Positions 1 to 58,267 of a stretch of DNA of 58,267 nucleotides are shown piece by piece. The stretch spans positions 265-58,531 of the forward strand of contig PKVW01000043.1 of the NCBI GenBank assembly GCA_003131585.1, in the 5' to 3' direction. Positions within the stretch are counted from its first letter, which is position 1. Each line of letters starts with the position of its first letter. Below the pieces are notes generated by a model. It did not search any database. It worked only from the letters and a program-made list of their open reading frames with translations, and was not told the origin of the DNA. The stretch comes from Acidobacteriaceae bacterium. Its GTDB lineage: Bacteria; Acidobacteriota; Terriglobia; Terriglobales; Acidobacteriaceae. A program made the translations under genes and the position numbers.

Positions 1-290
1 GCCGCGATCGGAGTGATGAATCAATCCCGGCGCAGGCTGCCGTTCGGACAAGGCCATGCGCAAAGCTTCTACCGCCAGACTCGCGCCCAGATGTCCCGCA
101 ACGGCCCAGCCGATCACGCGACGGGAATGCGCATCCAGAACCACGGCCACATAGGCAAACTCCTCCTGTAGTCGCACGTAGGTGATGTCGGCTACCCAGA
201 GCTCATTGAGGTTGCGCGTCACCAGGCCGCGCGCCAGGTTCGGCCAAATCCGCCAACCATGCCGCGAGTCGGTGGTCGGAGGCGCAAACC
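1..290 (-). pseudogene. IS3-family transposase (orfB) fragment, integrase core
   Basis: Reading the minus strand leftwards gives the typical IS3 OrfB catalytic core: a TTDS..HGW lead-in, then ELWVADITYVR with the first catalytic Asp, VVLDAHSRRVIGWA with the second Asp, and LIHHSDRG at the window edge. The catalytic Glu would lie beyond base 1. The protein is a DDE transposase that cuts and joins insertion-sequence ends. The N-terminal half and orfA are absent: upstream of about base 290 the frame runs into an unrelated interspersed repeat, so the element is interrupted or a relic at this end. Whether it is intact to the left cannot be seen. Family assignment is by motif recall and is confident; subgroup is not assigned. 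Confidence 0.8.
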
Positions 291-295
291 GGCGG

Positions 296-556
296 GTGCC
301 CAGGCTTTTGATCTCGCCGGCATCAGCAACATAGTGGGTGCCCCGTCCTTCGCGTTCTTTGCGAAGGGCGGGAGTCGGAAATGCCTGCGCAGGTGGCTCG
401 ACACGCTCGCGCTGCCGTAGGTGCGGTCCAAGCCGTGCGGTATGACAAAAAAAATAGTACACGCAGTATCGCCGCCCACCCTTGCAAAAAACGCAAGGAT
501 GGGGCACCCTCTGTGGGAATGGTGCACAGAGACATCGTTAAAGGTGGGCCACCCGC
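296..556. repeat. Interspersed intergenic repeat (acidobacterial type)
   Basis: About 260 bp bounded by GGGTGCCC on the left and GTGGGCCACCC on the right. It is rich in short inverted segments and has no credible gene. Its six-frame translations resemble strings I remember from many spurious acidobacterial ORFs, so I take it as a dispersed repeat of that phylum. It sits exactly between the transposase fragment and the Rhs fragment and fuses with both frames, which suggests recombination or insertion here. Copy number needs a genome search. Confidence 0.5.
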
Positions 557-576
557 CAACACAAAGACTGGCTGGC

Positions 577-1227
577 AATGCACGGCTGTCCTCCACTCCT
601 GGCACTGGCGTGGTCATTGGCGACTATGCCTTCGCCCCCTACGGTGAGCGCTATGACATCTTCGGCTCGACCAACAATAACCAACTGATGTTTACTGGAG
701 ACACCCAAGACGTAATCGCGGGGATGTACGACACGCCAAACCGAGAATACCAAGGCTCGCAACAAGGACGTCGGCTTTCTCCTGATCCTGCAGGCGCGCG
801 TTGGAACCTCTACGCCTACACGACAAACCCGAATGGCAGAATTGATCCATCAGGCTTAGAGGACTGCATGTGCGACTGGTTCACGGAAGAAGGCGGCGGT
901 GGTGGGCCCGATCCTGGCCCGTCGCCCGATCCTGGCCCGCCGCCCGATCCTGGGCCGCCGCCCGATCCTGGTACGCCGCCCGACCCTGGCACAGGGCCCC
1001 AACCCGGCTGTCCGGTCAGCGCCTGTGTGACGGCAACCTTTGTCGACGTAACCCATTGGGATGGACTTCATCAACTGCCCCGATGGCTGCGGACAAATCT
1101 GGTCGACCACGAATGGAGCCATGATCGATCTGACCGCAGTGTACGCGGGAGGTGCGGTGATTGCGGCGGCTCCGGCTGCCGCCGGAGTCATCGGGACTAC
1201 TTCAGTGACGGCTGCAGCGGCTGCTGA
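577..1227 (+). pseudogene. Rhs repeat-associated core C-terminus, 5'-truncated
   Basis: The frame shows the end of an Rhs core: YAFAPYGERYD, FTGDTQD, YDTPNREYQGSQ, LSPDPAGARWNLYAY and finally NGRIDPSGL, which is the classic boundary before the variable C-terminal tip. Rhs proteins are very large secreted or surface shells whose tip is often a toxin. Here only about 100 residues of core survive; the frame runs back into the interspersed repeat with no start of its own. After the boundary comes a proline-rich linker of five PDPGPP-like repeats (15-nt units, about 907-985), then a tip that changes frame near 1050. Most likely a remnant or a recombined silent tip. Confidence 0.75.
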
Positions 1228-1348
1228 GACCTACGGCATACCAGTCTTCACCACCTCACTTTGGCTACAGCAAAACTGGAATACGCTTATGAACTTGCGC
1301 AAGATCGTGATGGGCATCCCGCAGTGCCAGCAGAACGGTCCCTGCTAG
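1061..1348 (+). CDS. Possible Rhs C-terminal tip in a shifted frame
   Basis: A 95-residue frame that opens inside the end of the Rhs fragment. It reads CPDGCGQIWSTT, then a long Ala/Gly hydrophobic stretch (residues about 20-58), then a basic end. Its composition is more protein-like than the Arg/His-rich tail that the Rhs frame itself gives in the same place, so a single frameshift near 1050-1060 may have separated core and tip. No ribosome site is evident before the ATG at 1061. I recognise no toxin motif. Function unknown. Confidence 0.35.
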   Translation: MDFINCPDGCGQIWSTTNGAMIDLTAVYAGGAVIAAAPAAAGVIGTTSVTAAAAAETYGIPVFTTSLWLQQNWNTLMNLRKIVMGIPQCQQNGPC

Positions 1349-1375
1349 TTCCAGTTCAAGCGCGGAGAACTCTTT

Positions 1376-1795
1376 ATGTTATTCAATCTTTATGCAGAGC
1401 GCACAAAATGCCCTGAATGCAAAGCGAAGGTCAGGCTAGATTATGTACGATTTACGCCAACTTTTAGGTGTCCAGCCTGTCTGGCCGAAATTCAGGTTTC
1501 CCCTTTATACCTAAAGACACTGCGAATCGCCAGCATGGCTCTCGCGCTGTTCATTGCCTACATCCTCGCGCCGGATGTCCTCGCTTGGATTACGGTAGAC
1601 CGGGAAGATCGGTGGCCGGTGATGTTCTTGTTGATGGTGGGGTTGTGGTTCCTGTTCTCAATGATCTTAACCGCCCTCTTAGCCTTTCTGTGGGCATACA
1701 TCGTCAAGTATTGGCTCCCTCCAAAGCTTCAACGCCCTGTCCCCGACCCCGCCCCCCCCAGCCACTTTCAGGGTCTCGGTCTCGGGCCGAAGTGA
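1376..1795 (+). CDS. Small zinc-ribbon membrane protein next to Rhs tip
   Basis: A 139-residue protein. Residues 12-15 (CPEC) and 32-35 (CPAC) make a four-cysteine zinc ribbon; then come two strong membrane segments (about 50-70 and 82-112) and a proline-rich cytoplasmic tail. It begins 27 bp after the Rhs tip, in the same direction, which is where immunity or accessory genes of Rhs tips often lie, but no immunity family is recognised. Zinc-ribbon plus two-helix proteins of this kind are common hypothetical proteins in Acidobacteriota. Start at ATG 1376; a weak GGAGAA lies just upstream. Confidence 0.6.
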   Translation: MLFNLYAERTKCPECKAKVRLDYVRFTPTFRCPACLAEIQVSPLYLKTLRIASMALALFIAYILAPDVLAWITVDREDRWPVMFLLMVGLWFLFSMILTALLAFLWAYIVKYWLPPKLQRPVPDPAPPSHFQGLGLGPK

Positions 1796-1819
1796 AGCTG
1801 GCCCACGTTTGCGCCACCA

Positions 1820-1945
1820 CGACCGTGGGGAAACCTGGGGACATCCAAAACCCGGGGACATCCATGATAAGTAAAAGTCAAGATGGGGACAAACTGGGGG
1901 CAAACTGGGGACGAACGGGACGTTCCCCTATTTCCCGCAAGTCTA
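1820..1945. repeat. GGGGACA-type degenerate repeats, mobile-element relic
   Basis: The spacer after the zinc-ribbon gene contains at least five GGGGAC/GGGGAA words (1828-1918) ending in GGGACGTTCCCCTATTTCCC. Such strings usually flank REP-associated (Y1) transposases in these genomes; no transposase frame is present, so this would be a relic. From 1946 to 2189 there is only low-quality frame content, a TTTTCGCCGC direct repeat (about 1990-2010) and a perfect palindrome GTTCCCATGGGAAC at 2152-2165. Confidence 0.4.
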
Positions 1946-2189
1946 TGTAATTAGCACCTGCCATCTCTGACTGCCAGTCTCGTTCGCCGCTTTTCGCCGC
2001 TTTTCCTTCGCCCCATGGTTTTCGTGCCGATATATCGGCACTTGCCCAACCCCATCTACCTCAGCCATTTGCCGCCCGCCAACTATAGCTTTAAGGGAGT
2101 TTTCCGAGTTTTCCGAGATTTCCACAGCATCCCGGTAAAACTGCTCTAGTGTTCCCATGGGAACATTCGCAGCGGAACATCGACCCTGC

Positions 2190-2552
2190 CTAGGCTTGGT
2201 CGCGGTGAACTGTATCCATTGAGAAGGCGGGGAGGCAGACGGCGACGTATTCGGCGCCTTCGTGGGGAGTGGAGTAGCGGATCCATTCGCCCGCGCGGGC
2301 GATGACGGCTTGTCCGGCGGCGACGTCGAGGAAACCGTTCTTGTGTTCGACGCGCAGCGTGCCTTTGAGCACGATAGTGAACTCGTCGAAGGCGGGGGTC
2401 TGGCCGGGCTCGATCCATCCCGCGGGGCTGCGCATGTGGGCGACGCTGGCGGACGAGGTGTGGGAATTGACGCGTCCGATGTATTCGTCGATGAGCTTGG
2501 GCTTGTTGCCGGCGGATTGGATGCGCGTGGGTTGCGGGATTAGGGTTGGCAT
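2190..2552 (-). CDS. Small single-domain cupin protein
   Basis: A 120-residue protein beginning [12 protein letters not shown]. The middle reads [18 protein letters not shown] (strands around the first cupin motif) and then [16 protein letters not shown] (second motif), so it is one small beta-barrel cupin, similar in length to EutQ-like or other cupin_2 proteins that bind a metal or small ligand. The metal-binding histidines of motif 1 are not clear, so catalysis is uncertain. The longer frame upstream is low-complexity and I start at the ATG 2550-2552. It faces the RNase PH gene divergently across about 125 bp. Substrate unknown. Confidence 0.75.
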
Positions 2553-2678
2553 GGTTGGCGTTCTCAACTTCAGTGGCCAGTGGCTCTGCGTGTCAGTATG
2601 AGTGTAGCTCGGCGGCGAGGTCGAAGAAAACTCTCCGCCGAAGGAAAGGGGTGGGCGCATCGTTTACAATCTTCGCTT

Positions 2679-3416
2679 ATGTTCTATCGCTCGGACAATC
2701 GCGCTATCGACCAACTGCGCCCGGTTTCAATCATTCCCGATTTCATTACCACTGCGGAAGGGTCTGTGCTGATTGAGGTGGGGAACACGCGGGTGATTTG
2801 TACCGCGTCGATCGAAGAGGCTGTGCCGCAGTTTATGCGGAACTCGGGCAAGGGATGGATCTCGAGCGAGTATGCGATGATTCCGCGGGCGACGCTGACG
2901 CGCACGGCGCGGGAAGTGGCGAAGGGGCGGCCGAGCGGGCGCACGCACGAAATCCAGCGGCTGATTGGGCGGTCGCTGCGCGCGGTGACCGATCTGGCGC
3001 GGCTGGGCGAGCGCACGATCTGGATTGATTGCGACGTGATCCAGGCCGATGGCGGTACGCGCACGGCTTCGATTACCGGCGCGTTCGTCGCGCTGGGGCT
3101 GGCGCTGGAAAAGTTAGTTGAGGCTGGAACTTTGACTTCGGTTCCGTTGAAGGATTTTGTGGCCGCGGTGAGTGTTGGGATTGTAGACGGGGAAGTGTTG
3201 CTTGATCTTTGCTATGAGGAAGACTCGCGCGCCGATGTGGACATGAATTTTGTGATGACGGCCGGGCACAAGATGGTGGAAGTGCAGGCGACGGCGGAAC
3301 GGCAGGCGTTCGATGAAGCGCAGTTCGCGAAGATGCTGGCGTTCGCGCGGCAGGGCGTGCAGTCGCTGATCGCCAAGCAGCAAGGGGTGTTGAGCGGGCT
3401 GACGCTGAGGCAGTAG
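2679..3416 (+). CDS. rph: Ribonuclease PH
   Basis: A 245-residue phosphorolytic 3'-5' exoribonuclease that trims tRNA precursors to the CCA end, using phosphate and releasing nucleoside diphosphates. Diagnostic stretches are [16 protein letters not shown] (about 14-29), the [10 protein letters not shown] strand (35-44), the phosphate-binding region [20 protein letters not shown] (83-102) and the active-site [15 protein letters not shown] (121-135). Length is normal for the hexameric enzyme. ATG 2679 is chosen because the protein then begins [15 protein letters not shown] like the family; the longer frame upstream has no homology. In many bacteria rdgB follows; here a toxin-antitoxin pair on the other strand follows within 8 bp. 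Confidence 0.95.
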
Positions 3417-3423
3417 GGGCGCT

Positions 3424-3885
3424 CTACTCTTCCAGCAGTTCTTCCAGCAATTCTTCCAGCAATTCATGCGGCTTCGTGGAAAACGGATTTACCACCGTCA
3501 CGCCGTGCCAGGTAAATCCTTGCTGCATATCTTCCGATAAGAGCAGCCGGCAGCCCGCACTGGCCGCCGCAGCAAGGATAATCGCGTCCCAGATGTCCAG
3601 CCCATGATCCACCGAGAGATCGGCCGCAGCGGCCAGCACAGGCGGCGACGTTTCGATCAAGGGAAAGATGTCGACGAAATTGCCCACTGCCGCCCGGGCG
3701 CTCGCGGGCTTGTAATTCGCCTTCCGGACCAGCACCCGAAACAGCTCGCCCAACACCTGCACCGGAACGTAGGTGCTCCCCGCCGGCAATCTCGCGACCA
3801 TCTCAGCGGCGCTCGCTTTGCGGGAAGCGCCGTTCACGCCCTCGATGTAAGCCAGAATGTTGGTGTCGAGCGCGACCTTCACCAC
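3424..3885 (-). CDS. vapC: VapC-type PIN-domain toxin
   Basis: A 153-residue PIN-domain ribonuclease. The acidic site is visible: D7 in ALDTNILAY, E47 in VLGELFR, D100 in DIWDAIILAAA, and D119 in LLSEDM. VapC toxins cut tRNA or rRNA when freed from their antitoxin. It lies 8 bp downstream of a Phd-type antitoxin, forming an operon on the minus strand. The C-terminus is odd: HELLEELLEELLEE comes from three near-identical 12-nt units (about 3427-3462), a local tandem expansion that lengthens the protein without breaking the frame. Target RNA unknown. Confidence 0.88.
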   Translation of the reverse strand: MVKVALDTNILAYIEGVNGASRKASAAEMVARLPAGSTYVPVQVLGELFRVLVRKANYKPASARAAVGNFVDIFPLIETSPPVLAAAADLSVDHGLDIWDAIILAAAASAGCRLLLSEDMQQGFTWHGVTVVNPFSTKPHELLEELLEELLEE

Positions 3886-3893
3886 AGTCTCCG

Positions 3894-4136
3894 TTAGTCG
3901 TAAAGTTCATCCCTTGTCCAGCGCCCGATATTCATGACGGGCTGCTTGCGCAAACGCCGCAGCAATCTGCCCCAGCCCGGCGAATCGCCGACTTTGCCTT
4001 GTTTCGACTGCACCGGCGCGATGCGGGCGACCGGCCTGCCGTGGCTGGTCACGACGTAGCTTCGACCTTCACGAACGTCTCTGAGAAGCCGGGAGAAGTT
4101 CCGGTTCGCGTCGGCAGCTGAGATCGTTTTTTCCAT
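3894..4136 (-). CDS. Phd/YefM-type antitoxin for the PIN toxin
   Basis: An 80-residue protein beginning MEKTISAADANRNFSRLL with SYVVTSHGRPVARI, the Phd/YefM DNA-binding fold that dimerises on its own promoter; the C-terminal half (from about 50) would wrap the toxin. I choose ATG 4134-4136, which has GAAGAG about 8 nt upstream, over a TTG start five codons earlier. Upstream is an AT-rich tract with a GTAG...CTAC dyad (about 4153-4170 on the minus strand), a likely autoregulatory site. The pair is type II; a Phd-class antitoxin with a PIN toxin is a common mixed pairing. Confidence 0.85.
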   Translation of the reverse strand: MEKTISAADANRNFSRLLRDVREGRSYVVTSHGRPVARIAPVQSKQGKVGDSPGWGRLLRRLRKQPVMNIGRWTRDELYD

Positions 4137-4212
4137 GACGGCACTCTTCAAAGTAGTTATATTACCTACATTAAGCGCACCCAGTCAAGGGCTCACGCGC
4201 TCATCACGGGCC

Positions 4213-5577
4213 CTACGCGATCCAGACGGTTTTGATGTTCATGAACTCGCGGATGCCGTTGGCGGAGAGTTCGCGGCCGTGGCCGGACTGTTTGACTCCG
4301 CCGAAGGGGATGCGGGGGTCGGAGGCGACCATCTTGTTGATGAAGACCATGCCGGCTTCGAGTTCGTTGATGAAGCGTTCGCGCTCGCGGTCGTCGGTGG
4401 TCCAGGCGCTGGCGCCGAGGCCGAAGCGGCTATCGTTGGCGAGGCGGATGGCCTCGTCGGTATCTTTGACGCGGAATAGCGATGCGACCGGGCCAAAGAA
4501 TTCTTCGTGGTACGCCGGCGACTCTTTCGGGATGTCGGTCAAAACCGTCGGCGCATAGTAATTGCCGGGCTGCTTGAGGGGATGGCCGCCGGTTAGGAGT
4601 TTGGCTCCGGCCCGCAGGGTTTTTTGAACGTCCGCATCGAGCGAGGTGACGGCATCGGCGGTGGCCAGCGGTCCTAGTTCAGTCTTCTCGTCGAAGGGAT
4701 CGCCTACGCGTAGATTTTTCATGCGGGCGACGAATTTGCGCTCGAACTCGGCGGCGATGGGTTCGGCTACGATGAAACGTTTGGCGGCAATGCAGGATTG
4801 GCCGTTGTTGAGGACGCGAGCCTCGACTGCGGTGGCGACGGCGGCTTCGAGATCGGCGCTGGGCATGACGATGAAGGGATCGCTGCCGCCGAGTTCCAGA
4901 ACGACTTTCTTAATGCGCTTGGCGGCGGCGATTCCGACCTGGATGCCGGCCTGCTCGCTTCCGGTGAGCGTGGCGGCGACGACGCGCGGGTCGTTCAAGA
5001 TTGCGTCTACTTGTTGCGAACCGATGAGCAGGGTTTGAAATGCCCCTTGGGGAAATCCGGCTTCGAGAAAAATCTTCTCAATCGCGAGGGCGCACTGCGG
5101 GACGTTCGAGGCGTGCTTTAGGAGGCCGACGTTGCCGGCCATCAGAGCGGGAGCGGCGAAGCGAATTACCTGCCAGAAAGGGAAGTTCCATGGCATTACG
5201 GCGAGAATGGGTCCGATGGGAAGATAACGGATAAAACTCTTCCTGGCTCCGGTCTCGATGACTTCGTCGGCGAGAAACTTCTCCGCGTTCCCGGCGTAGT
5301 AGCGGCAACCTCCAGCGCACTTCACGGCCTCGGCTACGGCGGCTTTGTAGGGCTTGCCCATTTCGAGCGTCATCAAGTGGGCGAACTTTTCTTTGTCGCG
5401 GTCGAGGATGTCGGCGGCTTTCAGCATGCGGCGAGCGCGCTCGGCGAAGGAAGTCTTGCGCTCGGCGCGAAAGGCGGTGACGGCGAGTTGGAGTTTTTGC
5501 TCGATCTGGGCGCTGGAAAGAGGTTCAAAAGTCTTGATCACTTCGCCGGTGGCGGGGTTTGTGGTAGCGATTGCCAT
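4213..5577 (-). CDS. gabD: NAD(P)-dependent succinate-semialdehyde dehydrogenase-like
   Basis: A 454-residue aldehyde dehydrogenase. It oxidises an aldehyde to the acid with NAD(P)+; the closest family by motifs is the GabD/SSADH group that feeds succinate from GABA breakdown. Landmarks are MPWNFPFWQVIRF (128-140) in the cofactor domain, the general base E228 in VVLELGGSDP, the nucleophile C262 in NNGQSCIAAKRF, and EEFFGPV near the substrate tunnel. Length is typical (about 455). No gabT or transporter is adjacent; it is flanked on both sides by toxin-antitoxin pairs. Exact aldehyde substrate is inferred, not shown. Confidence 0.85.
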   Translation of the reverse strand: MAIATTNPATGEVIKTFEPLSSAQIEQKLQLAVTAFRAERKTSFAERARRMLKAADILDRDKEKFAHLMTLEMGKPYKAAVAEAVKCAGGCRYYAGNAEKFLADEVIETGARKSFIRYLPIGPILAVMPWNFPFWQVIRFAAPALMAGNVGLLKHASNVPQCALAIEKIFLEAGFPQGAFQTLLIGSQQVDAILNDPRVVAATLTGSEQAGIQVGIAAAKRIKKVVLELGGSDPFIVMPSADLEAAVATAVEARVLNNGQSCIAAKRFIVAEPIAAEFERKFVARMKNLRVGDPFDEKTELGPLATADAVTSLDADVQKTLRAGAKLLTGGHPLKQPGNYYAPTVLTDIPKESPAYHEEFFGPVASLFRVKDTDEAIRLANDSRFGLGASAWTTDDRERERFINELEAGMVFINKMVASDPRIPFGGVKQSGHGRELSANGIREFMNIKTVWIA

Positions 5578-5668
5578 AGGGTCGCACCTTTCGTCGCAAG
5601 TGAATTGCTCATACCACGATAACAGTTGGACGATAAACTTGGCTCCATTGGGAAACCTGCTGCTCTAG

Positions 5669-5689
5669 TGTATACTGACCGTATATACA
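5669..5689. promoter_or_regulatory. Inverted-repeat operator of the vapBC operon
   Basis: A perfect dyad TGTATA-N9-TATACA ends 12 bp before the vapB start and overlaps a TATACT -10-like hexamer. VapB antitoxins with AbrB folds bind such palindromes to repress their own operon. GGAGG (5691-5695) lies immediately downstream as the ribosome site for ATG 5702. Confidence 0.6.
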
Positions 5690-5701
5690 TGGAGGATGTC
5701 G

Positions 5702-5932
5702 ATGACCGTCGCCAAGGTGTTTCGCTCGGGCAACAGCCAGGCGGTTCGCTTGCCCAAGGAGTTTCGCTTCAAAGCCAGGGAAGTGGAGATCTTCCGTCGC
5801 GGGCAGGAGATTGTTTTGCGCGAGAAAGATAAGACGCTCGCGCGCGCCTTCGAACTTATCGCAGGTTTGCCCCATGATTTCGACATCCCGGGCCGCAACA
5901 AAGATTATCCTCAGAAGCGCAAGGGGCTGTGA
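5702..5932 (+). CDS. vapB: VapB-type antitoxin, AbrB/SpoVT fold
   Basis: A 76-residue protein. MTVAKVFRSGNSQAVRLPKE followed by VEIFRRGQEIVLRE is the swapped-hairpin AbrB DNA-binding domain of VapB antitoxins. The acidic-to-basic tail (about 48-76) would block the toxin. An ATG at 5696 touches the GGAGG sequence, so ATG 5702 with 6-nt spacing is preferred. The stop codon overlaps the toxin start (TGATG), which implies translational coupling and autoregulation through the dyad upstream. Confidence 0.9.
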   Translation: MTVAKVFRSGNSQAVRLPKEFRFKAREVEIFRRGQEIVLREKDKTLARAFELIAGLPHDFDIPGRNKDYPQKRKGL

Positions 5933-6339
5933 TGGAAATGCGATTTTTGCTCGACACCGATATTTTCATCTATATCCGGCAGAAGAGGCCAGAAGAGGTT
6001 TCTCGACGATTTAGCAAACTACATCCGGGCGAGGCCGCGATTTCAGTCATTACTTACGGCGAACTTCTGTATGGCGCCGCCAAGAGTGTGCGCCGCGCCG
6101 ACGCGCTGGCGCGGTTGAGTGCACTTATCGATCTGCTGCCCATCCTGCCTCTTGAGAAGGGTGTGGCCCATGCCTACAGCGAAATTCGAGCTGAGCTCGA
6201 ATCAAATGGTGAAATGATTGGCAACAACGACCTCTGGATCGCGGCGCACGCTCTGGCGGCGGGATTGACCCTGGTCACCAATAACGAACGAGAATTCCGG
6301 CGGGTTCGGGGACTGAAGGTGCAGAACTGGGCCGCTTAG
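5932..6339 (+). CDS. vapC: VapC-type PIN-domain toxin
   Basis: A 135-residue PIN ribonuclease with the full acidic set: D8 in LLDTDIFIY, E44 in TYGELLYG, D100 in GNNDLWIAAHA and an Asn/Glu-rich LVTNNEREF strand end. It is the tRNA(fMet)-specific VapC type by overall look (ISVITYGELLYGA, NNDLWIAAHAL), although cleavage specificity is inferred. Its ATG overlaps the vapB stop by one base. This is the second toxin-antitoxin pair within 3 kb and is of a different antitoxin class from the first. Confidence 0.9.
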   Translation: MEMRFLLDTDIFIYIRQKRPEEVSRRFSKLHPGEAAISVITYGELLYGAAKSVRRADALARLSALIDLLPILPLEKGVAHAYSEIRAELESNGEMIGNNDLWIAAHALAAGLTLVTNNEREFRRVRGLKVQNWAA

Positions 6340-6446
6340 TTGCTCGGAAATAATCTTAATCCAGCCCAAGCCCGCCCTTGCGTTTCCTTGGTTTACAATT
6401 GAGTGTTTCAAGCACTCATCTTTTCAGCACTGATTCGGAGGAATCT

Positions 6447-7454
6447 ATGAAGCTTACCCCCGGCAAACTTGCGGGTCTTAGAAACGTCTCGAACGAACGC
6501 GGCGTGATCGCGGCTGCGGCGATGGATCAGCGGGGGTCGCTGCAGAAATCGCTGGGCAAAGAAAAAGGTGGCGAGGTGAGCGACGCCATGATGGAGGAAT
6601 TCAAGACGCTGGTCGCCGAGGTCTTGACGCCACATGCCAGCGCCATCCTGCTGGACCCGGAGTGGGGACTGCCGGCGTCGAAGCGCCGGGCCAAGAACGC
6701 CGGACTGTTGCTGGCCTATGAGAAGACCGGATACGACAAGACCGGTCCGGGACGGTTGGGAGATCTGCTGGATCACTGGTCGGCGCGGCGGTTGAAAGAA
6801 GCGGGAGCCGACTGCGTGAAGATTCTGCTTTACTACACGCCGTTCGATCCCAAGGAGGTGAACGACAAGAAGCACGCGTGGGTGGAGCGCATTGGGGATG
6901 AGTGCCGGGCGAATGACATCCCATACTTTCTGGAGTTTGTCGGATATGACGAGGGCGCGGACGAGAAGGGATTGGAATACGCGAAGAAGAAGCCGCAGAT
7001 CGTTACCGAGAGCATGCGGGAGTTCAGCAAAGACCGCTACGGAGTGGATGTGCTGAAGGTCGAGGTGCCGGTGAACATGAAGTTTGTGGAAGGCGCGAAG
7101 TGCTTTGGCGGGCAGAAGGCTTATACGAAGAAGGAAGCGATTGACCTGTTTCACAAAGCGGCGAACGTGGCGACCAAGCCGTTCATTTATCTTTCTGCGG
7201 GCGTGAGCAATGCGGAGTTCAGCGAGACGCTGGAGCTGGCGGGCGAATCCGGGGTGAAGTTCAACGGCGTGCTGTGCGGGCGCGCGACGTGGAAAGATGG
7301 GATTCCGATTTACGCGAAGCAGGGCGCTACGGCGTTCCGTTCGTGGCTGGAGACTGAAGGAGTGAAGAACATTAACAACGTTAACGGCAAGCTGAAGGCG
7401 GCGACCTCGTGGCACTCGATCTATGAAGTGGAGCCCGCGCTGGCCGGGGCGTAG
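6447..7454 (+). CDS. lacD: Tagatose 1,6-bisphosphate aldolase (LacD family)
   Basis: A 335-residue class I aldolase that splits tagatose 1,6-bisphosphate (and often related ketose bisphosphates) into dihydroxyacetone phosphate and glyceraldehyde 3-phosphate. It begins MKLTPGKLAGLRNVSNERGV, has AAAAMDQRGSL (22-32), SAILLDPEWG (65-74) and the Schiff-base lysine K204 in VDVLKVEVPVN, and ends in the family's SWHSIYE region. GGAGGA sits 5 bp before ATG 6447, so the longer upstream frame is rejected. No other lac or tagatose genes are near, so it may serve a broader sugar role. Confidence 0.88.
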   Translation: MKLTPGKLAGLRNVSNERGVIAAAAMDQRGSLQKSLGKEKGGEVSDAMMEEFKTLVAEVLTPHASAILLDPEWGLPASKRRAKNAGLLLAYEKTGYDKTGPGRLGDLLDHWSARRLKEAGADCVKILLYYTPFDPKEVNDKKHAWVERIGDECRANDIPYFLEFVGYDEGADEKGLEYAKKKPQIVTESMREFSKDRYGVDVLKVEVPVNMKFVEGAKCFGGQKAYTKKEAIDLFHKAANVATKPFIYLSAGVSNAEFSETLELAGESGVKFNGVLCGRATWKDGIPIYAKQGATAFRSWLETEGVKNINNVNGKLKAATSWHSIYEVEPALAGA

Positions 7455-7486
7455 GCTGCGGAAAAAGTCGCGTTGAACGCAAAATG

Positions 7487-7580
7487 CGTTCCCCGGGGCT
7501 GAAGCCCGCATTGATGGTGGGCGCTTTACGCGGCGCTGAAGCGCCGCTCTTCCACGTTACCGCACGACTTCATTCGTTTT
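7487..7580. repeat. Hairpin-rich intergenic repeat
   Basis: The spacer between the aldolase and the GerMN gene contains CCCCGGGGCTGAAGCCCG followed by CGGCGCTGAAGCGCCG, two hairpins of the same design (GGCTGAAGCC core), flanked by TTCCGCAGCCTG-like ends in opposite orientation (7457 and 7577). I recall this pair of hairpins as a common acidobacterial intergenic element. No gene is visible from 7455 to 7699. Confidence 0.5.
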
Positions 7581-7699
7581 TCCGCAGCCTGTTAGGAAAT
7601 GCGTGGCACAGGCGATTTGCCCGCGCCTTTTTTTTATCCCGCAGGGCAAGCTACCCGGAAGCGCATCTGTTTCGCGGCGGCAGTGCGCGACGACGGCTA

Positions 7700-8299
7700 C
7701 TACTGGGTCGACTGCAGTTGCGTGGTTAGCTGATTGATGGCGGAAACATCGAAGAATCCGGAGAGATCGGCGTGGCCGGCCAGGGTTTCGCGCTGCTTAC
7801 CTTCCACCAGGATCTTCACTTTGAGAATGCCGGGGAGATTGGCCGCGAGCGTCTGGATCAGAGACGCTACGGTGAGTTCTTCGGTCAGCACGCCGGAGCG
7901 ATGACCGTCGGCGAACGCGGCGTTGACGTCGATGACGGCGAGTCCGGGATCGACCAGGTAGACGTTGCGAATGTCGGCGCCGGGCGGCAGCGGGTGAGGC
8001 GAGGACTTGTCCAGGTATAGGGCGACGAGGGCGCGGAGCAATTCTTCGGCGCGTTGCTGGCGGACCGAAGGCAGTGGAATACGGGCGGACTGGGCGTGGA
8101 GCACGCCGATATCGTCATAAGCCACGAACAGCGTGACTTGCTCGGTAGGTCCGGCCACGGGAGGCACGACGGGACGGGTGTCGATGGAGGCGACGGGACC
8201 GATTGCCGCGCGGCCGCGCATGTGCCAGGCGTAGAGGCTCATGCCCAGCACGGCCAGCAGCAGCACGGAGACGGCGATAAAAAAATGGCGAGGAATCAT
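7700..8299 (-). CDS. GerMN-domain lipoprotein-like/anchored protein
   Basis: A 199-residue protein with one membrane anchor (about 8-25: IAVSVLLLAVLGMSLYAW) and an exported GerMN domain (about 55-190). The domain core reads QVTLFVAYDD, then RAEELLRALVALYL, then NVYLVDPGLAVIDVNAAFAD and LTVASLIQTLAAN, as in spore-germination GerM and many non-sporulating homologues that sit with cell-wall amidases. The next gene upstream on the same strand is exactly such an amidase, so a joint role in peptidoglycan remodelling is likely. ATG 8297-8299 is chosen because upstream sequence is the low-complexity repeat at 8306-8430. Confidence 0.82.
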   Translation of the reverse strand: MIPRHFFIAVSVLLLAVLGMSLYAWHMRGRAAIGPVASIDTRPVVPPVAGPTEQVTLFVAYDDIGVLHAQSARIPLPSVRQQRAEELLRALVALYLDKSSPHPLPPGADIRNVYLVDPGLAVIDVNAAFADGHRSGVLTEELTVASLIQTLAANLPGILKVKILVEGKQRETLAGHADLSGFFDVSAINQLTTQLQSTQ

Positions 8300-8305
8300 A
8301 AAGCC

Positions 8306-8430
8306 CTGATTGAGTGATTTTGCGATCGGGTCATTGAGTGATTGAAGAGCCTTAAGAAGACCAGCCTCAAGAAGACCAAGGCATTTTCGAAATCGCCCAA
8401 TGACCCGATCGCGAAATTGCTCAATATCAT
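8306..8430. repeat. Inverted pair of TGAGTGATTTTGCGATCGGGTC-type repeats
   Basis: A segment at about 8306-8345 (containing CGATCGGGTCATTGAGTGA) recurs in inverted form at 8396-8430 (containing CAATGACCCGATCGCGAAA). Together with the spacer between them they could form a large stem between the GerMN gene and the amidase. CAATGACCCGATC words are, as far as I recall, dispersed in acidobacterial spacers. The right arm overlaps the last codons of the amidase. Confidence 0.5.
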
Positions 8431-10067
8431 GGCGCGGCTCCGAGCTGGGCGCGAATGGCGGCGATTCCATTGGCCACGGCGCCGGCGACGAGTTGCTGGT
8501 ATTCGGGCGAAGCGAGTTGGGAGAGATCGGAGCCGGGCGGGGCAACCTCGACTGCGATCGCCGCGGTGACGATGTTGTTCAGGGGACGGAGCGGCGCGGT
8601 GAGAGTGCGGACGGCGACCTGCTGTTTTTTCAATTCCGCAGCCACACTGGCGGCGGCGGCCTGGCTGAGGGAGATCGAGGAAGACTGGGCGGTGGTCCAG
8701 GAATAGAAAGGACCTCGGTCGTCATCGCCGCTGTAGGGAAGCAGCGCGGTGTAGAGGCGAACGCCGTGGCCGTTGGAGGCGGCGTGGAGGGCGATATAGA
8801 CGGCGGCGTGGGTAGTGTTGGCAAAAAAGGCGCGGTCGTCGAGCGAGAGGTCGGCGTCAGAATCGCGCAGGACGAGCGTGGGGATACCGCGATTCTCGAG
8901 TTCCTGGCGGAGGCGGCGGGCGAAGGCGACGGTGACGTCTTTCTCGGCGAGCGTGCTACTGAGGGCTTCGCCGCGGTCATCGCCGCCGTGGCTGGCGTCC
9001 ACGATGGCGAAGTAACGGCGCGGGGCGGAAGCCGACGGAATTGCCGCCGGCGACTGGACGGTCGCGTTGCTTTGCGCCGGAGCTGCGGCGGGCGGCCTGG
9101 TTGCGGTTGCGCCATGTGCGTTCACCCCTTGTACGTTCACCCCTTGTGCGCTCACCCCTTGTGCGTTCACTCCAGGTGCGGTTGCCCCGGGTGCGCTTGC
9201 CGCGGGTTGAGATTTCGCGGGGGCGAGAGTGATGGTGCGGCCGTCCGGGCTGAAGCTGGCGAGCAGAGAGAGGGTGGTGGTTACGGTGATTGCGGCGGCG
9301 CCATTGTTCTCGGAATAAGTGGCGGAGGGAATAGTTTTGCTGCCGAAGGTAAGGGTGGGCGAGGCGGGCGCGGTGAGCGGTTCGCGGTTGAAGGTGAGGC
9401 GCAGTTTGCCGGGTTCGGTGGCGACGGACGGATTGACGGGCGCGGTGAAGCGAAAGATCAGGCGCGAAGGATCGTCCGGGGACACTGAGGCGGTGAAGTG
9501 GGTGGCGATGCCGCCGATGAAGAGACGGGCGGACTCCTGGTGCAGGGTAGCGGGACCACCGAGGAAGTGGGGCAGGAGGGAATTGAGGGAGGCGAGCGGG
9601 ACGAGGCCGCGTCCGTTTTCCAAGAGGAATTTTCCGGCGAGTTCGGTGTCGCGCCCCTGAATGCGTGCGTGGCTTTGACCGACGGTAAAGTCGCCGAGGA
9701 CGTTGTTGAAGTGCAGGCGCCAGCGCGGAGGGGCGGATTTTGCGCTGACCGTCCCGAGGGGATCCAGTAATTCCAGCAAGGCGACGTAATCCCGGCCTTG
9801 CCGCTGCACGACGGGCAAGGAATAGTTGGCGGCGGTGGAGTAAATGGAGAGATGCTTCTCGGGAGCTGCGCCGGAAACGAGCAGGACGGCGAAGAACAAG
9901 AGGATGCCGACAACCCATTTACCGCGGAAGCCACAGAGGACACGGAGGTCTTGATGGCCGTTTCCTGGTGTCCCACTTCTTGCGGTCACGGCAGCCGTCA
10001 AAAGCTCACCAGTCGAACGGCCGATCATCCAACCTCGGCTCTTGCGGCTTCTGTTAATCGAGCGCAT
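8427..10067 (-). CDS. amiC: N-acetylmuramoyl-L-alanine amidase (Amidase_3)
   Basis: A 546-residue exported amidase that would cleave the bond between MurNAc and L-alanine in peptidoglycan. A hydrophobic segment (about 51-66) exports it; two AMIN-like beta regions follow (about 75-270). The zinc catalytic domain starts near residue 350 with FAIVDASHGGDDRGE (the usual DPGHGG with a Ser-Ala change before the His), continues with IALHAAS, and ends with the catalytic AVEVAPPGS. Between them is a low-complexity linker of 15-nt repeats (about 9115-9190) giving GVNAQGVSAQGV. The start is uncertain: 10067 overlaps the DUF1015 end by 14 bp, and ATG 10028 is possible. Confidence 0.85.
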   Translation of the reverse strand: MRSINRSRKSRGWMIGRSTGELLTAAVTARSGTPGNGHQDLRVLCGFRGKWVVGILLFFAVLLVSGAAPEKHLSIYSTAANYSLPVVQRQGRDYVALLELLDPLGTVSAKSAPPRWRLHFNNVLGDFTVGQSHARIQGRDTELAGKFLLENGRGLVPLASLNSLLPHFLGGPATLHQESARLFIGGIATHFTASVSPDDPSRLIFRFTAPVNPSVATEPGKLRLTFNREPLTAPASPTLTFGSKTIPSATYSENNGAAAITVTTTLSLLASFSPDGRTITLAPAKSQPAASAPGATAPGVNAQGVSAQGVNVQGVNAHGATATRPPAAAPAQSNATVQSPAAIPSASAPRRYFAIVDASHGGDDRGEALSSTLAEKDVTVAFARRLRQELENRGIPTLVLRDSDADLSLDDRAFFANTTHAAVYIALHAASNGHGVRLYTALLPYSGDDDRGPFYSWTTAQSSSISLSQAAAASVAAELKKQQVAVRTLTAPLRPLNNIVTAAIAVEVAPPGSDLSQLASPEYQQLVAGAVANGIAAIRAQLGAAP

Positions 10068-11397
10068 AGATGGTCAGTCCGCTGAGGAGCTTAGGGTAGA
10101 AGTCAGTAGATTTCTGGGGCATGACGTCGCCGGCGAAGGCAATGTCACGGACTTGCGCCATGCGGCAGGGATTCATTAAGAAAGCGATGTTGGCGCGGGT
10201 GCCGGTTGCGCCGCGTAGTTGCGACAAGGCCTCGGCGGCGGCGCGGACGTAGGAGATGTTCTGCTGGTTGCGGATGGATTCTTCCGAAAGCTTCAATACG
10301 TTCTCCAGTAAGACCTTATGCAGTTGCACCACGTCGAGGGCCTGCTGGCGGATGGATAGGCCGGCGAAGACTTGCGGGGTGTTCGGATTGGGATGGTGCA
10401 GCAGGAAGGCACGGTTGGCGGTGACGGCGAGAATGGAAGTTCCGGCCCGCCCAGACTCGCGGAGGATGGCGGTGGCGCAGGACGCGTCGATGGACGCGTC
10501 GACGTCTTCAACGTCGAAGAAAGCGCTGGCGGAATTGCGGAAGTTTTCTTCCGAGAAGGAGGCCAGACTGTGAACGAGGCGATGCGTTGGCAGGATGAGC
10601 AGACCGGGGCTGTTCATGTTGACGAAAGTCATCATGACGAAATCGTAGGGCGACGCGTTGCGCCCGGGGGCAGGCCGGGCCGGCGAGGAAGAATCGGCAG
10701 CGCGGCGTTCATCGCGGTAGGTGAGTGCGGTTTCGTAACGGTGGTGGCCGTCGGCGATGATGAGTTTTTTGTCGATCATCGCGGTGCGGACGGAATCGAT
10801 CAGGTGCGGATCGGAGACTTGCCACACGCGATGAACGACATCGTATTCGTCTTTTACCGAAACATCGGGAACCGAAATGGCTGGGGCGGCATGGGTGGCG
10901 AGGAGGGATTCGATCTGGCCTGAGTCTTCGTAGAGCGTGAAGATCTGGCCGAAATGGGCGCGGGTGGCGCGGAGCAGATCGAGGCGGTCGGCCTTGGGCT
11001 TGGCCAGGGTTTGCTCGTGGCGGAAGACGATGCCGGCGGAATAGTCCTCAATGCGGCCGAGAGCGATGAAGCCTCGGCGTTCGAGTTCCGTGGTTGTTCC
11101 GGGGAGCGTAAAGCGCTGGGAATAGACGTACAAAGAGGGAAGAGAATCCTGGCGCAGGACGCCTTGCCGGCGCCAGTCGCGAAAGTAGGCGGCGGCCCGG
11201 GAATATACATTGTTTGATGGATTGTCATTTTCCTCCCGGCGCCCAAGGATGATGCGCACGAGGTTATGCGGGCTGGCCGCGTAATAGTGATCCTGGAGCG
11301 CGGGAGTGATCTTGTCGTAAGGTTGGGTCACGGCCTGGGCAGGGGAGACGTGCCGGGGATCATAGCGAAATGCGCGAAAGGGATGAATGTCGGCCAT
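10054..11397 (-). CDS. DUF1015 family protein
   Basis: A 447-residue member of the DUF1015 family, widespread in bacteria and of uncertain function (sometimes annotated as HTH-containing or SpoOJ/ParB-related, without proof). Typical landmarks are MADIHPFRAFRYDP at the start, TQPYDKITPALQDHYYAASPHNLVRIILG, the SLYVYSQRF strand and the strongly conserved IADGHHRYETALTYRDER. ATG 11395-11397 gives the family N-terminus; the 42 codons before it have no support. Ends 14 bp inside the amidase frame, so the two may be co-transcribed. A short 9-nt duplication (GACGCGTCGA near 10480-10500) lies within it. Confidence 0.88.
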   Translation of the reverse strand: MADIHPFRAFRYDPRHVSPAQAVTQPYDKITPALQDHYYAASPHNLVRIILGRREENDNPSNNVYSRAAAYFRDWRRQGVLRQDSLPSLYVYSQRFTLPGTTTELERRGFIALGRIEDYSAGIVFRHEQTLAKPKADRLDLLRATRAHFGQIFTLYEDSGQIESLLATHAAPAISVPDVSVKDEYDVVHRVWQVSDPHLIDSVRTAMIDKKLIIADGHHRYETALTYRDERRAADSSSPARPAPGRNASPYDFVMMTFVNMNSPGLLILPTHRLVHSLASFSEENFRNSASAFFDVEDVDASIDASCATAILRESGRAGTSILAVTANRAFLLHHPNPNTPQVFAGLSIRQQALDVVQLHKVLLENVLKLSEESIRNQQNISYVRAAAEALSQLRGATGTRANIAFLMNPCRMAQVRDIAFAGDVMPQKSTDFYPKLLSGLTIYALD

Positions 11398-11568
11398 GAA
11401 ACCTTTGATTGTAACAAGATGGCGGTGGCGCGCCCGGGTTTGGCGCTTGCCGGATTGGAATGAATTGCCCGGAATGGGCGTCCATTCCGGATTGTCACCC
11501 ACGTTTGACAAAAAAATCGCCATCTCTTCCGCGGAGCTGTGATACTATCGCGGGCAATCGAGGTGCTT

Positions 11569-12714
11569 ATGTCCCTCTTGGATGAGCGCCGGTTATCTCG
11601 CCCAACGGCCTTGGTTCGGAACTTGGTTCGGAACTTAGTTCGGAAGTCCTTCCCGGTTCGACTCTGGAACCCAACTCTTGTTCAATGGCGTAGAATCGCA
11701 ACCCGGTTTTCCCTCTGGATGCTGCTTCTCGCGCTGAGCGCAGCCTGCGGCTTGCCGGTGACTGCACTGGGGCAGACGGACGTGAACGATGTGCACGTCA
11801 CGCCCCGCGAAGTGGAAAAAGGGAAGACAGAAGAAGTGGCGAAGCGGAGTATAGACTCCCCATCCCTGAGTGCGCACGTGCGTCCCTTGAAGGTGGCCGT
11901 CGATTTAGTGCTGGTACCGGTGACGATCACCGACCCGATGAACCGGCTGGTAACCGGGTTGGAGAAGGAGAACTTCCAGCTTTTCGAAGGCAGCGCGGGG
12001 CAGGAGATCAAGTCTTTCTCGAGCGAGGACGCGCCGGTATCGCTGGGGGTGATCTTCGATTCCAGCGGGAGCATGAGCAGCAAGATGGACCGGGCCAAAG
12101 ACGCGGTAATGGAGTTTTTTAAGACCGCCAACCCGCAGGATGAATTCTTCATGATCACGTTCTCGGACGAGCCCGAGGTGATCAACGATTTCACCAGCTC
12201 GGTGGACGAGATCCAGGGCAAGCTGATCTACACCGTGCCGCGAAAGCGCACGGCGCTGCTGGACGCGATCTACATGGGCGTCAGCAAGATGAGGCAGGCC
12301 AAATACGCGAAGAAGGCGCTGCTGATCATCTCCGATGGGGGCGATAATCACAGCCGCTACACCGAGGGCGAAATCAAGGCTCTGGTGAAAGAAGCGGACG
12401 TGATGGTGTACGCCATCGGCATTTACGACCGGTATTTCCAAAGCGAGGAAGAGCGGCTGGGCCCGGCGCTGCTGGGCGAGATCGCGGAGCTGACGGGTGG
12501 ACGGGCGTTTACGGTGGAGAACCCGAACGACCTGGCCGATGTCGCTACCAAGATCGGGGTCGAACTGCGCAACCAGTATGTGCTGGGGTATCGTCCCAGC
12601 AAAGTGGTGCGGGACGGCAAATGGCGTAAGATTAAAGTGAAGTTGTTGCCGCCGAAAGGACTGCCGCCACTCCGAGTGTATGCCAGGACCGGATATTACG
12701 CGCCCGAAGAATAA
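11569..12714 (+). CDS. VWFA-related secreted protein (acidobacterial type)
   Basis: A 381-residue exported protein with a von Willebrand A domain of the VWFA-related acidobacterial family. The signal/anchor is about 48-66 (LWMLLLALSAACGLPVTALG). The lead strand VDLVLVPVTITDPMNRLVTGLEKENFQLFE is the family hallmark; the MIDAS metal site is DSSGSMSS (about 162-169). The A domain runs to about 330 and a C-terminal strand pair ends RVYARTGYYAPEE. ATG 11569 has GAGGTG 6 nt upstream and is preferred to 11539. Codons 16-25 come from a 12-nt tandem repeat (GGTTCGGAACTT). The next gene overlaps and is a paralogue. Confidence 0.88.
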   Translation: MSLLDERRLSRPTALVRNLVRNLVRKSFPVRLWNPTLVQWRRIATRFSLWMLLLALSAACGLPVTALGQTDVNDVHVTPREVEKGKTEEVAKRSIDSPSLSAHVRPLKVAVDLVLVPVTITDPMNRLVTGLEKENFQLFEGSAGQEIKSFSSEDAPVSLGVIFDSSGSMSSKMDRAKDAVMEFFKTANPQDEFFMITFSDEPEVINDFTSSVDEIQGKLIYTVPRKRTALLDAIYMGVSKMRQAKYAKKALLIISDGGDNHSRYTEGEIKALVKEADVMVYAIGIYDRYFQSEEERLGPALLGEIAELTGGRAFTVENPNDLADVATKIGVELRNQYVLGYRPSKVVRDGKWRKIKVKLLPPKGLPPLRVYARTGYYAPEE

Positions 12715-13840
12715 GCGGGCCGCGAGCTTCTTCTTTCTTCTGGTAAGGTGCGCGATATGGGCTGGAGCCACGATCGCGGCGCTGGCGCAACCCTTTGCCG
12801 GCTACGCGGAGTGGAAGCCTTCGCAGTTCCAGTCTGAACTTGTCCAGTCTGAACTTGTCCAGTCCGAACTGGCCCCCCCAGTCCAGTTCCAGTCCCAGCC
12901 TGTCCCGTCGCAACCTCTTCAGTCCCAATCAGGCGCGCCTCCGGCGCCGGCCGCGAGTTCCAATCAGCCGCAAGCCCCCGACGAGAATGGAACCTTCGTC
13001 ATTCGCAAGGATGTTGACGAAGTTTTGTTGCACGCCACAGTGGTGGACGACAAGCAACACATTGTGACCAACCTTGACCGGAGTGCCTTTACCGTATTCG
13101 AGGATGGGAAACCGCAGAATATTATTTCGTTCCGGCATGAAGACATTCCGGTGGCCATGGGAATCGTGATCGACAATTCCGGTTCGATGCGGGAAAAGCG
13201 GGCCAAGGTAAACCAGGCGGCGCTGAACCTGGTGCGGTCGAGCAATCCCCAGGACGAGGTGTTCGTGGTGAATTTCAACGACGAATATTATCTCGACCAG
13301 GATTTCACCAACGATCTGCTGAAGTTGAAAGAGGCGCTGGAAAAGATTGACGCCAAGGGCGGAACGGCGCTTTATGAGGCCGTGGTGGCCTCAGCCGAGA
13401 ACTTTAAGAACGCCAAGCTGGAACGGAAAGTGTTGTTCGTGGTGACGGACGGAGAAGACAACGCCAGCCGGGAAACCCTGGAGCAGGCGGTGAAGCAGTT
13501 GCAGGGGGAAAACGGTCCGTCGGTGTATGCGATTGGAATCCTGGGGGATGAAGAGCATCCCAAGCGCGCCAGGCGGGCGCTGGAGATCATCGCGCAACGC
13601 ACGGGAGGGCTGGCGTTTTTTCCGAAGACGCTGGACGAAGTGGATGAGATCAGCCGGCAAGTGGCGCACGACATCCGCAATCAGTATACGATCGGCTACA
13701 AGCCGACGAATCCAAGAACCAGCGGGGGCTTCCGGGCGATTCGCGTGGAGGCCAAGGTCAAAGGGCACGGCAAACTCGTGGTGCGGACCAAGAGCGGGTA
13801 CTACGCGGGGATACAGCCGGCGGCGCCGGGGAGTCGATAA
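12680..13840 (+). CDS. VWFA-related secreted protein, tandem paralogue
   Basis: A 386-residue paralogue of the preceding gene, overlapping its end by 35 bp, so probably translationally coupled. An N-terminal hydrophobic segment (about 16-36) is followed by a Gln/Ser/Pro-rich linker built from 15-nt tandem repeats (QSELVQSELVQSEL, about 12832-12875). Then come VDEVLLHATVVDDKQHIVTNLDRSAFTVFEDG, the MIDAS motif DNSGSM, a complete A domain and the closing TKSGYYAG. Function is probably surface or periplasmic adhesion or complex assembly; not known. Start kept at ATG 12680 because no in-frame alternative keeps the export signal. Confidence 0.86.
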   Translation: MPGPDITRPKNKRAASFFFLLVRCAIWAGATIAALAQPFAGYAEWKPSQFQSELVQSELVQSELAPPVQFQSQPVPSQPLQSQSGAPPAPAASSNQPQAPDENGTFVIRKDVDEVLLHATVVDDKQHIVTNLDRSAFTVFEDGKPQNIISFRHEDIPVAMGIVIDNSGSMREKRAKVNQAALNLVRSSNPQDEVFVVNFNDEYYLDQDFTNDLLKLKEALEKIDAKGGTALYEAVVASAENFKNAKLERKVLFVVTDGEDNASRETLEQAVKQLQGENGPSVYAIGILGDEEHPKRARRALEIIAQRTGGLAFFPKTLDEVDEISRQVAHDIRNQYTIGYKPTNPRTSGGFRAIRVEAKVKGHGKLVVRTKSGYYAGIQPAAPGSR

Positions 13841-13842
13841 GC

Positions 13843-13877
13843 AAGAGGTCGATGAGCAAGACGTCGATGAGCAAGAC
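13843..13877. repeat. 15-nt tandem repeat in spacer
   Basis: Just past the VWA stop there are two and a half copies of GTCGATGAGCAAGAC (the first copy with AA/GG changes). It is the same kind of 15-nt expansion seen inside neighbouring genes. No gene lies between 13841 and 13992. Confidence 0.7.
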
Positions 13878-13992
13878 AAGGAATCTACCATTGCCCCGGC
13901 AGGCAGCACGCAAGGTATTCCAAGATGAATCTTTCGCTTCCGGCGATTACTCCAAGGGAAGCTCGCAGCGGCACGGGGCGATGGTTGGAGTG

Positions 13993-14679
13993 TCAGGGAT
14001 GCGAATCGAATAGGATGCTTTCCTCCGCAACGGAGCGCGAATGACCGGTGGCATAGACCCACTTCTTCACGGCGGATATGGCGGATTCGCCGAGAATTGG
14101 ATTGCCTCCCAGCAACTCGACATTCTCGACGTTGCCCCTGGCGGAGATGGTTACCTGCAAGCGCACAGTTCCGCCAATGCTGAGCCGCTTCAGAGTCTCC
14201 GGGTATTCCGGCTCGACGCGGGTAATCAATCTTCTTTGGGCGTTAATTCCGGTGTCCCCGATAGCTAGAGTCTTCACACCTTCCGCGCTGGTTGCAGTGC
14301 TCACATATCCAATAGCACCTCGCGTCCTGGCTACGTAGGCAATGACTTCAGCATCGGAGCCGAGTTCCCTCGGCATGGAGCCTCTGCCGGTAAAGACCAG
14401 AGCGCGGTAGTAGGTCCGCAAATCGTCGTCGGTTCTGCCGAGGTATTCTTGCAGGAAGGCTTCGTGGATCGGCCCATCCTTCTCGAGTACTGGTTCTACG
14501 TGCGTACCGTCCCCGAGCGCGATCTTCTCCTCCAGAAAGACTCTTTTGAGTTCGCCTGCGGAAAGCATGTCTGCTTTCACGCTTGAATTGGCAATCACCT
14601 TGACATCGCTCGCGAGGGCATTCGGTGAAGCGAAGATCATCGCTCCGGAAACTACGAGGAGTATTTGTGGACATTTCAC
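13993..14679 (-). CDS. Phosphate-binding-like protein fused to a TonB C-terminal domain
   Basis: A 228-residue exported protein (signal peptide about 1-23, ending NALASD). Residues 24-140 resemble a half-size PstS-like periplasmic binding domain: VKVIANSSV, LSAGELKRVFLEEK, the HEAFLQEYLGR helix, and TRGAIGYVSTA. Residues about 148-220 are a TonB C-terminal fold: LITRVEPEYPETLKRLSIGGTVRLQVTIS and the closing AISAVKKWVYATG. Such a pairing has no membrane anchor for TonB-type energy transduction, so the TonB fold may simply bind a partner. It is 32 bp downstream of an outer-membrane porin-like gene on the same strand. Ligand unknown. Confidence 0.75.
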   Translation of the reverse strand: MKCPQILLVVSGAMIFASPNALASDVKVIANSSVKADMLSAGELKRVFLEEKIALGDGTHVEPVLEKDGPIHEAFLQEYLGRTDDDLRTYYRALVFTGRGSMPRELGSDAEVIAYVARTRGAIGYVSTATSAEGVKTLAIGDTGINAQRRLITRVEPEYPETLKRLSIGGTVRLQVTISARGNVENVELLGGNPILGESAISAVKKWVYATGHSRSVAEESILFDSHP

Positions 14680-14711
14680 TGCATTCTCCTTATACCGGTG
14701 TGCCTCTGTGC

Positions 14712-15956
14712 TTAGAAGTTAAGGCTGGTCTTAACGACTAAGGCGGTAGTGTTGGGCTTAAAGCCCTGGAGGTTCACTTGGGGGTAGAACCCGTCCGGGT
14801 ATGTGCTGTTCCCATAGCCGTTCATGAAGTGACCCTCCACTTTCACGTTCCAGAATCTTTTGAGGTCGACCCGTGCGGTGATGACTTTGTCGTAGATGTG
14901 ATTGGCGGGCAGGCTGGTATCGGTTTGGCTGGGAAACCCCGCGGCTGCAAGTGCACCGCGCACAAGGCTAACGATCGAATAATGGGAATAATAGGAGCCG
15001 AGTTCAAGCCGCTTAGCGATCCGGTAAGCACCCGAGACATACCAGCCGCGCACATCGTCCGGGTTTTCGGAAGAACCGCCGAAAATCAATTGGTCGCGCA
15101 CATAGCGGCGATACTCCGAGTCGATCCGCAATTTACCCGCCGTGTACTCGCCATAGAACTGGTTGGTCCAGTCGGCTTTGGAGGACTCCGAATATGAAAT
15201 CGTGCCACCCCCGGGGTTAAACGGACTTACACTTGTGCCCTTGCCGGTGGTGTCTTGATCCAGGCGCGACGCTCCGATCAGCAAACCCTTCAGCGGGGTG
15301 CTCCAGCGGAGATCGGCGCCGTACTGCAGGCCACCGAAACTCTTGAAGTGGGTTCCGTACTGAGACAAAAGATAGGGATAGCCGCTATAAATGCTGTCAC
15401 TGCGATGCCCGGCATAGACCGTATAGGAGAGATCGCCGAGGCGGCGTTTGAGGGAAATATTGCCGTAGATGTCGCCACCCACGTGAGCGATGGTCGCGTC
15501 GCGCAAGTCAATGGGATAAACGCTTTGGGGCAGCAGCGCAAAAGTATGGAGGAAATTCAGGCTCTGAGTGTCGTTATATAGCCCCAGTGTGGTCTTGACC
15601 TTGCCTCCGCGAAAGCCGAGCCAGCTCTTGAAGCGGTAATCTGCAAAAGCCCAATCCAGAGACGGGTGGTACTGGCCGAGTTGCCCGAGGTTGCGGTCGT
15701 AGAGTTGCGCTCCCACCCGGAGCCTATCGTTGATGCGAGTGGATAGATTGACCCCGAAATCGGTGAAGGCGGCGCTGCCCTGGCTGGTGTTCATGGTGAG
15801 CCAATTGTTGTCGCTGGTGTAGACGAATCCCTGCGACACGAAGCCGTGGACCTGAATCGTGCGGTCAAAGAGTTTAAATTCCTGGGCTTGCAGGGTGATT
15901 CGGCCTGCGCAGAAACATGCACAGACAAGAACCAGCAGGACCATTCGTCGACGCAT
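14712..15956 (-). CDS. Outer-membrane beta-barrel (porin-like) protein
   Basis: A 414-residue exported protein with a signal peptide (about 1-24, ending TLQAQ) and then alternating amphipathic strands rich in Tyr, Gly and Asp, ending VVKTSLNF with a terminal Phe, the signal for outer-membrane assembly. The first strand QVHGFVSQGFVYTSDNNW and DFGVNLSTRINDRLRVGAQLYDRNLG look like the porins often encoded beside half-size PstS-like proteins. Here the PstS-like/TonB fusion is the next gene, so the two probably form one uptake or sensing unit. Substrate not deducible. Confidence 0.75.
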   Translation of the reverse strand: MRRRMVLLVLVCACFCAGRITLQAQEFKLFDRTIQVHGFVSQGFVYTSDNNWLTMNTSQGSAAFTDFGVNLSTRINDRLRVGAQLYDRNLGQLGQYHPSLDWAFADYRFKSWLGFRGGKVKTTLGLYNDTQSLNFLHTFALLPQSVYPIDLRDATIAHVGGDIYGNISLKRRLGDLSYTVYAGHRSDSIYSGYPYLLSQYGTHFKSFGGLQYGADLRWSTPLKGLLIGASRLDQDTTGKGTSVSPFNPGGGTISYSESSKADWTNQFYGEYTAGKLRIDSEYRRYVRDQLIFGGSSENPDDVRGWYVSGAYRIAKRLELGSYYSHYSIVSLVRGALAAAGFPSQTDTSLPANHIYDKVITARVDLKRFWNVKVEGHFMNGYGNSTYPDGFYPQVNLQGFKPNTTALVVKTSLNF

Positions 15957-16125
15957 GGGGCCTCCCGAATCAATGGCCAGAGATATTAGATCGGTTAAAT
16001 TGAGGAAAAACTTGAATGCAAGCAGGATGGGAAAGACAGAAGTGAAGATGACTACGGTAACGCCTTAGCGAGGACCAAGTGGCCGGGACAATTGACGATT
16101 TCACACTCTCCCCTTACCCTGTAAC

Positions 16126-17079
16126 GTGCACCTGAAAACCTCTGAAGTCTCCTATCTGGGTGTCGCCGATGACATCACCGATTTGGTCGGCGGCACTCCC
16201 GTGCTTCGGCTGAAACGGCTGGTTCCCGCCGGTTCGGCCGACATCTTCGCCAAACTCGAATATCTGAATCCGGGTGGCAGCGTGAAGGACCGCGCGGCCA
16301 TTGGGATTATCCGCAGGGCCGAGCGGGAAGGTAAGCTCGCGCCCGGTGGGACGATTGTTGAAGCGACGGCGGGGAATACGGGAATCGGGCTGGCGCTGAT
16401 CGGGGTGAATCGCGGGTATAAAGTGAAGCTGTTTGTGCCGGAAAACTTCTCACAGGAGAAAGTGACGATCATGCGCGCCCTGGGAGCTGAGGTGGAGCGC
16501 ACACCGGACGAGGAAGGCATGCAGGGGGCGATCCGGCGTGCCAAAGAGTTGGTGGCCAGCGATCGCAGTGCGTTCATGGCTGGGCAGTTTGAGAATCCGG
16601 CGAATCCCGATTACCACTACGAAACGACCGCGGTAGAAATGTTCGAGCAGATGAATGGGAAAGTCGATGCCGTGGTTTTGGGCTGCGGCACCTGCGGAAC
16701 TTTTACGGGCATAGCGCGCTATATGAAAGAGCATGTGCCGGGAGTGCTCGCGTTCGCGGTGGAAACACAGGGCTCGATCCTGGCCGGGGGACAGCCGGGG
16801 CCGCACAAAGTGGAGGGGATCGGAGTGAGTTTCATCCCCAAGACGTTTGATGCTTCGGTATGCGATGAAGTGATCATGGTGACCGACGAGGATGCCTTTG
16901 AGACAGTGAAGCGGCTGGCGGCGCAGGAAGGCGTGCTGGCGGGATCGAGCGGGGGAGCGGCGGTGTTCGCCGCTCTGCAAGTGGCGCGGCGGCTGGGCAC
17001 GGGGAAACGGGTGGCGACGATTATTCCGGATTCGGCGGAGCGGTATTTGTCGAAGAAGATTTTTGAGGGCGGCATTTAG
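16126..17079 (+). CDS. cysK: Cysteine synthase / cystathionine beta-synthase family
   Basis: A 317-residue PLP enzyme of the O-acetylserine sulfhydrylase family, making cysteine from O-acetylserine and sulfide (or cystathionine from serine and homocysteine). The PLP lysine is K54 in NPGGSVKDRAA; the phosphate/substrate loop is EATAGNTGIGLA (79-90); FENPANPDYHYETT and GCGTCGTFTGIARYMK are also typical. Start is a GTG at 16126; no clear ribosome site. It is followed by a cystathionine gamma-synthase/lyase, the usual partner for cysteine-homocysteine interconversion, so transsulfuration is as likely as direct cysteine synthesis. Confidence 0.88.
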   Translation: MHLKTSEVSYLGVADDITDLVGGTPVLRLKRLVPAGSADIFAKLEYLNPGGSVKDRAAIGIIRRAEREGKLAPGGTIVEATAGNTGIGLALIGVNRGYKVKLFVPENFSQEKVTIMRALGAEVERTPDEEGMQGAIRRAKELVASDRSAFMAGQFENPANPDYHYETTAVEMFEQMNGKVDAVVLGCGTCGTFTGIARYMKEHVPGVLAFAVETQGSILAGGQPGPHKVEGIGVSFIPKTFDASVCDEVIMVTDEDAFETVKRLAAQEGVLAGSSGGAAVFAALQVARRLGTGKRVATIIPDSAERYLSKKIFEGGI

Positions 17080-17184
17080 GCGGGCGGGTGCTTCTTCCAC
17101 GAGGCCTGAAAGCCTTTTGTCGCGGAGGATGCGGCGAAGGGCTGCGGAGAACGGAGAGAAGGCCGGTTCGTTGTTGAAAGCCAC

Positions 17185-18342
17185 ATGAAAAAAAATAGAC
17201 AACCTGGGTTTGCTACCCGCGCCATTCACGATGGGCAAGAGCCGGATCCCTTGACTGGCGCGGTTACGGTGCCCATCTATCCGACCTCCACCTACGTGCA
17301 GCAGGGCATAGGCGAGAACAAAGGTTACGAGTATTCGCGGGTTTCGAACCCCACGCGGGCGCGGCTGGAGCAGAACCTGGCATCGCTCGAAGGCGGTGTA
17401 GCGGCGCCAGTATTTGCCAGCGGCATGGCGGCGATCAACGCGGTCGCCAGCATGCTGAAGTCGGGCGATCATGTGGTGTGCGGGAACGATTTGTATGGGG
17501 GAACGCCGCGGCTGTTCAACCAGGTGCTGACCGGGTTCGGGCTGGAATTTTCCTACGTGGATACGTCGGATGCGGAGAACGTGGAGCGGGCGATCCGCAA
17601 GAACACGCGGATGGTGTACGTGGAGACGCCGACCAATCCGCTGATGCGGTTGAGCGATCTGGCCGCGATCGGCCAGATTTGCCGGCGCAAGAAAGCTGAG
17701 TTGGTGGTGGATAACACATTCATGTCGCCCTACTTCCAGCAGCCGCTGGCGCTGGGCGCCGATATGGTTCTGCACTCGACCACCAAATTCCTTAACGGGC
17801 ACAGCGATGGGCTGGGCGGCGTGGTGGTCTGTAGCAAGCCGGAGCAGGCGGAGAAGCTGGCCTTTCTGCAGAAGGCCGCGGGGGCGATCCTTTCTCCGTT
17901 TGAATGCTGGCTGGTGCTGCGCGGCGTGAAGACGCTGGCGGCGCGCATGGAGATCCACGACCTCAATGGGCGTGTGGTGGCGGAGTTTCTAGCGAAGCAC
18001 AAGAAGGTGAGCAAGGTTCTTTATCCCGGGCTCCCCGATCATCCGCAGCACGAGCTGGCGAAGCGGCAGATGAGCGGCTTCGGGTCGATGATCACGTTTG
18101 AGACGGGATCGCTGAAGAACGCCAACAAGATGCTGAAGCGGCTGCGGGTGTGCTCGCTGGGAGAGTCGTTGGGGGGAGTGGAGACGCTGATCTCGCATCC
18201 GGCCACGATGACGCACGCGGGGCTGGGCGAGAAGGGGCGAAAGGCGATTGGCATCAGCGACGGCATGGTACGCATCTCGGTGGGGATCGAGGATATTGCG
18301 GACATTGTTGACGATCTGGATTTGGGGCTGGCTGCGATATAG
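17185..18342 (+). CDS. metB: Cystathionine gamma-synthase/gamma-lyase family enzyme
   Basis: A 385-residue PLP enzyme of the Cys/Met metabolism family. PLP is held by K201 in HSTTKFLNGHSD, with YEYSRVSNPTRA (48-59), FASGMAAINAV and DNTFMSPYFQQPLALGADMV also diagnostic. The family joins an activated homoserine with cysteine, or cleaves cystathionine; sequence alone does not settle which. It follows the cysteine-synthase gene by 105 bp in the same direction, supporting a two-gene sulfur amino-acid unit. Length is typical (380-400). No SAM or S-box riboswitch was seen upstream. Confidence 0.88.
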   Translation: MKKNRQPGFATRAIHDGQEPDPLTGAVTVPIYPTSTYVQQGIGENKGYEYSRVSNPTRARLEQNLASLEGGVAAPVFASGMAAINAVASMLKSGDHVVCGNDLYGGTPRLFNQVLTGFGLEFSYVDTSDAENVERAIRKNTRMVYVETPTNPLMRLSDLAAIGQICRRKKAELVVDNTFMSPYFQQPLALGADMVLHSTTKFLNGHSDGLGGVVVCSKPEQAEKLAFLQKAAGAILSPFECWLVLRGVKTLAARMEIHDLNGRVVAEFLAKHKKVSKVLYPGLPDHPQHELAKRQMSGFGSMITFETGSLKNANKMLKRLRVCSLGESLGGVETLISHPATMTHAGLGEKGRKAIGISDGMVRISVGIEDIADIVDDLDLGLAAI

Positions 18343-18439
18343 AGACTTCTCGCCACGGATTTGCACGGATTGACACCGAAAAACCGACCATCTTCCGATT
18401 GTTATTTCACGCAAACACCTTCACTTTCCATCCATAGCT

Positions 18440-18774
18440 TCATTCGCCGTATCCTTCGGTGGAGACAGATTCAGCGATCCATTCCAAATAGTTAGTCGAT
18501 CCTTCTTGAATTGCGAGGCAGATGCATTCCGGGAGTTCGTAGGAATGGAGTTCCACAATCGCCTGGCGCACCTGGCCGAAGGCTGCGGCGGTTGTCTTGA
18601 CGATCAACAGCCACTCGCGAGCTTCTTCCACTTTGTCCTGCCAGCGGTAGATGGATGCTACTTGCGGGATGATGTTGACGCAGGCGGCGAGGCGGCGCTC
18701 CACGAGACCCTGCCCGATTTTACGGGCTTCTTCTTCCGAGCCGGCGGTGTGAGGACCATTCGTTTGTCGGTCAT
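18440..18774 (-). pseudogene. cutA: Divalent-cation tolerance protein CutA, frameshifted
   Basis: The frame from 18703 down gives nearly all of CutA: VERRLAACVNIIPQ, IYRWQDKVEEA, VKTTAAAF, IVELHSYELPECICLAI and YLEW. The missing start lies in another frame: ATG at 18774 reads MTDKRMVLT, then TAGSEEEARKIGQGL continues two bases out of phase at a short GTGT run (18746-18754 on the plus strand). Restoring one dinucleotide gives a normal CutA of about 110 residues. So the gene is either frameshifted, recently inactivated, or this is a sequencing slip. CutA is a small trimeric protein linked to copper tolerance; its true role is unsettled. Confidence 0.8.
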
Positions 18775-18871
18775 ATAGAATCAGGCGGCGGTTCGCCGGC
18801 CACGAAGGAAATGTAGCAGGTTGGGTTCTGAGCGCGCTGTGAGAATCGCGGCGGGCGTCTGATGGCGCCAG

Positions 18872-18921
18872 CGCTGAGGGCAGGATGCCCTCAGGACAGC
18901 CGGCGAGATGCCGGCGCTACA
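18872..18921. repeat. GCCGGCGAGA(T/C)GCCGGCGCTACA-type intergenic repeat
   Basis: Two short hairpins in a row: GAGGGCAGGATGCCCTC (18876-18892) and then a 24-nt element at 18898-18921 with the core GCCGGCGAGATGCCGGC. The 24-nt element recurs with one change at 25756-25779, there inside the peroxiredoxin coding region. It is a dispersed element type in acidobacterial spacers as far as I recall. Confidence 0.65.
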
Positions 18922-18937
18922 GATTCGGAGCGTTTGT

Positions 18938-20356
18938 ATGCTGACGCAAATCAAGTTTGGAACCTCGGGTTGGCGGGCGGTGATGGCGGAGGAGTTTACT
19001 TTTGCCACCGTGCGGCGCGCGGTGGGCGGAGTTGCGCGCTACGTGGCTTCGCAGAAGCCGCAGGGCGCGCGCGTGATTGTGGGACGCGACCCGCGATTCC
19101 TGGGCGAGACTTTTTGTTCCATGGCGGCGGAGATTCTGGCGGCGCACGGGATTACGCCGGTGGTCGTCACAGAGCCTGCGCCCACTCCGGCATTTGCTTA
19201 TGCCGTCGTGCAAACCAAGGCCGATGGGGTCATCAACTTTACGGCTTCGCACAATCCGCCGCAGTACAACGGGATCAAGTTCTCGATGCCGGATGGTTGC
19301 CCGGCGCTGCCTGAAGTTACGAAAAAGATCGAGACCGAGATTGAAGCTGGGGACGGTGCGGTTGCGGCGATGGGCGCACCGGCTGAAAGCGATGGTGGAG
19401 TCGCCAAGGAGTCGCTCGATCCGAAGCCCGGGTATTTGAAGCGGCTGCGGGAGACTGTGGATCTGGATGTGATCCGCAAGGCCAACCTGCAAGTTTGTTT
19501 TGATCCCATGTGGGGCGCGGCGCGGGGATATTCCGACGATCTTTTGCGCGACGTGGGGGTGAAGGTTGCTACGGTCCACGATTATCGGGATGTGCTGTTT
19601 GGCGGACGCGCGCCGGAGCCGGACGATCACCTGTTAGGCGATCTGCGAGAAGAGATGCGGGCCACGCGAGCGCATATTGGCATTGCGACCGACGGCGACG
19701 CGGATCGCTTCGGGATTGTCGATGCGGACGGAACGTTTGTGCAGCCCAACTACGTCATTGCGCTGCTGTTCGACTATCTGGTGGAAAGCCGAGGGTGGAA
19801 GAACGGCGTGGCGAAATCGGTAGCGACCACGAACTTGATCAATGCGGTCGCCAAGGCGCGAGGCGTAGAACTATACGAGACTCCGGTGGGGTTCAAGTAC
19901 ATCGGCGAGCTCATCATGCAGGACAAGATCGCGATAGGCGGGGAAGAAAGCGCGGGGCTGTCGATCCGGCATCACGTGCCGGAGAAAGATGGGGTGCTGG
20001 CGGGGCTGCTGTGCTGCGAGATGGTGGCGAGGCGGGGGAAGTCCCTGGGGGAGCAATTGAAGGCACTGTGTAACCAAGTTGGTTCCTATCACCCGCGGCG
20101 GGAGAACTTCCGCTTGACGGCCGAGGTGAAGGAGAAGTTCACTGAGAAGCTGAGGTTTGATCCGCGAGAGTTCTGTGGGCGCAGGGTCAGCGAAGTGGTT
20201 CGCAGGGATGGATTGAAGCTGCTTTTCGAGGACGGCTCGTGGGTATGCTACCGGCTTTCGGGGACCGAGCCGGTGGTGCGAGTGTACTCAGAGGCACGCA
20301 GTGAGCAGGGTCTGGAGATGTTGAGCGCGGCGGCAAGGCAATGGATCTTCGAATAA
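18938..20356 (+). CDS. Phosphoglucomutase/phosphomannomutase family
   Basis: A 472-residue alpha-D-phosphohexomutase interconverting hexose 1- and 6-phosphates. The four domain signatures are clear: FGTSGWRAV at the start, the phosphoserine loop FTASHNPPQYNG (S104), the metal loop ATDGDADRFGI, the sugar loop GGEESAG and the phosphate-binding RLSGTEPVVRVY near the end. ATG 18938 has CGGAG about 8 nt upstream; the longer upstream frame runs into a repeat. Glucose versus mannose preference cannot be told. The next gene, a FtsB-like divisome protein, overlaps its end by 16 bp, so the two are probably co-transcribed. Confidence 0.88.
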   Translation: MLTQIKFGTSGWRAVMAEEFTFATVRRAVGGVARYVASQKPQGARVIVGRDPRFLGETFCSMAAEILAAHGITPVVVTEPAPTPAFAYAVVQTKADGVINFTASHNPPQYNGIKFSMPDGCPALPEVTKKIETEIEAGDGAVAAMGAPAESDGGVAKESLDPKPGYLKRLRETVDLDVIRKANLQVCFDPMWGAARGYSDDLLRDVGVKVATVHDYRDVLFGGRAPEPDDHLLGDLREEMRATRAHIGIATDGDADRFGIVDADGTFVQPNYVIALLFDYLVESRGWKNGVAKSVATTNLINAVAKARGVELYETPVGFKYIGELIMQDKIAIGGEESAGLSIRHHVPEKDGVLAGLLCCEMVARRGKSLGEQLKALCNQVGSYHPRRENFRLTAEVKEKFTEKLRFDPREFCGRRVSEVVRRDGLKLLFEDGSWVCYRLSGTEPVVRVYSEARSEQGLEMLSAAARQWIFE

Positions 20357-20808
20357 AGAATCTTTCAAGAATTCGCCGCTTCCCCGGTCCGCAAGACGGA
20401 CTGCGCGCTATGGCCGAAAGGGCGCCGCAGGCCGAGGCACTGGCTGCGTCGTGGATGAAGAGTGTGCGTCCGCTGGCGACGCGAGTGTATAGCTTGCGAC
20501 GACGTATTGCGACGGTCACGGTTGGGGTGCTCGCCGGCTTGCTGTTCGTACACGTGATGTTTGGCGCGAATGGCATGATTGTCTACCAACAGAAGCGGAC
20601 AGAGTATGAATCGCTGCAAAAGCGGATCGTGCAGGAACAAAAGGAAAACGAGCTCTACACGCAGCAGATTCAGGGATTGAAGACGGACGAAAAAGCGATC
20701 GAGAAAGAAGCGCGCGAGCAGTTGCGCTATGCGCGTCCCGGGGAATACGTATACGTCCCGCCGGCTCCGGCGGAACGGTCACCGGCTAATCATTCGGCAA
20801 AAAAGTGA
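20341..20808 (+). CDS. ftsB: Septum-formation initiator (FtsB/DivIC family)
   Basis: A 155-residue bitopic membrane protein. A basic cytoplasmic leader (1-58) precedes one membrane helix (about 59-80: TVTVGVLAGLLFVHVMFGANG) and a periplasmic coiled coil (YQQKRTEYESLQKRIVQEQKENELYTQQIQGLKTDEKAIEKEAREQLR...) ending ARPGEYVYVPP, the standard FtsB/DivIC pattern. These proteins form a complex with FtsL and FtsQ that activates septal wall synthesis. The leader is longer than in enterobacterial FtsB; an internal ATG at 20410 is possible. Overlaps the mutase gene by 16 bp. Confidence 0.85.
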   Translation: MDLRIKNLSRIRRFPGPQDGLRAMAERAPQAEALAASWMKSVRPLATRVYSLRRRIATVTVGVLAGLLFVHVMFGANGMIVYQQKRTEYESLQKRIVQEQKENELYTQQIQGLKTDEKAIEKEAREQLRYARPGEYVYVPPAPAERSPANHSAKK

Positions 20809-20989
20809 GCTTGTCGCGCGGAGAGTTCCGCAGACCTACAAGTGTGTGACACCCGGAAGTTTCCTCTGTGGTATAGTTCGGGACGTTAATCGGCGACCGT
20901 GGGGTGCTGAGTTGCTTCCGGTCGTACGATTAGAATCCCTGCCATAACCTGCGGCTTGGGGCCGCCATCAAAAAAGGAGAAAACCGGCC

Positions 20990-21319
20990 ATGAGAAAAGT
21001 ATTAGTACTTTGTCTTGCAATCTGTTTCGTGTTCGCCCTGACAGCTTTTGCGTTTGACGATATGGGGAAGAGCGCGACCGTTAACGGGTGGGTGAGTAAC
21101 GACAAATGCGGTGCGAAGGATGCCAACGAGAAGGGTGAAGCGTGCACTAAGAAATGCCTGGCCAAGGGCGCGAAGATGGTAATCGTGACCGACCAGGACC
21201 AGAAAGTTCTGATGGTGGACAACCCGGATGCGCTCAAGGGGCATGAAGGCCACCATGTCGCCGTGACTGGAAGCATGGGCGCCGATTCCATTCACGTGGG
21301 CAGTGTGAAGATGCTGTGA
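20990..21319 (+). CDS. Small secreted protein, acidobacterial hypothetical
   Basis: A 109-residue protein with a signal peptide (about 1-21) and a mature domain of about 88 residues: VNGWVSNDKCGAK, CTKKCLAKGAKMVIVTDQDQKVLMVDNPDALKGHEGHHVAVTG and a final strand HVGSVKML. The pattern of short beta strands, three cysteines and HEGHH suggests a small OB-like or metal-touching fold; I do not recognise an enzyme. AAGGAG 10 bp before ATG 20990 is a strong ribosome site. It is monocistronic: a 170-bp spacer lies before it and an intrinsic terminator right after. Similar proteins are common in this phylum. Confidence 0.75.
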   Translation: MRKVLVLCLAICFVFALTAFAFDDMGKSATVNGWVSNDKCGAKDANEKGEACTKKCLAKGAKMVIVTDQDQKVLMVDNPDALKGHEGHHVAVTGSMGADSIHVGSVKML

Positions 21320-21337
21320 GGAGATTTGGAAGTGATT

Positions 21338-21366
21338 AGGGCGGCTGCGGCCGCCCTTTTGTTTTT
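21338..21366 (+). terminator. Rho-independent terminator
   Basis: AGGGCGGC-TGCG-GCCGCCCT followed by TTTGTTTTT: an 8-bp GC-rich stem with a U-rich tail 18 bp after the small secreted protein. A strong bacterial terminator by form. Confidence 0.85.
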
Positions 21367-21485
21367 GCGGCTCTTTATTTGTGGTCGCGGCCGGCGGCGA
21401 GGAAACCGCCGTTATTTGCCGAGCTGCACTCGGCTGGTCTGAGACCTGACTGCCATACGATCCTGCGTTCCACACACTCCCACGG

Positions 21486-22259
21486 CTACCGGAGCGCGCC
21501 TTCGAGCGGGGAACTGGCCGTCGCGTACAACTTCTTCGGCATGCGGCCCGACAGGTAGGCTTGGCGTCCGGCGAGCACGGCGTGGCACATGGCTTCGGCC
21601 ATCAAGACCGGATCTTGCGCGTTAGCGATGCCGGTGTTCATTAGGACGGCATCGGCGCCGAGTTCCATGGCGATGGCGGCGTCGGAAGCGGTGCCAACGC
21701 CCGCGTCCACGATCAGCGGTACGCCGGTAATCATTTCACGCAGGATGCGGATGTGAGCCTGGTTCTGAATGCCCATGCCGCTGCCGATGGGCGCGCCGAG
21801 CGGCATCACGGCGGCCGCGCCGGCTTCGACCAGACGCCGGGCGAAGACGATGTCGTCGGAGGTGTAGGGCAGGACGGTGAAGCCTTCGCTTACCAGAACG
21901 CGCGTAGCTTCGAGCGTAGCTTGCACATCCGGGTAAAGCGTGGCCTGGTCACCGATCACCTCGAGTTTCACCCAGTCTGAGAGGCCGACCTCGCGTCCGA
22001 GGCGCGCCGCGCGAATGGCTTCGTCCGCGGTATAGCAGCCGGCGGTGTTGGGCAGGAGGAAATACTTTTTGGGATCGATATAGTCGAGCAGAGATTCCTT
22101 GCTGCGGTCGAGGTTGATGCGGCGGACGGCGACGGTAATCATCTCGGCGCCGCTGGCCTCGAGCGCGCGGGCAGTTTCCTGGAAGGACTTGTATTTTCCC
22201 GTGCCGACGATCAGGCGGGAGCGGAAGGTGCGTCCGGCGATGATGAATGAGTCCGACAT
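21486..22259 (-). CDS. thiG: Thiazole synthase ThiG
   Basis: A 257-residue TIM-barrel enzyme that forms the thiazole phosphate of thiamine from 1-deoxy-D-xylulose 5-phosphate, dehydroglycine and ThiS-thiocarboxylate. Landmarks are [11 protein letters not shown] (14-23), [29 protein letters not shown], the imine-forming K98 in [10 protein letters not shown] and [15 protein letters not shown] with [14 protein letters not shown]. Length is typical (255-265). ThiS, ThiH/ThiO and ThiF are not adjacent, and no TPP riboswitch stem was found in the 123 bp upstream, so it is a lone thi gene here. Confidence 0.93.
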
Positions 22260-22382
22260 AGGGTTATTGTAATGAATCCACCATGCTCAGACGCAAGTTT
22301 CGCGACGCAGACGAAGCCGTTTTCCTTCTGAAACCAGCGGGAGTCTGGGAATATTGCACGTTCCGTGCTATTTTACTAGGCT

Positions 22383-23708
22383 ATGCGGGCTTCGGGATTC
22401 ATTCCGGCGCTTGTGCTTCTGGGCTTGGTTTGCGCCGCTTCGGCTCAACCATCGGTTGGGGTGGAGCGCCGGCAGCGCGCTGCGACTGCGCTTCGCGACG
22501 GGATCATTTTGCTTCATGCCAGCTCCGCCTTGAATATTACTGCTGATGGTTTCCGCCAGGATCCCTTCTTTTATTACTTCACCGGGTTGGGAAATACGGT
22601 AGGAGCAGTGCTTGCCATCGAAGGAAAGTCGGGAGAGAGCTGGCTTTTCTTGCCATCGCGACCGCCGTTTTCGAGAGCGGGCCTGCAGCCGGACGTAAAG
22701 CCCGGAGCAGGGGCCGCCAAGCTCCTGGGGATCGAACACGTTGTCGATTGGTCCGAGATGGAGGCCTTCTTCTCAGGTCGCGCGGCGCAATCGCCTGTTC
22801 TGTATTTCGCCGACACAGGATCGGAGTTTACTGAACTTCCCCCTAATCTTCTCAGCCCCAGGTCGCCCACAGCCCCGATATGGCTGCAGCTCATCTTGCA
22901 GAAATGGCCGACGTTTGAAGCAAAAGATGCGAGCGAGCGCATTGAGGGCCTGATGGAAGTTCAGAGTGCGGATGAGATCGCCGCCCTGCGGACGGCGGCG
23001 AAAGCGACGGTGGCTGCGTTAATGGCCGGTATTCGTGCGATTCGCCCGAACGTCTCACAGCGCAGCGTGGAAGCCGCGGTCGAAAGCACTTGCTGGAAAG
23101 AGGGCGCTCGTGGCACGGCGTTCTGGCCCTGGGCGATGGCGGGAGAGAACGCGGTATTTCCGCGTCCTTTCTTTTCTATGGTCCGGTACGATCATCTAAA
23201 CCGCACGATGCTTCCGGGAGAGTTGGTTCGCCTGGACGTGGGATGCGAGTGGGACCACTACATCGGAGATTTGGGCAGAACTGTGCCCGTATCGGGCCAC
23301 TATGCTGACGATCAACGGGAGACGTGGAACATATTCGTCGCTGCATATCTCTCCGGAGCAAGAGCGTTGCGCGAGGGTGTCACGGTCGATCAGGTGTTCG
23401 AGGCCTGGCGGAAAGAGCTGGTGAGTCACCGGGCATCGGCGAAGAGCGAGTTGGCGCTGCACGCGATCGATTCCTGGTCGGACCGTAAGAATGTTCCGTT
23501 CTGGCAGGTGCATACAACGAACCTGCTCGCAGCTCGCCCTTCGGGGCCGCTCAAGGCAGGCACCACGATCAACTATGAACCGATTGCTTCGGTCGATGGG
23601 CAAGGGTTTTTCCTGGAAGACATGTACCTTATCACCAGGGATGGTGCGGAACGCTTAACTACCGACGTCCCATATTCGGCCGAGGAGATCGAAGCTGCGA
23701 TGCGATAG
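22383..23708 (+). CDS. Secreted M24-family (Xaa-Pro) peptidase-like protein
   Basis: A 441-residue exported protein (signal about 1-21, ending AASAQ). An aminopeptidase P N-terminal domain (about 25-190; DPFFYYFTGLGNTVGAVLAIEG) is followed by a pita-bread M24 domain. Metal ligands seem retained: Asp in VRLDVGCEWDHYIGDLGRT (two), Glu in INYEPIA and Glu in FFLEDMYLIT. The usual HG.GHG.G histidine loop is not present; the only His nearby is in WQVHTTN. That may alter substrate choice or activity. No operon partner: the next gene is convergent 3 bp away. Start at ATG 22383 gives a good signal peptide. Confidence 0.78.
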   Translation: MRASGFIPALVLLGLVCAASAQPSVGVERRQRAATALRDGIILLHASSALNITADGFRQDPFFYYFTGLGNTVGAVLAIEGKSGESWLFLPSRPPFSRAGLQPDVKPGAGAAKLLGIEHVVDWSEMEAFFSGRAAQSPVLYFADTGSEFTELPPNLLSPRSPTAPIWLQLILQKWPTFEAKDASERIEGLMEVQSADEIAALRTAAKATVAALMAGIRAIRPNVSQRSVEAAVESTCWKEGARGTAFWPWAMAGENAVFPRPFFSMVRYDHLNRTMLPGELVRLDVGCEWDHYIGDLGRTVPVSGHYADDQRETWNIFVAAYLSGARALREGVTVDQVFEAWRKELVSHRASAKSELALHAIDSWSDRKNVPFWQVHTTNLLAARPSGPLKAGTTINYEPIASVDGQGFFLEDMYLITRDGAERLTTDVPYSAEEIEAAMR

Positions 23709-23710
23709 CG

Positions 23711-25498
23711 CTATGGTGAGGTCGACACTTCGGCCTGGGCGTAGAGTTCGTTGATCTGGCGGCGATAGCGTTCTTCGATTACACGGCGGCGCATTTTCAG
23801 CGTGGGCGTGAGCGTGCCGTTCTCGGCGGAGAATTCGTCGGAGACGAGCAACACGCGCTTCAACTTTTCAAAACGCGCAAGATTCTGGTTTACTTCCTCC
23901 ACAATTCCCTGGTAAAGCGCCTGGACCTTTGGGTTGGCGACGAGTTCGGCGCGCGAAGAAAAGCCAAAGTCGTTGGTGCGGGCCCAGGCTTCAAGAAGCG
24001 TGAAGTTGGGCGAGACGATAACAAAGGCAAATTTGCGTTTGTCGCCGAGGATGGCGGCGGCGCCGATGAATGGGTTGAGCTTCAGCGAGTTCTCGATGGG
24101 TTGCGGGGCGATGAACTTGCCACCGGAGGTCTTGATGAGGTCTTTCTTGCGGTCGGTGACAGAAAGATATCCATCGGCGTCGATAGCGCCGATGTCTCCG
24201 GTCTTGAACCAGCCCTCTTGGAAAGCGTTTTGGGTTTCTTCGGGGCGGTTCCAATAACCCTTGAAGATGGAGGGACCGCGCACCAGAATTTCTCCGTCCT
24301 CGGCGATGCGGACTTCAAGGTTAGGGAGGATCTTGCCGACGCTGCCGATGCGGTGGTTGGCGGGCGTGTTGAGGGCGATCACCGGAGAAGTTTCGGTCAA
24401 GCCGTAGCCTTCGTGAATACGGATGCCGACGGTGGCGAACCATTCCGCGAGTTCGCGGCCCAGAGGCGCGCCTCCGGAGATGAAAGTTTCGACACGGCCT
24501 CCCAGACCTTCGCGGATTTTCGAGAATACCAGTCTGTTGGCCAGCTTCCATCTGAATGAGCTGGGAGTATGTCCAGTCAGAATTGCGGGCCTGTGGGCGC
24601 GGCCTATGGAAAGCGCCCAGCCGTAGATGGCGCGTTTGGCGAAGCTGCGAGCTGTTATCTCAGCCTTGGCGTAGATTTTTTCGTAGACTCGGGGCACAGA
24701 AACGCAGATTGTGGGTCGTACCTCCAGCAACGTCGCGGGAAGATTCTCCATAAAGGGGCAATAGGCAAGAGTGACGCCGTGGTACAGCATGGAGAAATCC
24801 ACGTGGCGCGCCGTGACGTGCGAAAGGGGAAGAAACGAAACGCTTATCAGGCCGGGGCGCATGTCGAAGCCGAGCAGAGAGCAGTTGATGTTGGAGGCCA
24901 TGTTGCCATGCGTGAGCATCGCCCCCTTGGAGGTTCCGGTAGTTCCGGAGGTGTAGATGATGGTGGCGAGGTCGTCGGGCTGGATGGAGCGGGCGAGAGA
25001 TTCGGTCTGGGCGTCTAAGATGAGTGGGCCATGGGTCATGAACTGATCCATGAGCACGCAGCTTGCAGACAGATCGCCCGAGCCTTGGACATGATCCATG
25101 ACCACGATTCTCTGAACCTGGGTCTGGGAGAGAATCGTCTGAACCTTGCTTAGTTGATGTTCCGTCGAAACAAAAACCACGCTGGCGCCGGAGTCGCGCA
25201 GGGTGTAAGCGGTCTGTTCGGGCGTTAATGTGGCGTAGACCGGAACGGTGACGGCGCCGAGCAGCAAAATGGCGAAGTCGGCGGTGGACCACTCGGGGCG
25301 ATTCTCGCTGAGAATGGCGACGCGGTCGCCTTTGCGAATGCCCCATTCCTGCAGAGCGTGGACGGTTCCGGCGACGTTGCGGCGGAGATCCGAGGAAGAG
25401 AGGGTCCGCCATTTTCCCGCCTCGCGGTAAATCATCACGCGGTCGAGACTACGCTCGGTGGCCGCAAAGAAGACGTCGTTCAGCGTGGCAAGGCTCAT
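23711..25498 (-). CDS. fadD: Long-chain fatty-acid-CoA ligase (AMP-forming)
   Basis: A 595-residue adenylate-forming enzyme that activates fatty acids with ATP and CoA. It has the P-loop YTSGTTGTSKGAML, FLPLSHVTARHVDF, the acyl-pocket GGAPLGRELAEWF, EGYGLTETSPVIALN, the hinge KTGDIGAIDADGYLSVTDRKKDLIKTSGGKFIAP and the final catalytic-lysine region TLKMRRRVI. It is of the long-chain FAA1/FadD15 type often used for fatty-acid entry into complex lipids. ATG 25496-25498 is chosen; a TTG start 22 codons upstream is less likely. Divergent from the peroxiredoxin gene across about 160 bp. Confidence 0.9.
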   Translation of the reverse strand: MSLATLNDVFFAATERSLDRVMIYREAGKWRTLSSSDLRRNVAGTVHALQEWGIRKGDRVAILSENRPEWSTADFAILLLGAVTVPVYATLTPEQTAYTLRDSGASVVFVSTEHQLSKVQTILSQTQVQRIVVMDHVQGSGDLSASCVLMDQFMTHGPLILDAQTESLARSIQPDDLATIIYTSGTTGTSKGAMLTHGNMASNINCSLLGFDMRPGLISVSFLPLSHVTARHVDFSMLYHGVTLAYCPFMENLPATLLEVRPTICVSVPRVYEKIYAKAEITARSFAKRAIYGWALSIGRAHRPAILTGHTPSSFRWKLANRLVFSKIREGLGGRVETFISGGAPLGRELAEWFATVGIRIHEGYGLTETSPVIALNTPANHRIGSVGKILPNLEVRIAEDGEILVRGPSIFKGYWNRPEETQNAFQEGWFKTGDIGAIDADGYLSVTDRKKDLIKTSGGKFIAPQPIENSLKLNPFIGAAAILGDKRKFAFVIVSPNFTLLEAWARTNDFGFSSRAELVANPKVQALYQGIVEEVNQNLARFEKLKRVLLVSDEFSAENGTLTPTLKMRRRVIEERYRRQINELYAQAEVSTSP

Positions 25499-25657
25499 CG
25501 AATGCCCGTCGGGTGTGGTACGGGACTGAACAGCAATGTACTGTTTTATGCTTACGTTCGGCAACGCGAAACGTGCGAGGGTGGGGTACTGGTTGGCGTC
25601 CTGCGTTGCCGGGATCGCGGTGGTAAGCTTGGCAATGGTTCAATAAGGAGGAGCGTA

Positions 25658-26245
25658 ATGCAGAAAACATTTCCTCGCGTGCTGGCCGCCACGTTGCTTG
25701 CGGGGTTGTTAGCGATCAGTAGCGTGGCATGGATTGCCGCGCAGACCAAGCCGGGAGCCGGCGAGACGCCGGCGCTACAAATGCCAAAGGTGGGCGAAAT
25801 GGCGCCCGATTTCACGCTGAAGTACTTCGACGGCAACGATCTGAAGGACGTTTCTTTGAGCCAGTACCGTGGGAAGAGGAACGTGGTGGTGGCGTTCTTC
25901 ATTTTCGCCTTCACCGGGGGTTGAACGAAGCAGATGAAAGCCTTCCAGCAAGATCTGAAACGGCTGGAAGCTACCGACACCCAGGTCCTGGGTGTGAGCA
26001 TGGATAGCGCCTTCGCCAACAAAGCCTTCGCCGACCAAATTGGAGTTACGTTTCCGCTGCTGAGCGATTGGGGCGGGGAGATTACGCAGAAGTACGGAAT
26101 CTACGTGGATAAATACAAAGCCGCGCGCCGGGTGAACTTCCTGATTGGGAAAGATGGGAAAATTCTGGAAGAGCAGGTGGACAAGGACGCGATCGATCCG
26201 ACGAAGATTGTGGATGCGTGCGAGCGGCCGAAGCTGAAGAACTGA
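25658..26245 (+). CDS. Peroxiredoxin-like selenoprotein (in-frame TGA as Sec)
   Basis: One continuous frame of 196 codons interrupted only by TGA at 25922-25924 (codon 89). Before it: signal peptide (about 1-29), GEMAPDFTLKYFDG, VVVAFFIFAFTGG. After it: TKQMKAFQQDL, VLGVSMDSAFANKAFADQ, FPLLSDWGGEITQKYGI and FLIGKDGKIL. In AhpC/TSA and BCP proteins the residue after FTxG is the peroxidatic cysteine, so TGA sits exactly on the catalytic position and is best read as selenocysteine. A hairpin follows at the right distance (see next entry). AAGGAGGA precedes ATG 25658. A Cys at residue 188 could resolve. It would reduce peroxides outside the cytoplasm. A nonsense mutation is the alternative. Residues about 34-41 come from a dispersed repeat. 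Confidence 0.8.
25942..25970 (+). promoter_or_regulatory. Candidate bacterial SECIS hairpin
   Basis: Starting 17 nt after the in-frame TGA, CTTCCAGC (25942-25949) pairs perfectly with GCTGGAAG (25963-25970), leaving a 13-nt loop AAGATCTGAAACG. Bacterial SECIS elements are stem-loops just downstream of the UGA, inside the coding region, that bind SelB. Distance and stem fit; the loop is larger than the tightest consensus, and the sequence also has to code KAFQQDLKRLEA. Confidence 0.6.
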
Positions 26246-26254
26246 GGCGACCGT

Positions 26255-27700
26255 TCAGGCGATCGGCAGTTCGAAAGAAAATACCGAGCCGCGGCCGAGT
26301 TGGCTGGTAACGCCGACGACTCCGTTGTGGGCTTCGACGATGGCTTTGGCTATGGCCAATCCCATGCCAGTGCCTTGCACGCTGTAGCGCTGATCGCGGC
26401 CGCGGTAGAACTTATCGAAGACCAGCGATTGCTCGAAGTCGTCGATGCCGTGTCCGTGATCGGTGACGCTGGTGAGGATGCGATTCGCCCGCAGTTCGGC
26501 GGTAATGGTAATGGTCGAGGCGGGAGGAGAGTACTTGGCGGCGTTTTCCAGTAACTGCTTGAGAACTTCCGCGATGCGGTCGGAATCCACACGTACTTTG
26601 GGCAGCGATGCGGGTACGCGCACCTCGATCGGATGCTGGCCGAGAACCGTTCTGGACTCTTCCACTGCCGACTCGATCACGCTGACAATGTCCACGGGAG
26701 CCAGATGCAGTTCGACCTTGTGGGCGTCGAGCTGGGCCATTTCCGTGGCTTCCCCCACCAGGCGGTCGAGGCGATCGGTTTCTTCGTTGATGACCGTTAG
26801 CAACTCCTTGCGCTGTGCTTCGTCGAGGTTGTAATCGGAGAGCAAACCTGTGACTGCGGCCTTGATGCCGGTGAGGGGGGTGCGCAGTTCGTGCGTTACC
26901 GAATCGAGCAGGACAGCGCGCAGGTTTTCGCTCTGGCGCGCCGCTTCGGTCTGAGAAAGCTTTTCGATGGCCCCGGCGCGCTCAATGGCGATGCCGATCA
27001 TGCTGCCCAGGGCCTCCAGAGTGGCGCGCGACAGCGCCGGTCCGGCAATCCCGACGGCTCCCGTGGTGCGCGTGCCCAGGTGCAATGGAGTGAGAGAGAT
27101 GCCGCGCTGGGAATCGATGACCGGCTCGCCCCGCGAACTGACCATTTGCAGATCCTGAAGTGGAAACCAGGTGGCTTTGGGGTCGGTACGATAGACCTGC
27201 CGGGAACTGAGCAAGTAGATGGCAGCCGCCTTGGCGCCGAATCCGTCGCACACGTAGGCGGGAATCGCATTCAGTAATTCGGCGACGTTATCGGTGGCGA
27301 GCAGGCGCTGGCTGAAACTGTAAAGGCGCTCCACGTCGCGGCGGCGCTGAACCGCGTCGGCAGTTTGCCTGCGGGCGCGATCCGCGAGTTGGCTGGCGAT
27401 GCCGGCGGTGACGAGGAAGGCGAATAGAGCCACCCAGTTCTGCGGGTCGGCGACGGTGAAGGTTCCGATGGGAGGCAGAAAATAATAGTTGAAGGCGAGC
27501 GTGGCGATCAGCGCGAGCAAGACGGAGAAGCGAAAGCCCCAATACGCCGCGACCCATAGCACCATCAGCAGAAACGTCAAGGCCACGGTGGTGGGATTTA
27601 CATTGATCAGATGCCGGTAGACCTGGACCACGAGTTCGGTGGCCACGAGGCAGGCGGCGTAGCGAAGGAAGTGCTGTGGCCAGCGGGCTTTCACGGCCAC
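26255..27700 (-). CDS. kdpD: KdpD C-terminal half: membrane sensor histidine kinase
   Basis: A 481-residue kinase matching the second half of KdpD. Four membrane helices (DUF4118, about 15-105) are followed by a GAF-like domain (about 130-245), the HisKA box with H in VLLDSVTHELRTPLTG, and an HATPase domain with N in LLENAAKYSP, DHGHGID and GTGMGLAIAKAIV. Its expected N-terminal KdpD and Usp domains are missing here but are encoded as a separate gene on the opposite strand 190 bp away. It would autophosphorylate and signal to KdpE in response to low K+ or osmotic stress. Ends 10 bp from the convergent peroxiredoxin gene. Confidence 0.85.
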   Translation of the reverse strand: MAVKARWPQHFLRYAACLVATELVVQVYRHLINVNPTTVALTFLLMVLWVAAYWGFRFSVLLALIATLAFNYYFLPPIGTFTVADPQNWVALFAFLVTAGIASQLADRARRQTADAVQRRRDVERLYSFSQRLLATDNVAELLNAIPAYVCDGFGAKAAAIYLLSSRQVYRTDPKATWFPLQDLQMVSSRGEPVIDSQRGISLTPLHLGTRTTGAVGIAGPALSRATLEALGSMIGIAIERAGAIEKLSQTEAARQSENLRAVLLDSVTHELRTPLTGIKAAVTGLLSDYNLDEAQRKELLTVINEETDRLDRLVGEATEMAQLDAHKVELHLAPVDIVSVIESAVEESRTVLGQHPIEVRVPASLPKVRVDSDRIAEVLKQLLENAAKYSPPASTITITAELRANRILTSVTDHGHGIDDFEQSLVFDKFYRGRDQRYSVQGTGMGLAIAKAIVEAHNGVVGVTSQLGRGSVFSFELPIA

Positions 27701-27730
27701 GATTGTAACGGAAGGGAAGCAAAAAAACTT

Positions 27731-27826
27731 TTCACCACAGAGTCACGGAGACACAGAGAAAATCTTTAATCGTTCTTTCTTTGGTCTTTGTCTTCTCTGT
27801 GTCCCTGGGTCTCTGTGGTGAAAGGC
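27731..27826. repeat. Inverted CACAGAG/GTGTCTC repeat in the split-kdpD spacer
   Basis: TTTTCACCACAGAG with CGGAGACACAGAGAA (27730-27762) is mirrored by TTCTCTGTGTCCC and GTCTCTGTGGTGAAA (27792-27824), forming a long imperfect stem between the divergent KdpD halves. Parts recur near 9922-9950 (CCACAGAGGACAC). This kind of word is dispersed in acidobacterial spacers; here it lies at the very point where KdpD is divided. Confidence 0.65.
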
Positions 27827-27888
27827 TGAGACCTGGCGGATGACAAACAAATTCGACAATTTCGTCTGTGGCGTGGAGAATAGCGGCG

Positions 27889-29004
27889 ATGCCCAAGACT
27901 CCCGACGAATGGCTGGCGGAAGCGGATACAGCCCCGCGTCCTGCTGTGTTCAAGCTGTTTCTGGGCTATGCCCCAGGCGTGGGAAAGACGTATGCCATGC
28001 TGAGTGAAGGCGTGCGGCGGGCGAGCCGCGGCGAAGAAGTGGTAATCGGCGTAGTGGAAACGCACGGGCGCAAACCGATTGTGGAACTTTCTTCGCGGCT
28101 GGCGATGGTTCCACGCAAGAAGCTGGAATACAAATCCACCATCTTTGAAGAGATGGATGTGGATGCCATTCTGGAACGCAAGCCGCATGTTGTGCTGGTG
28201 GATGAGCTGGCCCACACGAACATTGAAGGCAGCAAGCACGCGAAGCGGTATGAAGATGTGTTTGAGCTGCTGGATGCGGGAATCGACGTTCTTTCCACGG
28301 TGAACGTGCAGCACATCGAAAGCCTGGCGCCGACGATCCGGGGCCTGACCGGCGTGCAGGTGCGGGAGACGGTGCCGGACTGGGTGATCCGCCGCGCGGG
28401 CGAGATTGTGATGGCGGATCTTACTCCGCAAGCATTGCAGACCCGCATGAAACGCGGAGATATTTATCCGCTGGAGCGGGTGGAGCGGGCGCTGGCGAAT
28501 TTCTTCCGGAACACAAACCTGGTGGCATTGCGCGAACTTGCCCTGCGGCAGGTGACGCAGGCGGTTGACCGCACGCTTTCGGAATTGAAGGCTGAGGATG
28601 GCCAGCCGCTGCAGGTGCGCGAGCGGATTGCGGTTTGCTTCAGCTCGAATCCGGCGGCGCAGTATTTGATTGCGCGCGGGGCGCGTATGGCCCAGGCGCT
28701 GGATGGCGATCTGTTTGTTCTCTACGTGGACACGGGCGCGGATGAGAGCGACGAGAATCAGCGAACGCTGGCCGAGAATGTGCGCTTCGCGGAGAGCGTG
28801 GGCGCGAAGGTGGTGAAGACCGAGGGCAAGATCGTCGCGGAAAAGGTTGCGGAATTCGTACGCGAGAATCACATTACGCAAGTGGTTTTCGGGCGCTCGG
28901 CCACGAAGGGGTGGAAGAGGTATTTCTATCTCTCGGCGATCCACAAGTTTCTACGCGATACACCCGCGGTGGATGTGCACATCGTCACCCAGGAGATGCG
29001 GTGA
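27889..29004 (+). CDS. kdpD: KdpD N-terminal half: sensor plus Usp domain
   Basis: A 371-residue cytoplasmic protein equal to the first part of KdpD. The KdpD domain has its Walker A FLGYAPGVGKTYAML, VVIGVVETHGR, the Walker B-like PHVVLVDELAHTN and DVLSTVNVQHIESL; a Usp domain follows (about 240-365) with RIAVCFSSNPAAQ and VFGRSATKGWKRYF. This half binds nucleotides (c-di-AMP in some KdpD proteins) and sets kinase output, but the kinase itself is on the separate divergent gene. Its stop overlaps the KdpE region (TGA at 29002-29004), so it is an operon with kdpE. ATG 27889 is chosen; an in-frame GTG at 27868 is possible. Confidence 0.87.
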   Translation: MPKTPDEWLAEADTAPRPAVFKLFLGYAPGVGKTYAMLSEGVRRASRGEEVVIGVVETHGRKPIVELSSRLAMVPRKKLEYKSTIFEEMDVDAILERKPHVVLVDELAHTNIEGSKHAKRYEDVFELLDAGIDVLSTVNVQHIESLAPTIRGLTGVQVRETVPDWVIRRAGEIVMADLTPQALQTRMKRGDIYPLERVERALANFFRNTNLVALRELALRQVTQAVDRTLSELKAEDGQPLQVRERIAVCFSSNPAAQYLIARGARMAQALDGDLFVLYVDTGADESDENQRTLAENVRFAESVGAKVVKTEGKIVAEKVAEFVRENHITQVVFGRSATKGWKRYFYLSAIHKFLRDTPAVDVHIVTQEMR

Positions 29005-29024
29005 GCGCGATTGACGAAGGAAAG

Positions 29025-29720
29025 ATGACGGACGAGCACCGGCGAATCCTGGTGGTGGATGACGAGCCGCAAATCACGCGCGTGCTGCGCACCACGCTTT
29101 CGGCGCAGGGATACGACATCCGCGTGGCCAATGACGGGGAGATGGCGCTGGAGTTGATGAAGAACTGGACGCCCCACGTGGTGATCACGGACCTGGCCAT
29201 GCCGAATCTCGATGGAGTAGGTCTGTGCCGCCAGGTGCGGCAGATGTCGCAAGTGCCGATCATCGTCCTCTCGGTACGTGGTCAAGATCGGGCGAAGGTG
29301 GAAGCCTTGGACGCCGGCGCAGACGATTATGTTACAAAGCCGTTCAGCATGAACGAACTGCTGGCGCGCATCCGGGCGCAATTGCGGCGGACGCCGGCGG
29401 CCGAGCAACAGCCCAGCGCGATTACGGCTGGAGATTTTTCCATTGATCTGGATGCGCGTTCCGTCAAAGTGGCAGGGAATGAAGTTCATCTCACGCCGAA
29501 AGAATTCGACTTGCTGGTTTATCTGGCGCGGCGTCCGGGAAAAGTGGTGACACACCGAACGCTGCTGGCCGCCATCTGGGGCCCGAATAGCGTCGAGCAG
29601 CCCGAATACTTGCGCGTCTTCGTCGGACAACTGCGCAAGAAGATCGAGATTGATCCTTCCTCGCCGAAGTATCTGCTCACCGAGCCCTGGGTGGGATACC
29701 GCTTCGAATCAGGCTTGTAG
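29025..29720 (+). CDS. kdpE: KdpE-type response regulator
   Basis: A 231-residue OmpR-family regulator. The receiver has VVDDEPQ, the phospho-acceptor D56 in VVITDLAMP, IIVLSVRG and the lysine in DYVTKPFS; the winged-helix domain (about 135-230) has HLTPKEFDLLVYLARRPGKVVTH and ends EPWVGYRFE. KdpE activates kdp transcription when phosphorylated. A GTG at 29001 overlapping the KdpD-N stop (with AGGAG upstream) is an alternative start. Two sets of 11-bp direct repeats, the spacing used by OmpR-type dimers, lie 36 bp and 465 bp downstream, so it likely controls both following units. Confidence 0.9.
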   Translation: MTDEHRRILVVDDEPQITRVLRTTLSAQGYDIRVANDGEMALELMKNWTPHVVITDLAMPNLDGVGLCRQVRQMSQVPIIVLSVRGQDRAKVEALDAGADDYVTKPFSMNELLARIRAQLRRTPAAEQQPSAITAGDFSIDLDARSVKVAGNEVHLTPKEFDLLVYLARRPGKVVTHRTLLAAIWGPNSVEQPEYLRVFVGQLRKKIEIDPSSPKYLLTEPWVGYRFESGL

Positions 29721-29755
29721 CCGTTCTTCCCGCTGGCCTTCTGCTCTAAGCGATC

Positions 29756-29788
29756 TTTACGAACATTTTATGGAACCTTTATCCGGAC
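29756..29788 (+). promoter_or_regulatory. 11-bp phased direct repeats, candidate KdpE site 1
   Basis: Three 11-mers in a row, each beginning TTTA: TTTACGAACAT, TTTATGGAACC, TTTATCCGGAC. OmpR/KdpE dimers bind direct repeats one helical turn apart. It lies just after kdpE and upstream of the small gene at 29869. Confidence 0.55.
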
Positions 29789-29868
29789 CTTCTGCGATTC
29801 CGTGTCCAATAGTCGTGGGGCTGAAAAAAGCCTCGAAAAAACGACGTTGGTTCATGGAGAGCAAGGCT

Positions 29869-30120
29869 ATGTGGATTCACGAAGTAGCACCGGAACGGTT
29901 GGCAGAGCTTTTTCACAGCTATCATCAGGCACTGACGCCGGAGATGCCGGGCAATCGCAGCGAAGAGCGTGGCTTGTGGAAGGACGTTTCGCAACAAGAG
30001 AAGAGCCGCCTGGTGGCGGCCGCGCGTCTGGCGCTGCTCGAACTGGAATCGATCACCAGCGAACGGGCACAGTCGCGGCAGTATTTCGCCCAGCCCGGCG
30101 AAGCGGAGTGGGGCTGCTAA
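29869..30120 (+). CDS. Small acidobacterial protein of the kdp locus
   Basis: An 83-residue soluble protein, helical and acidic/basic mixed: MWIHEVAPERLAELFHSYHQAL, a Trp-Lys helix, SRLVAAARLALLELESI and the distinctive end YFAQPGEAEWGC. I recall similar short proteins in this phylum but no function. GGAGAG 7 nt before ATG 29869 favours this start over ATG 29854 in the same frame. It lies between two phased-repeat arrays, so it is probably induced with kdp. Confidence 0.6.
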   Translation: MWIHEVAPERLAELFHSYHQALTPEMPGNRSEERGLWKDVSQQEKSRLVAAARLALLELESITSERAQSRQYFAQPGEAEWGC

Positions 30121-30185
30121 AAGCGTGCGCTAGAGGATTGGACAATGCCGATGGCTTCACACCAATTAGTCAGGCCATATCCACT

Positions 30186-30229
30186 TTTACGAATTCTTTA
30201 CGAATTCCTTAAACCATCCTTACACCTCA
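30186..30229 (+). promoter_or_regulatory. 11-bp phased direct repeats, candidate KdpE site 2
   Basis: Four 11-mers in a row: TTTACGAATTC twice exactly, then CTTAAACCATC and CTTACACCTCA. They share the TTTACGAA word with site 1 and precede the transcription unit leading to kdpFABC. Best read as the main KdpE operator. Confidence 0.65.
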
Positions 30230-30286
30230 ACTGGTGAAATGGAGTGTTTGCATTAGCGTCCGCGCGACGGCGCAGAAGGCAGGAAT

Positions 30287-30652
30287 ATGTGGGCAGCGTG
30301 GATGGTTGCAGCCATCGCTTTGGCAGCGGTCGCGTTCATGCTCAGGTTTCTGGTTGCCTTGCTGCGTGAGGGTGCGCCGTGCGTCTGCTACTGGGTTGTT
30401 CCAGTCCGGGGGGAACGGGAGGGAGAGACTCTTGAGGCTCTCAGCGTCAGATATGTCGAAGATGAATGTCGCGCGAGAGATTGCGACCGCAGCGAGTACA
30501 ACTTGGAATTCTTGGAGAACGAAAACGAAAATGATGCGAAACAAGAGTGTGTTTCAGATCTTATTGCTCTCAATGTTCGTCCTGCTTCTGCCAGCCTGGG
30601 CCGGCGCTCAATCCACAAAGGAGTCTGCGTCCTCCGCGAACGCCGGCTCTAG
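30287..30652 (+). CDS. Small membrane-anchored acidobacterial protein
   Basis: A 121-residue frame starting MWAAWMVAAIALAAVAFMLRFLVALL, a clear membrane helix, then REGAPCVCYWVVPV and an acidic, cysteine-dotted soluble part (YVEDECRARDCDRSEYNLEFLENENE) ending in Arg. AGGAAT stands before ATG 30287. It resembles proteins I remember beside acidobacterial kdp operons, but no function is known. The last 122 bp overlap the start of the outer-membrane barrel gene in another frame, including its signal peptide. Either a true overlap or this gene ends early in some lineages. Confidence 0.5.
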   Translation: MWAAWMVAAIALAAVAFMLRFLVALLREGAPCVCYWVVPVRGEREGETLEALSVRYVEDECRARDCDRSEYNLEFLENENENDAKQECVSDLIALNVRPASASLGRRSIHKGVCVLRERRL

Positions 30653-32219
30653 TTCGGCTGAACAAACAGAAAAGCAGGAAATGCGGGATGAATTGAAAGC
30701 CCTCCGAGCCGAAGTGGAACGCTTGCGCGCGGAAGTCGAGGAGCAGAAGAACATCGCGCCTGCCAATGATCGCGGAGAGGCGGTGCCGGCACCAGCGAGG
30801 ACTGGCGCAGGGCCAAGCCTTCCCGCCGTGACGGCGGCAAACTTTGCCGCGCCGACCGTTACCACGGTCTCCGGGCAGCCTGCCGCGGCCACGGCTCCGG
30901 TTGACTCCGCCGCAACGAAGCCAGCCAAGGCCGAGCCTTTTGCTTTCGCCGACTGGACTTGGCTGAACGGCAACCCGCGCACCAAGGAAGCAGCGTTTGA
31001 TTCAAAGTTCTTTACACCAGAGATTCGGGCTGACGTCGACTACACCTATGATTTCAACCATCCCAAGGACGATTCCATTGGGGGTTCGAGCGAGATATTC
31101 CGATCGAACGAAGTCGGCATCACGCAGCTGGGCGTGGGTGGGGACTTTCACTATGACCACGTGCGGGCGCGGCTGATGACGCAGTTCGGCTTATATTCCG
31201 AGACCACGCCTCGCAACGACGCCAGCTATGCGCGCGGGCAGTGGAATCTGGCTGATGCCTATCGTTATGTCTCCGAGGCCTATGGTGGCTATCATTGGGA
31301 CGCGCTGCACGGGGTCAATGTCGATGCCGGCATCTTCATGTCGTACGTGGGCCTGTTCAGCTATTACAACTTCGATAACTGGGCCTATCAGCCGTCGTAT
31401 GTGTCGTCGAACACGCCCTGGTTTTTCACGGGTATGCGCATCCAGGTATTTCCCACAGCGAAGTTGAAGATTGAGCCCTGGATCATCAATGGATGGCAGT
31501 CCTACGCCAGATCCAATGGCCGCATCGGTGTGGGCGGACAGATTCTGTATCGGCCGAACGGTGCGATCTCTATCACTTCCAACAACTATGGGGTCGGCGC
31601 TGATGCATTCGGCATCCCCAACCGCACGCGGATGCACACCGACAACAGCATCGAAGTAAAGTACTACGACCGTCCGGGAGGGTTTCTGGACAAGATGGCC
31701 TTCTCTCTCACTGGCGACGCCGGCTGCGAGACGGGCGGCGGGGTCAACTGCACGACTAATCAGAAGAATTCCTCCGGGCAGATCGTTTCGTACAAGCAGA
31801 GTTTTCTCGGTTACATGCTTTATAACCGTTGGTGGTTTCACAACGACCGGTACGGTTTTACCGTCGGGGGAGGAAAGATTAATAACCCTGGCCGCTATTT
31901 GGTATTGCTGCCGCCGATCAACGGGGCCACGGCCGCTTCGGGTACGCCCTACTTCACCGAGAACCCGGGCGACCCCTACAAAGCGTGGGACATCTCGGCG
32001 ACCTATGATTACATGCCGAGCCAATACATCACCTTCCGCTGGGAGATCAACCACCGCCAAGCCAATGTGCCGTACTGGAGCGGTTCGGGCGGGGTTACGC
32101 CTCCAGGAGGCAACAACGGGAATCCCGGTGCGACGGTTGTGCAAAACGGGGTACCGTGGCAGCCGGATCTTCGTAATACTGAAGACCGGGCAACCATGGC
32201 AATCCTGGTGAAGTTCTAG
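30531..32219 (+). CDS. Outer-membrane beta-barrel protein (BBP2/porin-like)
   Basis: A 562-residue exported protein: signal peptide (about 1-26, ending AWAGAQ), a short coiled coil (EKQEMRDELKALRAEVERLRAEVEEQ) and an Ala/Pro linker, then a barrel from about residue 160 with ADWTWLNGNPRTKEAAFDSKFFTPEIRADVDYTYDFNHP, many aromatic strands, and a C-terminal Phe (TMAILVKF). This matches the BBP2-type barrels that often stand before kdp genes in Acidobacteriota, suggesting a potassium-linked outer-membrane channel; that role is inferred from position. Starts at the double ATG 30531/30534. Confidence 0.8.
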   Translation: MMRNKSVFQILLLSMFVLLLPAWAGAQSTKESASSANAGSSSAEQTEKQEMRDELKALRAEVERLRAEVEEQKNIAPANDRGEAVPAPARTGAGPSLPAVTAANFAAPTVTTVSGQPAAATAPVDSAATKPAKAEPFAFADWTWLNGNPRTKEAAFDSKFFTPEIRADVDYTYDFNHPKDDSIGGSSEIFRSNEVGITQLGVGGDFHYDHVRARLMTQFGLYSETTPRNDASYARGQWNLADAYRYVSEAYGGYHWDALHGVNVDAGIFMSYVGLFSYYNFDNWAYQPSYVSSNTPWFFTGMRIQVFPTAKLKIEPWIINGWQSYARSNGRIGVGGQILYRPNGAISITSNNYGVGADAFGIPNRTRMHTDNSIEVKYYDRPGGFLDKMAFSLTGDAGCETGGGVNCTTNQKNSSGQIVSYKQSFLGYMLYNRWWFHNDRYGFTVGGGKINNPGRYLVLLPPINGATAASGTPYFTENPGDPYKAWDISATYDYMPSQYITFRWEINHRQANVPYWSGSGGVTPPGGNNGNPGATVVQNGVPWQPDLRNTEDRATMAILVKF

Positions 32220-32244
32220 CGGAGCTGGGATCGGAGCCAATACG

Positions 32245-32331
32245 ATGCAGGACGTGATCTTTCTTGCTGTAACGATTCTGTTTTTCGCGGTGTCACTGAC
32301 TTACGTGCGCTTTTGCGAGCGCGTGCGTTGA
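32245..32331 (+). CDS. 28-residue membrane peptide before kdpF
   Basis: MQDVIFLAVTILFFAVSLTYVRFCERVR: a single membrane helix followed by a basic end. Peptides of this form stand immediately before kdpF in several phyla and are probably extra small subunits or regulators of the pump; no direct evidence. It is 25 bp after the barrel gene and 7 bp before kdpF. No strong ribosome site (GGAGCC upstream). Confidence 0.7.
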   Translation: MQDVIFLAVTILFFAVSLTYVRFCERVR

Positions 32332-32338
32332 GGCGGAT

Positions 32339-32427
32339 ATGAATTCTGAACCCATCGTCATGCTGATCATTTGCGCGGGGGTGCTGGCGTATCTGGTATA
32401 CGCCATGCTGCGACCGGAGAAATTCTG

Positions 32428-32428
<1 letters not shown>
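32339..32428 (+). CDS. kdpF: KdpF, small stabilising subunit of the K+ ATPase
   Basis: A 29-residue protein: MNSEPIVMLIICAGVLAYLVYAMLRPEKF, one transmembrane helix ending in the LRPEKF motif that identifies KdpF. It packs against KdpA and stabilises the complex. AGGCGG lies just upstream, and its stop codon overlaps the kdpA start (TGATG), implying coupling. Confidence 0.93.
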
Positions 32429-34245
<1,817 letters not shown>

Positions 34246-34278
34246 GCAGGCTTTCTTAGGCAACATCTTAGGCAAATA

Positions 34279-36321
<2,043 letters not shown>

Positions 36322-36329
36322 AGGCAAAT

Positions 36330-36911
36330 ATGAAAAAGAATCTAGTCACCGCAGTGCTGATGACGCTGGCGACGACCGTTTTATTCGGCCTGCTGTTTCC
36401 CCTGTTGATTACAGGACTGGCGCAGGTTTTGTTTCCGAAGCGGGCAAATGGACAACTGGTGACGCGGAACGGCAAGGTGGTGGGATCGCGATTGATCGGA
36501 CAGTCATTTTCCTCCGCCGGCTACTTCCACTCGCGCCCGTCTAGTGCCGGCACAGGATATGACGCGGGCAATTCCAGCGGATCGAATCTTGGGCCAACCA
36601 ATCAATCTCTCATCGCGCGAGTGCAGCAGGATGCGGACCGACTGCAGGCGGAGAATCCCGCGGCGGCAATCCCGATGGATCTGCTAACGACGTCCGGTTC
36701 TGGGCTTGATCCCCATATCTCGCCCGAGGCAGCGGAATTCCAAGTGCCGCGCATCGCGCAAGAACGTGGGCTGAGCGCGGATGTTGTTCGGGAGGCAGTG
36801 CGCCAGCATACGGAGCCGCGACAGTTCGGATTTCTGGGCGAGCCGCGGGTGAACGTTCTGGAACTGAATCTTACGCTGGATGAGATTTCGCCGAAGCCAG
36901 TGACCCGCTAA
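36330..36911 (+). CDS. kdpC: Potassium-transporting ATPase subunit C
   Basis: A 193-residue subunit with one N-terminal helix (about 9-30) and a periplasmic-side domain: VLFPKRANGQLV, GSRLIGQSFSS, YFHSRPSSAGTGYDAGNSSGSNLGPTN and LTTSGSGLDPHISPEAAEFQVPRIA, all diagnostic of KdpC. It acts with KdpF as a stabiliser and K+-affinity enhancer. Begins 8 bp after kdpB. Probably the last gene of the operon; a 170-bp spacer follows, but no convincing intrinsic terminator. Confidence 0.96.
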   Translation: MKKNLVTAVLMTLATTVLFGLLFPLLITGLAQVLFPKRANGQLVTRNGKVVGSRLIGQSFSSAGYFHSRPSSAGTGYDAGNSSGSNLGPTNQSLIARVQQDADRLQAENPAAAIPMDLLTTSGSGLDPHISPEAAEFQVPRIAQERGLSADVVREAVRQHTEPRQFGFLGEPRVNVLELNLTLDEISPKPVTR

Positions 36912-37083
36912 GCGTCCTCGCGGTAGAAAGGACGTTGACGGGAACCAGTTGCCTGGGGTTTGATAGGGTTCGCATGCGATGCGACTTGCAAGCGGGCCGA
37001 AGTGGAGTCGGAGACACGACGACAGCGCCGGGAAGCCGGGGAACCAGCCCGCTCCCGGCGCAGTTGTTTTTCGCGATCTTGCC

Positions 37084-38388
37084 ATGAGCGCAGCGATCAT
37101 GACCGAACAGAAACGTCCGGCGATCGGCTGGATGGATCTTCTCTGGCTGCTGTTTCTAATCGGACTGGCGGCGCTGCCGCCGGTGGCGGAGATCCATAAG
37201 CAGCTCACGCTGCTGGCGATTGGAGTGGTGCAGTTCAGCGAGAGTTGGCTGCTGGCACAGGCTCCGCGGCGGGGCGCGGCGTATATCGTCCTGCTCAAGA
37301 TTGCGCTGGCCACTCTGCTCATCGACCATACGGGCGAGGTCGGAATCAACAGCAGCTACTACCCGATTTTTTACCTGCCGGTGGTGACCGCCGCGGAATA
37401 TTTCGGCCCGCTGGGGACGTTGCTGTGGACTGCACTGGCCTCGGCTGCCTACTGCTCGTATCTTTATCCGGCATTGCAGGAATATGAAATCACCGCGGAG
37501 AGCTACGGCTTGCTTGCTATCCGCATTCTTTTCTTTTTTCTCGCGGCGATGGTGGTGAACCGGTTCGTGGTGGAGAATCGGCGCCAGATCAAACGCTACC
37601 AGGAGTTGGCGGAGACCCTGGCCGAAACCAACCGCAAGTTGGAGCAGGCGCAGGCGGAGGCGCGGCGTTCGGAGCGGCTGGCGGCGCTGGGTCAGATGTC
37701 CGCCGGGTTGGCGCACGAGATTCGCAATCCCCTGGGCGTGATCAAGGGATCGGCGGAAATGCTTCACCAGAAGTTAGGGGAATCGAATCCTCTGGCCAGT
37801 GAACTGGCGGGTTACATCTCAAGTGAGACCAACCGTTTGAGCGCGCTGGTGACGCGGTTTCTCGATTTTGCCCGGCCCCTCCATGCTGAGTTAGCTCCCC
37901 AGGAGATCACTGCGGTGCTGGATCGCGCGCTGCACGCTGTGTCTTTATCTTTAACGCGGAAAGACGAGTTGGTGCGCGTGGAACGGCAGTATCAGCCGAA
38001 CTTGCCGCCGGTTCCGTTGGACGAGAGTCTTTGCGAGCAGGCATTCGTGAATCTGATTCAGAATGCTTACGATGCCATGGGCAGCGGCGGCATATTGCGA
38101 GTGACGGCGGCGCGGGCAAGCCTTGCGAACCGGGACGGAGTGGAGGTGCGGATCGAAGACACCGGGCCGGGAATTCCGGCGGAACTGCGAGAGCAGATCT
38201 TCAATCCGTTTGTGACTACGAAGAAAACGGGTGTAGGGCTGGGGCTGTCGATCGTCTCCCGGATTATCGATGGCCATCACGGAACCATTCGCGTCGAGAG
38301 TGGCCGGGAGGCGAATAATCTGCACGGGACATGCTTCGTGGTCTTTTTTCCCGCGAGCGTAGAGACTGCTGCCTGGTCCGCATCTTAG
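37084..38388 (+). CDS. NtrB-like membrane sensor histidine kinase
   Basis: A 434-residue kinase. About five membrane helices (17-190: LLWLLFLIGLAALPP, AYIVLLKIALATLLI, YPIFYLPVVTAAEYFGPLG, ILFFFLAAMVV) are followed by a coiled linker, the HisKA box LGQMSAGLAHEIRNPLGVIKGSAE, and an HATPase domain (NLIQNAYDAMGSGG, DTGPGIP, GVGLGLSIVSRIIDGHHG). It stands 73 bp before an NtrC-type regulator, its obvious partner. The sensing region resembles kinases that read membrane or quinone state, but the signal is unknown. Starts at ATG 37084; the upstream frame is poor. Situated after kdpC, it may be a later addition to the locus. Confidence 0.85.
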   Translation: MSAAIMTEQKRPAIGWMDLLWLLFLIGLAALPPVAEIHKQLTLLAIGVVQFSESWLLAQAPRRGAAYIVLLKIALATLLIDHTGEVGINSSYYPIFYLPVVTAAEYFGPLGTLLWTALASAAYCSYLYPALQEYEITAESYGLLAIRILFFFLAAMVVNRFVVENRRQIKRYQELAETLAETNRKLEQAQAEARRSERLAALGQMSAGLAHEIRNPLGVIKGSAEMLHQKLGESNPLASELAGYISSETNRLSALVTRFLDFARPLHAELAPQEITAVLDRALHAVSLSLTRKDELVRVERQYQPNLPPVPLDESLCEQAFVNLIQNAYDAMGSGGILRVTAARASLANRDGVEVRIEDTGPGIPAELREQIFNPFVTTKKTGVGLGLSIVSRIIDGHHGTIRVESGREANNLHGTCFVVFFPASVETAAWSAS

Positions 38389-38461
38389 TGAGTGTGCGCC
38401 CCGGTGAGTAGCGTTTAGGCTGGGCCGAAGATCGAGGAAGCGGCGGGCACCTGCCAACTAT

Positions 38462-39832
38462 ATGCCAACCATCTTGATTGTCGAAGACGAGGCGAAGATG
38501 CGCCGCCTGCTCGAATTGAATCTCGGGGAGGACGGCTTCAGCACTCTTTCCGCGGGAGACGCCGAGACCGGTCTGAAATTTCTGCGCGAGAGCACCGTCG
38601 ATCTTGTCGTGACGGACTTGAAACTTCCGGGAATGAACGGATTGGAATTCCTGCAGGCGATCAAGCGGCACAATGCGGCATTGCCGGTGGTGGTGATGAC
38701 GGCTTTCGGCACGGTGGAGACAGCGGTGGAAGCCATGAAGGCCGGAGCCAGCGACTATGTGCTGAAGCCCTTCTCGCTGAGCGAGATGCGCATGGTGATC
38801 CGCAAGGAGTTGGACGTCCATGCTCTGCGCGAGGAGAACCGGTCGCTGCGCGAGGCGCTGGGCAAGCGCTATGCGCATCCCAACGTGGTCTCGCGCAGCG
38901 CGAAGATGCAGGAAGTGCTGGCGACGGTGGACCGCGTGGCACCCACGAATTCGACGGTGCTGCTGGGCGGGGAGAGTGGCGTGGGCAAGGACTTAATCGC
39001 GCGCGCGATTCATGAGAAGTCGCGGCGAGCTTCGGGGCCATTCATCAAGATCAACAGCACGGCGATTCCGGAGAACCTTCTGGAAAGCGAACTGTTTGGC
39101 TATGAGAAGGGCGCGTTCACGGGCGCGACCGCGAGCAAGCCGGGCAAGTTCGAGTTGGCCGACAAAGGAACGCTGTTCCTCGATGAGATCGGCGACGTGC
39201 CGCCGGTGACCCAGGTGAAACTGCTGCGTGTGCTGCAGGAGCGCGAGTTTGAGCGACTGGGCGGCACGCGAACGGTAAAAGTGGATGTCCGGCTGATCGC
39301 GGCCACGAACCGCGATCTGCGCGAAGCGCTGGAGCAGGGAACGTTTCGCGAGGACCTTTACTATCGTTTGAACGTCGTTCCCATCGATATTGCGCCGCTG
39401 CGCCAGCGCAAGGAAGACATCCCGGATCTGGTGAATCTTTTCATTTCGCGCTTCGCCGGAGACTCCGGCAAGCCGGTGAAGAGTATTACGCCGGAGGCGA
39501 TGCAGATTCTGGTGAACTATCACTGGCCCGGGAATGTGCGCGAACTGCAGAACATCATCGAGCGAGCCTGCGCGCTGGCGAAGGGCACGGTGCTGGAGGC
39601 CGCGGATATTCATCTGGACTTGCGTCCGGCAAAGGCAGCCAACGGTGCGGGTGGATTTCTTCCTGAGGGCATGACCCTGGAGCACTGGGAGGACGAAATG
39701 ATTCGCGAGGCGCTGCGGCGGGCGAATGGAAACAAGAGTCACGCGGCGCGATTGCTGGGGCTGTCAAGGAATGCGCTGCGCTATCGGCTGTCGAAGATTG
39801 GCATTGCGGATGAGGGGGAGAAGGAAGCGTAA
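38462..39832 (+). CDS. NtrC-family sigma-54-dependent response regulator
   Basis: A 456-residue activator: receiver (D52 in [10 protein letters not shown] in DYVLKPFS), sigma-54 AAA+ domain with Walker A GESGVGKD, the GAFTGA loop that contacts sigma-54, [10 protein letters not shown] and the sensor [10 protein letters not shown], then a Fis-type helix-turn-helix ([28 protein letters not shown]). Phosphorylation by the neighbouring kinase would trigger oligomerisation and ATP-driven opening of sigma-54 promoters. No obvious -24/-12 site was noticed in the nearby spacers. Targets unknown. Confidence 0.93.
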
Positions 39833-40054
39833 AAAGGGGATTTCCTGTTCGGGATTTGTTCTGAGTTGAAATGAGAAAAGTTCGTCGGTGCCGGTTTGTC
39901 CGCAAATACAATTCTTCGTGAGAAGTGATGGCGGTCAGACGAAGGGACACTCCAAACGGCGTTCCCGAAACAGGATGGTTCCAACTCGGAAACGAGAATT
40001 ACTTTCGCGAGCCGCTCACACGGTAGCTACAAATCATTGCGAGGGACCGCGTCT

Positions 40055-40146
40055 GGAGAGTGTTGCCAGCGGGTACTGGACGAATGTCCTTCAAACAGTC
40101 GAGTGGCTTAGTCAGCCACTAGGGTTCGAGTCCCTCGCTCTCCGCC
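40055..40146 (+). tRNA. tRNA-like RNA with 8/4 acceptor/T stems, Ser/Sec type (allo-tRNA-like)
   Basis: An 8-bp acceptor stem (40055-40062 with 40136-40143, one T-G pair), discriminator G40144 and CC, a 4-bp T stem (40121-40124/40132-40135) with loop TTCGAGT, a long variable arm of 7 perfect pairs (40102-40108/40114-40120), and a 4-bp D stem (CCAG/CTGG). This 8/4 geometry is the hallmark reported for allo-tRNAs, known from Acidobacteria. Long arm and G discriminator are serine/Sec features. The loop holds CTTCAAA, the usual tRNA-Sec loop (anticodon UCA), but the stem pairs best one base out of phase (UUC centred, one A-G mismatch). So it may be a suppressor/Sec tRNA, a degenerate one, or a regulatory RNA. 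Confidence 0.65.
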
Positions 40147-40170
40147 TGTCACTCGACGGTATAAAACTGC

Positions 40171-40198
40171 TTGACAACTCCGCCATTGGAGTTATGCT
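40171..40198 (+). promoter_or_regulatory. Promoter with palindromic spacer
   Basis: TTGACA (40171-40176), a 16-bp spacer, and TATGCT (40193-40198). The spacer holds a perfect dyad AACTCC-N6-GGAGTT that just overlaps both hexamers, as an operator would. A start 6-8 nt after the -10 would fall at about 40204-40206, the first bases of the antisense segment. Confidence 0.55.
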
Positions 40199-40203
40199 TA
40201 ACA

Positions 40204-40275
40204 TGTTTGAAGGACAGCGTCCGGTACCAAATTTGGTGACCGCAGCCCCGACTGACTATCGGGGCTTTCGTGTTT
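40204..40275 (+). ncRNA. Candidate small RNA antisense to the tRNA-like gene
   Basis: The segment between the promoter at 40171 and a terminator. Its first 25 nt (40204-40228) can pair with 40072-40097 of the tRNA-like RNA: 23 Watson-Crick pairs and one G-U, with only a 2:1 internal loop, including 13 unbroken pairs (TGTTTGAAGGACA) over the anticodon loop. A further 8-nt match (40150-40157 to 40098-40105) extends the same helix if the RNA is one read-through transcript. Other folds: GGAC-AGC-GTCC (40212-40222) and the terminator stem. It could silence or refold the tRNA. Predicted from sequence only. Confidence 0.5.
40244..40275 (+). terminator. Rho-independent terminator
   Basis: AGCCCCGA (40244-40251), loop CTGACTA, TCGGGGCT (40259-40266), followed by TTCGTGTTT. 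An 8-bp stem with a moderately U-rich tail; ends the candidate small RNA or tRNA read-through. Beyond it, 40276-40530 holds no gene that I can support. Confidence 0.75.
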
Positions 40276-40530
40276 CTGCGTCTCACCTGCACCCGATTCC
40301 GACTGCATTGGCTGAAAACCACCACCTTGGTTGAAGGCGGCCACCGGCGCCTGATTTCGCGGCCAACTTTTGGGGAAGGTTATCCTCCTCGCTCCTGAAA
40401 ACAAAAGGGTTACTGAATTTTGTGCCGTTCCGTTGATGGCATGGCAGTTGCTTCGTACTTAACGCATCAACCTGTCGAGTTTCGGGTTCTAAAGTAGATT
40501 GGGAGCGAGTTTTCGGCACGAGGTGGACTT

Positions 40531-42834
40531 ATGAAAAGTAGATTCATAGCAAGTTCGACACTATTAACTCTCGCGTTGGCTGCTGCGCTCTCAGTTAGTG
40601 TGCAGGCGCAAACTACTGAGGAAGGCTCCGGTCCCTCGGAGCAACCCAGTGCGCCAATGGAAATGGGACAGGGTCAATCCGGACAGCCGCCTCAACCCGG
40701 GCAACCGCCTCAAGCGGGGCAACCGCCCCAACTCGGAGAGGAAGCTCAGCCGGGCGGACCGTCGGGCGAAGGCCCAGCCAAGACTGACCAGGGTGTGGGC
40801 CGTGTCAGCATGATTCATGGCGAAGTGTCGACGCAGCGCGGGGATTCGGGCGACTGGTCGGCTGCAGTATTGAACCAGCCCGTGGTCAATGGAGACAAAG
40901 TTTCCACTGGTGCGGCCGGGCGCGCCGAAGTGCAACTGGACTTCGCCAATATTCTTCGTCTGGGATCGAATGCGCAAGCCGGCATCGCGAACTTCACCAA
41001 CGAGCACATCCAGATTCAGCTTGGGCAGGGTCTGGCCAATTACAGCGTCTTCAATGAGAGTGAGGCCGAGCCAGAGATCGATACGGCCAACGTCGCGGTG
41101 CATCCCGCTCATAAGGATGTGAGTCTCCGCATTGAAGTGCGGCCCGATGGCGACACGATCGTCATCGTGCGCAAGGGTGAGGCCCAGATCTCAACTCCGC
41201 AGGGCATTACCGAGATCAAGCAAGGTGAGATGGCGACGGTACGCGGTTCCGGAGCCGATGCGAAGTACAAGATCGGCGCGGCCCCCGACCGCGATGACTG
41301 GGATCGCTGGAACAGCGACCGCGACCGTATGATTCACAACGCAGGCGCGTGGAATCACACGAATCGTTACTATGTTGGATCGGAAGACTTGGATAGCAAT
41401 GGCCGTTGGGAAAATGTGCCCGACTACGGTCAGGTATGGGTGCCGACGGAACCGGAGGGCTGGGCGCCGTATCGCGATGGCAACTGGACGTATGAGCCTA
41501 ACTACGGTTGGACGTGGGTTGGCAATGAGCCCTGGGGCTGGGCACCTTACCACTACGGGCGCTGGATGATGTACGGCAGTTCGTGGGGCTGGTGGCCAGG
41601 ACCGGTGTGGGGCGGAGGATTCTATCGTCCATTCTGGGCGCCGGCGTATGTGTCTTTCTTCGGATTCGGCGGTGGGTTTGGGTTGGGTTTTGGATGGGGA
41701 GGCTGGGGCGGCTTCGGGTGGCTGCCGATCGGGCCGGGTGACCGCTTCTTCCCGTGGTGGGGCGGATATCGCGGACGCTTCGGGGTGGTGGGCTTCAACA
41801 GAATTGGCGGCATCAACCGCTTCGGTGGAATGGCGCCGCTGCATAACGGCACGCGGTTTTCGAACCTGGCGCACATCAACGATGCGCGCATCGGGGGCGC
41901 GGTGTCGACGGTGGGGGCGGGGAAATTTGGAGCGGGCCGAACGACGGCTGTGGCCGCCACTCACGAACAGTTGAGTGGATCTCATATGATGACCGGTAAC
42001 CTGCCCGTCGTGCCCTCCCGTGCGAGTTTGTCGGCGAGTGGACGGGCCGCGGCTCCTTCCACGATTCACAACGGCGGGTCGCAGCATTTCTTCGGCACGC
42101 AGCGTACGGCGCGCCCGGAATCGTTCCAGCAGCAGACGGCGCACTTGCAGCAGTCCATGCAGCAGAGCCACTTCGCGCCGGTGGCGGCAGGGGCACGTTC
42201 GACCGGGGCGGGCGCCATGGAATCTCGCGGCACGTCGGCTGCGGGCGCGGGGAAGCCGAGCGCTGGTACGCCTGCGTCCGGCAGGGAAACGAATAGCAGT
42301 GCCACGAGAAGCGCGGGGAACCGTGCGGGGAACCAGGCTGCTGGGAATGAGAATGGAAATCGCGGCGCCTCGACGGGACCAACCCGTTCCGAGAACCGCG
42401 CGGAGTCGGCGTCGCCGAGCCGCGGCGAACCGAACCGCAGCGAGTGGAAAACGTTTACTCCACCGTTACACACAGCCGAGCCTGCGGAGGGTCGCGGTGG
42501 CAGTAGCGCGGGGTCGTCGGGTCGGAGTGAGAGCGGAAGCTACTGGAATCGCACGGCGCCGAGCTCAACCTACTCGCGCGGACCCGGTTCGAGCAATTAC
42601 GAGCGCGGCAGTTCCTCACGCCCGCAACTTAACATGAGGCAGCCCATCGTGCAGCCCCGGTCTTCCGGTGGCTACGGTGGCTATCGCGGTTCGCCGAGCT
42701 ACGGCGGCAGCCATGGCGGTTATAGCGGCGGTTCTCACAGCGCGCCTAGCTCCGGTAGTGGTGGCAGTCATCCCTCTGGCGGAGGCGGCAGCCATTCCAG
42801 CGGCGGCGGCCATTCGTCGGGAGGCCACCACTAG
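40531..42834 (+). CDS. FecR-domain protein with aromatic repeats and Gly/Ser-rich tail
   Basis: A 767-residue exported protein (signal about 1-27, ending VQAQ). A Pro/Gln linker made of 15-nt repeats (GQPPQPGQPPQAGQPPQ) precedes a FecR-like domain (about 92-250: GRVSMIHGEVSTQRGDSGDWSAAVLNQPVVNGDKVSTG, AEVQLDFANILRLGSNAQ, VRKGEAQISTPQG). Then comes a Trp/Tyr-rich DUF6600-type region (WVPTEPEGWAPYRDGNWTYEPNYGWTWVGNEPWGWAPY), a glycine-phenylalanine stretch, and about 300 residues of Ser/Gly/Arg low complexity ending in His-Gly-Gly repeats. Probably a surface or envelope protein; not the anti-sigma FecR itself. GAGGTGG precedes the ATG. Confidence 0.8.
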   Translation: MKSRFIASSTLLTLALAAALSVSVQAQTTEEGSGPSEQPSAPMEMGQGQSGQPPQPGQPPQAGQPPQLGEEAQPGGPSGEGPAKTDQGVGRVSMIHGEVSTQRGDSGDWSAAVLNQPVVNGDKVSTGAAGRAEVQLDFANILRLGSNAQAGIANFTNEHIQIQLGQGLANYSVFNESEAEPEIDTANVAVHPAHKDVSLRIEVRPDGDTIVIVRKGEAQISTPQGITEIKQGEMATVRGSGADAKYKIGAAPDRDDWDRWNSDRDRMIHNAGAWNHTNRYYVGSEDLDSNGRWENVPDYGQVWVPTEPEGWAPYRDGNWTYEPNYGWTWVGNEPWGWAPYHYGRWMMYGSSWGWWPGPVWGGGFYRPFWAPAYVSFFGFGGGFGLGFGWGGWGGFGWLPIGPGDRFFPWWGGYRGRFGVVGFNRIGGINRFGGMAPLHNGTRFSNLAHINDARIGGAVSTVGAGKFGAGRTTAVAATHEQLSGSHMMTGNLPVVPSRASLSASGRAAAPSTIHNGGSQHFFGTQRTARPESFQQQTAHLQQSMQQSHFAPVAAGARSTGAGAMESRGTSAAGAGKPSAGTPASGRETNSSATRSAGNRAGNQAAGNENGNRGASTGPTRSENRAESASPSRGEPNRSEWKTFTPPLHTAEPAEGRGGSSAGSSGRSESGSYWNRTAPSSTYSRGPGSSNYERGSSSRPQLNMRQPIVQPRSSGGYGGYRGSPSYGGSHGGYSGGSHSAPSSGSGGSHPSGGGGSHSSGGGHSSGGHH

Positions 42835-42893
42835 ATTGAAACTGGAAGTCAGCGAGGCAAGTTGATGTAAACGAAGTGAAGGTCAGAGGCGAG

Positions 42894-42922
42894 AAGGGCG
42901 TGCTAAACGGCACGCCCTTTTG
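42894..42922 (+). terminator. Rho-independent terminator
   Basis: AAGGGCGTGC-TAAACG-GCACGCCCTT then TTGT: a 10-bp perfect stem 60 bp after the FecR-domain gene. Confidence 0.85.
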
Positions 42923-43075
42923 TCGTACAGTGCCACGATTGCGTCTCCTTGAACTTCGAGGCCGTCGTTGCCAACGAAATTTCGTCCGATGAGCCCTGTT
43001 GATTTCTGCTGGAAAATAAACCTTCGTCGAGCGCGTCGGAAGGGGATGGCTGGCGTGCGCTCCGATCCACGCGCT

Positions 43076-43200
43076 CGATAGCCCCCTCCCCCCTCCCTCT
43101 AATGGAATCATCGGGTTAGCAAGAAATTCCCCGTAAAATCCGGATGTCAAAGAACTTAGAAGTCAAAATCGGCAAAACAAAGGACTTAGCGCGCGACCAT
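43076..43200. repeat. CAAAGGACTTAG-type degenerate repeats
   Basis: The 500-bp spacer 42923-43331 has a polypyrimidine run (CCCCCTCCCCCCTCCCTC, near 43082) and then two copies of a TCAAA(G/A)AACTTAG / CAAAGGACTTAG word (43145-43189) next to AAAATCCGG/AAAATCGG. Such words are dispersed in acidobacterial accessory spacers. Nothing else is visible in the spacer. It borders the nuclease-like gene and suggests acquired DNA. Confidence 0.45.
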
Positions 43201-43331
43201 TTGCTCTGGAGCAGACCGTCACGGCCTCGACCATGATTGCGCAATTTTTTTGCGGGCGCAAGGTCAGATGTCACAATGGGGCTGTGGGAATTATTGGGAC
43301 GGTTGTTGGCGCTGCCCATAGTCGCCGTTCC

Positions 43332-45035
43332 TCACGCGCGAGCCTCGCCGCTAGGGAAAAGGGTGTTTGCCACGCTCCCGAAATATGCGTGCGTTGCATC
43401 CGCGAAAGGCTTGCATTCGCGTCCACCGATCCGATCAATAATGGGGTTGTCGACCAACCAAAAGCTTGAAAGCATACCTTTATCATTTCTGTATCGCTCA
43501 TCGAGCAGATCTGCAAGGCTTGCCTCTCGCAGGTATCCGCATATCATTTCGAGATCCTGAGCTGAGAGAACGTGAGGCGGCGTCACTGTCACCGATACCG
43601 ACTTGCGATTGAACAGGTCTCGGAATCTCGACACCAAATATGCGTTTATGACTAGAGCCGCCCCGATATCGTCGCGCGTCACAAGTACCGGGAACACCTT
43701 GTTAATTTTGGAGGTGTCCAGCCCCTGAATCGCACGCGGACGCTTGCGGTCGAATACCTCTGCAATCCTAGCCGCCAGTTGGCCTATGCCCTTTCCGGAC
43801 TCTCGATTTTGGACTAATTTGGTCTCGATTTCGTCACGCAGCTTAGCGGGGTCGGTGCCGTACTTCGCATCCGCGGTGAAGGTTACGCCCTTTGACTCTA
43901 TAAAGAGCAGGGAATCTCGGCATACGAGGAGAGCGTCACAGACCTCATCGCCTGTGTCGGAAAATTCTGGGTTGGGATAGATATGGTTCAGTGATTCGTC
44001 GGAGGACTCGGCGATCAGCCAATTTACATATGCCTCGAATGCCAGTCCCCAGTCCTGATGAAAGCGTAACCGCTCTTCCTTTGGGAGAGCCTCGTTAACG
44101 CTCCAAAACACCCCGCTTTCGCCCTTTTCTGCTAGGCAGAGCGAGTCGATGAGAAAGTAGCCTTGATTCTCCCGGAATATTGGTTTGCTTCTGAAACAGG
44201 TGAAGTCACTCGTGGCGTCCTTTCGCTGGCTGATCGACTTGGTGAAGTCCTCCGCCGTCGCTGAGATTTCAGCAAGGAAGCTGGCTAGGACTGCTGGAGA
44301 AACCGGAGTGGTCCTGTACCATCCTTCGGAGAGAACGAAGGTGCCAGGGTCTGCCTGATACTTCTTGAGGTCCAAGTCAGAGTATCGACACAACGTTGCT
44401 AGGCACAGCGCAAAATACTCATCCAGGGCGACTCCCGTTCTTTCCTCGAAGAGCTTCCGAATTTCTGTGCCAGCTTTTGGGAAGAACCGGTCAACCATCA
44501 GACGGCTCCTCACGATTTTGTTTATCGCCTTGAAGGTCCCGCTCGCCTCTCCTACCGGGATAAACTCCGACATCACGTTGATCATCTGATCGGGGGTGAG
44601 CACCGTCGGTCCGGCGCGTGTCAACCCCTTGGGCAGGAGATCGTTTGCCATCAGCAGGACCCGTCCCATCTCGCCGCTGTGAGGGGGAACTAAGGGGTCT
44701 TTGCCGCCAACTTCCGGGCACACGAGAATTGCCTGCTTCGACACGAACAAAAGCTGCCGCCGGTGGTAGACGCTGCGCGGATTTTCGGGGTTCCTCCCCT
44801 CAGCGATGATCCGCTCGGCGAATTGCGGAGCAAAGGAGTTTCTCACAAGCTCTTCATGAGCCTCGGCACGGTAGTGTCCCTGCCAGTCGGTTACGACAGA
44901 ATTCATCACGCTACAGAGGTAGACGACCGCGGGACCATTAAATTGCGAGAGCTCTGCGCGAAACTGGTCAAAGCTCGCACGCATGCCCCCGTTGAAATCG
45001 GCGAACGAAAAGTAGGTGCTGAAGTTCGGCGGCAT
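43332..45035 (-). CDS. Uncharacterised protein with PD-(D/E)XK nuclease-like motif
   Basis: A 567-residue soluble protein I do not recognise. A candidate nuclease core lies at residues 325-400: helix WGLAFEAYVNWL (E334), then VCDALLVCRDSLLFIESKGVTF, i.e. D367-x12-E380-S-K382, the D...ExK spacing of restriction-type PD-(D/E)XK enzymes. The N-terminal half (1-320) is helical with several Cys and Trp and shows SVYHRRQLLFVSKQAILVCPEVGG; the C-terminal 170 residues have no clear motif. It stands alone between repeat-rich spacers, lower in GC-biased codons than its neighbours, and looks acquired. A defence role is possible but only inferred. Confidence 0.7.
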   Translation of the reverse strand: MPPNFSTYFSFADFNGGMRASFDQFRAELSQFNGPAVVYLCSVMNSVVTDWQGHYRAEAHEELVRNSFAPQFAERIIAEGRNPENPRSVYHRRQLLFVSKQAILVCPEVGGKDPLVPPHSGEMGRVLLMANDLLPKGLTRAGPTVLTPDQMINVMSEFIPVGEASGTFKAINKIVRSRLMVDRFFPKAGTEIRKLFEERTGVALDEYFALCLATLCRYSDLDLKKYQADPGTFVLSEGWYRTTPVSPAVLASFLAEISATAEDFTKSISQRKDATSDFTCFRSKPIFRENQGYFLIDSLCLAEKGESGVFWSVNEALPKEERLRFHQDWGLAFEAYVNWLIAESSDESLNHIYPNPEFSDTGDEVCDALLVCRDSLLFIESKGVTFTADAKYGTDPAKLRDEIETKLVQNRESGKGIGQLAARIAEVFDRKRPRAIQGLDTSKINKVFPVLVTRDDIGAALVINAYLVSRFRDLFNRKSVSVTVTPPHVLSAQDLEMICGYLREASLADLLDERYRNDKGMLSSFWLVDNPIIDRIGGRECKPFADATHAYFGSVANTLFPSGEARA

Positions 45036-45159
45036 CGGCGTTTCAAGGCGTCCTAGGGTGGCCCTCGATAAGACCGAAGGCCACCCGCGAATTATGATAA
45101 GTCAGATTCGCTGAGCTTGGCGACACAGTAAGAATGCCTCTATGCACTCGGGTACTGCT

Positions 45160-45231
45160 GGCGCGATAGGGATCCTTCGACTGCATTTGTCACGCGCCTC
45201 GCGCGCGACAAATTCCGCTCAGGATGACAGT
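45160..45231. repeat. GTCATCCTGAGCGG-type intergenic repeat with hairpin
   Basis: Reverse-strand CTGTCATCCTGAGCGGAATTTG ... GGATCCCTATC is a form I recall from many acidobacterial spacers. It includes a dyad TTTGTC-N15-GACAAA (45186-45191 and 45207-45212). It lies directly downstream of the cupredoxin gene and upstream of the nuclease-like gene's start. Confidence 0.5.
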
Positions 45232-45274
45232 GCTGTTTGCCACAACGGCCACAGCGCTGTTTGCCACAACGGCC
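45232..45274. repeat. Tandem 24-nt repeat (two copies)
   Basis: GCTGTTTGCCACAACGGCC occurs at 45232-45250 and again at 45256-45274, five bases apart. The second copy ends at the stop of the cupredoxin gene. Confidence 0.8.
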
Positions 45275-46014
45275 TAAGGCCGCGCGTAGGCGGGGCTGTC
45301 GGGATCTGGGCGATCATAATCGCGGCCGTACTTGTTCTTGTGAGCGAGTTCGAGATCGGATTCGGCCAGGCTGAAGGGTCCGAGGAAGGTATCGCCGGGA
45401 GTCACGGTAATTTCCCGCTCCGCGGCGTGCAGCGCATCCGGCGAAACCGAGGGATGGAAAACGTGCATCTGGTAGCGGCCGGGGACCACGTCGCGGATGC
45501 TGATCTCGCCGCGCCAGTTGGAGATCGCATAGTACGGTGTATTCAGCGCGATCACTACCGCGCTCATCTGAGCGTGAATGTTGCAGAAGATGAAAGAAAT
45601 GCCCGGCTTGTCGAATCGGACAAATTGAGTGCTGCCGCTCTCGTACAGTCCGAGATCGAAGCGCTTGCCGTCAAACAACGAGAAGACATTGTGAAAAAAA
45701 GGATCCCGGTTGGGGAATTCGACCTGCCCACCCGCCGGGATCACCAGCAGCGAAGGGTGGAAACTCTTGTCCTTCTGCACAAGCTTGGGGATTTGTGAGG
45801 TCTGCTGCGGGGGCGCCGAGGGCGCAGGGGTGGTTCCCAGAGGCGTGAGCCAGACCACAACTTTCGAAGCGTCGTTGACATGGCGGCCGTTTTTTGTGAG
45901 CTGCACCTTGCCCTTGAGGTCCGCGCCCTTGAGTTCCGCATTCTGCGCGGCGGCAAGAACACACGGAAGCAACAGGATGCACCAGACAGTCCGGGAATGA
46001 GCGACGCGAAGCAT
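45274..46014 (-). CDS. Secreted cupredoxin-like protein
   Basis: A 246-residue exported protein (signal about 1-23). A plastocyanin-like copper domain occupies about 85-160, with ligands H108 in FPNRDPFFHNVF and C144, H147, M150 in FIFCNIHAQMSAVV, the C-x2-H-x2-M loop of type 1 copper sites. A C-terminal strand region (YAISNWRGEISIRDVVPGRYQMHVFH) looks like a carboxypeptidase-regulatory fold. It may carry electrons or copper in the periplasm. It is the fourth gene of a minus-strand unit: regulator, kinase, porin, cupredoxin, with 2 bp to the porin. Confidence 0.8.
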   Translation of the reverse strand: MLRVAHSRTVWCILLLPCVLAAAQNAELKGADLKGKVQLTKNGRHVNDASKVVVWLTPLGTTPAPSAPPQQTSQIPKLVQKDKSFHPSLLVIPAGGQVEFPNRDPFFHNVFSLFDGKRFDLGLYESGSTQFVRFDKPGISFIFCNIHAQMSAVVIALNTPYYAISNWRGEISIRDVVPGRYQMHVFHPSVSPDALHAAEREITVTPGDTFLGPFSLAESDLELAHKNKYGRDYDRPDPDSPAYARP

Positions 46015-46016
46015 GT

Positions 46017-47642
46017 TCAGAACAGTATCCCCATGGCGAGATTGACCTGGTTGGTTACGCTGGCACCGCTATAGACGGGGAAACTGCGTAAACGTCTGAA
46101 TTCGGCGGAAAGCAGCAAGTCGGATCGCGGCCGGTAGACCAGATTGCCGAGCGCGCCACGATTCCGCCCCAGAATCGTGGTGAAGTTGTTGGCGTCAGTG
46201 GCGAAGCCCCGGACGTCATTGGCGAACGCGTTGTCTTCGGCGAAGACGCCGTTCAGTTCCAGCTTAGGCGTGAGTTGAAACTTGAGTTGGCTCCATCCTC
46301 CGGCGGAATCGAGGCCACGGATACTTGTGGACGAGTCGGATGGATTACCGCCGAACAGAACGGCGCGGCCGATACCGGCTCCGAGGCCTCCGACTCCACG
46401 TCCCCGATAGAATTCACCGGAGAGAGTTAAGCGGCGAAGGATTGGAATCTGCCAATCGGTCATACCGGCCCAAGCATCGACGTAGCGATCCCACGACCAG
46501 TTCTGGCGGCCGTAGTAACCAGCCACCGCAAAGCTGAGCGGATGATCAAACACGGGCCGGGACCATGCGCTGCGAATTGCATAGGCCGGCCGGCCGGAAC
46601 GTTCGCCAGCTTGTGCGGAGCGGAAGAACGGGTCGCTGGGAGGTTCCCAATCCAGATTGTCCAGAATTCCGCTCTGTAACGTCAGCGTCTGTTGATTCGG
46701 AAGATCGAAGCGATGCTCGACGCGAAACTGCGGCGTCCAGCCCCACAGGTTTCCCGCATAAGCGAAAGCCGGAGTCGCCAGTGATGCAAAGGATGTGGGA
46801 GAAAGCGGCGAGATGAATAGTGAATCCTGCCCGGCTATCACCGAGGTATGTTTCCAGTCGAGGCGCAAGCTGGCGGTCTGCAGGCGCACGAGGCCAAAGC
46901 TGACTCCATTAGGCGTCGACGGGAAGCCTCCCGCAAAATCGAATTGCACATTGGCCAGGCTTTTCGCGCCAGCCAAGGTTGGCCCGAAGATTTCCAGGCC
47001 AATCTCGGTTTGCCGCAAGGTGGCCCCAAAGCTGGCCGGAGAGTCGCCCGGCGCGACCGGTTGGGCGTAGTTGGGGAAGTCCAGGTTGTCGGAGGCGCCG
47101 ACATTGTGAAAGGTATTCATCAGCACAATTCCGGAGAGCCGGGCGCGATATTTGGCGGCGGTTTCCACCTTGGTCTGGTATTGCTCGTCAATCTTCGAGC
47201 CCAGCAACTGAGTGGACTCTTCCAACTTCTGAATCCGGCTTCCCAGGTCCGCCGATCCTGCGTTGGAGGCGCTTCGACCGACCGACGCCGGGGCAGCGGC
47301 CGGGGCTGAGTTCCCGACGTAAGGCGTGGATTCTTCCGGAGCGGACAGAGACGGGTTCTCATTCGCGGAAGCCGCGAGCGGAGCCAGAAGCTTGCGGGTG
47401 TCTCGCAACTCCTGACGCAGTTCGCGCATTTCGGCACGCGACTGCGCATTCTCGGTTCGCATCTGCTCGATTACGGCGCGTAATTCGCGCACTTGCGAAT
47501 CGAGGTCAGGCAGTGAGGCATCGCCGGGCTGGGATGCCGCCGCGGGCGAGCCTATCTGCGCCAGGCTGCAGGCGCTCAAAAGGAAAAAAGCGGCTGCCGT
47601 CAGGGCGCTTGTACGAAACGCAAGGGTTTCAGGGTTCTTCAC
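46017..47642 (-). CDS. Outer-membrane porin-like protein
   Basis: A 541-residue exported protein (signal/lipid-like start about 1-29; a Cys at residue 25). A coiled coil (about 48-88) and a Ser/Pro linker lead to a beta barrel with YRARLSGIVLMNTFHNVGASDNLDFPNYAQP, ATLRQTEIGLEIFGP and many aromatic strands, ending VNLAMGILF with a terminal Phe. The trimeric coiled coil before a barrel resembles phosphate-type porins. Its gene is 57 bp after a sensor kinase and 2 bp before a cupredoxin, so the unit may handle a copper or electron-related substrate. Not known. Confidence 0.75.
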   Translation of the reverse strand: MKNPETLAFRTSALTAAAFFLLSACSLAQIGSPAAASQPGDASLPDLDSQVRELRAVIEQMRTENAQSRAEMRELRQELRDTRKLLAPLAASANENPSLSAPEESTPYVGNSAPAAAPASVGRSASNAGSADLGSRIQKLEESTQLLGSKIDEQYQTKVETAAKYRARLSGIVLMNTFHNVGASDNLDFPNYAQPVAPGDSPASFGATLRQTEIGLEIFGPTLAGAKSLANVQFDFAGGFPSTPNGVSFGLVRLQTASLRLDWKHTSVIAGQDSLFISPLSPTSFASLATPAFAYAGNLWGWTPQFRVEHRFDLPNQQTLTLQSGILDNLDWEPPSDPFFRSAQAGERSGRPAYAIRSAWSRPVFDHPLSFAVAGYYGRQNWSWDRYVDAWAGMTDWQIPILRRLTLSGEFYRGRGVGGLGAGIGRAVLFGGNPSDSSTSIRGLDSAGGWSQLKFQLTPKLELNGVFAEDNAFANDVRGFATDANNFTTILGRNRGALGNLVYRPRSDLLLSAEFRRLRSFPVYSGASVTNQVNLAMGILF

Positions 47643-47698
47643 ACATCCTCCTGCGCGACACGCGGACCGTCGTGAGATCGAAACAATGGGAACGTGGA

Positions 47699-49570
47699 CT
47701 ACGTATCCGAATGCCGGATTGAGTTTTCAATCGCTCTATCGTTGTTTACGGGCAAAAAGGGACGGGCAGTTCGCTCGTCGTCGCCGGCGTCCATGGAACC
47801 TTGTGGAGCGCCTCCGGGGATTGTGATGCGAAAAACGGTTTGAGCGTCCGAGGTACGTTCCATCAAAACCTGGCCACCGTGATCCTGCACAATCTTCTGC
47901 ACGACCGTCAGTCCAAGCCCGGTACCGTTCTGTTTTCCGTAGCTGACAAAAGGATGAAACAGCTTGTCACGAATCGGTTCCGCGATGCCAGGACCATTGT
48001 CCGAGACGGCAATCGTGACGGAAGAACCGGTCCGGTCGACCGTGACCTGAACTCTGCCCTCGCTGCTGGGTGCGGCCTCGCAAGCGTTCAGCAGAAGATT
48101 GTATAAGGCGCGCTCCAGCTTGCGGGGATCGAACCAGGCCGAGCCCTGGCCATTGCTGTGGACCTCGATTAGAGTGCCTTGATGCCGCGGATGCAAGCGC
48201 ACCGCCTGCATGGCTCGCTGCACAGTTTCAACGACGCTGGCGTAGGTTGGATTCAGGGATTCCCTGGTTCGGGCAAACTCGAGCAGGGAGTCGATGAGAT
48301 CGGTCATTTGATTTACGCCGGTCCGAACCTCCTGATACAGCTCTTCGCGCTGCGCGGAAGTCAGGCGGCCATCACAAAGAAACTCGGAATTAGCGACGAC
48401 GGCGGCCAGCGCGTGGCGAAGGTCATGGGAAATCGAACTTGCCATGCGTCCGATAGTGGCCAACTGCTCGGATTCCAGCAGAGCCTGTTGGGTCTTGAGC
48501 AGACTGGCGCGCATGCGGTCGAAGGCTGAGGTGAGTTCCGCGACTTCGTCGCTGCCCCGGGGATCGAGAGGATGGTAAAAATCTCCGTGTTCCAAAGCGC
48601 GTACGCCCTCCACCAGGCTGGCCAGCGGACGAGTGAAAGTGTGGGAGATCAGGAACACCAGCCCGCTCCCGATTAGGACCGCAGTGAGACCGAGCAGCAG
48701 CAGCAGGCGGTTCAGGTTGTCGAGGAACTTGGCGGCCTGATCGTAGGATCCCAGTACGGTCAAGCGGACTGGAGTTTGCTGCCGGCCTGACAGGTCTAGT
48801 GAAGTCGCCACAAAGTTCTCTTGGCCAACTTCAACATTCTGGGGTCCGCTTTGCGAATATCCAGCGGCAAGCGAATGCACGCCTGGGCCCTGGGCTTGAA
48901 AGGGTGTCAAAGTGGTGGCCACGATTTCGTCGCCATAGGAGAAGGCGACCTGGCTGGACGAGACTTTGCTCACCTCGCGGGCCAGGCGGTCATCGATTTC
49001 ATAGCCGATGATCAAGAAGCCGAGCAACGGACCTTCCGTCTTGGAGCCGAAGTAAACCGGCTGCACAAAAGTCTGATAGAGATGGTGGGCGCCAAACCAC
49101 CAGTGACTGGAGTCCTCCTCGTTCAAGGATCGCTCGAAATACTGCTGCGCCGCCCCGCGGGTGAAGCCGGGCGTTTTTGTATGGAGAGCCACAACCGTGC
49201 CGTTGCGGTTGGCCAGTACCAGAAGATCGCTGCCGGTCAACTGCCACACGTCTTTGGATGCGTCCTGGATCGTGGCTGGGTCGTGAGCCGTCATGATGGC
49301 CCGCGTGATGGGCAGGTCAGCCACCAATTCCGCCGAGTGTGTCAACATGACTTCGCGATCATGCTGAAAATTCTGGAATGTGGTTACGGAGTTCCGCAGG
49401 TCCTGCACGATTCCTTCCCGGACGTGGCTTTGCATGCTGTGCCGCACGACCAGAAGGCTCAGCGCCGTGAGGCCGGCCGTGATCAGCACCATCGAGAGCA
49501 GAAAGCGCGTACGCAGCCGGGTTCGGGGCAACAGGGTGCTTCCAGACTGTCGTGGGAAAGTTTGCGACAC
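47699..49570 (-). CDS. Membrane sensor histidine kinase with HAMP domain
   Basis: A 623-residue kinase: membrane helix (about 22-45), a large periplasmic double-sensor domain, a second helix (LLLLLGLTAVLIGSGLVFLI), HAMP, the HisKA box ASSISHDLRHALAAVVAN and an HATPase domain (LLLNACEAAPSSEG, DNGPGIAEPI, GTGLGLTVVQKIV). Its partner OmpR-type regulator is immediately upstream, 26 bp away. The frame is open far upstream, but that part is the shadow of the regulator gene. I place the start at GTG 49568-49570; a TTG at 49591 is possible. Signal unknown; the porin and cupredoxin downstream are likely targets. Confidence 0.83.
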   Translation of the reverse strand: MSQTFPRQSGSTLLPRTRLRTRFLLSMVLITAGLTALSLLVVRHSMQSHVREGIVQDLRNSVTTFQNFQHDREVMLTHSAELVADLPITRAIMTAHDPATIQDASKDVWQLTGSDLLVLANRNGTVVALHTKTPGFTRGAAQQYFERSLNEEDSSHWWFGAHHLYQTFVQPVYFGSKTEGPLLGFLIIGYEIDDRLAREVSKVSSSQVAFSYGDEIVATTLTPFQAQGPGVHSLAAGYSQSGPQNVEVGQENFVATSLDLSGRQQTPVRLTVLGSYDQAAKFLDNLNRLLLLLGLTAVLIGSGLVFLISHTFTRPLASLVEGVRALEHGDFYHPLDPRGSDEVAELTSAFDRMRASLLKTQQALLESEQLATIGRMASSISHDLRHALAAVVANSEFLCDGRLTSAQREELYQEVRTGVNQMTDLIDSLLEFARTRESLNPTYASVVETVQRAMQAVRLHPRHQGTLIEVHSNGQGSAWFDPRKLERALYNLLLNACEAAPSSEGRVQVTVDRTGSSVTIAVSDNGPGIAEPIRDKLFHPFVSYGKQNGTGLGLTVVQKIVQDHGGQVLMERTSDAQTVFRITIPGGAPQGSMDAGDDERTARPFLPVNNDRAIENSIRHSDT

Positions 49571-49596
49571 GGCTTCTGATGAAGGGTTCAAGGATC

Positions 49597-50340
49597 TCAG
49601 CGAACGAACTTGTAACCCATGCCGTGTACGGTGCGGAAGTGTACCGGACTGGCCGGGTCGCGTTCCAATTTTTGGCGAAGTTTCAGGATATGGTTGTCGA
49701 CGGTGCGGGTGGAGGGATAATTCTGGTATCCCCATACTTCGTTCAGCAATTCGTCGCGGCTGATCACCCGGTCCGCGTTGTGCACCAGGAACTGCAGGGT
49801 CTTGAATTCTTGCGCCGTCAAAATCACAATCTTGCCGTCCCGCTGGACTTCGATTTTCTTGAAGTCGATCGAGATGCCGGCGAAACTCACCCGGCTGACA
49901 GTCGCCGTTCTTGAGGTGTGGCGCAGGGCAGCGCGCACGCGCGCCAGAAGTTCCCTGGGGCTGAAGGGCTTGGTTACATAGTCGTCCGCGCCCAACTCCA
50001 GCAACAGAACCTTGTCGGATACGTCGCTGGTGGCGCTCAGAACTACAATGGGCAACGCCGGCGCCTGGGCCTTGACCTGCTTGCACAGATCGCTGCCGGA
50101 AAGCTTGGGCAAGCGAAGGTCGAGAATGATGACCGCCGGCGGGATTGCCTGGAAGCTCTCGAGCGCCGACTTCCCATCCGCTTGAACCTCAACCGCATAC
50201 CCCTCGGACTCGAACAAGCGCCTCAAAGCCTTCTGGACGGCGGGGTCATCCTCGACTACGAGAATTCTTCCCATCGACCGCGTCGAGTTCATCGGATCTG
50301 CCAATCTGGCCGCGCTCGCGGGTATTGCGGTTTGACCCAT
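49597..50340 (-). CDS. OmpR-family response regulator
   Basis: A 247-residue regulator. The receiver domain has ILVVEDDPA, phospho-acceptor D74 in VIILDLRLPKLSG, IVVLSATSD and DYVTKPFSPRELL; the winged helix (about 150-247) has IVILTAQEFKTLQFLVHNADRVISRDELLNEVWGYQNYPSTRTVDNHILKLRQKLE and ends GMGYKFVR. Start ATG 50340 has AGGAT upstream; internal ATGs at 50292 and 50274 would also give a complete receiver. First gene of the four-gene porin/cupredoxin unit, divergent from a tRNA methyltransferase gene. Confidence 0.9.
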   Translation of the reverse strand: MGQTAIPASAARLADPMNSTRSMGRILVVEDDPAVQKALRRLFESEGYAVEVQADGKSALESFQAIPPAVIILDLRLPKLSGSDLCKQVKAQAPALPIVVLSATSDVSDKVLLLELGADDYVTKPFSPRELLARVRAALRHTSRTATVSRVSFAGISIDFKKIEVQRDGKIVILTAQEFKTLQFLVHNADRVISRDELLNEVWGYQNYPSTRTVDNHILKLRQKLERDPASPVHFRTVHGMGYKFVR

Positions 50341-50606
50341 AAAGCCATCCTAACTAGATTCGCGGTTCGTCTTCCATGGCTGGCGCAGACCTTGCGGGAT
50401 TGCCCCAATGTGGCCTACAACCACTGAAGCTTACAACGTTTCTGCCTCGTTTCAGCGGAGTAGCGGAGGTTTGACAAATTTTTTACATTTGCACGCCCCG
50501 GGAAACAGGGGTTGCGGCCAAAGGCGTGCACTGGATCCGAGTCCCGCCCCGAAGTCGAATGGGCCAGAAACCGCATCGGCGAGGGCTGCCGTAGAATACA
50601 AATAGC

Positions 50607-51362
50607 TTGCCGGTTTCCGCTGAATTCGATTATTTGCGGGTTGTCCTAGTGGACGCGCGCAATCCCCTCAACATCGGCGCGGCCGCTCGGGCGATGAGCA
50701 ACTTTGGATTCCGCCATCTGCGGGTCGTGAATCCTTACGATGTGGCATTTCGTAACGCTCGTTCCGCCGTCGGCGCTGCGGACGTGCTGGCCGGCGCCGA
50801 GAAATACGAAACTGTAGCCGAAGCGGTTGCCGATTGTTCGCTCGTGGTCGGAACCACCGCAGTGGGTCATCGCGACTTGCAGCATTCCCTCCAGCGGTTG
50901 GAGGCAGGCGCCACCGTCATTCGAGCGCATCTTGCATCCGGCCCTTGTGCCTTGCTGTTTGGATCGGAGAAATTCGGCCTCTCCAACAAAGACATGAGCC
51001 ACTGTCACTGGCTGCTGCACATTCCCACTCGCGAGGAACACGTCTCGATGAATTTGGGTCAAGCGGTGGCGGTTTGTTTGTACGAATTGATGCGCGATCC
51101 TGGCGCCCAGGCGGAGCCAGAGAAGGGAAGTCCTGCCTCGTCAGCCGAGATGGAACGAATTAACGAGACTTTGCTCACGGCGCTCCGCGCCAGCGGTTAC
51201 CCGAAGCTGAACTCCTCGGATTCCTTTGAGGGCGCGGTTCGGCGTCTAGTGCGGCGGCTTCACTTGCAGCATGGCGACGCCGAATTCCTGCTCGGCATGC
51301 TGCGGCAGATGGTTTGGAAGTTAGAAAAAAAAATAAAGAATAGCGACGAGGCAGACGATTGA
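50607..51362 (+). CDS. trmJ: TrmJ-type (TrmH/SpoU family) RNA 2'-O-methyltransferase
   Basis: A 251-residue SPOUT methyltransferase. It has VVLVDARNPLNIGAAARAMSNFGFRHLRVVNP (10-44), LLFGSEKFGLSNKD and HIPTREEHVSMNLGQAVAVCLYEL, the knot motifs that bind S-adenosylmethionine; the C-terminal extension (about 170-250) is the TrmJ-type dimer/RNA region. It should methylate the 2'-O of position 32 in tRNAs, although specificity among relatives is not certain. Start is TTG at 50607. Preceded by 260 bp of spacer holding no gene. Confidence 0.87.
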   Translation: MPVSAEFDYLRVVLVDARNPLNIGAAARAMSNFGFRHLRVVNPYDVAFRNARSAVGAADVLAGAEKYETVAEAVADCSLVVGTTAVGHRDLQHSLQRLEAGATVIRAHLASGPCALLFGSEKFGLSNKDMSHCHWLLHIPTREEHVSMNLGQAVAVCLYELMRDPGAQAEPEKGSPASSAEMERINETLLTALRASGYPKLNSSDSFEGAVRRLVRRLHLQHGDAEFLLGMLRQMVWKLEKKIKNSDEADD

Positions 51363-51372
51363 GCCGGTTCGT

Positions 51373-52755
51373 TCAAGGTTTTATTTCTGCCGGAAACACC
51401 TGCGTGGACGTGCGTCCAAACTGAAAGCGCAGGACCCACTCGCTGCCGGTCGCTTGTCCGTCCGCCTGGGGCGGATTGAATTTCCAGCGGCGAGCCGCTG
51501 CCAGCGCTAGATTCGCAAAGTACTTGCTCGGTCCGGGAGAGACGAACTTTACCTGCGAGACGTTCCCGGAAGCGTCCACCGCAACCTGAACGCTCACTTT
51601 CACCCGGCCCTCGATCGTGTTTTGTGCGCTCCGCGAGACGTCTGGCAGGACCTGCTGAAGGACACTGCCTTGCGCTACCGCCATTTGCGCGGGCTTCTTG
51701 TCCTCTGAAAATGGCGGAAGCGATCGCGCGGGGGGAACGTCAGATGGAGGCTGGAGGTTTGCCGGGCGGTTTTCCGCGGGCGGAACCTGCGGCTGATGGA
51801 CCATAAACTTGTGGCCAACCCATGCTATGAGGAAGAGGGCTGCGACGACGATGGGTACGACGATCCACCGCCTTGGACGATCTTGCGGTGTGTGCGCCTC
51901 GGCCACCTTCGCACCCATAGGAGCCGGGGTTTGCAGAGCATGAGGTTGGATCTGGCGCAGGATATCGTCCGCTGTGCAGCGCTGCTGCGGATCGACCTGC
52001 AGGCACTGCCGCGCAATTTCACCGAAGGGTTGCGGAATCGTCTCGGGTACGGCAATCGGTCCCTGAACGCCGTTCTTCAACCTTGGTTCGTCCTGGGTCA
52101 AGACGGTAACCAGCGTGATGCCGAGCGACCAACTGTCGGCTGCCGGAGACAATCCAACGGTCGCGACCTCAGGTGCATCGTAGGCACTCGGGGTGCGCGT
52201 CTCGTCGCGCTCACCGATCTGGCGCAGTCCGTCAACGGAAATCTTCAACCGATTGTCGGCCGCCATGATGTTCGAGGGCTTGATGCGGCCATGCGAAAAA
52301 CCAGCCTGGTGCAGGAAAGCCAGCGCTTCAGCCGCGGGCCGGAGCATTTCGAAAACCTCAGCCGGAGCAAGCGGGCGCAGCGGAAGAATCTCCGCCAAAT
52401 TCTCTTCGGCGTATTCCATCACGATATAGAGAAGCCGCGTGCCGTCAATCTGGCAGAGTCCGCATTCAAACAGCCGGATCAAATGGGGGTGGGAAAGTTT
52501 TGCGGCGCCGGCCCAACGAGAAAGTTGAGCGTCATCCTCCACGTTCTCTTGCTTCAGGTTGTCTGGATACAAGTTTTCTGGATACAGGTTTTCCGCGGGA
52601 ATCAGCTTGACGGCAATCCTCCCAGATTCCTTGCCGGTCCGCTCGGTGAGAAATACGGCGCTGTGATCCGAGCCTCCCAGCCACTGCCGCAGCGGGAACT
52701 TTTCATCAACTACCCGGCCTTCCCACTTTTTCCAGAGTTCGGTCGGAGCGCTCAT
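51373..52755 (-). CDS. Pseudokinase with TonB-C-terminal domain
   Basis: A 460-residue protein: Ser/Thr kinase fold (about 15-275), proline-rich linker, one membrane helix (about 295-317), and a periplasmic TonB-C fold (about 375-455: NTIEGRVKVSVQVAVDASGNVSQVKFV and AARRWKFNPP). The nucleotide lysine K50 (IAVKLI) is present, but the catalytic HRD is HGR (155-157) and DFG is VDG (174-176), so phosphotransfer is unlikely; it should act as a sensor or scaffold that passes cytoplasmic signals to the periplasm. Residues 56-66 repeat NLYP from a 15-nt tandem unit. The next gene downstream, trmJ, is convergent 10 bp away. Confidence 0.8.
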   Translation of the reverse strand: MSAPTELWKKWEGRVVDEKFPLRQWLGGSDHSAVFLTERTGKESGRIAVKLIPAENLYPENLYPDNLKQENVEDDAQLSRWAGAAKLSHPHLIRLFECGLCQIDGTRLLYIVMEYAEENLAEILPLRPLAPAEVFEMLRPAAEALAFLHQAGFSHGRIKPSNIMAADNRLKISVDGLRQIGERDETRTPSAYDAPEVATVGLSPAADSWSLGITLVTVLTQDEPRLKNGVQGPIAVPETIPQPFGEIARQCLQVDPQQRCTADDILRQIQPHALQTPAPMGAKVAEAHTPQDRPRRWIVVPIVVAALFLIAWVGHKFMVHQPQVPPAENRPANLQPPSDVPPARSLPPFSEDKKPAQMAVAQGSVLQQVLPDVSRSAQNTIEGRVKVSVQVAVDASGNVSQVKFVSPGPSKYFANLALAAARRWKFNPPQADGQATGSEWVLRFQFGRTSTQVFPAEIKP

Positions 52756-52931
52756 AGGCCACGCCTGGGCAAAGCGCTATTCTATTCCAGCACTGGCGTT
52801 GGCGGGTGAGTGAGTGAGTGGCTCCCGAAGTGAAAGGGGGCGTGCCCGGCTATTTGTGCCCATAAGCATGTCTGCAGACTAATCTTGCATACGTGCCGCT
52901 TCGTCCGGCCGATCAATCAACCAGAGCCCAT

Positions 52932-52980
52932 CATCCAAGAACCATCCAAGAAAGCGTCCAAGAACGCGTCCAAGAACGTC
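52932..52980. repeat. 12-nt tandem repeat (CGTCCAAGAACG type)
   Basis: Four near-identical units in a row in the spacer between the pseudokinase and SYLF genes: CATCCAAGAAC, CATCCAAGAAAG, CGTCCAAGAACG, CGTCCAAGAACG. The rest of the spacer 52756-53051 holds GAGTGAGTGAGTG near its left end and the dyad below; no gene. Confidence 0.8.
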
Positions 52981-52983
52981 GCG

Positions 52984-53014
52984 CTGACCGGAACTGATAC
53001 GCAGTTCCGGTCAG
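52984..53014. repeat. Perfect 13-bp inverted repeat
   Basis: CTGACCGGAACTG (52984-52996), a 5-nt loop, then CAGTTCCGGTCAG (53002-53014). It could end transcription of the SYLF gene (minus strand), but no T run follows in either direction, so a regulatory or recombination role is equally possible. Confidence 0.75.
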
Positions 53015-53051
53015 CCACAAATGGATCGCGCTGGCAGCTTTCCCGATTTAA

Positions 53052-53768
53052 TTACTGATTGTCTTCTCTTTTCTCCGCCACATGGGCCTGGTGGCCTGCT
53101 TCGGACACAGCCCTCACAAACGCGTCCGCGCTTCGGGGAGTTGATGCCTTGCCCGAAAGAATGCCGCGGAACATCATGTGCTTGCCATAAATGGCGCGCG
53201 TCGAGTCGTCATCCTGCTCGATTACCGCGCCTTCAAGGGTCAGGCCGGCGAACACGCCCTTCGAGCGCGAATAGGTCAGCACTTCAGTGTTCAGCATCCA
53301 GTCAGTTCCCGCGGAAGCGTGACGGCCTACCGGGCCGGCCGCAACCGATCCTTCGCCGGTGAGTTCGAACTTGCTGGAAAGCAGATGTTGTAAACCGCGG
53401 TCGTTCATGACCAGCATGACCAAGTCCACACCTTCGACTCCGATCTGCAATCCCCAGCTCCCACCGCCAACCGAGATGAAGGCGGGAGCGCTCCAGCCCT
53501 CCGCCGTACGGCAGGAGGCCACGCCTCGGCCGTGCTTGCCGCCAATGATGAAGCCGCCTTTGATCAAGTTGGGCACCACGATGATGCACTTTGCACCGCT
53601 CAATACTTCTTCAGGGATGCCTTTGTCGGGGGTTGACATGATCGACTGGAGAACATCCACGGACTTTTGCATGCGGTCGACCGTGTCTTCCCGAGCCGAG
53701 CCGGCCCATGCATAAGTTCCAACCAAGCCTACGATACTCATCACCACCAGGGAGATTGTCTTTTTCAT
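53052..53768 (-). CDS. SYLF-domain (Ysc84-like) lipid-binding protein
   Basis: A 238-residue exported protein: signal peptide (about 1-22, ending YAWAG) and a SYLF domain from about residue 60, recognised by CIIVVPNLIKGGFIIGGKHGRGVASCR, FISVGGGSWGLQIGVEGVDLVMLVMNDRGLQHLL, SVAAGPVGRHASAGTDW and EVLTYSRSKGVFAGLTLEGAVIEQDDDSTRAIYG. The SYLF fold binds phosphoinositide-like lipids in eukaryotes; its bacterial role is not known. ATG 53768 has AAGGA 8 nt upstream and is preferred to 53783. The 300-bp spacer behind its start (53784-54081) shows no gene. Confidence 0.9.
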   Translation of the reverse strand: MKKTISLVVMSIVGLVGTYAWAGSAREDTVDRMQKSVDVLQSIMSTPDKGIPEEVLSGAKCIIVVPNLIKGGFIIGGKHGRGVASCRTAEGWSAPAFISVGGGSWGLQIGVEGVDLVMLVMNDRGLQHLLSSKFELTGEGSVAAGPVGRHASAGTDWMLNTEVLTYSRSKGVFAGLTLEGAVIEQDDDSTRAIYGKHMMFRGILSGKASTPRSADAFVRAVSEAGHQAHVAEKREDNQ

Positions 53769-54081
53769 ATGTTGTTCCTTCATAGAGGATCCGCGCAGCT
53801 AAGAGGGGAGGACTCAGGCAAGCTGACTTAGGTTCAGCAGACCTGAAAGAGACCGCAGAAATGCTCGTCTCTAGCAGAGATGATCGCCCAGCCCCGAAAC
53901 ATTAGCTGGTCTGAATTGCTCACTTCCATTTGTGCCCCTAAATCGCGTCCAGCTTAACAAAAAGAAGATGGAGAATCGTGACAGGACCGCCCCGACTAAT
54001 TTTCGGATTTGAGCAATGCTGCTCAGTATTTGCGAACGCGGACCAAGCAGAATGTTGACCATCTGAGCAAGGAGACCAAAT

Positions 54082-54231
54082 ATGCTTTGGACAATTTTCG
54101 TTGTACTTCTGATTCTGTGGCTTCTGGGTTTTAGCCTGCATGTGGCCGGCGGTCTGATCCACATCCTGCTGGTGGTAGCGGTGGTGGTTCTCGTCATTAA
54201 CCTGCTCGGCGGCCGTCGCAATACGGTGTGA
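54082..54231 (+). CDS. Lmo0937-family small membrane protein
   Basis: A 49-residue peptide MLWTIFVVLLILWLLGFSLH... with two membrane helices and a short loop, ending GGRRNTV. The pattern VxxxILWLLGFxxHVAGGLIHxLLVIAVVVxxxNLL matches the lmo0937/DUF5670 family, widespread small inner-membrane proteins of stress regulons, function unknown. AAGGAG lies 7 nt before ATG 54082. Confidence 0.85.
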   Translation: MLWTIFVVLLILWLLGFSLHVAGGLIHILLVVAVVVLVINLLGGRRNTV

Positions 54232-54283
54232 AGGCCCGTCTCTTGAGAAGTGAGCGGAGTTGAGCATTCGCTTGCGTGCGTCC

Positions 54284-54520
54284 CTACTTGTGTTGGAAAA
54301 GGACGCGAAGGCCGCGGCTCGTAAATTCCTTCAGGATTCGGAGAACCGCCTGGCCGGAGTTCTCAGGACGGGCAACCTTGGCGGCGGCCAGCCCCCGCGC
54401 GAGATGCGTCTTGGCGGATGGATGTCCCGTACTAAGCGTGCACCTCTCTTTCGGTTTCGCTCGGCACATGGGGCAACGGACGGACAGTATTTGTCGCAAC
54501 GTCAGGTTCTCGGGTTTCAC
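54284..54520 (-). CDS. Small zinc-finger-like protein
   Basis: A 78-residue protein with RCPMCRAKPKERCTLSTGHPSAKTHLARGLAAAK: two CxxC-type cysteines, a third Cys and a His, the small zinc-binding motif CPxCxAxPxxxC...G.....H seen in short acidobacterial and phage proteins. It shares this motif with the gene at 55806, 1.4 kb away, so they are paralogues. Start GTG 54518-54520, no ribosome site. Function unknown; DNA or RNA binding is possible. Confidence 0.55.
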   Translation of the reverse strand: MKPENLTLRQILSVRCPMCRAKPKERCTLSTGHPSAKTHLARGLAAAKVARPENSGQAVLRILKEFTSRGLRVLFQHK

Positions 54521-54782
54521 AGCAATTATTATTCACCATCGCCAATTTGACAGATGGTCAATCTTGCTCTTTGGGAGCTGAGCGGGAGTTGAGCGGGCCC
54601 AGAACGGGAATCCACCTGGAAGAACGGATCAGTCTCCTGGGGTGCTCGTTGAGATCCGGGAATGCCGATTTCTTCGGGGTACAACTCGGGGTACATCAGC
54701 GCGCCGCATGCATTCTTGAGCGCGCGGGTTTCAACTCGCGAGTCCCAGACTCGAACAAACGCAAACCTTTATGCGCGTTTGG

Positions 54783-55316
54783 TCAGAATTGAACACTCCC
54801 GTTCCGGATGCTTCGCCATACCCTTGGTGAAAAAGGCGCATTCTTTTGGTCCATTGCGAGTGGAGGAGTGTTGGCCTGCCATGAGTCCGCCCCTTCCCTG
54901 GATCTGCCGGGGCGACGGAGATGGGCCGGGGTTTGAGCCCTAAGCTTTGCTTCATGACGCTGGGCCGGCTTCACATGCAGGACAAAGTGAACGGTCGCCA
55001 ACAGGAAGTGCGGCCCGTCGGATTTGGCCACGAGCGCATCGACTGACTTCAAAGCACCGTCGGGTAATTCCAGGTGGTCGGTCAGCATGACAATGGGAAC
55101 CTCTGGTTTGACCTTTTTGATCTCAGCTGCGATGACTGCGCCATCCAAAAGGCCCAGATGGTACTCCAGCACAATTGCATCCACGGGCCGCGACATGAAA
55201 AGCTGCAGACCCTCGCGACCATTGGTCGCGGTCACCAGGTCGTATCCGTTTTCCTGCAACAAACTCAGTTGAACCGGATCCCGGTGTATGCAGAGCAGAG
55301 TACTGTTGGTAGCCAT
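54783..55316 (-). CDS. Degenerate response-regulator receiver
   Basis: A 177-residue protein beginning MATNSTLLCIHRDPVQLSLLQENGYDLVTATNGREGLQLF, a CheY-like receiver through about residue 115 (VPIVMLTD, ALVAKSDGPHFLLATV). The phospho-acceptor Asp is Glu (E51 in AIVLEYHLG) and the N-terminal acidic pair is HR-D, while Thr79 and K98 remain. So it is a constitutive or non-phosphorylated receiver, not a standard regulator. The tail (116-177) is basic and unstructured. The longer upstream frame has no support. Surroundings are decayed. Confidence 0.7.
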   Translation of the reverse strand: MATNSTLLCIHRDPVQLSLLQENGYDLVTATNGREGLQLFMSRPVDAIVLEYHLGLLDGAVIAAEIKKVKPEVPIVMLTDHLELPDGALKSVDALVAKSDGPHFLLATVHFVLHVKPAQRHEAKLRAQTPAHLRRPGRSREGADSWQANTPPLAMDQKNAPFSPRVWRSIRNGSVQF

Positions 55317-55539
55317 GCCGTTAGGTATACAAGCGGGCCTCCGGCAATTCTGCTCAAAATTGCTCATGTTTCGGACGGCGACCTCTCGCAACCAAATCCG
55401 CGCATTCCCCGGAGGGTGATCGATGCCGTCGGGCTGCGCTCTTGGTTCGGGCTGCACTCCGGTTAAGCTGTACTCCGGTTAAGTAGCACGTCTTCCCGCC
55501 CGGCCCCCGGTTGCTCCCGCTCACGCAATTGTTCGGAAC

Positions 55540-55692
55540 AGCGATCCGACGGCCGTTCTCGTATGCGAATATCGTTTGCTTCTTCTGCTTCTTCGGCAGC
55601 CAGAATCTTCCTTTGCCCTCGCCAATCATGGCGAGAAAAGTGTCCGCGTCGAATTCGCGATTCTTCCTGGTTGCCACAGAAAATCCCACCAT
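55540..55692 (-). pseudogene. Crp/Fnr regulator N-terminal remnant
   Basis: The frame starts MVGFSVATRKNREFDADTFLAMIGEGKG and continues to PKKQKKQTIFA, which matches the first 40 residues of a Crp/Fnr family common in this phylum (FDPKTFLATIGEGR..., FPKKQTIFAQGD). After that the cyclic-nucleotide-binding domain is gone and the frame runs on without homology. A fragment of a lost regulator. The stretch 55317-55805 has no other gene, apart from two copies of a CTCCGGTTAAG repeat (55458-55484). Confidence 0.55.
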
Positions 55693-55805
55693 CGATTATC
55701 GTCCGGAGATTAGGGAGTGCAATTCGTTGAACTCGTGACACTCGTGACAACCTCATAATTGCCAAGGTTGTCCGTGCCAGCGAGTTTCCAAAAGCGTTGG
55801 CCAAT

Positions 55806-55973
55806 TCAGTATTGCGGACCAGCTAGATTTTCCGCCGCCGCTAAACGCCGATCCCGGTGCGGCTCCGTGCGGGGTAGGCCGCTGGTAAGCTCACACTTCT
55901 TTCCCGGCTTGGCGCCACAAGTGGGGCAATGGACGGCCAGAGCTTGTTCCAGCTTAACTTTCATTAGCCGCAT
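55806..55973 (-). CDS. Small zinc-finger-like protein, paralogue
   Basis: A 55-residue protein: MRLMKVKLEQALAVHCPTCGAKPGKKCELTSGLPRTEPHRDRRLAAAENLAGPQY. CPTC, a third Cys in KKCEL and a His after PRTEP form the same zinc motif as the gene at 54284. I choose ATG 55973; the longer frame beyond it overlaps the glycosyltransferase start on the other strand and has no homology. Function unknown. Confidence 0.5.
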   Translation of the reverse strand: MRLMKVKLEQALAVHCPTCGAKPGKKCELTSGLPRTEPHRDRRLAAAENLAGPQY

Positions 55974-56140
55974 AATGCACTGTTGCTCGGCGACCCGCTG
56001 GTCAATTTTGACCAGTCCGCAAGTCACTTTCGTTGAATACTCACCAGAGGCACATTTTTCAACCGTCAGCTCCGGTGACGCTTGCGGCCCATCTGGAAAG
56101 TGGACTCTTGTAACGCCTGTTCTTCCAAAGCTACGCAAAA

Positions 56141-58267
56141 ATGTCGCTACCAAACAGAGTGTTTCCCAAAACGGTCCTGGAAGTCGTCGCCCCCCGTCCG
56201 CTCGCACGAGACGAGGTTTCAGCGGCTCGTCCACGATCGAACTCGAAGCCATCGCTGCCGAGCCGAATCGCGGTAATCGGGAATTATCTTCCGCGACAGT
56301 GCGGAATCGCAACGTTCACCACGGACCTGTGCGAGGCCATATCGGCGGAGTATGGGACTGCTCGATTGTTGGCGCTACCCGTGAACGACACGGAACCAGG
56401 ATATGACTATCCCGCGCGGGTGCGATGGTCGCTTGCCCAGGACGACGTGACTTCGTACCAGGACGCCGCCGAATTCCTGAACTTCAACAATATCGACATG
56501 GTCTGCCTGCAGCACGAGTATGGAATCTTCGGCGGTCCTGCCGGAAGCCATATTTTGCATCTGCTGCGCGGCTTGAAGATGCCCGTGGTGACCACGCTGC
56601 ATACGGTTCTGCGCGAGCCAGACCCTAATCAACTGATGGTCATGGAAGAAGTCGCGGAGCTTTCGGACCGGCTCATTGTCATGAGCCAACTCTCATCCCA
56701 GTTCTTGCAGGAAATTTTCAAGGTGCCTGGCAGCAAGATCGATATGGTTCCGCATGGCGTTCCAGACCTGCCATTCCTGGATCCCAATTTCTATAAGGAC
56801 AGGTTCGGTGTGGAAGGGAAAGCGGTGCTACTGACGTTCGGCCTGCTCTCCCCAAACAAGGGAATCGAAAATGTGATTCAAGCGCTGCCGCAGATCTTGT
56901 CCAAACACAAAAATGTGGTTTACATAGTCGCCGGCGCGACCCATCCTCACATCCTCCGTCGCGAGGGTGACAAGTATCGAGCCAGCTTGCAAGCCCTGGC
57001 GAAGGACGTGGGAGTGGAATCGCAAGTGATCTTCCACGACCGCTTCGCCAGCCCTGAGGAGATGGCTGCCTTCATAGGCGCAGCCGATATCTACATCACG
57101 CCTTACCGCCATGAGGCGCAAGTGGTTTCCGGCACGCTTGCCTATGCGTTAGGTGCGGGTAAGGCGATCATCTCGACTCCCTATTGGCACGCGATTGAGT
57201 TGTTAGACGACCGCCGTGGCGCGCTGGTTCCATTCCAAAATCCCGGCGCTATCGCGCAAAAGACAATCGAACTCTTGGACACCCCCGCGCTACGCCATGC
57301 CATGCGCAAACGCGCCTATCTGTTCGCGCGGGAGATGATCTGGAAGAGAGTGGCGCAAGGTTACATGGAGAGTTTTGCCCGGGTTCGCAGCGACCGCATG
57401 GAGACTCCCCGAGTTCAGTTCTCGGCTCGCGCCACCCAGAAATCGCTGAATCAGCTGCCCGAATTAAAACTGAATCACGTGAATGCGCTGACCGATGACA
57501 CCGGAATGCTGCAGCACGCGATCTTTACCATCCCCAACCGGGCCGAGGGATACACCACCGACGACAACGCACGGGCACTCATTTTTGCGGTGCTGCTGGA
57601 TCAACTGGGTATGCACCGTTTCGGAAACGCCGCATCAGCCAACCCAGACTGGCCCTTCCGGTATTTAGCATTCCTGGAGCACGCCTTCAATGCAGACAAG
57701 AAAAGGTTCCGAAATTTTCTCGGCTACGACCACCACTGGATGGAAGACCAGGGATCGGAAGATTCTCACGGCCGCGCGTTGTGGGCTCTTGGAACTGTCC
57801 TGGCCCGATCCGCAAATCATGGATTGAGGGGTGCTGCCGGGCGTTTGTTCGAATTCTCCCTGCCGGCAGTTGTCGAGTTCCATAGTCCTCGTGCCTGCGC
57901 CTACACCCTGCTCGGAATTCAGGAATATCTCCATTCGTACCCTGGAGACCGCGACGCCCAGCATGTACGATCCGCATTGGCTCGAAGATTGCTCGAGATG
58001 TATGAGACGATACGGCGTCCGGACTGGAAGTGGTTTGAAGATGTTGTGGCATACGGGAATGCGAGGCTATCCCAAGCCATGCTGGTCGTGGGATCGGCCT
58101 GCGCGGATGAACGTATGCTTTCCGCCGGACTCGATTCGCTGGATTGGCTTATGGAAACGCAGAGTTGCCAGACTAACGGACACTTTGTACCGATTGGGTC
58201 GCAAAGCGCTTACCGCCAGGGAGGGGAAAAGGTCCGTTTCGATCAACAGCCGATTGAAGCGGCGGCT
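56141..58267 (+). CDS. Glycosyltransferase (GT4-type) with extra C-terminal domain, 3'-truncated
   Basis: At least 709 codons, running off the window. Residues about 42-400 form a two-Rossmann glycosyltransferase: RIAVIGNYLPRQCGIATFTTDL, VCLQHEYGIFGGPAGSHIL, VVTTLHTVL, VPHGVPDLPF, LLTFGLLSPNKGIENVIQALPQI and DIYITPYRHEAQVVSGTLAYALGAGKAIISTPYWHA with a GT4-like donor site. From about 430 a helical (alpha/alpha) domain follows: TDDTGMLQHAIFTIPNRAEGYTTDDNARAL, HHWMEDQGSEDSHGRALWALG. This second domain resembles toroid glycosidases. ATG 56141 is preferred; no strong ribosome site. Likely makes or trims a polysaccharide; product unknown. Confidence 0.82.
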   Translation, partial: MSLPNRVFPKTVLEVVAPRPLARDEVSAARPRSNSKPSLPSRIAVIGNYLPRQCGIATFTTDLCEAISAEYGTARLLALPVNDTEPGYDYPARVRWSLAQDDVTSYQDAAEFLNFNNIDMVCLQHEYGIFGGPAGSHILHLLRGLKMPVVTTLHTVLREPDPNQLMVMEEVAELSDRLIVMSQLSSQFLQEIFKVPGSKIDMVPHGVPDLPFLDPNFYKDRFGVEGKAVLLTFGLLSPNKGIENVIQALPQILSKHKNVVYIVAGATHPHILRREGDKYRASLQALAKDVGVESQVIFHDRFASPEEMAAFIGAADIYITPYRHEAQVVSGTLAYALGAGKAIISTPYWHAIELLDDRRGALVPFQNPGAIAQKTIELLDTPALRHAMRKRAYLFAREMIWKRVAQGYMESFARVRSDRMETPRVQFSARATQKSLNQLPELKLNHVNALTDDTGMLQHAIFTIPNRAEGYTTDDNARALIFAVLLDQLGMHRFGNAASANPDWPFRYLAFLEHAFNADKKRFRNFLGYDHHWMEDQGSEDSHGRALWALGTVLARSANHGLRGAAGRLFEFSLPAVVEFHSPRACAYTLLGIQEYLHSYPGDRDAQHVRSALARRLLEMYETIRRPDWKWFEDVVAYGNARLSQAMLVVGSACADERMLSAGLDSLDWLMETQSCQTNGHFVPIGSQSAYRQGGEKVRFDQQPIEAAA

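Follow-up and report, generated by a model that had tools for sequence, protein, structure and literature searches.

Among described RNAs, the allo-tRNAs come close to one half of the locus reported here, sharing with it an 8-bp acceptor stem, a 4-bp T stem, a long variable arm, varied non-serine anticodons and occurrence in Acidobacteria. According to the allo-tRNA section of PMC7609411, some allo-tRNAs have serine identity and work in E. coli; the UAU group did not work, and a link to transposons or toxin-antitoxin systems was hypothesized. The same article notes that allo-tRNA-like polycistrons occur in soil metatranscriptomes and that the natural function of allo-tRNAs is more speculative than that of tRNA-Sec. 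In contrast with our locus, no antisense partner is mentioned in that section, and the word 'antisense' is absent from the main text of the article. The TAT-type loci met in our own analysis also come without an antisense. The 2017 work of Mukai and colleagues on allo-tRNAs of the 8/4 and 9/3 types is said to mention possible regulatory noncoding RNAs in Acidobacteria in its abstract.

The other half of the locus recalls antisense-controlled systems. Hok/Sok likewise has an adjacent antisense RNA with its own promoter, several copies per genome (some of them degenerate), and a full-length RNA whose paired ends keep it inert until processing lets it act or bind its antisense; PMC4147584 states that the 3' end of hok mRNA is processed before translation or antisense binding. 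Unlike hok, the regulated RNA here is a cloverleaf without a shared ORF, and both genes lie on the same strand. CreTA also features an RNA that bears on tRNAs and is checked by another RNA, but CreT sequesters a rare tRNA through its codons and the CRISPR-like RNA represses transcription, as described in PMC8501985. At our locus, by comparison, it is the tRNA-like RNA itself that the small RNA complements. The plasmid RNAs RNAI and RNAII are a pair of non-coding RNAs whose recognition stretch diverges fast and which prefer their own partner. Our pair shares these three traits but is chromosomal, has a tRNA-like target and involves no replication primer. In the T-box riboswitch and the 3'ETS-leuZ sponge, an RNA pairs with a tRNA or a tRNA precursor, and the pairing described here is of that general kind; unlike those cases, the syntenic groups of our loci share no downstream gene.

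The locus lies in a 58,267-nucleotide stretch of contig PKVW01000043.1 from an Acidobacteriaceae bacterium (assembly GCA_003131585.1), which we call the window; all features are on the forward strand. The allo-tRNA-like gene occupies 40055-40144 and is identified by ARAGORN, which calls Glu(TTC) with its end at 40146, and by covariation of the cloverleaf in relatives. Upstream are a putative P1 -10 box (TACAAA, 40028-40033), placed by position alone and weak in the window copy, and an R-like 5' leader (40037-40054) that can pair with the D/anticodon stretch, as judged from nascent-RNA folding and from the preference for own leaders. The stretch from the D loop to the anticodon loop, R' (40072-40097, GGTACTGGACGAATGTCCTTCAAACA), is covered by the antisense segment R (40204-40228, TGTTTGAAGGACAGCGTCCGGTACC), the predicted 5' end of a small RNA. 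Pairing and covariation define R', and duplex energy, covariation and partner specificity define R. Their duplex, with 11 + 13 pairs flanking a small internal loop, has a predicted energy of -42.5 kcal/mol. The adjoining 5' part of the variable arm (40098-40105, GTCGAGTG) is complementary at all eight positions to trailer segment A (40150-40157, CACTCGAC), which is assigned from duplex energy and compensation. Both helices are thus as an earlier note on this DNA had described them, the long one with 24 pairs and its small loop, the short one with 8 of 8.

Between A and R lies promoter P2 (40171-40198), a sigma70-like element kept in relatives, with TTGACA at 40171-40176, a 16-nt spacer and TATGCT at 40193-40198. 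It matches the consensus at 10 of 12 positions, and one such element was found in the window copy against 0.1 +/- 0.4 in shuffles. Segment A sits upstream of P2 and is therefore absent from P2-driven RNA, so that its pairing requires a read-through transcript. Downstream of R, a terminator-like hairpin with its tail spans 40244-40276 (stem 40244-40266); relatives have the same hairpin with a T-rich tail. The earlier note had given this segment its own promoter and terminator: the promoter stands out clearly against shuffles, while the hairpin (one found, 0.7 +/- 0.9 in shuffles) is weak by itself. As a whole, the 233 nt from 40044 to 40276 fold at -96.1 kcal/mol (a z of -4.6 relative to 200 dinucleotide shuffles), and the minimum-energy structure contains the R:R' helix. 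The upstream neighbors within the window (36979-39832) encode a histidine kinase and a sigma-54 response regulator, and the downstream one (40531-42834) a DUF6600 protein with a sub-threshold FecR match.

From its sequence, the tRNA-like gene is of the 8/4 allo-tRNA type. The cloverleaf covaries: in a set of 16 sequences, both partners have changed at 12 of 27 pairs and 96.5% of cells are paired, with compensatory changes in 5 of 8 acceptor pairs and 3 of 4 T-stem pairs. The broader set of 23 distinct sequences gives 12 of 23 pairs and 96.4%, with 6 of 8 and 3 of 4 pairs compensated in the two stems. The plain label 'tRNA' used previously therefore needs qualifying, since the cloverleaf is upheld but the gene is not an ordinary one: besides its 8/4 type, CCA is unencoded in 46 of 50 loci. 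CCA is encoded in the remaining 4 of 50 and in all 31 ordinary tRNA genes from 30 of the 42 RF00005 loci of the same genome. The three copies in the window's own genome are absent from those 42 RF00005 matches. An ordinary tRNA-Glu, as in the ARAGORN call, was rejected on the 8/4 acceptor branch, the unencoded CCA and the copies missed by RF00005. No Rfam family reached its gathering score in the window, and the T-box riboswitch model gave no accepted match.

With automatic choice of the loop, the anticodons among 52 loci are GTC (14), GCC (10), GCG (10), TTC (6) and ATC (6), together 46 of the 52, and so varied and mostly non-serine alongside a long variable arm. Base 73 is G in 33 of 50 loci and T in 17 (L100 and L148 are left out of the base-73 and CCA counts), and GGA..TCC is present at 1-3:70-72 in 38 of 50; G73 and this GGA..TCC we take to be serine identity elements. 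Base 33 is other than T in 22 of the 52 loci, again with automatic loop choice. The rarely encoded CCA and the frequent non-T33 hint against charging and use in translation. Base -1 can pair with base 73 (T-1:G73 in 31 of 50 loci, A-1:T73 in 10 of 50), which could add a ninth acceptor pair.

The window's own genome carries three loci with a tRNA-like gene and R. We gathered 52 non-redundant loci, mostly from Candidatus Sulfotelmatobacter and relatives, with a motif seeded on conserved bases that under-counts divergent members. A pattern scan of named records returned 43 stretches, 42 of them titled as acidobacteria (8 of these Candidatus Sulfotelmatobacter). The remaining one, L105, is a 4.2-kb contig titled Verrucomicrobia (MAG) with the match near the contig end; the title possibly reflects a binning error. 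Two search models, R1 and R2 (distinct from the antisense segment R), extend the survey. Of 45 genomes from the genus, which belongs to Terriglobia, 26 have an R1 match, and the absence of a match in the other 19 suggests that the unit is dispensable; among 299 genomes drawn from the class, 15 have R1 matches, some of which are ordinary tRNAs. Antisense segments accompany 15 of 25 tested R1 matches (z -2.6 to -7.6, single-base shuffles), which comprise two repeats of known loci and 13 divergent members, seven of them within the genus and six in two further families of the class. The 10 R1 matches without antisense include SelC, Ser and Ile(TAT) genes and degenerate copies.

Weak R2 matches are frequent (in 190 of 399 genomes from the class and 278 of 396 from the phylum), and we regard most of them as ordinary long-arm tRNAs; testing covered the matches that had been assigned a locus. 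Antisense was found at 5 of 37 (the new L161 and L196, and three repeats), in a test that leaves out L188 and three secondary matches. The other 32 lack it (z -1.7 to +1.5, single-base shuffles), and these include L162, a close relative by score. Because the divergent members keep the antisense while most R2 matches are without one, the antisense is, on this comparison, a property of this clade and not of long-arm tRNAs generally. L073 and L156, called Ile(TAT) by ARAGORN, have no downstream antisense segment; neither do L163, L164 and L165, in which a TTATAA anticodon loop is seen by eye. A phage or plasmid origin was rejected, one query locus having no match in phages or plasmids; 27 viral-contig stretches match a 16-base D-arm pattern, and none fits the fuller 52-locus motif. 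Control of a neighboring gene was rejected as well: in 44 records (the window and L077-L119) neighbors recur only inside syntenic groups, the largest neighbor-gene cluster spanning 7 records.

Across relatives, the complementarity persists with different sequences. Duplex energies and P2 were evaluated for 50 of the 52 loci, L025 and L111 being dropped for N bases and a short flank. The R:R' duplex averages -38.8 kcal/mol with the own R and -26.2 kcal/mol with R from loci with a different anticodon arm, and it is at -30 kcal/mol or stronger in 45 of the 50. R is missing or poor in L041 and L057, and weaker in L033, L079 and L087. In an alignment of 45 loci (L041, L057, L087 and L112 have fewer than 14 ungapped pairs and are omitted, as is L001, the window copy, owing to its internal loop), both sides have changed at 14 of 19 positions. 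At the 12 variable positions of these loci, which are related by descent, 95.4% of cells are paired, compared with 72.9% when R is permuted among loci and 78.3% in the highest of 1000 permutations. L077, L098 and L103 (L061, L029 and L031 of the 52-locus set) are syntenic with the window locus; R' differs among these loci and in each of them pairs with the local R. Across nine genomes or records chosen among those with several copies (two or three each), the own R is the best partner for 21 of 21 RNAs, with a mean of -40.7 against -26.2 kcal/mol for other R. The recurrence of one arrangement with different sequences in dozens of loci agrees with the earlier note, which had held the complementarity to be beyond chance and had proposed covariation in relatives as a test; covariation is present in both the antisense helix and the cloverleaf. 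At the sequence level, the antisense relation between the tRNA-like RNA and R is strongly supported, and the two have changed together.

Correction between inverted repeats is known in principle, and repeats about 100 nt apart might be kept alike by template switching or gene conversion with no function at all. We consider such a mutational artifact very improbable, as the far strand of the anticodon stem, most of which has no counterpart in R, varies in step with the near strand, the promoter and terminator are conserved, and the same plan persists across families.

The signals flanking R recur as well. A P2 -10 box with at least 4 of 6 matches is present in 45 of 50 loci, and a -35 box with at least 4 of 6 or an extended -10 in 36 of 50, at a nearly fixed spot ahead of R; the rule for picking boxes was simple and chose some of them wrongly (L017). 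A terminator hairpin with a T-rich tail follows in 49 of 50. P1 consists of a TAnAAT-like box, generally 19-23 nt ahead of the tRNA-like body, that scores at least 5 by a simple rule in 35 of 50 loci; it has no -35 better than 4 of 6 to TTGACA. The strength of the P2 boxes, set against a P1 without a good -35, suggests that the small RNA would be made steadily and the tRNA-like RNA conditionally. In a subgroup (L020, L034, L062, L079, L099, L109, L114, L118 and similar), a CGTGGG(C/A)TTGC-like motif is seen by eye about 15-17 nt upstream of the P1 -10 box; many of these loci have an extended -10 in P2 instead of TTGACA, and the motif may mark a special sigma factor or activator.

Some BLAST matches span the downstream part only. 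Ten loci (L011, L012, L015, L022, L023, L024, L233, L241, L242, L243) keep R and the terminator hairpin, most with a recognizable P2, and have lost or broken the tRNA-like gene. There, model R2 finds nothing or scores weakly (L233, 16.7 bits; L242, 28.7 bits); a 19.1-bit match at L023 lies downstream. L024, L242 and L243 have two tandem R segments and no intact tRNA-like gene. Flanks are common to L012 and L015, and likewise to L023, L241 and L242, so fewer than ten events are represented. For several of these R segments the better fit is not with the resident tRNA-like RNAs tested but with those of other genomes (-35 to -44 kcal/mol), while R of L241 fits no tested tRNA-like RNA well (best -23.8 kcal/mol). 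A complete cloverleaf without R was seen once (L041), and L244 retains the tRNA 3' end and A alone. The imbalance of ten to one, from a small sample and two differing searches, is the trace that a harmful tRNA-like RNA would leave.

The existence of antisense-only units also favors a reversed direction of control, in which R regulates mRNAs or ordinary tRNAs and the tRNA-like RNA is a sponge or decoy target; fragments of tRNA precursors that sponge small RNAs are a known precedent. This alternative is quite unlikely in our view. R varies between syntenic loci, which is hard to square with conserved messages, and the R segments of the three own-genome loci, which bind their own partners at -41 to -48 kcal/mol, favor none of the 31 ordinary tRNAs, binding none better than -24.5 kcal/mol. 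The idea of an antisense aimed at ordinary tRNAs is not supported by the latter result, which covers these three R segments and tRNAs from 30 of the 42 RF00005 matches.

The anticodon arm is complementary to several partners, namely its own stem, the antisense RNA and the leader. The leader binds R' at -18.3 kcal/mol, compared with -14.5 kcal/mol for foreign leaders, and in predicted nascent RNA it pairs with R' in 94-96% of 50 loci (foreign leaders, 41-50%; shuffled leaders, 14-33%). Once the whole tRNA-like RNA is present, the leader seldom wins (8 of 48 loci). Trailer A binds the variable arm at -15.9 kcal/mol, compared with -7.8 kcal/mol for a control window, and is compensated in several loci (e.g. 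L014, L019, L046, L052, L101). Foreign A segments bind almost as strongly, at -14.2 kcal/mol on average, so the partner specificity of A is slight. Read-through RNA is predicted to prefer the R:R' refolded state by 13.5 kcal/mol on average in 48 loci, and in 46 of them this state is preferred with at least 12 of 19 R:R' pairs.

These results bear on the two proposals of the earlier note, a trans-acting small RNA and a 3' trailer that refolds the tRNA; both are supported, and they are not exclusive. The small RNA is favored by the recurrence of P2 and the terminator, and by survival of the unit at ten loci without a usable tRNA-like gene; the trailer is favored by the complementarity of A and the predicted refolding of read-through RNA. 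A purely cis-acting trailer, in which R and A do nothing but refold P1 read-through RNA as an attenuator or quality-control tail and P2 is incidental, would account for the position of A upstream of P2, its match to the variable arm and the refolded state preferred at 46 of 48 loci. It seems unlikely, given that P2 holds a nearly constant position ahead of R, in -35/-10 or extended -10 forms, and that R and the terminator, mostly with P2, outlast the tRNA-like gene.

We think it probable that two RNAs form a control unit at this locus, the allo-tRNA-like RNA being kept in check by an antisense RNA dedicated to it. Support for this at the sequence level comes from the anatomy, the co-evolution, the partner specificity and the antisense units that survive alone; transcription, binding and the direction of control are what we infer. 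P1 would give the allo-tRNA-like RNA, and P2 an antisense RNA of roughly 70 nt whose 5' part, R, complements the D-loop-to-anticodon-loop stretch of its target. Acting in trans, this antisense RNA would first contact the exposed anticodon loop and then open the D and anticodon arms, inactivating the tRNA-like RNA, perhaps with subsequent cleavage of the duplex; loop-first contact is a guess, as the predicted fold of the small RNA leaves, on average, just half of its first 10 nt unpaired. In cis, the window has no visible terminator separating the tRNA-like body from R; a P1 transcript running to full length would thus end in a tail with A and R and would refold to an inert long hairpin. The 5' leader may briefly hold the R' stretch during synthesis and delay folding, and an active cloverleaf would appear only after the tail is processed and the antisense RNA runs short. 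The logic would be like that of hok/Sok, with the tRNA-like RNA replacing the toxin mRNA.

Membership in the type I toxin-antitoxin systems was rejected. An antisense RNA with its own promoter and terminator can be recognized in the sequences, but a toxin peptide in the regulated RNA cannot: across 50 loci, the longest closed ORF of the P1 transcript has anywhere from 9 to 63 codons, with no common length, and because no ORF is common to them the unit is not of type I. More tentatively, it is possible, if less likely than not, that the unit is an RNA-only toxin-antitoxin system, with the allo-tRNA-like RNA as toxin, a dedicated anti-anticodon small RNA as antitoxin, and a hok-like order of folds. 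The toxin would mis-read common sense codons or otherwise occupy the translation machinery, and passage from leader hairpin to inert read-through hairpin to active cloverleaf would time its release. Copies would diversify within a genome, each antitoxin serving its own toxin, and antitoxins would outlive toxins, as the tandem R segments at three loci may reflect, possibly guarding against the units of relatives.

In the open-access literature searched, a scope that does not take in Mukai et al. 2017, no description of such an RNA pair was found. The paired system, carried by soil acidobacteria, is apparently undescribed, although its tRNA half is of a known kind and its control logic resembles that of known antisense systems. 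As a conserved feature of these genomes, to judge from the comparisons above, the RNA pair is real. If the proposed control is true, small RNAs dedicated to masking the anticodon of a tRNA-like RNA would represent a new form of control over the decoding machinery, and allo-tRNAs would gain a testable role. If, in addition, the free cloverleaf is harmful, the unit would be an RNA-only addiction module with partner-specific diversification like that of antisense-controlled plasmids.
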